The notes under the pieces are model-generated. The model saw only the letters and a program-made list of their open reading frames with translations. It did no database searches and was not told where the DNA came from. A DNA stretch of 26,427 nucleotides from a virus. How positions within the stretch are numbered: position 1 is the stretch's first letter; each line of letters begins with the position of its first letter. Shown in pieces: positions 1 to 26,427 of the stretch. The DNA lies in the IMG/VR virus record IMGVR_UViG_3300046787_000388, positions 1 to 26,427 of that record; one strand, written 5' to 3'. The position numbers were made by a program, and so were the translations under genes.

Positions 1-3
1 GGA

Positions 4-669
4 ATGGACGCTTCTAAATATAATTCTACTTTAGAGTTTTGGATAGAAAAGTGTGGAGGTGATATAGAAGAAGCAAAACGATTATATAAAGATCGCCAAG
101 AAACGTTTAGTAAAAGGAAGTGCGTCGAGAAGCATGGAGACGAAGAAGGATTAAAAGTATGGCAAGAGCGACAGGAAAAGTGGTTAGAAACTTTAGATGC
201 CAAGAGTGATGAAGAGAAATTAGAGATTAATAGATTAAAGGCGAAAGGAATACAAAATAGTGGTCGGTCATATTCAAAAATCTCACAAGAATTATTTGTT
301 AAGATATATGACAAAATTCAAGGAGATTATTTGGTTAGATTTGCTACATTAAGAGGTGATGGAATAGTAAAAGATACAGGGGAAAATAATGAATATATGG
401 TTAATACTTTACAAGGAAATGTACGGTTTTTAGATTTTTATGCGCAAGATTTGGAAGGTAATAAATATAATATTGAATATGATGGGGATTTTTGGCATAA
501 TAACAATAATTACAAAGGAAATGTGGAGAGAGATAGTATTCGCGAGGAGCAAATCATTGAAACGCTTCCAGACATTAAAATTCTCCATATAAAAGAATTC
601 GATTATAAAGCAGATCCTGAAAAAGCGGTTAAAGAATGTTTGGAGTTTTTAAATGCAAGTACTGGATGA
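4..669 (+). CDS. Vsr-like free-standing homing endonuclease in the first terL fracture
   Basis: The 221-residue product is probably a site-specific DNA endonuclease that spreads the split-intein insertion. Residues 138-216 look like the very-short-patch-repair (Vsr)/PD-(D/E)XK type of nuclease: D144 in FLDFY, then E158-x-D160-G-D162-F-W-H165 and R176-D177 form an E-x-D...H...D pattern. Residues 8-62 hold a charged helical section with two related stretches (KDRQETFSKRKC and ERQEKW) of the kind seen in phage homing endonucleases, likely DNA-binding. The gene lies directly before a C-intein, and its 3' end overlaps the middle TerL gene by 17 bases while supplying that gene's ribosome site (GGAG at 642-645). 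The ATG at 4 is the first possible start in the window; the frame is open to base 1, so the true start could lie upstream. The Vsr-like call is by motif only. Confidence 0.78.
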   Translation: MDASKYNSTLEFWIEKCGGDIEEAKRLYKDRQETFSKRKCVEKHGDEEGLKVWQERQEKWLETLDAKSDEEKLEINRLKAKGIQNSGRSYSKISQELFVKIYDKIQGDYLVRFATLRGDGIVKDTGENNEYMVNTLQGNVRFLDFYAQDLEGNKYNIEYDGDFWHNNNNYKGNVERDSIREEQIIETLPDIKILHIKEFDYKADPEKAVKECLEFLNASTG

Positions 670-1006
670 TAAATTTACAGATATAATACATATTCATGAT
701 TATGAGATATGGACAGACAGTGGATGGGAAGAAGTTTCTGCTGTATGTAAAACTATCGAGTATCAAGAATACATATTAACATTAGATGGTTATCGGTTAA
801 TATGTGCAGATGATCATATTGTATTTTGTCAGAATGATGAGGAAAAATGTGTAAAAGATTTAACAGTAGATGATTTCGTACAAACTGAGGAAGGACTAAG
901 AAGAGTTATATCTGTAGAAGTTACAGATTCTTATAGTCAGATGTACGATGTTCAGGTTGATTCTGAAAAACATGCATATTATACAGATGGGATACTTTCG
1001 CATAAT
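653..1006 (+). other. C-terminal half of split intein 1 (P-loop insertion site)
   Basis: These 118 residues contain a block B-like motif (ICADDHIVF, residues 50-58, with the A-x-x-H form of T-x-x-H), block F (MYDVQVDSEKHAYYTDG, 97-113) and block G (ILSHN, 114-118) with the penultimate His and terminal Asn needed for Asn cyclisation. The +1 extein residue is Thr119. No block A is present, so block A must be on a separate upstream polypeptide. The break therefore lies before block B, as in the atypically split TerL inteins. There is no room for an internal endonuclease domain; the endonuclease is the separate gene upstream. Confidence 0.92.
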
Positions 1007-1660
1007 ACAACGACCGCAGGTATATATGCACTATGGAGAGCGTTGTATAGTAATATAAAGATGAATATTTATATTCTCTCAAATAAGGGAGAATCTGCAA
1101 AAGACTTCTTAAATCGTATTAAGGAAGTGTATTCTGATTTAGCGCCACATTTAAAGAGAGGAATTATAGAATGGAATAAAACTTCTATAGTTTTTGAGAA
1201 TGGTACTGCGATACATACTAGTACGACAACACCAGACTCTATTAGAGGACGATCAGTATCTCTTCTTATTCTTGATGAGTTTGCGCACGTAAGACCTGAG
1301 GTGGCAGATCCATTCTGGACATCAGCACAACCTACTGTAGCGTCTGGTACAGCACAGATCCTTATTATCTCTACACCGAATGGACAAACTGGTCAATATT
1401 ATGAATTGTGGAGAGGTGCTGAAATCGGATTGACGGATCCAGAAAAGGGTAATGGATTTAGACCATTTAGAATTGAATGGAATGAACCTCCGGGGCGAGA
1501 TGAAGAGTTTAAGAGAAAGATGATAGCAGAAACATCAAGAAGAATTTTTGCGCAAGAATATGCATGTCTTGGGTCTGATACTTATATAAATATAAAAGAC
1601 AAGTTTACGGGCGAAGTACATCGAGTCCGTATAGGAGATTTGTATGTCAAAGGCGATTAA
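653..1660 (+). CDS. terL: Terminase large subunit, middle piece (C-intein 1 + ATPase extein + N-intein 2)
   Basis: This 335-residue polypeptide is the middle third of a T4 gp17-like packaging motor. Residues 1-118 are the C-terminal part of a split intein ending in SHN. Residues 119-304 are extein beginning TTTAGIYALW, the sequence expected just after the GK of Walker A. The extein carries the Walker B/catalytic carboxylate motif SLLILDEFA (D208, E209) and the coupling motif ISTPNG (about 241-246). Residues 305-335 begin with Cys and form the N-terminal part of a second split intein. The fragment therefore has to be spliced at both ends. The start is fixed by ATG 653 with GGAG 7 bases upstream, inside the preceding endonuclease gene; the end overlaps the next endonuclease gene by 17 bases. 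It is not a degraded gene: the extein is continuous with the following TerL piece and motifs are intact. Confidence 0.93.
   Translation: MQVLDDKFTDIIHIHDYEIWTDSGWEEVSAVCKTIEYQEYILTLDGYRLICADDHIVFCQNDEEKCVKDLTVDDFVQTEEGLRRVISVEVTDSYSQMYDVQVDSEKHAYYTDGILSHNTTTAGIYALWRALYSNIKMNIYILSNKGESAKDFLNRIKEVYSDLAPHLKRGIIEWNKTSIVFENGTAIHTSTTTPDSIRGRSVSLLILDEFAHVRPEVADPFWTSAQPTVASGTAQILIISTPNGQTGQYYELWRGAEIGLTDPEKGNGFRPFRIEWNEPPGRDEEFKRKMIAETSRRIFAQEYACLGSDTYINIKDKFTGEVHRVRIGDLYVKGD
1565..1657 (+). other. N-terminal half of split intein 2 (31 residues)
   Basis: The last 31 residues of the middle TerL piece start with the catalytic Cys1 (CLGSDTYINI) and continue through FTGEVHRVRIGDLY, the usual end of intein block A, then stop. 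The junction EYA/C lies where T4 gp17 passes from the ATPase to the nuclease domain. The very short N-part resembles the roughly 25-residue N-intein of the known AceL-TerL split intein. The partner C-part begins at 2533. Confidence 0.92.
1585..1592 (+). promoter_or_regulatory. Candidate T4-type late promoter inside N-intein 2
   Basis: A perfect TATAAATA lies 51 bases upstream of the HNH endonuclease ATG (1644), within coding sequence. It could give the endonuclease and the last TerL piece their own late transcript. In AT-rich coding DNA an 8-base match can be accidental, so confidence is low. Confidence 0.35.
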
Positions 1661-2552
1661 TGATATATGTAAGATATGCGAGTGTGATGTTCAACATATG
1701 GTATTCCACGTTAAAAAACTACACGGATTAAATTTAAAACAATATTATGATAATTATATTAAGAGCAGTGAAGAGGGAAGCTGTTCTATGTGTGGGAATG
1801 AAGTAGGTTATCAGGGATATTACAAAGGTTATCCTAAATATTGTCGTAAATGTTCTAATAAGAGCGAAGAAAAAAAAATTAAAAGTGCTAAGTCTTGGGA
1901 AAATGTTGATCGCAATCAGCAACAAAAACGACGGGAAGAAACTTGTATGAAAAAATATGGAGTTAGGCATAATTTTTTGACTAAAGAATGTACCGAAAAA
2001 CGATGGGAAACTTTAAATGGTAATAAGGAAGAAATTAATGAAAAACGTAAAAAGTTTTGGAGCGACCCTGATAATGTAGCGAAGGTAGGCGAGACTAGAA
2101 AAAATACTTTTTTAGAGAGATATGGAGTTGAGAATTCGATGCAGTTAGATACTGCATATCAAAATATGAGAAAGACTATGGAGTCTACTGGTAAGTGGGC
2201 GAGTAAAGAAGAAAAATCAGAATTAGAGTGGTACGGTAGACAAGTTAGAAGAATATCATTGAGTCATTATGATGAATTATATAAAAAATGGGATGGTAGA
2301 TGTTACTATACAGGAGAGATATTAGTAAATAATGAACAATATAGGGAAGTTCATGGAGAAGATATAACTTTTAATAGTAATGATAAACAACCTACAGTAG
2401 ATCATAAAATATCTATCAAGTATGGATTTGATAATAATATACCAGAAGAAGTAATAGGAGGGATAGATAACCTATGCATTTGTGGAAAGGGAGTAAATAG
2501 TAAAAAGAATTATTTAACAGAAGAGGAGTTTCGTGAAAAATACCAGATATGA
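1644..2552 (+). CDS. Zinc-finger HNH homing endonuclease in the second terL fracture
   Basis: The 302-residue product has three parts. Residues 9-40 form a Ros/MucR-like C2H2 finger (C9-x2-C12...H22-x4-H27 followed by GLNLKQYYDNY). Residues 47-70 form a four-Cys zinc ribbon (C47-x2-C50, C67-x2-C70). Residues 100-180 repeat a KYGV/RYGVEN motif typical of DNA-binding regions of phage homing endonucleases. The C-terminus (216-290) is an HNH-type nuclease: TVDHKISI (D253, H254), IDNLCIC (N276) and NSKKN (285-289). It belongs to a different nuclease class from the endonuclease at 4-669, although the layout is the same. AGGAG at 1633-1637 sets the ATG. It overlaps the flanking TerL pieces by 17 and 20 bases, which suggests coupled translation. 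Cleavage of the intein-free terL allele is inferred, not shown. Confidence 0.82.
   Translation: MSKAINDICKICECDVQHMVFHVKKLHGLNLKQYYDNYIKSSEEGSCSMCGNEVGYQGYYKGYPKYCRKCSNKSEEKKIKSAKSWENVDRNQQQKRREETCMKKYGVRHNFLTKECTEKRWETLNGNKEEINEKRKKFWSDPDNVAKVGETRKNTFLERYGVENSMQLDTAYQNMRKTMESTGKWASKEEKSELEWYGRQVRRISLSHYDELYKKWDGRCYYTGEILVNNEQYREVHGEDITFNSNDKQPTVDHKISIKYGFDNNIPEEVIGGIDNLCICGKGVNSKKNYLTEEEFREKYQI
2522..2528 (+). promoter_or_regulatory. Ribosome-binding site fixing the GTG start of the last TerL piece
   Basis: AGAGGAG lies 4 bases before the GTG at 2533, inside the 3' end of the HNH gene. It supports independent translation of C-intein 2 plus extein starting at 2533. Confidence 0.7.
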
Positions 2553-2859
2553 AATAGAGACTCCTTATGGGTTTGTAGATTTTGATGGTATTAAGCAACT
2601 ACCAACAAAACAGATGTTACATAGAGTAACTCTTAATAATGGCACGTATTGTGATGTTACCTATAATCATGAATTTGTTGTTAATGGTATATCGGTAAAA
2701 TATAGTTCGTTGAAGAAAGGTGATCAGTTAGAGACGACAGATGGTTTGTTGGAAATACAGTCTTTAATATGTTTAGAAAAAGAAGAGTACGTGTATGATG
2801 TTTTGGAGGTTAAAAATAAGGATCATTCGTTTTATGGTAATGGTATAGTATCTCATAAT
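2533..2859 (+). other. C-terminal half of split intein 2 (109 residues)
   Basis: Block B is seen as DVTYNHEFVV (residues 41-50, with the T-x-N-H tetrad), block F as YVYDVLEVKNKDHSFYGNG (86-104) and block G as IVSHN (105-109) with His108-Asn109. The +1 residue is Cys110. The arrangement (about 30-residue N-part, about 105-residue C-part, extein CDFLG) closely resembles AceL-TerL, including the insertion point SHN/CEFLG as I recall it. Confidence 0.92.
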
Positions 2860-3657
2860 TGCGATTTTTTAGGATCATCATCTACGCTTATAAATGGCGA
2901 GGCATTGGAACGATTATCTCATATGATAAGAGAACCATTTAAGAAGTTTGATAAGTTTGATGTATGGGAAGCGCCTCAACCTAATAAGATATATGCTATA
3001 GGATGTGATGTTGCGATGGGTGTAGGTAGGGATTATAGTGTTATTCAGGTAGTGGATATTACCAATCCTATAAGATTTAAACAAGTTGCGGTATTTGCGG
3101 ATGATTATATTAAGACTTTAGATTTTACATTTAAAATCAATGAAATAGGTAGGATATACAATTATGCATTTTGTATAGTAGAAAATAATACTTATGGTGC
3201 TCAAATATGTCGAGATTTGTGGAATGATTATGAATATGAATGGTTATTTTTTGAGAAAGGCAAGAAAGAGAAGGGGGTAAATGCAAATAGGAAGACGAAA
3301 GTAAATTCAAACGCTGCATTAAAAGAATATATTGAAGAAAATCGTTTAGTTATTAATGATCAGAAAACTTTGAAAGAGTTAGAAGGTTATATTGAGATAA
3401 CTGAGGATAAGTATGGGTGTGAAGGGGAAGAATCTCATGATGACCGAGTAGATGCTTTGAGATGGGTGTGTTATTTTTCAATATCGGATTATTGGCGAGA
3501 TTTGGAAGATTTTATTAGAGAAGAGAGAGGAATAGTTAAGGGTGACTTTGTAGAATTAACTATTGGAAAAGAGGAAATATTTGAACCAGTAATATTTAAT
3601 TCTGGAGATGATATTAATAGAAAAGAGATAGATGAGGATGGTCTAATTTGGGGATAA
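2533..3657 (+). CDS. terL: Terminase large subunit, C-terminal piece (C-intein 2 + nuclease extein)
   Basis: The 374-residue product starts with a 109-residue C-intein and continues as 265 residues of extein beginning CDFLGSSSTLI, which lines up with FEGTSGTLI of T4 gp17. The extein is the RNase H-fold nuclease domain that cuts the DNA concatemer. The metal-binding acidic residues are visible as D159 (IGCDVAMG), E217 (CIVENNTYG) and D303/D304 (SHDDRVDAL). The extein sequence after the P-loop in this and the middle piece totals 451 residues, close to the corresponding part of T4 gp17 as I recall it, so nothing is missing. The start is GTG with AGAGGAG upstream. It must be joined to the middle piece by trans-splicing. 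Confidence 0.93.
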   Translation: MKNTRYEIETPYGFVDFDGIKQLPTKQMLHRVTLNNGTYCDVTYNHEFVVNGISVKYSSLKKGDQLETTDGLLEIQSLICLEKEEYVYDVLEVKNKDHSFYGNGIVSHNCDFLGSSSTLINGEALERLSHMIREPFKKFDKFDVWEAPQPNKIYAIGCDVAMGVGRDYSVIQVVDITNPIRFKQVAVFADDYIKTLDFTFKINEIGRIYNYAFCIVENNTYGAQICRDLWNDYEYEWLFFEKGKKEKGVNANRKTKVNSNAALKEYIEENRLVINDQKTLKELEGYIEITEDKYGCEGEESHDDRVDALRWVCYFSISDYWRDLEDFIREERGIVKGDFVELTIGKEEIFEPVIFNSGDDINRKEIDEDGLIWG

Positions 3658-3677
3658 ATAAGTGATGAAATAATTTT

Positions 3678-3685
3678 TATAAATA
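3678..3685 (+). promoter_or_regulatory. T4-type late promoter for the tail sheath gene
   Basis: A perfect TATAAATA in the 67-base gap between the last TerL piece and the sheath gene. The predicted RNA start near 3691 gives a leader of about 34 bases containing AGGAGAT (3714-3720) before the ATG at 3725. Confidence 0.75.
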
Positions 3686-3724
3686 CAGTTAACATATAAT
3701 ATTGTACCAGAATAGGAGATAAAA

Positions 3725-5608
3725 ATGGCAAATTCCGCACCTTCAGTAGAAATTTTCAATAGATCTTTTACTCAAACGGTTGAACCTACGTCTGATGTTG
3801 TATTCGGAACGTTAGGTTTATTCTCTAGAGGACCTGTGAATGAACTTACTTTGGTAAGTAATAATGCAGAGTTGCGGGACATTTTTGGAACTCCTGTAGA
3901 TTCATTGACTGCTAAATTCTTTTTTCCTATCGATCAAATATTAGAAATTGCTCCTGTATATGTTATTCGTGTAGAAGAAAGTGAAAAGAAATGTGCAGGA
4001 TCTACTGTTGGAATAAGCGGTGTAAATACTGTAGCGCTTGATACTCCTGTAGAAGTTTCCGCATATCCTTTGTCATATTCTTCTGTATTTGAAACAGGAG
4101 AAGATTCTAATATCGAAATTGATCCTGATGCTTTGGGTATAACTAATACCATTTCTGTTATTGCTACAGGACCGGGTGAATCGTATGAAAATGTTGGTTA
4201 TTCTATTGTTAATTATGATGACTATAAAAAATTGTTAACATTAGCATCTGATCTTGCTAGTTCTGATACCGATGCTGAACTTGTTACGGTTGGTACACTT
4301 GCTTATAATGAGTCTATTTCTGGAACTGGTATTAGTCAATCGTTGATTACAGATCTTATCGATCCTGATCATAGTTATTCGGTAGATAGTAGCTTGCTTA
4401 ATAAGTATTTGTCTTTTGAGTTCGGTCCCGCATCTTCAACTCAATTTGCGTTTTATGAATATGACGGCTCGTCTCTTGTAAATGCTTATGTGGTATCTAC
4501 TGATCCTAATGAAAAAGATGCTAGAGGAATAACTTTGTTTGCTAATAATGTTATAAATGATACTTCTACGAATTTAAAAGTATTTGTTGGGACTAGCAAA
4601 TTGACTGCAAATGCCGTTTCAGTACCTTCTATCCCAAAAACTACTTTGGGCGGAGCAGATGCTCTAACTACAACTGAATCGGAGGCGATAGGTGATTCTA
4701 TGATAGAACAACTTATTTTAAATTTCTCTTCTCGCGAAGAATTGCCAAATTTAACAGCTTTCGTAGATCTTGATTTTTCGCTTGGTGTAAAACAACGCAT
4801 GAATTCTATAGCAGAGTCTAGACAAGATACTGTAGGATTGCTCAATCATCCTGCAAGTACTATGATTGATGTTAATAGCGGTAAGAAGAAGGCAAATCAG
4901 ACTAAGTTAGTTAAAGATTATGTAGATAATACATTGGGAATTAATTCTTCTTTTTCTGCTATCTACTCTCAATATTTTGAAGTACGAGATATCTATAATG
5001 ATCAGTATGTTTGGGTTCCTGTTACAGGCCATGTGGCAAACAGAATGGCATTTACTATAGAGAATTATTCTCCATGGTATGCTATCGCTGGATTTGAGCG
5101 TGGAGTAATTACAGGAGATGTTCATAAGGTTGCATATAATCCTACAGAAGATCAGCGTAAAGTTATCTATCCTGCGAGAATTAATCCTATTGTTAATTTC
5201 CGTGGAGAAGGTATTGTGATTTTTGGACAGAAAACTCTTCAAAGTTTCTCTTCAAACACTGACCGTCTTGATATAAGAATGCTTCTTATTGCTATCAACA
5301 AAGTTGTTCGTAGAGTAAGTCGTCAGACTCTTTTCGCAAAGAATACCTCTACTACAAGAAATCTTTGGAGAAATGCGATTAATAGTTACTTAAATACTGT
5401 AGTTGCTAATGAAGGTATTTCTGAGTATCAAGTAATTGCTGATGAGTCTAACAATCCTCCTGAGGTAGTAGCAAATAAAGAATTCTATGGTTTTATTGCT
5501 GTAAGGCCAGTAAACTCTATAGAGTTTATCAAGATTTATGTCGCTGATGTGGGCGGTCAATTGACAATTACTGAAGCTCTTGATGCACTTCGTGGCGCAA
5601 ATCTCTAA
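3725..5608 (+). CDS. gp18: Tail sheath protein (gp18-like)
   Basis: The 627-residue product is the contractile sheath subunit that polymerises around the tail tube and drives DNA injection. The N-terminus (PSVEIFNRSFTQTVE, then FGTLGLFSRGPVNEL) has the usual sheath opening. The C-terminal domain (about 440-627) is the diagnostic part: GEGIVIFGQKTL near 490, then DIRMLLIAINKVVRR, an NTSTTRNLWRNAINSYL helix, and FYGFIAVRPVNSIEFIKIYV near the end. This is the conserved core that forms the interlocking beta-sheet with neighbouring subunits. Residues about 130-360 are a variable surface insertion rich in Ser/Thr/Asp. A strong AGGAGAT lies 4 bases before the ATG and a late promoter lies upstream. 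Position between terL and the tube genes follows T4 gene order (17-18-19). Confidence 0.92.
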   Translation: MANSAPSVEIFNRSFTQTVEPTSDVVFGTLGLFSRGPVNELTLVSNNAELRDIFGTPVDSLTAKFFFPIDQILEIAPVYVIRVEESEKKCAGSTVGISGVNTVALDTPVEVSAYPLSYSSVFETGEDSNIEIDPDALGITNTISVIATGPGESYENVGYSIVNYDDYKKLLTLASDLASSDTDAELVTVGTLAYNESISGTGISQSLITDLIDPDHSYSVDSSLLNKYLSFEFGPASSTQFAFYEYDGSSLVNAYVVSTDPNEKDARGITLFANNVINDTSTNLKVFVGTSKLTANAVSVPSIPKTTLGGADALTTTESEAIGDSMIEQLILNFSSREELPNLTAFVDLDFSLGVKQRMNSIAESRQDTVGLLNHPASTMIDVNSGKKKANQTKLVKDYVDNTLGINSSFSAIYSQYFEVRDIYNDQYVWVPVTGHVANRMAFTIENYSPWYAIAGFERGVITGDVHKVAYNPTEDQRKVIYPARINPIVNFRGEGIVIFGQKTLQSFSSNTDRLDIRMLLIAINKVVRRVSRQTLFAKNTSTTRNLWRNAINSYLNTVVANEGISEYQVIADESNNPPEVVANKEFYGFIAVRPVNSIEFIKIYVADVGGQLTITEALDALRGANL

Positions 5609-5619
5609 TCGATATATCA

Positions 5620-5627
5620 TATAAATA
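5620..5627 (+). promoter_or_regulatory. T4-type late promoter for the first tail tube gene
   Basis: A perfect TATAAATA in the 37-base gap after the sheath gene. The RNA start near 5633 would leave a 13-base leader that is almost entirely the strong ribosome site AAAGGAGA (5633-5640). Confidence 0.78.
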
Positions 5628-5645
5628 CAAATAAAGGAGACTAAA

Positions 5646-6188
5646 ATGAGTTGGAATTTAAATAACTTTCGAACAAATGTCAAGGCAATTGCTCTAAATC
5701 AGTATTTTATGATTGAGATCCCAGAGGTTGGAGACGTTCAAAAAATTACGGCTTTAGCCCGTACTACTGATTTGCCCGCAATGGTGCATGAAACTACTGG
5801 CGTTCCTTATAGAGGACTCGACATGAAGATTCAGACTAAGGTAACGTTTAGTGATTGGAATGTAACCTTTTTGTGTGAACAAGATCATGATCTAAGGACG
5901 AAGATGTTGACATGGCAAGCTAAGATGTATAAGTTAGATTCCGCTGCGAATAGACCACATGATGAGTATAAAGTTGATAATGTATCGGTGTCAAAGGTGG
6001 GGTATGATGGCGCGGTTATCCCTAAGACTACATGTAAATTTTTCGGGTTGTTTCCTTCTTCTGTAGGTCCGGTATCTTTGGATCAAGCTGGTGGTACTCC
6101 TGATACTTTTGATGTTACATTTACTTATGATTATTTTGTTCCTGCTGACGGATCTATTGCTGAATGGAGTGGTGGAGCTTCTTCTTAA
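5646..6188 (+). CDS. gp19: Tail tube protein, paralog 1 (gp19-like)
   Basis: The 180-residue product is the likely main tube subunit forming the inner DNA channel. It shows the gp19-type pattern: NQYFMIEIPEV near the N-terminus, a central VTFSDWNVTFLCEQDHDLRTKM segment (about 75-100), and FFGLFPSSVGPVSLDQAGG followed by FDVTFTYDYF (about 133-165). Residues 1-20 (SWNLNNFRTNVKAIALNQYF) are nearly repeated in the next gene. It has the best ribosome site of the three tube genes and its own late promoter, so it is the most likely abundant subunit; the remaining two may be minor tube, completion or variant subunits. Confidence 0.88.
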   Translation: MSWNLNNFRTNVKAIALNQYFMIEIPEVGDVQKITALARTTDLPAMVHETTGVPYRGLDMKIQTKVTFSDWNVTFLCEQDHDLRTKMLTWQAKMYKLDSAANRPHDEYKVDNVSVSKVGYDGAVIPKTTCKFFGLFPSSVGPVSLDQAGGTPDTFDVTFTYDYFVPADGSIAEWSGGASS

Positions 6189-6216
6189 TTCTGATTTAAG
6201 GATTAATGAAAACTAA

Positions 6217-6726
6217 ATGGCATGGAATTTAGCAAATTTCAGAGAGAACATAAAATCTATAGGATTAAATCAATACTTTGAAATTAATTTTGATGGCGTT
6301 GAGCATCTTAATGGATTTGATAGTGATCAGTTGACGGCTCTTTGTCGAACTACTGAACTTCCTGCAAAAGTATTAGAGACTCAGAATGTAGCGTATTATG
6401 GCGCTGATTATAAAATAGCGTCTAGAGCGACATTTAATGATTGGACGGTTACTTTTTTAGATGCTATTTTGCTTAGATCTAGTTTTGTAACATGGTGTGA
6501 TAAAGTATATGATATATCTAAATTGAAGATAGAAAATGATCATACAAAGTACAAAACTGATTCAGTTACTGTAAAAAAAACGTCAATTGAAAAAGAGGCG
6601 TCTACTATAAAATTTTACGGATTATTTCCTTCTTCTGTAGGACCAGTGAATTTTGATCAAAGTGGCGGGACTCCTACAACGTTTGATGTTACGTTTTCTT
6701 ATGATTTTTTTGTGACCGAAAAATAG
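6217..6726 (+). CDS. Tail tube protein, paralog 2 (gp19-like)
   Basis: The 169-residue product is a clear paralog of the preceding protein: AWNLANFRENIKSIGLNQYF at the N-terminus, RTTELPAKVLET, a TFNDWTVTFLDA segment, and FYGLFPSSVGPVNFDQSGGTP near the C-terminus match one by one. The start at 6217 is fixed by this alignment. The ribosome site is weak (AAGG near 6199-6202, about 14 bases from ATG), and no late promoter is seen in the 28-base gap, so it is probably translated from the upstream transcript at a lower level. It may form a specialised tube ring or alternate with paralog 1. Confidence 0.85.
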   Translation: MAWNLANFRENIKSIGLNQYFEINFDGVEHLNGFDSDQLTALCRTTELPAKVLETQNVAYYGADYKIASRATFNDWTVTFLDAILLRSSFVTWCDKVYDISKLKIENDHTKYKTDSVTVKKTSIEKEASTIKFYGLFPSSVGPVNFDQSGGTPTTFDVTFSYDFFVTEK

Positions 6727-6745
6727 TATTGTTTAAAATTCGGCA

Positions 6746-6768
6746 ACCTCTATAAATACTGATGAGGT
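6746..6768 (+). promoter_or_regulatory. Late promoter enclosed in a ribosome-site-sequestering hairpin (third tube gene)
   Basis: TATAAATA occupies 6751-6758. It forms the start of a 13-base loop between ACCTC (6746-6750) and GAGGT (6764-6768), a perfect 5-bp inverted repeat. The 3' arm is the Shine-Dalgarno sequence of the GTG start at 6775. RNA read through from upstream could pair and hide this site; RNA starting at the late promoter (near 6764) would lack the 5' arm. Confidence 0.55.
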
Positions 6769-6774
6769 ATAATT

Positions 6775-7341
6775 GTGGCGGATACGCAAAAAGGGTTTGA
6801 GTTACTTAAGTTCGGTGAAAGAACTAAGGATGGATTTGCACGAGCATATCAGTTTGCGATTAATATTAGGTCCCCCAACGATAAAAAAGGCGATGAAGAA
6901 TATTATACGACATATTGCGAGTCGATGACATTACCTCAGAGAATGTATGATACTAAAGAACTTGAGTTTTCATACGGAAAACCTAGTATAAAAATTGCAA
7001 CACAGGTTAGATTTAATAATTGGTCGGTGACTTTTAGGGATATACCGGGGTTACAACTGCGCACGGATATGCTAGAGTGGCAAGAGCTTATTGTTAATAC
7101 GACAAAAGGAAAAATGATGTATAATACCCCTAAAGATTATAAATCTAATGACTCTACAGCAAAAATAAAATTATCTCCTAGTGGAGGCGGTGATGAGAAA
7201 AGTTTAGGTATGGCTATATATAGATTTTATGGATTATATCCAGCCGATGTTAGTTCTATTACATTTTCCCATTCTGATCAAAGTTTAGTGACATTTTCGG
7301 TAGATTTTGCGTATGATTTTTTTACAGTAGATCAACAATAA
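6775..7341 (+). CDS. Tail tube protein, paralog 3 (divergent gp19-like)
   Basis: The 188-residue product is more distant from the first two but keeps the fold markers: ESMTLPQRMYDTKEL, VRFNNWSVTFRDI (about 80-92), LRTDMLEWQELI, and a C-terminal FYGLYPADVSSITFSHSDQ...FSVDFAYDFF. The start is GTG 6775 with GAGG 8 bases upstream; TTG 6773 is out of frame. It has its own late promoter. It lacks the SSVGPV motif of the other two, so it may be a tube-terminator, completion or tail-tip subunit instead of a shaft subunit. Confidence 0.78.
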   Translation: MADTQKGFELLKFGERTKDGFARAYQFAINIRSPNDKKGDEEYYTTYCESMTLPQRMYDTKELEFSYGKPSIKIATQVRFNNWSVTFRDIPGLQLRTDMLEWQELIVNTTKGKMMYNTPKDYKSNDSTAKIKLSPSGGGDEKSLGMAIYRFYGLYPADVSSITFSHSDQSLVTFSVDFAYDFFTVDQQ

Positions 7342-7350
7342 GGAGTATAT

Positions 7351-8196
7351 ATGAGTAATGAGTTATTGAAGCAGTTTCAGGCGATGTCGAGAGATGTGCC
7401 AGATTCTAAATTTACATTGCCCGGATCGGGGGAAGATATTTATTTTGTACCATTTACAACGAAGGATCAAAAAGCGTTGTTAAAGAGTATGGAAAAGGAG
7501 GATTTTGATTTAATACAAGAAGCATTTGATAATGTATTAAAAAAGTGCGTGACGAATGCTAATTTTGACCCAAAGAATCTTTATCCAAAGGATAGAGAAT
7601 CGCTTTTAATTGCATTAAGAAAAGAATCTGTAAATGATCAATTTACACATTATTGGAAATGTGAAAATGAGGTATCTAAAGTTAATGAGAATGGAGAAGA
7701 GATAAAAGACGAAAACGGAGAAAAAGTTAAAGAGACTTGTGGTGGTGAAAACAAGAAAGTTATCTCTTTAAATGAGTTGGAAATGAAGTCTTTGCAAAAA
7801 ATGGATTTTAATAAAGAAGTAGCATTGGAGGATAAAAGTAATTGTTTTCTTTTGTTAGATATGACAAAGAGAAAAGATGAGTTAGCTGTTATGAAGTATA
7901 CAAAAAAGAATTCTGGAGGAATAAAGGGATTGAGTAGAACAGAACTTTTATATGCAACATTAGCGTCATTTATTTCTGGATTGCGGATAGGTGATCAAGA
8001 AACCAAAGATTTGACTTTGGAAGATCGTATTACTATCATAGATGGATTAACATTAAAAGACCGTAGAAAGATTGAAGATTATATTACATCATTGGAAAGT
8101 CATGGATATGATTTAACAATAAAAGAATGTAAATGTTCTAAGTGTGGACATGAAGATGAACAAAAATTAGAGTGGATCTATTTTTTCGCCGTGTAA
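7351..8196 (+). CDS. gp26-like tail/baseplate assembly protein; likely frameshifting tail chaperone (short form)
   Basis: The 281-residue product lies between the tube genes and the tape measure gene, the position of the tail assembly chaperone in many tailed phages. Residues 20-50 (FTLPGSGEDIYFVPFTTKDQ) resemble the opening of the T4 gp26-type baseplate hub family. Potential metal ligands are C103 with C129 (YWKCEN...ETCGG) and a C-terminal C-x-C-x2-CG cluster (CKCSKCG). The start is fixed by TAAGGAG overlapping the previous stop. Three codons before the TAA lies T TTT TTC (8181-8187), which would allow -1 frameshifting into the next reading frame and give a 355-residue product. gp26 hub subunit and lambda G-like chaperone are both possible; position and slippery site favour a chaperone role. 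Confidence 0.62.
   Translation: MSNELLKQFQAMSRDVPDSKFTLPGSGEDIYFVPFTTKDQKALLKSMEKEDFDLIQEAFDNVLKKCVTNANFDPKNLYPKDRESLLIALRKESVNDQFTHYWKCENEVSKVNENGEEIKDENGEKVKETCGGENKKVISLNELEMKSLQKMDFNKEVALEDKSNCFLLLDMTKRKDELAVMKYTKKNSGGIKGLSRTELLYATLASFISGLRIGDQETKDLTLEDRITIIDGLTLKDRRKIEDYITSLESHGYDLTIKECKCSKCGHEDEQKLEWIYFFAV
8181..8187 (+). promoter_or_regulatory. Candidate programmed -1 frameshift site
   Basis: In the zero frame the codons are TAT TTT TTC GCC GTG TAA, so T TTT TTC is a perfect X XXY YYZ heptamer with the correct phase. After a -1 slip the ribosome reads TTT TTT CGC CGT and continues to 8417. The heptamer is 6 bases before the stop codon. No strong downstream hairpin is obvious; only a 4-bp ATAC/GTAT stem at 8206-8216 was seen. 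Confidence 0.6.
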
Positions 8197-8417
8197 TGAT
8201 GGGTGATACGACGTATTTTGCGGTATGTAATGAGGAATGCTCTTTGTGGTATTTTTCAGAACGTTCTAGTTTGACTAAAATGGATACAGATGCAATGTAT
8301 CCTTATGAGCGAGGAATGACTTTAGATCTATTTAAAACATATGATGAACATATAGAACATAACAGAAAGGAACAAATGGCAAAAAAAAGCGGAAAAGAAA
8401 TCAAAACCGCTTGGTGA
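8196..8417 (+). CDS. -1 frame extension of the tail assembly protein (T-like domain) or coupled small gene
   Basis: The reading frame is open from GTG 8172, through the slippery site, to TGA 8415-8417. It has no Shine-Dalgarno sequence of its own. It can be reached either by -1 frameshifting at 8181-8187, giving a 355-residue fusion, or by re-initiation at ATG 8196, which overlaps the upstream TAA as TAATG; the coordinates given use that ATG. The encoded part is about 73 residues, with C-x3-C (FAVCNEECSLWYF), an aromatic stretch, and a charged helical C-terminus (DEHIEHNRKEQMAKK). No known domain is recognised. In lambda, the analogous T domain is only made as the fusion and helps load tube subunits on the tape measure. 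Confidence 0.6.
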   Translation: MMGDTTYFAVCNEECSLWYFSERSSLTKMDTDAMYPYERGMTLDLFKTYDEHIEHNRKEQMAKKSGKEIKTAW

Positions 8418-8433
8418 GATAAATACTATATAG

Positions 8434-11400
8434 ATGGCAAAAGAAGAAGTTACTCCTGTTTTACCAGCGACTAAAGAGGATGTGCGTTTACTGCAACGCT
8501 CTTTAGGAGGAGTTTCTACGTACTTAGCAACATTTTTTAAAGAGTTTATTTCAAGAACAAATGAAACTAAAAATGTAGCATTAGATATAAAAGGACAAAT
8601 AAAAGAATTTAAAGCTGATAGGGAAGAAATAAAAAAACAAAGTGAAAAAACACAAAAGAAGTTAGAAGGTATTGATAAAAAGTTAGAGGAAAAAAAGGAA
8701 AAGACTGAGAAGAAGGACACTAAAGAGAAGACGGAGAAAAAGGAACCTGTTGATAAAAAGGATGATGTTGTTAATTTAAAAGATAGCGTAGAATCTTTAA
8801 AACAAGAAATAGATAAGCTTAATGATAGTAAGATTGGCGAAATACAAAAGTTTTTAACGGAGTCAACTAAAGGCGGAACAGATCTTTCCATGGTGGAAAA
8901 AGATCGCGCTGATATACTTAATAGGGTCACAGAATCGTTGAGAGAGGTATCATCGCAGACATTTGATCGTATTTCTGATACTTTAAATATTCAACAAGTA
9001 AAAGATAATCAATTAGCAGATAGAAATCTTAATGCTGATAGAAAAAGTGATAAATTGATGTCTCAAGAAATGGAAAATATAGCATCTACTGATCAGCGTG
9101 AACAAAGAGAAGGTTTTGAAGCCGTATTAGAGCGTATTCATGGTTGGGCAAAGGCAGAAAATAAATTTAATAAGAAGTTAGATGATTTATCTAGTGGTAT
9201 ATGGGATTATGTAAAGTGGATGGGTCTTGGTTTTGGTTCCGGGGCCTTATTCTGGGGATGGTTAGCAAGTAAAGGGTTTTACAAACAACATTTTGATTTA
9301 TTGTTTAAAGGTACTGCGTTTATATGGAATTCTTTAGGAAAAGGAACATTAATTAAAGATATATGGGCAGGTTTTACTAAAACTGGTTCGTTTAAAATTT
9401 TAAATACTTTATCTACTCCTATAAAGTGGATGTATGATTTTTTCAAGGGGCCTAATTTAATGGCCACTGTAGCTTCTTATTTTAATAAGATTCCTAAGAT
9501 TCAAACATTAATAAGTCTTCCGTCTAAAATTATTCCTTTTTTAGATGAAGTTTTTGGTTTGGTCGGAGCGTTAGCTTCGCATACAAAATATGTGTTTACG
9601 ACATTTATAAAATCGTTCGATATAGTTAAGAAAATAACGGCGATTGCTTCCGAAAAGGGCGTTTTAGGATGGTTATTTACAAAAATAGCTGGTATTACTG
9701 GGTGGTTTGCTCAAGGTGGGATTTTTGCCAAGGGGTTTGGAATGGCTACCAAATTTGCTAAATTCCTTGCTCCTGCGATTGCAATATTTAAGGGAGTAAT
9801 GAAGATATTTGAAAATTGGGAAGAAAGAGGGTTGCTTTCAATAGTAGATGGTATAGGAGAAGGTCTTAAATCTTTTGTTATGGAAACGGTAGGTAATATT
9901 CCAGCATTGATAGGAGATTTACTTGCTCTTGTATTAGGAGATAATAATTTTATAGTAAAATTTCTTCGTAATATTAGTGCTACAATATCTACGGGATTGG
10001 ATTATATTTTAAAACCTTTTATCACTGAGTTTGAGAATATGTTTGGAGGGATTAAGAAAATTTTTAAGGGTGATATAATGGGCGGGTTATATGATATATT
10101 CCTTAAAAGTAAAGTAGATATGTTAATTGCCGCAAAAGACACTATAGTAGGTTTTGGAACAATGTTTAAAGACTGGGCTAAAGATACTTGGCCATTTAGT
10201 TTGGTATGGGGAGATGATGTAGAATCAGAAGAAACTAAAAATAAAGAAGTATTAGATGAAGTTAAAAAACTTCAAGAAAAGGCACAAGAATCTGCTGGTA
10301 TGACTGATAAATTATTTAAAGAAGGAAATTTCGATGCATTGGCAGAGCATATTGCAGTTCTTAGAGACGCTTCTGTTGCAATAACACAAAAAGAAATGGA
10401 TGCCAGCAATGCTGTGGTCGATATAAAGAATAAGTTGGGTGCTGTAGAGGATACTAAATCTGGAGAATATATTGAGTTGCAAGAAAGATTAAAACTCGCT
10501 GAAGAAAGACGAGATGCGTTAAAAGCGGAGCATGATAAAATACTTCAATATGACATAGTTAATAAAATAAACGAAGTAGGAGCAACTGGTAAACTTAATA
10601 ATAAAGATGAGATTATTAACACTTTAAAAGAAATACAACAGAAAGAAAATGAAAAACTTACGAAAAAGATAGAAGAAGGGTCAACACAAGGGGCTGTAGT
10701 AACACCTGCTCCAGTTGTATCTTCTTCTGTAGTTCCTGTTGCTCCCGTAACACCTGCTCCAGTTCCACCCGCAATTAGCACCGATTTAGGAGTCGCGTAT
10801 GCTAATGCTCTTACAGGGTTCCAAAATTTAAGAGACAAGCAAGCGGCGTTCGACAGAGAAGTTGCGGAATTTGAAGCTGAATTACAACAAGAAAAAACTT
10901 CAAAACTATCAGCAGATGTTAATAAATCTGTAGATGATAAATTAAAACAAATTCAACCTTCTATTAGCAAACCTGATGTAGTTGCATCTAAACCTATTAT
11001 ACCAACTATCAAGTCTCCTATGAATAGTATCATAGATGCTAAAATGAGTGAAGGTGTTACGCCAAGAACAATAGAAAATAGAAATACTCGTGACCGTATG
11101 ATGTTAGAATTGGCAGAGAAAGATTATAATAAGAAAGATTTAACGAAAGAAACAGAAGACGCGTTAACTGCCAAGAAGTTAGAAAATATGGATAAAATGG
11201 CAAAGTTTAGTGATAAAGAGGCGTTAGATTCTGATTTATTTTCTTATTTGGAAGCTCAAAATAAATTATTAAGTAAACATCTTGAGATGTTGGAGTCTGG
11301 AGAATTTAAAGGACAGGTAACAGTTGCTCCTCCTCGCGTAGAACCTGAGTTACCATTTAGCGAAAGAAATATGAATAATCAGCCTATTTCTAAGGTGCCA

Positions 11401-12135
11401 AAACCGATAACGTTGTCACAGTTTGAGGTTGATACTTATAATAGGTATAACAGTATTAAGGATTTAGAGAATAATGAAGTTGGTAAACAGGTACAATCAT
11501 TTGAAAGAATTCTTAGCATGGTAACTGAAGACTATCCAGAGTTGCAAAAAAGATTGAATGGCGCGGATTCCAATGTGGATGGAAAAACAAAGATACCACA
11601 GTTTGCAGAAGGTGCTGTTGTGCTTAGTGAAGTTCTTGCAAGAGTAGGAGAAGCGGGGAAAGAAGTAGTTATGCCATTAGATTCTCCTGTCGGACAACAA
11701 TATGCTGGATTTATTGCTCAAAATATATTAAGTGCTATGAGGGTTAATTCTAATATAAGTTTAGATAAAAATAATTCTCCTATGATATCGGCTCGTGATT
11801 CTTATGCTCCTGTGGAAGTGCAAGAACAACCTAACACACAAACTCCAAAACTATCAAAAGTTGATGCTGTTACGGATCAATATAAATATCCTACAATGGA
11901 GGAAATTGAACAAAGTTTAGGTTCTAAAGAAAAAAATGCTGATTCTGAGGGATTGGTATTGAATGATATAGGATTGATGCTTAAAGTTATTTCTGGTCAG
12001 ATTAATTCTGGGTTTGCTCAGTTAGGTGGATTATCAAGGGGAGTTAATAATATGGCATCTAGAGGATCTAATAGGACAACGTTATCCAATACAAATACTA
12101 GAAATGACATAAGCGTGTTCGAGGTTGGTAAATAA
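8434..12135 (+). CDS. Tail tape measure protein
   Basis: The 1233-residue product sets tail length and is likely ejected with DNA. Order along the chain: a Lys/Glu-rich coiled coil (about 50-150), hydrophobic segments (YVKWMGLGFGSGALFWGWLA near 258-278, AKFLAPAIAIFKGVMKIF near 441-459, IPALIGDLLALVLG near 489-502), a further coiled coil (about 600-750), a Val/Pro/Ala linker (755-780), and the tape-measure signature FAEGAVVLSEVLARVGEAGKE followed by VVMPLD near 1053-1080 (general form VGEAGPEAVIPL). At about 0.15 nm per residue the tail would be near 185 nm, longer than that of T4. The ATG has no good ribosome site, so translation may depend on the upstream frame that ends 17 bases before. Confidence 0.9.
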   Translation: MAKEEVTPVLPATKEDVRLLQRSLGGVSTYLATFFKEFISRTNETKNVALDIKGQIKEFKADREEIKKQSEKTQKKLEGIDKKLEEKKEKTEKKDTKEKTEKKEPVDKKDDVVNLKDSVESLKQEIDKLNDSKIGEIQKFLTESTKGGTDLSMVEKDRADILNRVTESLREVSSQTFDRISDTLNIQQVKDNQLADRNLNADRKSDKLMSQEMENIASTDQREQREGFEAVLERIHGWAKAENKFNKKLDDLSSGIWDYVKWMGLGFGSGALFWGWLASKGFYKQHFDLLFKGTAFIWNSLGKGTLIKDIWAGFTKTGSFKILNTLSTPIKWMYDFFKGPNLMATVASYFNKIPKIQTLISLPSKIIPFLDEVFGLVGALASHTKYVFTTFIKSFDIVKKITAIASEKGVLGWLFTKIAGITGWFAQGGIFAKGFGMATKFAKFLAPAIAIFKGVMKIFENWEERGLLSIVDGIGEGLKSFVMETVGNIPALIGDLLALVLGDNNFIVKFLRNISATISTGLDYILKPFITEFENMFGGIKKIFKGDIMGGLYDIFLKSKVDMLIAAKDTIVGFGTMFKDWAKDTWPFSLVWGDDVESEETKNKEVLDEVKKLQEKAQESAGMTDKLFKEGNFDALAEHIAVLRDASVAITQKEMDASNAVVDIKNKLGAVEDTKSGEYIELQERLKLAEERRDALKAEHDKILQYDIVNKINEVGATGKLNNKDEIINTLKEIQQKENEKLTKKIEEGSTQGAVVTPAPVVSSSVVPVAPVTPAPVPPAISTDLGVAYANALTGFQNLRDKQAAFDREVAEFEAELQQEKTSKLSADVNKSVDDKLKQIQPSISKPDVVASKPIIPTIKSPMNSIIDAKMSEGVTPRTIENRNTRDRMMLELAEKDYNKKDLTKETEDALTAKKLENMDKMAKFSDKEALDSDLFSYLEAQNKLLSKHLEMLESGEFKGQVTVAPPRVEPELPFSERNMNNQPISKVPKPITLSQFEVDTYNRYNSIKDLENNEVGKQVQSFERILSMVTEDYPELQKRLNGADSNVDGKTKIPQFAEGAVVLSEVLARVGEAGKEVVMPLDSPVGQQYAGFIAQNILSAMRVNSNISLDKNNSPMISARDSYAPVEVQEQPNTQTPKLSKVDAVTDQYKYPTMEEIEQSLGSKEKNADSEGLVLNDIGLMLKVISGQINSGFAQLGGLSRGVNNMASRGSNRTTLSNTNTRNDISVFEVGK
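10699..10764 (+). repeat. 18-bp direct repeat in the tape measure Pro/Val linker
   Basis: The 18-base sequence GTAACACCTGCTCCAGTT occurs at 10699-10716 and exactly again at 10747-10764, encoding VTPAPV twice. The intervening bases also encode Val/Pro-rich sequence. This is a probable slippage-prone linker whose length could vary between relatives. Confidence 0.85.
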
Positions 12136-12896
12136 TGAAAAAAGGTGTTGCATATAATACGAATTCTCTTGTAGAAGATTATTATGGAAAGAAAGGACTT
12201 TTTTTCGTACAAATAAAAGCGTTTAATCCTCCCGCTCCTAAACTTACTGGTAAGGCCCCAAGCGTAAAGGTGGAGTTAGCTGAGAGAGATTATGTTGAAA
12301 TAGACGGATCTAAGGATGGCATACTTATAATGTTTAAGGATGAGGCGTATAGTGTTAGCCATGGACACTCGTGGGATGAAGGTGGTACTGTAGAAAATAT
12401 GTTAAAATCTGGTTGGGATAGTATTTTTGGAAAATTAACAGGTGGTACTGCTAGTGCGGAGTCGCTATATCAGAGTTTAGCGACTGGTTCGTTAGTAGAT
12501 CAAACCCAATTATATGCGGCATTTGATGTTCAGACTGTCTATAAGTCATCCGCGATTATGTCTATGGAAATACCATTTGTTTTTTTGAATATGACTGGCG
12601 ATAGGTCTGTAATTGATAAAGCAAATGCTCTAAGAGACTTAACATATCCTACGTTGAACACGAAACAGGGTCAGAAGACAACCGATCTTTATAAAGTTGG
12701 AAAACCGCCTGTATTGTTTGAAGTAAAATGTACAAATGGAGCACAGAGTTTAAAAGAAGCGGCATGTACAGGACTTAATATAACTTATCATGGTCCATGG
12801 TTAGGAGAAGAAGGGTATCCGTCATACGCAGATGTAACTATGAAATTTGAAAGTACACGTAAAGTTATTTTTGCTGATGATTTTAAAGATTTATAA
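12135..12896 (+). CDS. Baseplate tube-initiator-like protein (gp48/gp54-like)
   Basis: The 253-residue product starts at ATG 12135, overlapping the tape measure stop as TAATG, with GAGG at 12121-12124. It is probably the protein at the top of the baseplate hub on which the tube starts to polymerise, because it follows the tape measure gene and precedes gp53-, gp27- and gp5-like genes. Visible parts are an N-terminal beta-rich stretch (YYGKKGLFFVQIKAF), a Gly/Ser-rich middle (GGTVENMLKSGWDSIFGKL), SSAIMSMEIPFVFLNMTG, and a C-terminal ITYHGPWLGEEGYPSYADVTM segment (about 216-237), the type of ending found in tube-fold proteins. I do not recognise a decisive motif; the call rests largely on order and general fold features. 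Confidence 0.55.
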   Translation: MKKGVAYNTNSLVEDYYGKKGLFFVQIKAFNPPAPKLTGKAPSVKVELAERDYVEIDGSKDGILIMFKDEAYSVSHGHSWDEGGTVENMLKSGWDSIFGKLTGGTASAESLYQSLATGSLVDQTQLYAAFDVQTVYKSSAIMSMEIPFVFLNMTGDRSVIDKANALRDLTYPTLNTKQGQKTTDLYKVGKPPVLFEVKCTNGAQSLKEAACTGLNITYHGPWLGEEGYPSYADVTMKFESTRKVIFADDFKDL

Positions 12897-12915
12897 GGTA
12901 TGGAGAATGTAAGAT

Positions 12916-13314
12916 ATGCCTGTTCCAGAAAGTAGATTAAATTCTTCGAATTTATTTCCAGATATAAAAATAGATAATAAATTTTTATTAGATATATGGG
13001 AATCTTATAAAGTAGGAACGGAGTATTTGGATAATGAAGAATTTTATATAGATTATCCGGTAAAGCAATATGAAAGATGGGATCAAATTTCAGAAAAAGT
13101 ATATGAAACTAGGGAATTGTGGTGGGTGTTGATATTAACTAATGTAGTTGAAGATCCTTTTGTATTATATAGAGATTCTATTTTACCTGATTCTTTAGAT
13201 ACTATAAAAATTTTGAAGCCGTCTAAAGTTATAGAATTAGTGGATTTGATTAGAAATAACAGATTAGCGAATGATATAATTTTTAAAAATAATATTAGGG
13301 CTGATAAAGAATAA
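12916..13314 (+). CDS. gp53: Baseplate wedge protein (gp53-like)
   Basis: The 132-residue product has a LysM-like core: YERWDQISEKVYETRELWWVLILTNVVEDPF (about 52-82), with the RELWWVL pattern typical of gp53-like proteins (shape: low-complexity N-terminus, then D-x-I-S-x-K-x-Y...LWW-x-I...N...DPF). T4 gp53 is longer (near 196 residues), so this is a short form. gp53 clamps neighbouring wedges around the hub. The start ATG 12916 has GGAG at 12902-12905. Confidence 0.75.
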   Translation: MPVPESRLNSSNLFPDIKIDNKFLLDIWESYKVGTEYLDNEEFYIDYPVKQYERWDQISEKVYETRELWWVLILTNVVEDPFVLYRDSILPDSLDTIKILKPSKVIELVDLIRNNRLANDIIFKNNIRADKE

Positions 13315-13320
13315 AAATAT

Positions 13321-14715
13321 ATGGACGAACTTAAACAGTTAGTAGATCTTTACAGAGGAGCAGCGTATTTAAAGATAAATGATTTGACGATGCCCGCCCC
13401 AACTGCGGTAACTTTTGTTGAAAGCATATATTCGCCATTTAGGAAAGGTACGTATACATATATGGATCCTCTTGGAATGTCCCTAGAGATGGCGCACACA
13501 TATGTTAGTAAAGAGGGAAGAGAAACGATGTTATATATGAAGAATATGTACATTGATACTGAACCTTTACAAATACCAGTTGAAATATATAATACTAGCA
13601 GTACGGCATCTAAAGATCAGAATGCTTATGAAAGAAGAAATAAACAAGTAACTCATGAATTAATTGAACGTCCGTTTTTTTTACAAATGACTAGACGTAA
13701 TATACGGAAAATGTATTCTAATAAGACGGCGGATCAAATTATACAGGATATTTTAATGTCAGTATTCGGGTATAGTGAAAATGAGGTAGTTAATGATATT
13801 AATGGGAAGGGTCCTATTATAAAGAGTTTTATATGCCCAAATTGGAATTTCATGCAGGTATATGAATATTTAAAATATAGAGTAGATAATGGACCAATGA
13901 TGGTATTTCCAACATTTAATGGTAGTATGACTTTATATAGAATTCATGCTTTAGGTGATTTAATGAAAGGTGCTATAGATGGAGAATCTACGATAACCTA
14001 TTCAGACACAATGGAGGTTAAAAATAACGAGATAGGTATGCGTGCTGACTATACAGTTAAAGGACCTTCGACTAAATTTAGAACGGGGTTTGCTCAAGGA
14101 GAGACTGTAATAAGTTTTGATTATTTTTCAGGCGGGTTGGATGGAGAAAAAAGATCTGATTATGGTTATGATACGTTTCAAGAAGGAGATGAAGATCAGG
14201 CATCTTATTCTTATGAAAAGGGGTTAGAGGAATATAAAAATGAAAAAGATCGATATAATAAAAGCTTGATTGGAGGGATGTATAAAAAGGGAGTGGAGTT
14301 GTATAAAAGTTGTTTATTAGGAAGCATAAGTTTGTTTGAAAAGGAAAAAGAATCGGATGTTACGCATGCAATTACTATAGATATAGATAGTCGAAAAGAA
14401 GTTGAGGCGAAAATTCAATGTAGATTTATTGAAAGTATGCATGATATTTTGATGCTAGAGGCCACAGTCATGCCTATTCCATTTTTAAAATTAGGCGGTA
14501 TATATAATGTTAAGATTCCTTCTGTTAAAGAAGATGTTTTTGGTAAGGAAGGTCGAGTAAAGGAAGAAAGTTTATCGGGAAAATGGATTTTAGTAGAAAT
14601 TGTTCATAATATGAAAAGAATACCAGATGGTTTGAATGAGTATGTTTTGTTATGTAAGTTTGTAAAAAGTGGATTGGAAAAAGATAATAGTGATTTGGAG
14701 TTAGAAAATTTTTAG
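13321..14715 (+). CDS. Baseplate hub protein (gp27-like)
   Basis: The 464-residue product is the likely hub ring that joins the tube to the spike. It lies directly before the spike gene, as in many contractile tails. The middle region (KTADQIIQDILMSVFGYSENEV, then IIKSFICPNWNFMQVYEYL and MMVFPTFNGSMTLYRIHA, about 138-212) follows the gp27/gpD pattern of an SVxxIL helix, a 'PNW(N)F..V..YL' segment and a strand reading out a field of the hub. A coiled, charged stretch (about 298-330) and a C-terminal segment ending in KWILVEIVHNMKR (about 421-433) follow. Only a six-base gap separates it from gp53 and no ribosome site is visible, so coupling to the gp53-like gene is likely. Confidence 0.7.
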   Translation: MDELKQLVDLYRGAAYLKINDLTMPAPTAVTFVESIYSPFRKGTYTYMDPLGMSLEMAHTYVSKEGRETMLYMKNMYIDTEPLQIPVEIYNTSSTASKDQNAYERRNKQVTHELIERPFFLQMTRRNIRKMYSNKTADQIIQDILMSVFGYSENEVVNDINGKGPIIKSFICPNWNFMQVYEYLKYRVDNGPMMVFPTFNGSMTLYRIHALGDLMKGAIDGESTITYSDTMEVKNNEIGMRADYTVKGPSTKFRTGFAQGETVISFDYFSGGLDGEKRSDYGYDTFQEGDEDQASYSYEKGLEEYKNEKDRYNKSLIGGMYKKGVELYKSCLLGSISLFEKEKESDVTHAITIDIDSRKEVEAKIQCRFIESMHDILMLEATVMPIPFLKLGGIYNVKIPSVKEDVFGKEGRVKEESLSGKWILVEIVHNMKRIPDGLNEYVLLCKFVKSGLEKDNSDLELENF

Positions 14716-14718
14716 ATT

Positions 14719-16953
14719 ATGGACTTATTTAATTTAATTTATAGAGGCATTGTTGTAGATAATAAAGACCCTAGAGATATAGGTCGAGTAAAAATACATA
14801 TACCGGGAGTTTATCCTGATACGGACGATGATGGCCAGCGTCATAGTCATGCTGATTTACCATGGGCGATTCCTGCATTAAGTCTGTATAATAGCGGGGG
14901 AGATAATTCAAAAGAATCTTCTAGAGACACAGATTATTATAATAGATGTGGATCTGGCGGAATATATACTGTCCCTGAAATTGGTTATAAAGTATTTATT
15001 TTTTTCGAGCAAGGAAATCCTTCGCATCCTGTATATTTTGCTTCTAATCCTAGCGAGTCTGATTGGTTAACCCAAAAAATGATGGGGAAAGATAGAATCA
15101 ATGCTAAACTAGAGCAAATCAAGGTATTTAAGGAGAAATTTACCCCCGTAAAGGGCGTTGACGGAACTGATGGGGATGGTTGGGCTGATGGTGCTCACGT
15201 TAACGCTAGAATGGGCATAGAAGGCTCTGGAGAAGGCACTCCATTTCCTATTGACGGGGAAACTCCTGATGAAGGTCTAGATAATGCAAAGGAGGGGAAA
15301 TCGCCTATAAAATTAGAAGGCGGTGGAGATAAGAATGTTTATTCTCCGTTTAAAAGAAAATTTAGTAATGAGGATAAGAATGGAGAAGATTATACCAGAG
15401 ATCCTGATAGAGAACCTATAGAAAGGGTTAGAGGGAATACTGTAGGTCTAGATGTTAAACCTCTATTAGATAAAGAACTTGTAGAGGGTAAAATTGATAG
15501 ATCAAAAGAACCGCATCAGTACATAGATGAAAATGATCCTATAGGTGGGACGGGGGATAGTGGAGAATATGATGAAAAAAATGATTTATATCACATTAAT
15601 AGACAAATAACAACTATGACTACAAAGGGCGGTACAACTATAATTATTGACAATAGGAAGGGGGAAGAAAATTTTTATTTTGTTCATAAGAATTATCTAT
15701 TCAATGTTGATGAACATGGATCGGTTAAAGAATTTTGTGGACAGAATGATCCTGAAGGCGGAAAAAGAGAACCAACTTATAATGGTGAGAGTAAAAAAGA
15801 TGGTCTTAAAGATGATACAGATAAAGAAATTCGGGCAGATAAAGAATTAGGTGTTGCTGGAATGTATAAAATTCATGTATTAGGAAATTTTATAACATAT
15901 ACAAAAGGTAATGCCTTTATGCAAATTGATAAAAACATGCAAGTAGATGTTAATGATAGTTATGGTGTTAGAGTACGAAAAGGTGATGTGGACATAATTA
16001 TAGAAGGCGAAGATGACAAGGTTAGAAAAGGGAAAGACGATGATTTATATGAAAGTGCTAAGAAAGATCAGCATGGAGATTTAAATATTAGTGTAAAAAA
16101 AGGGAATATAGAAATTAATTGCCATAAAAATGCTAATATACATGTAGGAGATCAATGTAATTTGCGGGTTGATGGCGACATGAAAGTTCATGTTCGAAAA
16201 TCTTATCACTTATTTGTTGAGGGGGATTATAATGAATTTATCACGGGTAATAAGTATTCAACATTTAAGGGTAAAGTGGAAGAGCACTATTATAAAGATG
16301 TTAAACAGGAATATGCAAAAAGTGTGTTTAGAACTATTCAGCAGAAGGATGATTGTGAAGCTAATGTTCATCGTTTGAAAGGCCCTCTTCATGTAAGTTC
16401 TGGAAAACAAAAAGGAGATGTAAGAATTCAAAATGATCTTCATATAATTAAAAATATTAGAACAAAAGAAACATCTTTGAGAATAAATAAGTTACAGGTT
16501 GGGAAACCCGGAACTCCCGGTAAGATATTAATAACTGGAGGTGATAGTGCAAATTTAGTATGTCAGGGAAATGCTAAGGCTAAAAATTTTATAACAAGTA
16601 AAGTTAAACTTAATGGCCATAAACATAAATACAAGGATAGATTTGGTAAGAGAGGACAAAAGTCTTCACAGGGCACTACAAAACCCCCTATACAAGACGG
16701 TGGAAATTTAAACATAAACCCGATTAATAGTTTAATTCCACAGGACCCTAACCCCCCAGAATCAGGAAAAAATAAAGGCGCTGGAGAAAAGGTAGAGTTT
16801 GAAAAAGATGAAAAATCTAAGAAATTTCGCGCTACGGACGGACCTGAAAGTAAAAAAAGTAGTCCTAATAAAGCATTACCTGCTAAGAGAAGACATAAAG
16901 ATCGTAAAGAAAAAACTGAGATTAAGTCTGATGTTCCTGCTGAGAAAAAATAA
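14719..16953 (+). CDS. gp5: Baseplate central spike (gp5-like, OB-fold and beta-helix, no lysozyme domain)
   Basis: The 744-residue product is the membrane-puncturing spike at the tail tip. Residues 1-110 are an OB-fold domain of gp5/VgrG type (YRGIVVDNKDPRDIGRVKIH, then PEIGYKVFIFFEQGNPSHPV and YFASN). A long Gly/Asp/Glu-rich linker follows (about 120-285). Residues about 290-620 are a repetitive beta-helix (TKGGTTIIIDN, GDVDIIIEGED, GDLNISVKKGN, IEINCHKNANIHVG, DGDMKVHV). The H634-K-H636 motif in LNGHKHKY may belong to the spike tip. A Lys-rich disordered tail ends the chain. T4 gp5 carries a lysozyme domain between OB-fold and helix; none is seen here. It ends just before the gp25 promoter and has no clear ribosome site. 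Confidence 0.85.
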   Translation: MDLFNLIYRGIVVDNKDPRDIGRVKIHIPGVYPDTDDDGQRHSHADLPWAIPALSLYNSGGDNSKESSRDTDYYNRCGSGGIYTVPEIGYKVFIFFEQGNPSHPVYFASNPSESDWLTQKMMGKDRINAKLEQIKVFKEKFTPVKGVDGTDGDGWADGAHVNARMGIEGSGEGTPFPIDGETPDEGLDNAKEGKSPIKLEGGGDKNVYSPFKRKFSNEDKNGEDYTRDPDREPIERVRGNTVGLDVKPLLDKELVEGKIDRSKEPHQYIDENDPIGGTGDSGEYDEKNDLYHINRQITTMTTKGGTTIIIDNRKGEENFYFVHKNYLFNVDEHGSVKEFCGQNDPEGGKREPTYNGESKKDGLKDDTDKEIRADKELGVAGMYKIHVLGNFITYTKGNAFMQIDKNMQVDVNDSYGVRVRKGDVDIIIEGEDDKVRKGKDDDLYESAKKDQHGDLNISVKKGNIEINCHKNANIHVGDQCNLRVDGDMKVHVRKSYHLFVEGDYNEFITGNKYSTFKGKVEEHYYKDVKQEYAKSVFRTIQQKDDCEANVHRLKGPLHVSSGKQKGDVRIQNDLHIIKNIRTKETSLRINKLQVGKPGTPGKILITGGDSANLVCQGNAKAKNFITSKVKLNGHKHKYKDRFGKRGQKSSQGTTKPPIQDGGNLNINPINSLIPQDPNPPESGKNKGAGEKVEFEKDEKSKKFRATDGPESKKSSPNKALPAKRRHKDRKEKTEIKSDVPAEKK

Positions 16954-16978
16954 TCCTTATAAATATTAATAAAGGATT
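16952..16978 (+). promoter_or_regulatory. Late promoter enclosed in a ribosome-site-sequestering hairpin (gp25 gene)
   Basis: A perfect 7-bp inverted repeat, AATCCTT (16952-16958) and AAGGATT (16972-16978), encloses a 13-base loop. TATAAATA (16958-16965) lies in the loop and overlaps the last base of the 5' arm. The 3' arm holds the AAGGA Shine-Dalgarno for the TTG start at 16984. The predicted RNA start near 16971 leaves the 5' arm off the late transcript. TTTT follows the arm, so a weak terminator is an alternative reading, but the stem has only two G-C pairs. Confidence 0.6.
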
Positions 16979-16983
16979 TTACA

Positions 16984-17367
16984 TTGGCATTTTTAGATAT
17001 AGATAGCACTTTTTCTTTAAACTCTGTTGGTGACCTCAACATAGTTAGAGATAAAGATGCTATTAATCAAGCTTTGAGAAATATTATCCTCACTCCTAGC
17101 GGGTTTAGGCCGGGGGAGTATACAGATAATAGCACTTATGGGATAGGCATTAAAGAATACCTTTTCCAAAAAGCAAATCCTTTTACAGCAGATTCAATAA
17201 AAGATACTCTACGAAGAAAAATAGATAGATATGAACCGAGGATACAATTAATAGATATTACGGTGACTCCTGTTAATGGTCTTACGTATGAAATTTATAT
17301 TACTTACTATTTAGTCGCTGGTAGTAGAGAAAAAAACGAATATAAATTGGTTCTGGACAGATTATAA
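16984..17367 (+). CDS. gp25: Baseplate wedge protein gp25
   Basis: The 127-residue product has the gp25/GPW pattern: FRPGEYTDNSTYGIGIKEYLF (41-61, the YG..L..LF region) and the EPR motif at E84-P85-R86 in DRYEPRIQLIDITVTPVNG. gp25 connects the sheath and the inner wedge and its EPR motif is conserved across contractile injection systems. The start is TTG 16984, 7 bases after AAGGA (16972-16976). Length is close to that of T4 gp25 (near 132). It is a single-gene unit preceded by a late promoter and followed by another. Confidence 0.92.
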   Translation: MAFLDIDSTFSLNSVGDLNIVRDKDAINQALRNIILTPSGFRPGEYTDNSTYGIGIKEYLFQKANPFTADSIKDTLRRKIDRYEPRIQLIDITVTPVNGLTYEIYITYYLVAGSREKNEYKLVLDRL

Positions 17368-17396
17368 TATCACCGTTAGTTTCTTTTGGCAACTTG

Positions 17397-17404
17397 TATA
17401 AATA
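17397..17404 (+). promoter_or_regulatory. T4-type late promoter for the gp6 gene
   Basis: A perfect TATAAATA in the 109-base gap between gp25 and gp6, the longest intergenic gap of the window. The surrounding 22 bases (17388-17409) match 6742-6763 with only three differences, beginning with GGCAAC and ending in TACTG. RNA start expected near 17410. Confidence 0.78.
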
Positions 17405-17429
17405 CTGGTAACCTTAAAGGGATATAAAT

Positions 17430-17480
17430 TTGTTGATGTTTTTAGACGCGCAGATGAAACTTTATGTCGGGACCACATGA
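17430..17480 (+). CDS. Possible 16-residue leader peptide overlapping the gp6 start
   Basis: A short frame starts at TTG 17430, 7 bases after the only good ribosome site of the leader (AAAGGGA, 17416-17422), and ends with TGA overlapping the gp6 ATG as ATGA (17477-17480). The product would be MLMFLDAQMKLYVGTT (ATG 17436 is an alternative start). This would explain how gp6, which has no strong ribosome site of its own, is translated. It could equally be chance, since the frame is very short. Confidence 0.4.
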   Translation: MLMFLDAQMKLYVGTT

Positions 17481-20400
17481 GTATAGATTATACCAAAATA
17501 GATCAAACTGAGATTCAACAAGAATTGATATCTTATTTAAAGTCCACATCAACATTTAAACATGTTGATGTAAAAGGTACAGCTTTTAATGATTTAATAA
17601 ATCTTCTTAGTTATAATGCGTCTTTATTTGGATTTTATCTTAATCAGATAGCGAATGAACCATTTTTAGATTCTGCTAAATTGTATAAGAATTTAAATAG
17701 AATTTCTAATAATTTAAGATATAATCCAAGAGGAAAGGCGAGTGCTGTATTAGAAATATTAGTTAAGTTATCAAAAAATTATGTTTTATCAAATAATGAA
17801 GGATATATTGAAATTCCTGCATATTCAAAATTTCCATGTACAACAACCACATCAGCAGGAGAAAATTTTTCTTTTACTAATCCAAAACCATTAATAGTTC
17901 CTATTAAGCAGTTTGGTGTTAAAATACTTAGACGTACAGATTTAAAGTACACAGGAACTATTGGAGATTCTGGAGCATTGATCAATGATCGTTTAGTTCT
18001 TTTAGGTACTCCGAAAAACCCTATTAGTATTATTAGTGGTAAAACGGTAATAGGAGAAGTTCAGACTGATATAAATTCTAGACCAAGTGATACTTTGGTA
18101 GATTTTATGGTAGATACGGAGTATAGTCTTGTTATTGTTAAGAATAATGATCAGTCGTTTAATATAGTAATTTATCCTGCTACTGTAACGCCACTTAGCG
18201 ATGAGATACTTAAGTTTAAAGTATTAGAAGATCGTTCTATTCAAATTACTAAAAATTATAGTGTAAATAAAATATACAAAGGACGCCTTGGTGTAAGAAA
18301 TTATGAGTATATAAATTTTAATGCGGTCGTTACTTCTGGTAGAAATCAGGTTCTTTCTAGATTACAAATGATTATAAAAAGGTTTTCTCCTACGGTTGAG
18401 TTTTTAATTAATGGAACTGTATATTCTTTTTCTGATAGTGAGAATGATATTGTAATTAGTACGGATGAGATTACAACTGATAGGTTTGTGTTAAATAAAG
18501 ATTTAAATATAATTTTGGCCATTAAAGATTCTAATGCTAAAAATTATGGGGCGGTGTTAGAATTGAAGTCCGATGATGAAATGTTGGAGACCGATGTAGC
18601 AATTGCTAGAATTCCTGTAAATGTTGATACATTGGAAAATGGAACTTTAAAAATTTTGGATAATGAGTTTTTAAAGGGTGAAGCTAAAAATGGATATATT
18701 GTATTTGAAGAAGGAGAGACTAAGAAGCGTGTTGTATTTAAAACGCCTTATGACATAGGTGACGGATCTACTACCACAATTGCTAGTGATAGCGATAAAA
18801 ATTATTCTATATTTTTATCACCAGAAGGAAATGCAGTTTGTTATTTTTCAGAAAAGAAAACTACAGGATTTACTATAAATGTTGAACCGGGATCTGGATT
18901 TACAGGTAAAGTGTTATGGAAAACGGTTGGGTATGAGAGAATTGTTGTAGAAGAAGAAATACAAGACCTTACCAATTTTCAGACTGCTTTTGATATTACA
19001 TCTGCTTATTCAGTAATGGTGCAACCACAACTGAATGCTAATGTATGGGTGTCCGATACAGGTTCTAATGGGTTTAAAATAAGTTCTGATATTTCTTTTA
19101 CTGGTGACGTGGATTTTTTAATTATACCAGAATCTGAGTTTGAAAATGCTGGAGATTTTTCTTTAGCAAATAGTGTTTATGTGGGTAAAAATGAAACTCA
19201 AATAAGTGTTAATTTTGTAAAACCTAGATTGTCGTCTGATTATAGGGTATTTTTACAAGCTAACGGAAATGTGAGAGTATGGGCTGAAAATAAATCAATC
19301 AATGGATTTTTGATTCGCATTGAAGAAGATACCGATTTTTATGGTAAAATTGAATGGCAAATACATGAATCTGCATTATCAGGAACAATAACTTTTAGAG
19401 GCGGTTCCATAGCAAGTGGTCAGCCCGTTATCGAGTATTTAGATGTAATGGAAACTTCCAGACTGGGCGCGGTAGAACAAGGTCTTGCTAGATTGACTGT
19501 AATAGATCAAAATGGAGTAATAGATCAGACTTCTAATGGACTACAACTGGCATACAACACGGAAATAGGTGTTTACAAAGGGTTATCATTCACAATTAAC
19601 GATAGTAGTATTTCTTATAATAATATCAGAGCGTTTGTGAAGATAAACGAGAAGTGGGTGGAGTTTGTAGAAGCAAACAAATATAATAGTGATATTACAC
19701 CAGATTCTAAGGTATTTCATGTTCGTGTAAATAAAGACAAATTAGTTACTGTTAAGTTTGGTGATAATGATAATAGAGGGTTTAATCCTATTAACAATCA
19801 GATTGCTATTATAGGGATGTCCTGTGTCGGCATCGAGGGAAATATTAGTGATGGTGTATTAGATTCGCGTGTAGTAGGAAGTTTGAATTTCGATACTAGA
19901 AATAAGACTCCACTTAAAGTTGAAAAGGCATTTATAGATTTATTGAAGATAAAACATGAGATGTTTTTCAATAATAAAACTTATTCGTCGTTGATAGATT
20001 ATAATAATAATATGGTTAGTGCGACTGACATGGAAGTTGTTCAATTAGGCGTTGGTATGTTTGGGTCTGAGCCTGAGGCGGTAGAAGAATTAAGAAATAA
20101 TAGTCAACAATCGTATTATTCACAAAAAAGAATGGTTGCTAAAAGTGACTATAAGACGTTGTTATTAAAAGAGTTTAGTGATATTGTTGTTGATATAGAA
20201 GTTTTTAATTTTGAAGAAGCAAAACGTTATGGATTGATACCAAAGGACAGTTCACAGTATAATTCCAATACTTTGTTTTTCTTATCTATACCATTGTATG
20301 GGACTAAATTTTCGTTAACTCAAATAGATAGCATATACTCATACATAAATGAAAGAACATTAAAACATGCTACCACGGGCGCTGTTATTATAGAACCCTC

Positions 20401-20881
20401 TTTTGTGCCGATTGATGTTTTAGTTTTATATCAAAATAAAGTAGATTTTAGTCCTATAGAATCGCGTAATGATATAGTATTAGGCGTAAATAAATTTTTT
20501 GACAGGCGGTATAGAAAATTAGGAGAGACTATAACTACAGATGCGATACGAAATTCTATTTCATTAAATACTATCAATAGTCTAAGTATGCAATTAAATA
20601 AAGATCCTAACAATGATTTCTCTTCTGCGGATTATGATGTTGACATCACATCAGATCAGTATGCAGATACGTTTAAAGAAGTACAAGATAAAAAATTAAA
20701 GGACGTTATTAATTCGGAACTTAGAAATCTTTTAGATAAGAATTTGATTCAAATTAATCAACCATTATTTGATATTGAATCTCCTGATGGTTCCCGAGAG
20801 TGGATTTATTCTGGAGAAGTAGTTCTTGGTAGATTTGAATTTCCAATATTAGGCGATATTGTTTTAGAAAGAAGAGTGTAA
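17477..20881 (+). CDS. gp6: Baseplate wedge protein gp6, enlarged with three internal repeats
   Basis: The 1134-residue product is the wedge core protein (gpJ family) whose dimers form the iris around the hub. The N-terminus (SIDYTKIDQTEIQQELISYL, then FNDLINLLSYNASLFGFYLN, IANEPFLDSAKLYKN and RISNNLRYNPRG, to about residue 92) and C-terminus (KRMVAKSDYKTLLLKEFSDI near 890, FFLSIPLYGTKFSLT, RNSISLNTINSLSM) fit gp6. It is far longer than T4 gp6 (about 660). The extra mass includes three related units at residues 443-510, 511-588 and 589-632, each of the form YsvfL...gNa.vw...k..GFxI....fxGkv.W. These may be surface-exposed beta-sandwich insertions. ATG 17477 is fixed by homology; the ribosome site is weak. 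Confidence 0.9.
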   Translation: MSIDYTKIDQTEIQQELISYLKSTSTFKHVDVKGTAFNDLINLLSYNASLFGFYLNQIANEPFLDSAKLYKNLNRISNNLRYNPRGKASAVLEILVKLSKNYVLSNNEGYIEIPAYSKFPCTTTTSAGENFSFTNPKPLIVPIKQFGVKILRRTDLKYTGTIGDSGALINDRLVLLGTPKNPISIISGKTVIGEVQTDINSRPSDTLVDFMVDTEYSLVIVKNNDQSFNIVIYPATVTPLSDEILKFKVLEDRSIQITKNYSVNKIYKGRLGVRNYEYINFNAVVTSGRNQVLSRLQMIIKRFSPTVEFLINGTVYSFSDSENDIVISTDEITTDRFVLNKDLNIILAIKDSNAKNYGAVLELKSDDEMLETDVAIARIPVNVDTLENGTLKILDNEFLKGEAKNGYIVFEEGETKKRVVFKTPYDIGDGSTTTIASDSDKNYSIFLSPEGNAVCYFSEKKTTGFTINVEPGSGFTGKVLWKTVGYERIVVEEEIQDLTNFQTAFDITSAYSVMVQPQLNANVWVSDTGSNGFKISSDISFTGDVDFLIIPESEFENAGDFSLANSVYVGKNETQISVNFVKPRLSSDYRVFLQANGNVRVWAENKSINGFLIRIEEDTDFYGKIEWQIHESALSGTITFRGGSIASGQPVIEYLDVMETSRLGAVEQGLARLTVIDQNGVIDQTSNGLQLAYNTEIGVYKGLSFTINDSSISYNNIRAFVKINEKWVEFVEANKYNSDITPDSKVFHVRVNKDKLVTVKFGDNDNRGFNPINNQIAIIGMSCVGIEGNISDGVLDSRVVGSLNFDTRNKTPLKVEKAFIDLLKIKHEMFFNNKTYSSLIDYNNNMVSATDMEVVQLGVGMFGSEPEAVEELRNNSQQSYYSQKRMVAKSDYKTLLLKEFSDIVVDIEVFNFEEAKRYGLIPKDSSQYNSNTLFFLSIPLYGTKFSLTQIDSIYSYINERTLKHATTGAVIIEPSFVPIDVLVLYQNKVDFSPIESRNDIVLGVNKFFDRRYRKLGETITTDAIRNSISLNTINSLSMQLNKDPNNDFSSADYDVDITSDQYADTFKEVQDKKLKDVINSELRNLLDKNLIQINQPLFDIESPDGSREWIYSGEVVLGRFEFPILGDIVLERRV
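18803..19372 (+). repeat. Three tandem protein repeats inside gp6
   Basis: Repeat units begin at about 18803, 19007 and 19241. Each opens with Y-S-I/V-F/M-L/V, has a 'NAvcyf / NANVWV / NVRVWA' strand, a GFTI / GFKI / GFLI strand, and FTGKVLW / FTGDVDF / FYGKIEW. They are similar at the protein level, not exact at the DNA level, so the duplication is old. The third unit is truncated after QIHES. Confidence 0.7.
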
Positions 20882-20882
20882 G

Positions 20883-23800
20883 TTGGGTAATGAAATAAAG
20901 GTACTTGACGGAGAACTTCGGGAAGGTAATACCATCGAGTTATATGTTGATTTTTCTTCTGACTTCGCATCCCATCTTGCAGTCATAAAAAAATGGTATG
21001 TGTTTTTTGAGAGAAATGTAAAGTATAATCCTGACGACGATGCTTATTATTTTGAAGAACCTTATTATGGTAGTATTTTCGAAGCAACTGATACTGACAC
21101 TATTCCCATTACAAATTTACAACCGGGAAGATTGTTCTGTTGGTTTGAATATAGAGATTATAGAGGGGTTTGGCATACATTAAAACAAATATTTAAAGTA
21201 AAACCTAAATTTCAGATTACTGCTCCCGTAGAGATTATAGAAGGAGAACAAGTTACTTTTAAGGTAACAACTCCTTCCGTATTAGATACAAGGGCTGTAT
21301 GGTTATTTAATAACAATGGCGAATATATAATTAGTAATAATGTTTCTAAAACCTTTTCAACAGACGGTTATTTCCCTTATAATTTATATATTGAATATGG
21401 TTACAATAAGTATCTTGATGAAACTTTTATTAATTGGGAATCTAATCCTTCTAGTAAATTAGTAGGTGTTACTGGAGGTGGTATTTTTGGTGGTGAAGGC
21501 GTTCAAAGGTGGTTTGAATCTTTTACCGAAAGTGTGTCTGGAAATTATTTAGTAAAATATGATTTAACTAAAAGTATCGCATTAGATTTTCAGTTAGATC
21601 ATGGTTTTGATGACCAAAATGGCGCTCCTCTTTTAGTTACATTTAAAGATTTGTCTTCGTATGGGGAGTTAGGATTTGACACGCCAACTCATAGATTGGA
21701 GTATGTAGAAATTGCTTTCGGAGATGGAGAAATTATAAAGAAAACTGAAATTAATTTTGAACAAAATAAAATTTATAATAATAGCGGAACGTACACTGGT
21801 TCTTATATTGTGCATACTCTGCATTCTTTGTCTGGTAGTAATATAGAATATCGACAGAGTATAAGTAAAAACTTTGAAGTCAGTGTTAATCCATTTTTTG
21901 ATAGATGGTTCAAGGATCACACCCAAGAGTCGTTATTTAATAGTCAAGGGTTTAATGATATAGCTAAAGGATGGGGTCTACAGATGGATCGTCTGTATAA
22001 CGATGCAAAGGATTTTATCGAGAGTATTGATGTCGAAAAAATAAATGATAGTTTTGTTAAAAGTTTCTTTAATACGTATGGAGATTTTCCTGAAATTGCT
22101 GAAAAAGTAGGATTTAAAAGTTTTACCGATGGACGCGACGATAAATTTTCTTTTTTCAATGATTATAATTTTTTTGATAGATTGGAAAAACGGACTATTA
22201 CTCCAGAAGAAAAAAAAGAATTTATAGACTATGTTCGGGATAGTATTAAAAGTTTACAAAATAAAGGAACCCCTAGTTCGGTTGAACGTGAGATTAAAAG
22301 ATTTAGATTATTAGGAACTTTTGTTGAGTTATGGATTACAGATTATAGTAAAAAACAGACAAAATTTAGCGACAATGTGTTTGTTAATAATAAAAAAACA
22401 GAAACTGGATTGACGTATAGAAATGTTTCAACTCCTAGTTCTGATAATGTGAACGTTCCAATTGGAAATAATAAATATACTCCATATATCGAAGTAAATA
22501 CTATTGAAGATAGTGTCGCATATCATTATACAGATGAATCTGAGATTAGGATTATAGATGGCGTTGAATATGCAGTGTTTAATAAACCAAATAATGGTGT
22601 TGTTAAATTTCAACAAAGTAGTTATACTGTAGCAGAAACTGCTGGAAGTATTACAGTACCTGTTCTTAGAAGTGGTTCTTTTACTGGAAAAGTGTCGGTG
22701 AAATATGCTACTACGGTTGGAACTGCCAATGATAGATCTGATTATTTTGCTGTTAATGGAGAATTGGTATGGGAAGATGGGGATTCTACTTCTAAGTCAA
22801 TTACGGTTAAATTAATAGATGATTCTGAGTACGAAGCACAGGAAACTTTTGCAATTACTTTGTATGATCCTAAAGGCGGGGCGACTTTAGGCAGTAAAAA
22901 TTCAACGATTATTACCATTACTTCGGATGATCCTGTAAGGTATGGACAATTACAATTTACTCAATTATTATATGAGGCGAATGAGGAAGATGGATTTGTA
23001 GATATTGAGGTTAGAAGAGTAAATGGTTATGATGGTATAATAACAGTAGATTACAGCACAAGTGACGGAACGGCTTTAGTCGGAGAGGATTATTTACAAG
23101 CTACTGGTACGTTGACATGGGCGGATAAAGATACTGACAATAAAACATTTAGAGCATATCTTATAAATGATGTTGAGCGTGAAGGCAGTGAAACTATTGA
23201 GTTGGCATTAACTAATGCCACTGGAGGAGCCACTTTAGGATTTAGAGAGTTTGCCACTATTTCTATTGTGTTGAATGATGTTCCAGAAGTAGGTACCATA
23301 CAGTTTGAAAATTTAACTTCCGCTGTATTGGAAACTATGGGTGAAATTCAGATTGTGGTGAAAAGAGTTGGTGGTACTTTAGGTGTTGTCACTGTTGAAT
23401 ATGAGACTAGAAATGATACCGCTATTGCGGGAATACATTATAGTTCTGTAATGGGTACTCTTACATGGAATTCTGGTGAAAATGATGACAAGGTAATAAC
23501 GATACCTATTGTTGATGATAGTGATAATAATGAAGATAGATTATTTAGTGTATTACTTAGAAATCCAACAGGAGGGGCTAATTTAGGAGAAAGCACGCAT
23601 GTTGTTAGTATACAGAATGATGAGGCGGAGAATAATGGTGTTATTCAATTTCAAAATACAGTTTATAATGTAAATGAAGAGGATGGTTCTGTCATACTAG
23701 GATTAACCAGAACGGGCGGATTTACTGGTATTGTTTCTGCTAGATATTTTACGGAGAATGGAACCGCGACATATGCTGATTATGAACCATCTTCCGAGTA

Positions 23801-25772
23801 TGTAGTATGGTTTAATGGGGATTCATTAAATAAAGGAATATCCATAGATATTCTTAATAACAATGAATATACAGGAGTTAGAACATTCTCTGTTACTTTA
23901 TCCGATCCTACAGGAGGAGCGACCATAGGAACAAATTCTACAGCTTTTGTTAATATTACAGACGACGAGGATCCACAGTATGGCATACTTAGTTTTGTTA
24001 ATTCGCAATATGTTGTTAGTGAACAAAGCGCCTCATCTGCGTTAGGAGATGGAGATTTTAGTAAGGTATCTGTCGGCGTTCAGAGAACTGGAGGATTCGA
24101 TGGGGCAGTTTCTGTGGACTACGAAATTGTGGCGTCTAGTGCCACAGAAGGTGTTGATTATTATGCGGATGCATATGCAGGTACATTAACTTGGGCAAAT
24201 GGCGAATTTGATATAAAAAGTTTTGAAATTCAAATATTAGAAGATTCTATATTTGAAGATGATGAAGTTATAAATGTATTTCTAAAAAATCCTGTTAGTG
24301 CTGTTGTAGGATTATCCGCATCCATTGTTACAATAGAAGACAATGAGAATGGAGAATTTAGATTTTCATCATCAATTTTTTCTGCAAATGAGGCCATATC
24401 AAACATAACTACAACTATTGAGCGTTATAATGGTAAACAAGGTTTGGTAACCGTAGACTATATTACTATGGCAGGTACGGCTTTAGAAGGAGTAGATTAT
24501 ATAAAAACTCAAGGGACTTTGAGTTGGGCGGATCAAGATAATGCTCCTAAAAATGTAATTATTCCGTTGATAAATGATGGGTTTAAAGAAGGAACCGAAA
24601 CATTTTATATTCAATTGTCTAACCCCACGGGAGGAGCAGCGTTGTCTACTCCTATATCAGCGTCTTTAAGTATTGTTGATGATGAATTTACTTCTGACAA
24701 TGGCGTATTAAAGTTTGAATCCTCATTATATTCCGTGACAGAAAATGCATCAACCGTGCAGATTGTTGTTACAAGAGAAGAGGGCAGTAGTGGTAACATC
24801 ACTGTAGATTATGCTACAGCTAATGGAACTGCTATTGCGGGGACGCACTATTTAACTAAAAGCGGAACATTGGGATGGGCCGCTGGCGATAACTCGTCTA
24901 AAAGTTTCTTTGTTACAATTCTCAACAATTCAGAATATGATTTTGCTTCTCCTAGATCCTTTAAGATTTCATTGAGCAATCCTTCTGGTGGTGCGCTAAT
25001 TGTTATTGGTGAAACGACCGTAAATATTACCGAAGATGACGTATATACAGAGAAGGTGTGGTATTTTGATGGTATAGATAACAGAGTAGATTTATCGAGT
25101 CAAATTAAACCGTATTCAAGTTCCAATCAGGCATATGCAATAGGGTTTTGGGCTAATTTTTATACATTGAGTGATGGTGGAACAGTATTTAAAATTTATG
25201 ACGAAACTAATCCAGCATACAATATTTTAGATATTTCGAAAGGATCGGATTTAACATTTACCGTTGGAGGTAGTGGAGTTGGAGTTGACGCTACTGAACT
25301 TACGGTATCTGGTATTAGTGGTAATCAATATTATTTTACATGGATACAAGATATTTCTGGTGATGTAAAAGTGTATGTTGCTCCGGAAAATGGAACTCTA
25401 AGTGCTGGATATTCAGATACTTATACTGCAAATATGAGTTCTTCTGAAAATTATACGAGTACGTTGGGTGCCTATTTTAATGGTTCTTCTTATAGTGATT
25501 ATTGTGAAATGGCTGTGGCATGGTTTGGATATTGGGAATTTTCAACTTTGCCTACAGTAGGGGTTTTAACCGCAATCCGCGAGGGAGCGTTTAATGGTGG
25601 TCAGATTCCTGTAGACTTAACATTAGAGGACACTCCTCCTAACATATGGTATAGATTTGGCAATACAACAGGAGATGCTATTACTAATAGTAGCGGAGGG
25701 TTAAAGGATTATATAGGAAGCAATGATGCAAATCCTTTTAATTTTTCTTCTGGGGACGAGACTGACATATGA
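20883..25772 (+). CDS. Giant gp7-like baseplate wedge protein with seven Calx-beta domains and lectin-like C-terminus
   Basis: The 1629-residue product starts at TTG 20883, one base after the gp6 stop. Residues 1-335 contain Ig/PKD-like beta domains (YVEIAFGDGE...NNSGTYTGSYIVHT near 276-318). Residues about 337-500 (FFDRWFKDHTQESLFNSQGF to GTFVELWITDYSKKQ) look like the gp7/gpI-type wedge region. Seven tandem Calx-beta domains follow, starting near residues 572, 688, 804, 919, 1034, 1157 and 1274, each about 115 residues with the pattern VxYxTxxGTAxxGxDY...GTLxWxxGdxxxK...I.dDxxxE..E.F.v.L.NPTGGAxLG. Residues 1388-1629 resemble a concanavalin/LamG fold (WYFDGIDNRVDL, YAIGFWANFY, WYRFGN). Calx-beta domains often bind Ca2+; surface or host contact is a reasonable inference. 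T4 gp7 is about 1030 residues and has no such repeats. Wedge assignment relies on order. Confidence 0.78.
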   Translation: MGNEIKVLDGELREGNTIELYVDFSSDFASHLAVIKKWYVFFERNVKYNPDDDAYYFEEPYYGSIFEATDTDTIPITNLQPGRLFCWFEYRDYRGVWHTLKQIFKVKPKFQITAPVEIIEGEQVTFKVTTPSVLDTRAVWLFNNNGEYIISNNVSKTFSTDGYFPYNLYIEYGYNKYLDETFINWESNPSSKLVGVTGGGIFGGEGVQRWFESFTESVSGNYLVKYDLTKSIALDFQLDHGFDDQNGAPLLVTFKDLSSYGELGFDTPTHRLEYVEIAFGDGEIIKKTEINFEQNKIYNNSGTYTGSYIVHTLHSLSGSNIEYRQSISKNFEVSVNPFFDRWFKDHTQESLFNSQGFNDIAKGWGLQMDRLYNDAKDFIESIDVEKINDSFVKSFFNTYGDFPEIAEKVGFKSFTDGRDDKFSFFNDYNFFDRLEKRTITPEEKKEFIDYVRDSIKSLQNKGTPSSVEREIKRFRLLGTFVELWITDYSKKQTKFSDNVFVNNKKTETGLTYRNVSTPSSDNVNVPIGNNKYTPYIEVNTIEDSVAYHYTDESEIRIIDGVEYAVFNKPNNGVVKFQQSSYTVAETAGSITVPVLRSGSFTGKVSVKYATTVGTANDRSDYFAVNGELVWEDGDSTSKSITVKLIDDSEYEAQETFAITLYDPKGGATLGSKNSTIITITSDDPVRYGQLQFTQLLYEANEEDGFVDIEVRRVNGYDGIITVDYSTSDGTALVGEDYLQATGTLTWADKDTDNKTFRAYLINDVEREGSETIELALTNATGGATLGFREFATISIVLNDVPEVGTIQFENLTSAVLETMGEIQIVVKRVGGTLGVVTVEYETRNDTAIAGIHYSSVMGTLTWNSGENDDKVITIPIVDDSDNNEDRLFSVLLRNPTGGANLGESTHVVSIQNDEAENNGVIQFQNTVYNVNEEDGSVILGLTRTGGFTGIVSARYFTENGTATYADYEPSSEYVVWFNGDSLNKGISIDILNNNEYTGVRTFSVTLSDPTGGATIGTNSTAFVNITDDEDPQYGILSFVNSQYVVSEQSASSALGDGDFSKVSVGVQRTGGFDGAVSVDYEIVASSATEGVDYYADAYAGTLTWANGEFDIKSFEIQILEDSIFEDDEVINVFLKNPVSAVVGLSASIVTIEDNENGEFRFSSSIFSANEAISNITTTIERYNGKQGLVTVDYITMAGTALEGVDYIKTQGTLSWADQDNAPKNVIIPLINDGFKEGTETFYIQLSNPTGGAALSTPISASLSIVDDEFTSDNGVLKFESSLYSVTENASTVQIVVTREEGSSGNITVDYATANGTAIAGTHYLTKSGTLGWAAGDNSSKSFFVTILNNSEYDFASPRSFKISLSNPSGGALIVIGETTVNITEDDVYTEKVWYFDGIDNRVDLSSQIKPYSSSNQAYAIGFWANFYTLSDGGTVFKIYDETNPAYNILDISKGSDLTFTVGGSGVGVDATELTVSGISGNQYYFTWIQDISGDVKVYVAPENGTLSAGYSDTYTANMSSSENYTSTLGAYFNGSSYSDYCEMAVAWFGYWEFSTLPTVGVLTAIREGAFNGGQIPVDLTLEDTPPNIWYRFGNTTGDAITNSSGGLKDYIGSNDANPFNFSSGDETDI
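22596..25043 (+). repeat. Seven tandem Calx-beta domain repeats
   Basis: Units begin near 22596, 22944, 23292, 23637, 23982, 24351 and 24702. Shared landmarks are 'G.LxF....Y...E' at each start, 'V(D/E/K)Y.T..GTA' in the middle, 'GTLTWA' or similar, and 'L.NPTGGA.LG' plus 'I.DD' at the end. Units 1-4 and 6-7 are 115-117 residues; unit 5 is about 123 with an insertion (SASSALGDGDFSK). Sequence identity is moderate, so these are old duplications. Confidence 0.88.
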
Positions 25773-25987
25773 ATTATGCTGATGTGAGTATTCTGGATTT
25801 ACAAGATGATTGTTTTGTGGATTTAGTACAGAATAATATTGAACATTTGAGGTTAAATCAGGAAGGTACTCGTGCCATTATAAAATGGGATGGTAATGTT
25901 ACTCCAAGTTGGTTGATTAGTTTAGGGATTATTATTCGGGATGCTCGTTCTGCTAAGAAATACTATACAGCAGAAAATGGATGGTAA
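25769..25987 (+). CDS. Small unknown protein coupled to the gp7-like gene
   Basis: The 72-residue product begins at ATG 25769, overlapping the gp7-like stop as ATGA, with GGGGACGAG just upstream (25752-25760). No family is recognised. It has an acidic start (DVSILDLQDDCFVDLVQNN), then RAIIKWDGNVTPSWLISLG and a C-terminal KKYYTAENGW. There is one Cys and no signal peptide or membrane segment. Coupling to a receptor-like baseplate protein suggests a chaperone or accessory role for that protein, but nothing in the sequence proves it. It is followed directly by a late promoter, so it ends a transcription unit. Confidence 0.65.
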   Translation: MNYADVSILDLQDDCFVDLVQNNIEHLRLNQEGTRAIIKWDGNVTPSWLISLGIIIRDARSAKKYYTAENGW

Positions 25988-26005
25988 ATTCTTCAGAGCA
26001 GATAC

Positions 26006-26013
26006 TATAAATA
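26006..26013 (+). promoter_or_regulatory. T4-type late promoter for the last, partial gene
   Basis: A perfect TATAAATA in the 47-base gap after the 72-residue gene. RNA start expected near 26019 leaves about 16 bases before TTG 26035. The promoter also lies within ACTAT...ATAGT (26004-26008 and 26014-26018), a 5-bp inverted repeat with a 5-base loop. Confidence 0.72.
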
Positions 26014-26034
26014 ATAGTGACTATCGGTTATAAC

Positions 26035-26427
26035 TTGGCAAATAATTTAACAAAAGTTTTTATAAATGAACAAGAGTCTTTAGACAAGACTCAGTGGATT
26101 ATTAATGAAGACGGTGAAGTATTAATTCCGACTAGTATTTTAGACGGAGGGGATAAGATCGTATTCACGGTAGATCACCAACGACAGTCCTATAGCGAAG
26201 CGTGTTTATTATCTATTTTTAATAAAGATATCTATAAAAACTTATCTGTAGAAGTGGAAGTTGAATTTGCGTCTGGTGTAGAGGAATATGAACAAAATTT
26301 AGAACTAATTGTTCGGGCCATAAGTAGTAATAATAAGACATTTATAGCAGATGAGTATTATGCGTTTGGTATAAAAAATTCTAGATTTTATTTCTGTAAA
26401 GTTGGGTACCATGAAGAAGGTGATCGA
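26035..26427 (+). CDS. Unknown late gene, 5' part only (runs off the window)
   Basis: A reading frame opens at TTG 26035 and remains open to the last base, giving 131 residues so far (start MANNLTKVFINEQ). It is led by a late promoter, so it is probably a virion gene, perhaps a further baseplate wedge or fibre protein, because it follows the gp6- and gp7-like genes (position of gp8 in T4). No similarity to gp8 is evident by eye. The segment is soluble, mixed charge, with beta-type stretches (LSVEVEVEFASGVEEYEQNLEL). No Shine-Dalgarno precedes TTG 26035; an in-frame GTG at 26017 is an alternative start (VTIGYN extension) but would fall at the predicted RNA start. Confidence 0.6.
   Translation, partial: MANNLTKVFINEQESLDKTQWIINEDGEVLIPTSILDGGDKIVFTVDHQRQSYSEACLLSIFNKDIYKNLSVEVEVEFASGVEEYEQNLELIVRAISSNNKTFIADEYYAFGIKNSRFYFCKVGYHEEGDR

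What the first reader, a model, noticed from the sequence alone, without database searches (positions are those of the whole stretch)
1..3657. Terminase large subunit broken into three polypeptides by two split inteins
The sequence directly shows C-intein 1 (653-1006), ATPase extein, N-intein 2 (1565-1657), then C-intein 2 (2533-2859) and nuclease extein, with an endonuclease gene in each break. 'Fractured genes' with one split intein plus one free-standing endonuclease, and the single atypically split TerL inteins such as AceL-TerL, are known. A middle piece flanked on both sides by split intein halves, so that one motor protein needs two separate trans-splicing reactions, is something I do not recall described for TerL. 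Splice-site placement in the P-loop and between ATPase and nuclease means no partial product can work as a motor.
Basis: partly seen in the sequence, partly recalled or inferred. Interest (0 to 1): 0.93.

Follow-up and report, generated by a model that had tools for sequence, protein, structure and literature searches.

The report
Phage packaging motor in three pieces
In this virus of bacteria, the gene for the motor that packs DNA into the virus head is broken into three separately made protein pieces that two self-splicing protein tags should weld together; the same trick, with up to four pieces, turns up in many related viruses and apparently in one that grows in the laboratory.

Summary
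The window is a 26.4-kb IMG/VR fragment of a T4-like phage that starts inside the terL region. Piece 2 (653-1660) is a C-intein, the ATPase core and a 31-residue N-intein. Piece 3 (2533-3657) is a second C-intein and the nuclease. A homing-endonuclease gene lies in each break. A close relative (L074) has an uninterrupted terL; its empty sites, PRQTGK|TTTAG and QEYN|CSFLGSSS, fix both splice junctions. Piece 1 is beyond the contig end, but complete three-piece terL genes split at the same two sites lie on other contigs (L173, L174, L170, L224, L230). About 20 non-redundant terL loci have three or more pieces, and two (L264, L228) carry four pieces with three split inteins. In cultured Salicola phage SCTP-2 the three pieces lie on both strands, about 38 and 172 kb apart, so no single transcript can hold all three. 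Single fractures (Dassa 2009), AceL-TerL-type atypical split inteins and P-loop TerL inteins are known. A natural protein needing two or more separate trans-splicing reactions was not found in the literature I could search. Splicing itself is inferred, not shown. New variant of a known kind.

The parts
1..669 (+). Endonuclease 1, 3' part only (gene starts upstream of the contig): Vsr-like/PD-(D/E)XK-type homing endonuclease in break 1
   Evidence: Frame open at base 1. PF18741 MTES_1575 weak, E 0.0022. Relatives in the same place carry an N-terminal Ros/MucR-type zinc finger and DUF559/MTES_1575. 37% identical to the endonuclease in L174 break 1
653..1006 (+). C-intein 1 (118 aa, ends GILSHN, +1 nucleophile Thr), site 1 in the Walker A motif (GK|T)
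   Evidence: TIGR01443 19.7 bits, cut-off 15.6. PDB VidaL 4e-6, Cat 9e-6, gp41-1 3e-5. Foldseek VidaL 4.2e-6. In-frame stop TAA at 650; Shine-Dalgarno GGAG before ATG 653
1007..1564 (+). Middle extein: TerL ATPase core from the P-loop Thr through Walker B (LLILDEFA) and coupling motif (STPNG) to ...QEYA
   Evidence: 86% identical to uninterrupted terL in L074. pN 0.10 / pS 0.70. T4 gp17 9e-22
1565..1657 (+). N-intein 2 (31 aa, CLGSDTYINIKDKFTGEVHRVRIGDLYVKGD), stop at 1658-1660
   Evidence: Starts exactly at the empty site QEYN|C of L074. 13-15 of 27-29 residues identical to N-inteins of L175, L102 and Vibrio phage VP-1
1644..2552 (+). Endonuclease 2: HNH / endonuclease VII-like homing endonuclease in break 2, overlapping N-intein 2 by 17 nt
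   Evidence: PHROG homing endonuclease 5.8e-10, endonuclease VII 1.8e-7. Homologues in break 2 of L173 and L174 (43% and 41% identical) and of L224
2533..2859 (+). C-intein 2 (109 aa, GTG start, ends GIVSHN, +1 nucleophile Cys), site 2 between ATPase and nuclease domains, overlapping endonuclease 2 by 20 nt
   Evidence: TIGR01443 23.9 bits. Cat intein 7.5e-10. Foldseek Cat TM 0.78, 33% identity
2860..3654 (+). C-terminal extein: TerL RNase H-like nuclease domain (D..E..DD residues kept), stop 3655-3657
   Evidence: Terminase_6C 2.1e-8. T4/RB49 gp17 nuclease 4.5e-17. Foldseek T4 gp17 3e-16. 72% identical to L074

Best explanation
The terL (T4 gene 17) of this phage was invaded independently at two conserved sites by split inteins, each with its own homing-endonuclease gene, so the packaging motor is translated as three polypeptides from one gene cluster. 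Inferred mechanism: N-intein 1 on the missing piece 1 binds C-intein 1 on piece 2 and joins GK to TTT, restoring the Walker A motif. N-intein 2 at the end of piece 2 binds C-intein 2 on piece 3 and joins ATPase to nuclease through Cys+1. Two trans-splicing reactions thus give one contiguous TerL of about 530 residues. The endonucleases cut uninterrupted terL alleles at or near the two sites and drive spread of the breaks. Shown: anatomy, junctions, intact motifs, purifying selection, recurrence. Inferred: piece 1 in this phage, splicing, and endonuclease activity.
For: Uninterrupted relative L074 fixes both junctions exactly. Complete three-piece genes at the same two sites: L173, L174 with both endonucleases, L170, L224/L226, L230, L279, L246/L247. 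Site-1 C-inteins form one clade (100/99), and the window's two C-inteins fall in different clades. Extein tree: three pieces at sites 1+2 need at least 3 changes, and the window groups with unsplit L074. pN 0.10 / pS 0.70 in the ATPase extein. In-frame stops and ribosome-binding sites separate the ORFs. No Rfam intron. Models match gp17 and inteins. Salicola phage SCTP-2 encodes three TerL pieces about 38 and 172 kb apart on both strands. Cat, AceL-TerL and GOS-TerL are reported active with the same split geometry (PMC11766414).
Against: Piece 1 of this phage is not on the contig, so N-intein 1 is inferred from relatives. No splicing has been tested. N-inteins of the two sites cannot be told apart by sequence, so pairing specificity is unproven. 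L173, L230 and L246/L247 lack the penultimate His in C-intein 2, so not every copy need be fully active.
Confidence: 0.88

Rival explanations
1. Pieces work without splicing: ATPase and nuclease fragments associate non-covalently, as reported for the endonuclease-split NrdA of Aeromonas phage Aeh1, and the intein halves are inert passengers.
For: A split NrdA that works as separate chains is described (PMC2988022). Splicing was not measured here.
Against: Cys1, the block-B His (ADDH, TYNH), penultimate His, terminal Asn and +1 nucleophiles are all kept in the window. Site 1 cuts the Walker A motif itself (GK|T), so an unspliced piece 2 would carry a 118-aa domain at the P-loop. Active natural split inteins of the same geometry exist.
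Confidence: 0.05
2. Decaying or artefactual locus: a pseudogene, or a chimeric assembly with piece 1 lost.
For: The contig begins inside the first break. L141 has a terL N-terminal ORF about 14 kb away that ends before any N-intein.
Against: pN 0.10 / pS 0.70 against L074. All ATPase and nuclease motifs are intact. Many independent contigs and a cultured phage show the same anatomy.
Confidence: 0.04
3. Joining at RNA level: group I/II introns or programmed frameshifting make one mRNA or one ORF, as reported for the terL of Jug phages and of vibriophage ICP1.
For: Jug phages have terL split into 2-3 fragments by group I introns (PMC12363816). ICP1 terL is RNA-spliced (PMC10448857).
Against: No Rfam match in the window, L089, L173 or L174. 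The sequence at the break edges encodes intein motifs and the junctions fall on splice residues. In SCTP-2 the pieces lie on opposite strands.
Confidence: 0.02

Closest known systems
Fractured genes (Dassa et al. 2009, doi 10.1093/nar/gkp095; paper not held, content from memory)
   Same: Conserved phage enzyme gene broken by a split intein with a free-standing endonuclease gene in the break; Vsr-like endonuclease family
   Different: Those are broken in two; here one gene is broken twice and the middle piece carries an intein half at both ends
AceL-TerL, GOS-TerL and the derived Cat intein (PMC11766414, PDB 6dsl)
   Same: Atypical split: IntN 25-37 aa, IntC 104-115 aa. Intein 2 here is 31 + 109 aa with Cys1/Cys+1 and matches Cat (7.5e-10; TM 0.78, 33% identity)
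   Different: Each reported as a single split intein; here it is the second of two in one gene. Site-1 intein uses Thr+1 and belongs to another clade
P-loop TerL inteins (TerL1-a of mycobacteriophages, PMC5050341; contiguous site-1 inteins of Ackermannviridae)
   Same: Insertion between the invariant Lys and the Thr of Walker A
   Different: Those are single-ORF cis inteins; here the site-1 intein is split
Aeromonas phage PX29 17A/17B and Vibrio phage VP-1
   Same: Split at site 2; VP-1 also carries the site-1 intein
   Different: Two pieces only; VP-1's site-1 intein is contiguous
Salicola phage SCTP-2 gp534/gp267/gp224 (MF360958)
   Same: Three TerL pieces with split inteins at GK|T and a second site; each CDS annotated 'terminase large subunit'
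   Different: Second break is at Walker B rather than site 2, a further cis intein lies in piece 3, and the pieces are scattered on both strands
Engineered tandem trans-splicing (PMC12707363)
   Same: Three segments joined by two orthogonal split inteins
   Different: Man-made

Membership tests
Fractured gene (Dassa type) | conserved gene broken by a split intein | tested here: met
   Two breaks, junctions fixed by L074
Fractured gene (Dassa type) | free-standing endonuclease gene in the break | tested here: met
   ORFs 1-669 and 1644-2552
Fractured gene (Dassa type) | gene broken into two parts | tested here: not met
   Three parts; complete examples L173, L174, L170
AceL-TerL/Cat atypical split inteins (intein 2) | short IntN (25-37 aa) and long IntC (104-115 aa) | tested here: met
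   31 and 109 aa; published lengths
AceL-TerL/Cat atypical split inteins (intein 2) | Cys1 and Cys+1, terminal His-Asn | tested here: met
   CLGSD... / ...GIVSHN|CDFLG
AceL-TerL/Cat atypical split inteins (intein 2) | sequence and fold similarity | tested here: met
   Cat IntC 7.5e-10, TM 0.78
AceL-TerL/Cat atypical split inteins (intein 2) | protein trans-splicing activity | not testable with these tools
P-loop TerL intein (intein 1) | inserted between Lys and Thr of Walker A | tested here: met
   L074 PRQTGK|TTTAG; window ...LSHN|TTTAG; one clade with Ackermannviridae inteins, 100/99
P-loop TerL intein (intein 1) | N-intein half present in this phage | not testable with these tools
   Upstream of the contig; present in relatives L089, L173, L174
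Vsr-like homing endonuclease (endonuclease 1) | Vsr/PD-(D/E)XK-type catalytic domain | tested here: inconclusive
   Window PF18741 E 0.0022, below the curated cut-off; relative L148 passes the DUF559 cut-off, 25.6 bits against 20.6
T4-type large terminase | ATPase and nuclease motifs intact after joining | tested here: met
   Alignments to gp17; structure matches

The most novel reading that the evidence does not exclude
Multiple fracturing of terL is a common natural state: in many lineages the packaging motor is made as three or four polypeptides and exists only after two or three separate, mutually specific trans-splicing reactions, so phage DNA packaging is gated by protein splicing, and the split-intein pairs within one gene have been selected not to cross-react.
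Probability: 0.5. Interest if true: 0.85.

Novelty: new variant of a known kind. Interest (0 to 1): 0.74.

Why it matters
Assembling one protein from three segments with two orthogonal split inteins is something protein chemists build by hand. Here nature appears to do it for an essential motor, repeatedly, and in some lineages with four pieces. It gives natural, co-evolved sets of atypical split inteins in which the middle segment bears an IntC and an IntN, so cross-reaction would cyclise it or skip the ATPase; selection should therefore favour orthogonality. It also shows how homing elements can turn one gene into a multi-part gene, ending in pieces scattered over a genome, as in SCTP-2, and it explains why terL, a standard phage marker gene, is often annotated as truncated, missing or 'hypothetical'.

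Tried and rejected
Rfam search for introns in the window, L089, L173 and L174: nothing. PDB sequence search with the two endonucleases: nothing meaningful. Search for the window's own upstream sequence through endonuclease 1: only 34-35% relatives, so piece 1 of this phage was not recovered. Reading L141 as another clean three-piece case was dropped: its N-terminal ORF, about 14 kb away, ends SRQMGGMNLPM with no N-intein. L128 was dropped as a site 1+2 case: its inteins are contiguous and its ORF break is not at an intein. L175 was misassigned by the automatic classifier and is a two-piece site-2 case. In the C-intein tree the row s2_L125 was cut at a wrong motif and should be ignored. N-intein similarity does not separate sites 1 and 2, so orthogonality was not claimed from it. 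The Dassa 2009 paper is not held, so its full locus list was not checked.
Full report
What the window is. The window is a whole IMG/VR virus record of 26,427 bases, linear and probably a fragment. The gene order from base 1 is terL parts, tail sheath, tail tube genes and other virion genes, as in T4-like phages. The contig begins inside the terL region, so whatever lay upstream is missing.

Check of the observation. The second holds a C-intein (653-1006), the terminase ATPase core (1007-1564) and a 31-residue Cys-led tail (1565-1657). The fourth holds another C-intein (2533-2859) and the nuclease (2860-3654). Pfam gives Terminase_6N 6.7e-13 and Terminase_6C 2.1e-8. T4 gp17 is matched at 9e-22 and RB49/T4 nuclease at 4.5e-17. 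Both C-inteins pass the curated cut-off of TIGR01443. C-intein 2 matches the consensus atypical split intein Cat at 7.5e-10.

Junctions. The nearest relative, L074 (IMGVR_UViG_3300023109_000056), has an uninterrupted 535-aa terL, 86% identical in the ATPase segment and 72% in the nuclease. It reads ...PRQTGK|TTTAGIYALW... and ...QEYN|CSFLGSSSTL.... The window reads ...GILSHN|TTTAGIYALW... and ...QEYA|CLGSDTY... with ...GIVSHN|CDFLGSSSTL.... Both splice junctions are therefore fixed to the residue: site 1 splits Walker A between Lys and Thr, and site 2 lies at the ATPase-nuclease border. Some 70 further terL loci found with the same query are uninterrupted at both sites.

Separate proteins. In-frame stops stand just upstream of each start (650, 1632, 2515), and each start has its own ribosome-binding site (GGAG, AGGAG, GAGGAG) inside the preceding ORF. 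The ORFs overlap by 17, 17 and 20 nt in different frames. No Rfam family, introns included, is found in the window, L089, L173 or L174. Divergence from L074 is strongly purifying: in the ATPase segment pN is 0.10 and pS 0.70. The tail sheath gene behaves similarly, and dS is near saturation, so only the direction is safe.

The missing piece. Contigs carrying the site-1 C-intein show what lies upstream. L089, the closest, has a 119-aa ORF ending PRQSGK|CEFFDTKIKIRNKKTGEIKEISIGDFFELMEQEEKNS, then 548 nt holding only a remnant of an endonuclease, then C-intein, ATPase and nuclease in one ORF. Searching with endonuclease 2 led to L173, a complete three-piece terL split at the window's two sites: 3017-3379, 3423-4436, an endonuclease-2 homologue at 4533-5540, and 5521-6576. 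L174 has the same with both endonucleases (2953-3342, 3506-4450, 4437-5864, 5974-7089, 8386-9483) plus a contiguous third intein in piece 2. L170 has endonuclease 1 only. L224/L226 has endonuclease 2 only. L230, L279 and L246/L247 are further cases at the same two sites.

How common. A scan with the N-piece alignment gave many more loci. In a sample enriched for inteins, 127 loci contained all three extein parts: 42 as one ORF, 59 as two, 26 as three or more. Removing one misassignment, one repeated contig and identical pairs leaves about 20. Many use a different second break, at or near Walker B (L091, L092, L156, L172, L213, L241). L264 and L228/L227 have four pieces and three split inteins; L264 also has a contiguous LAGLIDADG-like intein. 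These counts describe a chosen sample, not a frequency in nature.

A cultured phage. Salicola phage SCTP-2 (MF360958, 440 kb) has gp534 at 429,356-429,748 (-), ending LARQLGK|CVDYETN...; gp267 at 256,428-257,321 (+), a site-1 C-intein, part of the ATPase and SISLLY|CLDGETTV...; and gp224 at 215,993-218,077 (-), a C-intein, then CDEFAF..., a contiguous intein and the nuclease. All three are annotated 'terminase large subunit', and two whole-genome searches found no other T4-type terL. With pieces on both strands and about 38 and 172 kb apart, no single transcript can hold all three, so RNA-level joining or frameshifting is very unlikely and protein trans-splicing is the straightforward route. 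SCTP-2 infects two hosts in culture (PMC6518143). Vibrio phage vB_VmeM-32 is split at site 1 with the pieces on opposite strands. Delftia phage phiW-14 has an unannotated piece 1.

Evolution. A tree of 53 C-inteins puts all 22 site-1 inteins, contiguous and split, in one clade (100/99). The window's C-intein 2 lies outside it. In the nuclease-extein tree the window groups with unsplit L074 and site-1-split L089, and three pieces at sites 1+2 need at least three changes. Vibrio phages VP-1 and BX-1 are almost identical in the nuclease, yet only VP-1 has the site-2 split. This is the pattern expected of homing.

Fold. Alignment-based models of pieces 3 and 2 (mean pLDDT 80 and 75) match T4 gp17 nuclease and ATPase first, then inteins: Cat TM 0.78 with 33% identity for C-intein 2, VidaL for C-intein 1.

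Mechanism. Shown: the anatomy, exact junctions, intact catalytic residues, purifying selection, recurrence in independent lineages and, in a cultured phage, pieces on both strands. Inferred: piece 1 of this phage, the two trans-splicing reactions, and cutting of uninterrupted alleles by the endonucleases. Open: whether the two pairs are specific. The N-inteins of the two sites are similar, so this needs a test.

Novelty. Single fractures with an endonuclease in the break (Dassa 2009, cited; from memory), active atypically split TerL inteins (PMC11766414), P-loop TerL inteins (PMC5050341), terL split into 2-3 fragments by group I introns (PMC12363816) and engineered three-segment splicing (PMC12707363) are known. 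Eight literature searches found no description of one natural gene broken by two or more split inteins. Subscription papers are not held, so an earlier mention cannot be excluded. I rate this a new variant of a known kind.

Noticed in passing
L102:5798-7984 with 6165-7004; L154:4212-7010 with 4564-5400: A homing-endonuclease ORF lies in a different reading frame inside a contiguous site-1 intein whose own frame stays open through it (about 280 codons). This could be an intermediate on the way to a fractured gene.
   Followed up: no
L264 and L228 (with L227): terL in four pieces with three split inteins; L264 has a further contiguous LAGLIDADG-like intein in piece 3.
   Followed up: partly
L212, L128, L280: terL ORF broken between the coupling motif and site 2 with no intein at the break; cause unknown.
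   Followed up: no
L096:6669-8941: The same P-loop split-intein family sits in an SbcC/gp46-like gene (SNGSGK|CVTHDVMITIRDK), so it homes to P-loops of other phage genes.
   Followed up: no
L075:3752-7862: Family B DNA polymerase gene fractured by a split intein with a Vsr-like endonuclease between.
   Followed up: no
L156:3323-3919; L175:4169-5074: An extra ORF resembling the TerL N-terminal ATPase part lies just upstream of terL; possible paralogue or relic.
   Followed up: no
window 5646-7341: Three consecutive gp19-like tail tube genes.
   Followed up: no
window 20883-25772: A 1629-aa virion ORF with many repeats of the form VxVxRxGGxxGxVxVDYxTxxGTAxxGxDY, Calx-beta-like by eye.
   Followed up: no
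L192 (Delftia phage phiW-14) about 3521-3940: Unannotated N-terminal TerL piece with N-intein upstream of gene 47, which begins with the matching C-intein.
   Followed up: partly
L141 / L187 (305-kb contig): terL pieces 2 and 3 are adjacent, but an N-terminal ORF ends ...LSRQMGGMNLPM with no N-intein about 14 kb away; unexplained.
   Followed up: partly

Follow-up and report, generated by a model that had tools for sequence, protein, structure and literature searches.

An atypically split TerL intein with a 31-residue N-part and an HNH-type nuclease gene in its break, encoded by a T4-like phage contig

At the left end of IMG/VR record IMGVR_UViG_3300046787_000388 lies a T4-like terL, the large terminase gene of the DNA-packaging motor; genes for the tail sheath and the tail tube come after it. 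The whole 26.4-kb record (positions 1 to 26,427), referred to here as the window, was analyzed. This terL is broken into separate genes, and their protein pieces are predicted to be rejoined by inteins, which are self-splicing elements. One of them (intein 2) had been described in an earlier note as an AceL-TerL-like, atypically split intein.

Three ORFs, all on the plus strand like every other feature of the window described below, occupy positions 653-1660, 1644-2552 and 2533-3657. Neighboring ORFs share 17 and 20 bases, respectively, and upstream of each internal start (1644 and 2533) there is an AGGAG. The first ORF encodes the C-part of intein 1, the middle TerL segment with the ATPase domain (1007-1564; Terminase_6N at residues 119-305, E = 6.7e-13) ending in QEYA, and the 31 residues CLGSDTYINIKDKFTGEVHRVRIGDLYVKGD, which form the N-part of intein 2 with Cys1 and block A (1565-1657; stop codon TAA at 1658-1660). 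The middle segment is at once the C-extein of intein 1 and the N-extein of intein 2. The second ORF, HEN2 (1644-2552), is intact and codes for a free-standing, 302-residue HNH-type homing-endonuclease-like protein, overlapping both halves of intein 2. The third begins with GTG and encodes the 109-residue C-part of intein 2 (2533-2859), which ends in SHN, and then the C-extein, C(+1)DFLGSSS and the TerL nuclease domain (2860-3657; Terminase_6C, E = 2.1e-8), for which an uninterrupted relative exists. The AGGAG at 1633-1637, within the N-part coding sequence, is the putative ribosome-binding site of HEN2; that at 2524-2528, within the end of HEN2, would serve the C-part gene.

Intein 2 interrupts TerL at EYA-C…HN-CDFLGSSS (hyphens mark the junctions), with the Cys1 codon at 1565-1567 and the +1 Cys codon at 2860-2862. 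The part lengths and coordinates given in the earlier note are exact, and its assignment of Cys1 and Cys+1 is right. Alignment across block A, whose absence the note had regarded as fatal to its proposal, is present. Scored with a profile built on the N-parts of other contigs, the N-part of intein 2 reaches 43.8 bits, compared with 16.2 bits for the best of 5000 composition-preserving shuffles, and in a six-frame scan of the window with such a profile the N-part ORF is the sole significant match (E = 8.5e-11; the next has 0.24). The 73 N-parts behind the profile (before duplicate removal) had been picked by their place after the TerL extein and not by likeness to the window. The C-part contains block B (T43xxH46), block F (YDV, D89) and block G (NGIVSHN-C). 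When the joined 140-residue intein with the +1 Cys was searched against PDB, it matched CatC (6DSL, E = 1.4e-9) and VidaL (2e-4). The 31-residue N-part alone, too short a query, had no PDB match, and the AceL-like N-part of another IMG/VR locus (L054) gave only chance-level PDB matches.

The structure of the C-part, predicted with a 28-sequence alignment (window and IMG/VR), is a HINT fold (pLDDT 96.6). Residues 1-109 of the model superpose on residues 33-134 of Cat (Z = 14.1, 1.6 A over 101 residues). In structural alignments the model also corresponds to residues 32-141 of VidaL, its top Foldseek match, and to residues 19-125 of gp41-1. Since the first residue of the C-part corresponds to Cat residue 33, the break lies after helix 1. 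A split at this place is named S2, and AceL-TerL and GOS-TerL have been assigned to it (PMC13014065). The view that this is a TerL intein split before block B, at the AceL-TerL-type position, thus stands. Contiguous natural mini-inteins from the same site (L019, L015 and L124) align across both parts of intein 2 (Z = 13.9-19.8 against shuffles), which fits a break in a mini-intein loop; these natural relatives were used because a joined N+C chain does not occur in the window. Intein 2 shows the sequence and fold traits of this type: a TerL site of the form QE(Y/F)x-CxF(L/Q)G(S/T), judged against the junctions of an intein-free relative (L011) and of at least 120 IMG/VR loci, an IntN of about 24-40 residues with block A only, an IntC with blocks B, F and G, a HINT fold and an HN end, and the class 1 nucleophiles Cys1 and Cys+1. 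At the level of sequence and structural models, intein 2 is confirmed as a real atypically split TerL intein of the AceL-TerL type.

The corresponding empty site is seen in another IMG/VR locus (L011). The TerL encoded there is uninterrupted, shares 72% identity with that of the window in the last segment, and reads RQTGKTTTAGIYALW and QEYNCSFLGSSSTLING. At the intein 2 junction, QEYN-CSFLGSSSTLING in this locus compares with QEYA-[intein]-CDFLGSSSTLING in the window, and each of the two window inteins is inserted precisely between two residues of the uninterrupted protein. No close relative carrying intein 2 was found.

We consider it highly likely that intein 2 is a naturally split class 1 (Cys1/Cys+1) TerL intein with an S2 break in a fractured gene, from which trans-splicing and homing by the nuclease can be inferred. 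The middle TerL polypeptide would end in the 31-residue IntN, and the last one would start with the 109-residue IntC, which supplies the larger part of the HINT fold. During infection, docking of IntN on IntC would complete this fold. Splicing would then join the ATPase to the nuclease domain through an N-S acyl shift at Cys1 and transthioesterification to Cys+1, after which the terminal Asn of the intein (C-part residue N109) would cyclise and an S-N shift would leave QEYACDFLGSSS. HEN2, whose coding sequence overlaps those of both halves, probably cleaves the intein-free site in terL, whereupon the whole N-part/HEN/C-part cassette may be copied into it.

Could intein 2 instead be a degenerate, non-splicing remnant? 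Its halves would then show little or no association, with TerL working as separate, non-covalently held ATPase and nuclease domains. The break does lie between these two domains, where a two-chain enzyme is conceivable. However, no splicing residue of block A, B, F or G has been lost, nor has the +1 Cys; neither ORF is disrupted, and the C-part is modeled with confidence as a HINT fold. A dead intein would also burden an essential motor protein with 31 plus 109 superfluous residues, and related TerL inteins of the same split type are reported to splice (PMC11766414). We therefore regard a remnant as quite improbable. Still harder to believe is that a contiguous intein with a nested endonuclease was frameshifted by an assembly or sequencing artefact: the window is a single metagenomic contig, and frameshifts could in principle give overlapping ORFs, but dozens of independent contigs, as well as sequenced isolates, share this stop-and-restart layout at the same position, and the spacing of AGGAG before the starts agrees with real genes. 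Splicing of the transcript, for instance by a group I intron, is known for phage ICP1 terL (PMC10448857) and would agree with a HEN gene in the break, as in introns, but it is extremely unlikely here, since the flanks encode intein blocks in frame with both exteins, a stop codon follows the N-part and a ribosome-binding-site-like sequence precedes the C-part start; a group I intron was dismissed, as the Rfam scan of the window matched no intron or other RNA family.

We also asked how common such a break is. The degenerate pattern HN-CxFxG(S/T)xxTLI occurs at no fewer than 120 IMG/VR loci, which are a sample. Among the matches listed, the N-extein is on the same contig in 84. Usable N-parts of 24-56 residues (median 30) were obtained from 73 of these 84 contigs, while in six the intein is contiguous at this TerL site. 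The same break is present in the cultivated phages PX29 (gene 17), Providencia PSTRCR_127, Serratia 92A1 and Vibrio EniLVp02 and Va1, laid out as two or three genes, with an IntN of 32-37 residues and with or without an endonuclease: GIY-YIG in PX29, PSTRCR_127 and 92A1, Vsr-like and fused to IntC in Va1, and none in EniLVp02. These phages, unlike the window, have no intein at Walker A. The break is thus usual at this TerL site and not rare, as the earlier note had supposed. Moreover, the PX29 depositors had annotated a 'putative N-intein' and a 'putative GIY-YIG endonuclease and C-intein'. Intein 2 is a new, divergent member of a known split type.

The first residue of the 73 N-parts among the matches listed is Cys in 59 and Ser in 14. 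The latter, many of them in one clade, are Ser1/Cys+1 TerL split inteins (L039, L041, L048, L069, L072, L082, L087, L090, L099, L102, L106, L117, L121 and L122), a combination for which GOS-TerL was described in 2023 as the sole known case (PMC10189870). Among the matches listed, the Vsr-like gap ORFs from IMG/VR, seven in number, are without exception paired with Ser1 inteins. In a further contig (L095) an intein-free junction (QEFD-CEFLGS) comes first, and then a C-part with another CEFLGS segment; a chimeric assembly or a partial duplication would explain this layout.

The nuclease in the break is where the window departs from most of its relatives. HEN2 consists of a cysteine-pair N-terminal region, DUF7487-like repeats and an HNH region with D253 and H254 at 2400-2405. 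The residues of its DH...N...N motif (D253, H254, N276 and N285) are invariant in six relatives. PHROG matches were to homing endonuclease (5.8e-10) and endonuclease VII (1.8e-7); for Pfam DUF7487, HEN2 itself is under the cut-off and two relatives (L057 and L136) are over it. In Foldseek, its C-terminal domain matched weakly the Cas9 HNH domain and the Gme HNH nickase (E = 0.01-0.1, probability up to 0.99). The conserved motif and the modeled beta-beta-alpha-metal fold point to an HNH homing-endonuclease-like protein related to DUF7487 and EndoVII. HEN2 lies between two half-genes, the arrangement of a fractured gene, and homologs are likewise placed in the TerL break of L133, L134, L057 and L135, in the last fused to IntC. 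Others (L138 and L142) are free-standing near tail genes, and there are few relatives among annotated phages.

By sequence, the gap ORFs among the matches listed and in the cultivated phages fall into three groups. The GIY-YIG/NUMOD group numbers 58 (three from cultivated phages), the Vsr/DUF559/MTES_1575-like group ten (eight in this break plus the HEN1 proteins of the window and L134), and the HNH group seven (HEN2 of the window, L057, L133, L134, L135, L136 and L138). The HNH class is thus rare in this break and GIY-YIG is the norm. In about a dozen contigs among the matches listed the break lacks a separate nuclease ORF, which indicates that the split can outlive its nuclease. The sample indicates that a TerL broken at this place is the norm among environmental T4-like phages, with several nuclease families in the break. 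The gap ORF of one contig (L023) joins the GIY-YIG/NUMOD group through the shared C-terminal region and has an HNH_3 domain instead; from its sequence, this looks like a swap of the catalytic domain on a shared tail.

How close is intein 2 to AceL-TerL itself? Host gene, S2 split, Cys+1 and environmental phage origin are shared with AceL-TerL, GOS-TerL and Cat (PDB 6DSL), the last being an engineered consensus of TerL inteins derived from AceL-TerL and GOS-TerL. The IntN of 31 residues compares with the known 25-37 residues of these inteins, and IntC has about 104-109 residues. In GOS-TerL the first residue is Ser, whereas it is Cys in the window. CatC is the best PDB sequence match, yet the window is only ~34% identical to it over aligned residues. 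The contigs nearest Cat, in contrast, have 84-89% identity to CatC, and their gap ORFs are of the GIY-YIG/NUMOD type, unlike the HNH-type nuclease of the window. In a tree of 76 C-parts, which is weakly resolved owing to its 112 columns, the window groups with the HNH-bearing L057, L133, L134 and L135 and with the inteins of the Vibrio, Providencia and Serratia phages (support 90/91), whereas CatC is in another group (96/98). Forcing the window into the Cat group cost 37 log-likelihood units (p-AU = 0.061, with few columns, short of formal rejection by the AU test), and a single clade for all HNH-bearing inteins gave p-AU = 0.286. Intein 2 is thus probably outside the AceL/Cat sub-lineage but within the same TerL-site family. 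"AceL-TerL-like" remains apt for the split type and the TerL site; by sequence, intein 2 groups apart from AceL/Cat.

The earlier note had also likened intein 2 to fast-splicing TerL inteins. Natural AceL-TerL is reported to be of low affinity, with an optimum at 8 degrees and a rate there of 1.7e-3 per second, and it is the engineered Cat that is fast (PMC11766414); the label should consequently not carry over. VidaL and PolB16 share the very short IntN with the window but differ in having an S1 split, after strand 2, with an IntN of 15-16 residues (PMC13014065, PMC10189870). PolB16 also differs in its host gene and nucleophiles (Ser1/Ser+1, compared with TerL and Cys1/Cys+1). Intein 2 would add a divergent Cys1/Cys+1 member to the few short-IntN split inteins that have been characterized, a set of value in protein semisynthesis.

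Intein 2 is accompanied in the same gene by intein 1, which splits Walker A (GK-TTTAGIY), with its +1 Thr at 1007. Its C-part (653-1006; 118 residues ending in SHN) matches Intein_splicing and TIGR01443, and the empty site in L011 reads RQTGKTTTAGIYAL. It is preceded by HEN1, a Vsr/MTES_1575-like homing-endonuclease ORF (4-669, 221 residues) open to the left end of the contig, beyond which the N-part of intein 1 would lie. HEN1 matches MTES_1575 with E = 0.0022, under Pfam's cut-off, and clusters with the Vsr-like gap ORFs. In two other IMG/VR contigs, L133 and L134, the N-part at the Walker A site has 35 residues and ends in a stop codon, so that the intein there is atypically split. By analogy, the N-part of intein 1 is predicted to have about 35 residues, and the TerL of the window is probably fractured twice and made as three polypeptides. 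A start inside the intein C-part also occurs in other contigs, such as L057, L106 and L115. L133 and L134 resemble the window in having split inteins at the Walker A and EYxC sites and, in the second break, a nuclease of the HNH family seen in the window, although their HEN2 proteins are only about 39-43% identical to that of the window. A Vsr-like HEN1 occupies the first break of L134 as well, whereas L133 lacks HEN1. The C-part of L133 (4971-5306) ends in NKN-C, the penultimate His being replaced by Lys, compared with HN-C in the window. Unlike the window, L134 contains a third, contiguous mini-intein near Walker B (SIN-C...SN-CLFLDE).

The uncommon HNH class in the break and the probable presence of two atypically split inteins in one gene are the most interesting aspects of the locus. 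A broader proposal, which we put forward tentatively and hold at somewhat less than even, is that one packaging motor is assembled from three polypeptides by two non-cross-reacting atypically split inteins, and that nucleases of no fewer than three unrelated families (GIY-YIG, Vsr-like and HNH) have invaded the S2 break. If so, the S2 break would be a stable, nuclease-exchanging homing site and not something left behind by the history of a single endonuclease. Two inteins paired within a single TerL would also offer a natural orthogonality test for atypical split inteins. The region of the Walker A split intein is 4-1006 in the window and 2467-3886 in L133, and it reaches up to 3864 in L134; the last contig has three inteins in TerL within 1-7483, and the gap at its EYA-C site holds two extra ORFs. 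A comparable arrangement was observed outside TerL in L012 (2814-6924), where an intein fractures a family B DNA polymerase and a Vsr-like ORF lies between the halves.

Follow-up and report, generated by a model that had tools for sequence, protein, structure and literature searches.

A probable programmed -1 frameshift producing a tail assembly chaperone pair of the gp26/gp51 family in an uncultivated myovirus lineage

Known chaperone pairs and the locus in the window

The tail assembly chaperones G/GT of phage lambda and E/E' of phage P2 each consist of a short protein and a long form with an extra C-terminal domain, which arises by a -1 slip near the 3' end of the short gene. The gene lies between those for the tail tube and the tape measure protein. 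By analogy, the locus described here seems to be built in the same way, with a probable tape measure gene downstream. The P2 slippery site is T TTT TTG, one base away from the T TTT TTC of this locus.

A 2010 review of the T4 tail describes gp26 and gp51 as hub assembly chaperones, gp51 being essential and of unknown function (PMC3004832). The gp51 of cyanophages has about 20% of the usual length and a similar C-terminus (Sullivan et al. 2010, PMC3037559); the text of that paper mentions no frameshift. Vladimirov, Gautam and Davidson (2022, Virology 566:9-15), cited in PMC10885494 and PMC12846349, identified the chaperones with which T4-like phages assemble their tails. According to the passage in which PRFect cites that work, some T4-like phages do not frameshift but encode the short form and the fused long form in separate genes (PMC10885494), and the Adele paper cites it in connection with poly-T slippery signals in the short-form genes of T4-like phages (PMC12846349). 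Given the 2022 study and the papers citing it, the mechanism in the window is not new in kind; a frameshifted chaperone is already known, including in relatives of T4, and the window adds one more case. T4 itself has no slippery site because its short and long forms are encoded by two genes, 26 and 51. T4 gp26, T4 gp51 and the window protein all belong to PF12322, but the window comes from a distant uncultivated lineage and its first reading frame at this locus (ORF1, 7351-8196) is longer.

The window is the whole stretch of DNA analysed, 26,427 nucleotides of one strand (IMG/VR record IMGVR_UViG_3300046787_000388, positions 1-26,427). Its features around the junction are listed in Table 1. 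The chaperone gene has a tail tube gene upstream (phrog_45), and the downstream gene is called the tape measure gene from its position and length; Pfam-type and phrog profile searches with the latter's product returned no family match. Three tandem tail tube-like paralogues are also present in L109, the nearest relative of the window that was found.

Table 1. Features of the chaperone locus in the window
Feature	Position	Strand	Basis
Three tail tube paralogues upstream	5646-6188, 6217-6726, 6775-7341	+	third: phrog_45, E 3e-22; other two: mutual similarity and order
AGGAG, Shine-Dalgarno-like, of the chaperone gene	7341-7345	+	sequence read
Short-form tail assembly chaperone gene (gp26 family, 281 aa)	7351-8196	+	PF12322, phrog_150, predicted fold like HK97 gp13
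Slippery heptamer T TTT TTC, X XXY YYZ phase	8181-8187	+	sequence; heptamer at the same place in 102/109 gp26-family loci
-1 frame extension, putative gp51-type C-terminal domain of the long form (76 aa + stop)	8187-8417	+	HMM matches; phrog_634, E 0.046
TAATG, short-form stop overlapping a -1 frame ATG	8194-8198	+	sequence; also in L109
Probable tape measure protein, 1233 aa	8434-12135	+	position and length

Two other regions of the window were noted. The large terminase is split within 4-3657: ORF 653-1660 carries an intein C-terminal end followed by Terminase_6N, and ORF 2533-3657 has an intein C-terminal end before Terminase_6C. A free ORF with a weak DUF7487 match (1644-2552) lies between the two parts and a nuclease-like ORF (4-669) lies ahead of them. 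The arrangement looks like a terminase gene broken up by split inteins, with homing endonucleases as free-standing genes. At 20883-25772, adjoining the baseplate genes, the window encodes a protein of 1629 residues that contains seven Calx-beta stretches (E 1e-124).

Junction anatomy and the short form

The 3' end of ORF1 reads ATC TAT TTT TTC GCC GTG TAA. The sequence-only reading had placed T TTT TTC in exact slippery phase two codons before the stop, with an open 81-codon -1 frame and a TAATG overlap, and all four points hold. Position 8181 is the third base of the TAT codon in the ORF1 frame, and two codons (GCC GTG) separate the heptamer from the TAA at 8194-8196. The -1 frame has no stop codon between 8160 and 8414 and terminates at 8415-8417; the 81-codon ORF listed in it begins at GTG 8172. 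It ends 16 bases before the next ORF start (8434). The first codon after a slip would be CGC at 8187, and the fusion would comprise 279 + 76 = 355 residues (...YFF-RRVMMGD...). A separate ORF beginning at the ATG at 8196 would encode 73 aa.

The ORF1 product matches PF12322 (T4 gp26/gp51) over residues 17-274 with an E-value of 5.5e-24 and 85.5 bits, which exceeds the curated cut-off of 24.5 bits. It also matches phrog_150, the T4 gp26 family, with an E-value of 1.7e-25. An AlphaFold2 model built from a 27-sequence alignment has a pLDDT of 83.9 and a pTM of 0.71. VIA-align 2, which re-aligns matches supplied by Foldseek and for which a Z below 8 is suggestive and not proof, aligned the model with 3fgx (Z 7.3, 88 residues, 4.6 A) and residues 3-94 of the model with HK97 gp13, 2ob9 (Z 7.1, 90/107 residues, 5.0 A, 11% identity); the third-best PDB row has a Z of only 2.6. 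In the Foldseek search against the PDB, HK97 gp13 ranked second, with no E-value significant. Both 3fgx and 2ob9 are treated as tail assembly chaperones (PMC9603447). A viral structure library returned T4-like baseplate hub proteins, and a gp26 profile gave chance matches only against PDB sequences.

The predicted fold is therefore suggestive of a resemblance to the tail assembly chaperone HK97 gp13. Compared with 2ob9, the window protein is longer by about 180 residues, including a cysteine-rich, zinc-ribbon-like part close to the end. The sequence-only reading had proposed that the locus might join gp26 proteins and tail chaperones. The link itself stands, given the fold and the HK97 gp13 match; its novelty does not, since T4-like chaperones had been identified in 2022.

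Conservation of the slippery site and of the extension

When the window's gp26 was used as a single-protein query, neither IMG/VR nor genome contigs yielded a relative; relatives were obtained via alignments and via the sheath protein. In this way 109 gp26-family loci were collected from phage records and IMG/VR contigs. In 102 of them the stop is preceded, at a distance of 0-2 codons, by an in-phase slippery heptamer: 97 have T TTT TTC, four T TTT TTT and one T TTT TTG. Conservation of the heptamer in homologs is the check that had been suggested for the frameshift, and its outcome is favourable. Clustered at 80%, 60% and 50% identity, the 102 loci fall into 69, 23 and 18 clusters, respectively; these cluster counts are fairer than the raw counts, which overstate independence because most of the loci are cyanophage-like contigs from the best 80 matches of one scan. 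The groups bearing the heptamer include cyanophages and vibrio, rhizobial, Aeromonas, Stenotrophomonas and Desulfovibrio phages. As a control, the other same-strand ORFs in the same loci, 95,893 codons in all, contain 22 in-phase T TTT TTN.

L109, the nearest relative found, shares 54% identity with the window in ORF1 and 67% in the extension; its junction reads TAT TTT TTC GCA TTG TAATG. L111, at 36% identity, reads GGT TTT TTT TTA ACG TGA; here T TTT TTT and the extension are kept and the C-terminus is different. The other aligned relatives are about 16-27% identical to the window's gp26.

The seven loci without the heptamer are T4, ZZ1, 44RR, EC-F2 and three Ackermannvirus-like loci, and they were grouped as T4-type, pseudo-T-even or Ackermannvirus-like. 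In T4, ZZ1 and 44RR, gp26 and gp51 are separate genes. The Ackermannvirus-like loci belong to Klebsiella phage Madison and Vibrio phages K474 and YC, of which only YC is assigned to the Ackermannviridae by its record. In these loci (L097, L099 and L102) a gp51-type extension follows gp26 in the -1 frame with no XXXYYYZ heptamer; the stretch concerned is the roughly 300 bases after the gp26 stop (L097 3304, L099 3223, L102 3211). The TAATG overlap is present in L099 and L102.

The extension is homologous across phage families. T4 gp51 is covered from end to end by its phrog_150 match and has a phrog_634 match at the C-terminus; in T4 gp26 the phrog_150 match reaches only to position 235. The presence of both matches in gp51 indicates that the two parts are fused in one T4 protein. 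T4 gp51 thus joins a gp26-like domain to the extension, and the shifted product of the window appears to be built alike. Extensions in the -1 frame match phrog_634 in Synechococcus phage S-B68 (3e-19) and Aeromonas phage 65 (2e-12); the match of the window's own extension is weak (E 0.046). An extension HMM built without the window and L109 detected the window (E 0.0034), L109 (4e-4), L111 (9.5e-11) and T4 gp51 (1.4e-5), E-values being for a nominal database of 1000 sequences, and did not match T4 gp26. The probable homology of the window's extension leans on L109 and L111 as bridging relatives. Between the window and L109, changes in the extension fall 21, 17 and 36 times on the first, second and third codon positions of the -1 frame, and this third-position excess suggests that the extension behaves as protein-coding in that frame. 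Its codons comprise 28 identical, 23 synonymous and 25 non-synonymous.

Since ORF1 belongs to the gp26 family, has a predicted fold like HK97 gp13, and gp51 combines a gp26-like domain with the extension, the assignment of the ORF1 product as the short form (like lambda G) and of the 355-residue shifted product as the long form (like GT) is supported.

Possible stimulators near the site were also considered. In the relatives as a group, folding just 3' of the heptamer is more stable, with a mean z of -1.65, than at control offsets, where it is -0.05 to -0.73. A stimulatory hairpin 3' of the window's heptamer is not convincing (z about 0 for 60 nt and -1.7 for 70 nt), so the slip in the window may rest on the heptamer alone. 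A Shine-Dalgarno-like GAGGG 5' of the heptamer is common in cyanophage-type loci; no role is claimed for it, because it falls on conserved Glu-Gly codons and the window lacks it. In Aeromonas phage 65 (L002, 6750-6910), a long-range pairing, spotted by eye, may form between ACCCTCGTT, just 3' of the gp26 stop, and its complement AACGAGGGT, close to where the extension ends.

Competing readings and the proposed mechanism

The junction could instead yield two separate proteins, with the 73-residue C-domain made by termination-reinitiation at TAATG and the heptamer irrelevant. An ATG overlaps or adjoins the stop in the window, L109 and L111, as TAATG itself in the window and L109, and the extension is annotated as its own gene in public records of relatives. 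However, the stop-ATG overlap is missing in 91 of the 102 loci that all carry the heptamer, in Acidovorax phage ACP17 no ATG lies close to where the extension starts, and both parts are fused in T4 gp51. A Shine-Dalgarno-like sequence was looked for before the extension's ATG (8196) in the window and none was found. The sequence-only reading had held against its own proposal a heptamer lost while TAATG was kept; the opposite was found, with the overlap in just 11 of the 102 heptamer loci. Separate proteins are thus very unlikely. It is also rather unlikely that the junction in this lineage serves both -1 frameshifting and TAATG-coupled reinitiation to give a short form, a fused long form and a free C-domain. 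If it did, the Ackermannvirus-like relatives would have lost the frameshift route and kept reinitiation.

Another explanation is that the T run is kept merely for a Phe-Phe pair in the protein and that the overlap with the -1 frame is incidental. Phe-Phe is present in nearly all members, and T4 gp26 has it at this place as well, spelled TTC TTT. However, of the 229 other Phe-Phe pairs in the same loci only 10 are spelled T TTT TTC, and the base preceding the codon pair is T in 102/102 loci, via seven codons (AGT, TCT, GAT, AAT, GCT, TAT and GGT). The T TTT TTG variant of the Rhizobium phage alters the amino acid, giving Phe-Leu (TTT TTG), and is still slippery, and the groups without the heptamer are free to use other codons. 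A requirement for Phe-Phe is therefore highly improbable as the explanation. A sequencing or assembly error in the T run, which would make the true gene a single fused ORF, might be suspected because the contig is metagenomic and has a run of T at the junction. However, the same junction and frame relation are seen in independent isolates (Aeromonas phage 65, ACP17, S-B68, P-HM1, phiM7 and others), and the same junction in many environmental contigs. The isolates thus refute a homopolymer error, whose probability is negligible.

The best-supported reading, and the one first made from the letters of the window, is that the junction very probably makes a G/GT-type chaperone pair by programmed -1 frameshifting at T TTT TTC. 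This agrees with the observed junction anatomy, slippery-site conservation in 102/109 loci, homology to T4 gp26/gp51 and chaperone-like predicted fold. Both forms would be made from one start codon. The majority of ribosomes would read 7351-8196 and give the 281-residue short form. A minority, with Phe-tRNA on TTT in the P site and on TTC in the A site, would slip back one base onto TTT TTT (8181-8186) and continue in the -1 frame from CGC 8187, past the TAA, to the stop at 8415-8417. The product of the slip would be the 355-residue long form with its gp51-type C-terminal domain. As in lambda G/GT, the long form may bind the tape measure protein via this domain and collect short-form subunits around itself, which would let the tube polymerise to the right length, and both forms would be absent from the finished virion. 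We infer the slippage, its frequency and the contact with the tape measure protein from lambda and P2; the two forms may also have to be made in a fixed ratio.

The finding identifies a probable tail chaperone pair for an uncultivated and divergent lineage of myoviruses, and shows that the gp26 family keeps its slippery site very strictly across diverse phage groups. In public records the extension is often annotated as a separate small gene or omitted, and the genes should be joined. The comparison also indicates that the frameshift is replaced by two genes in T4-type phages and by some other route in Ackermannvirus-like phages.
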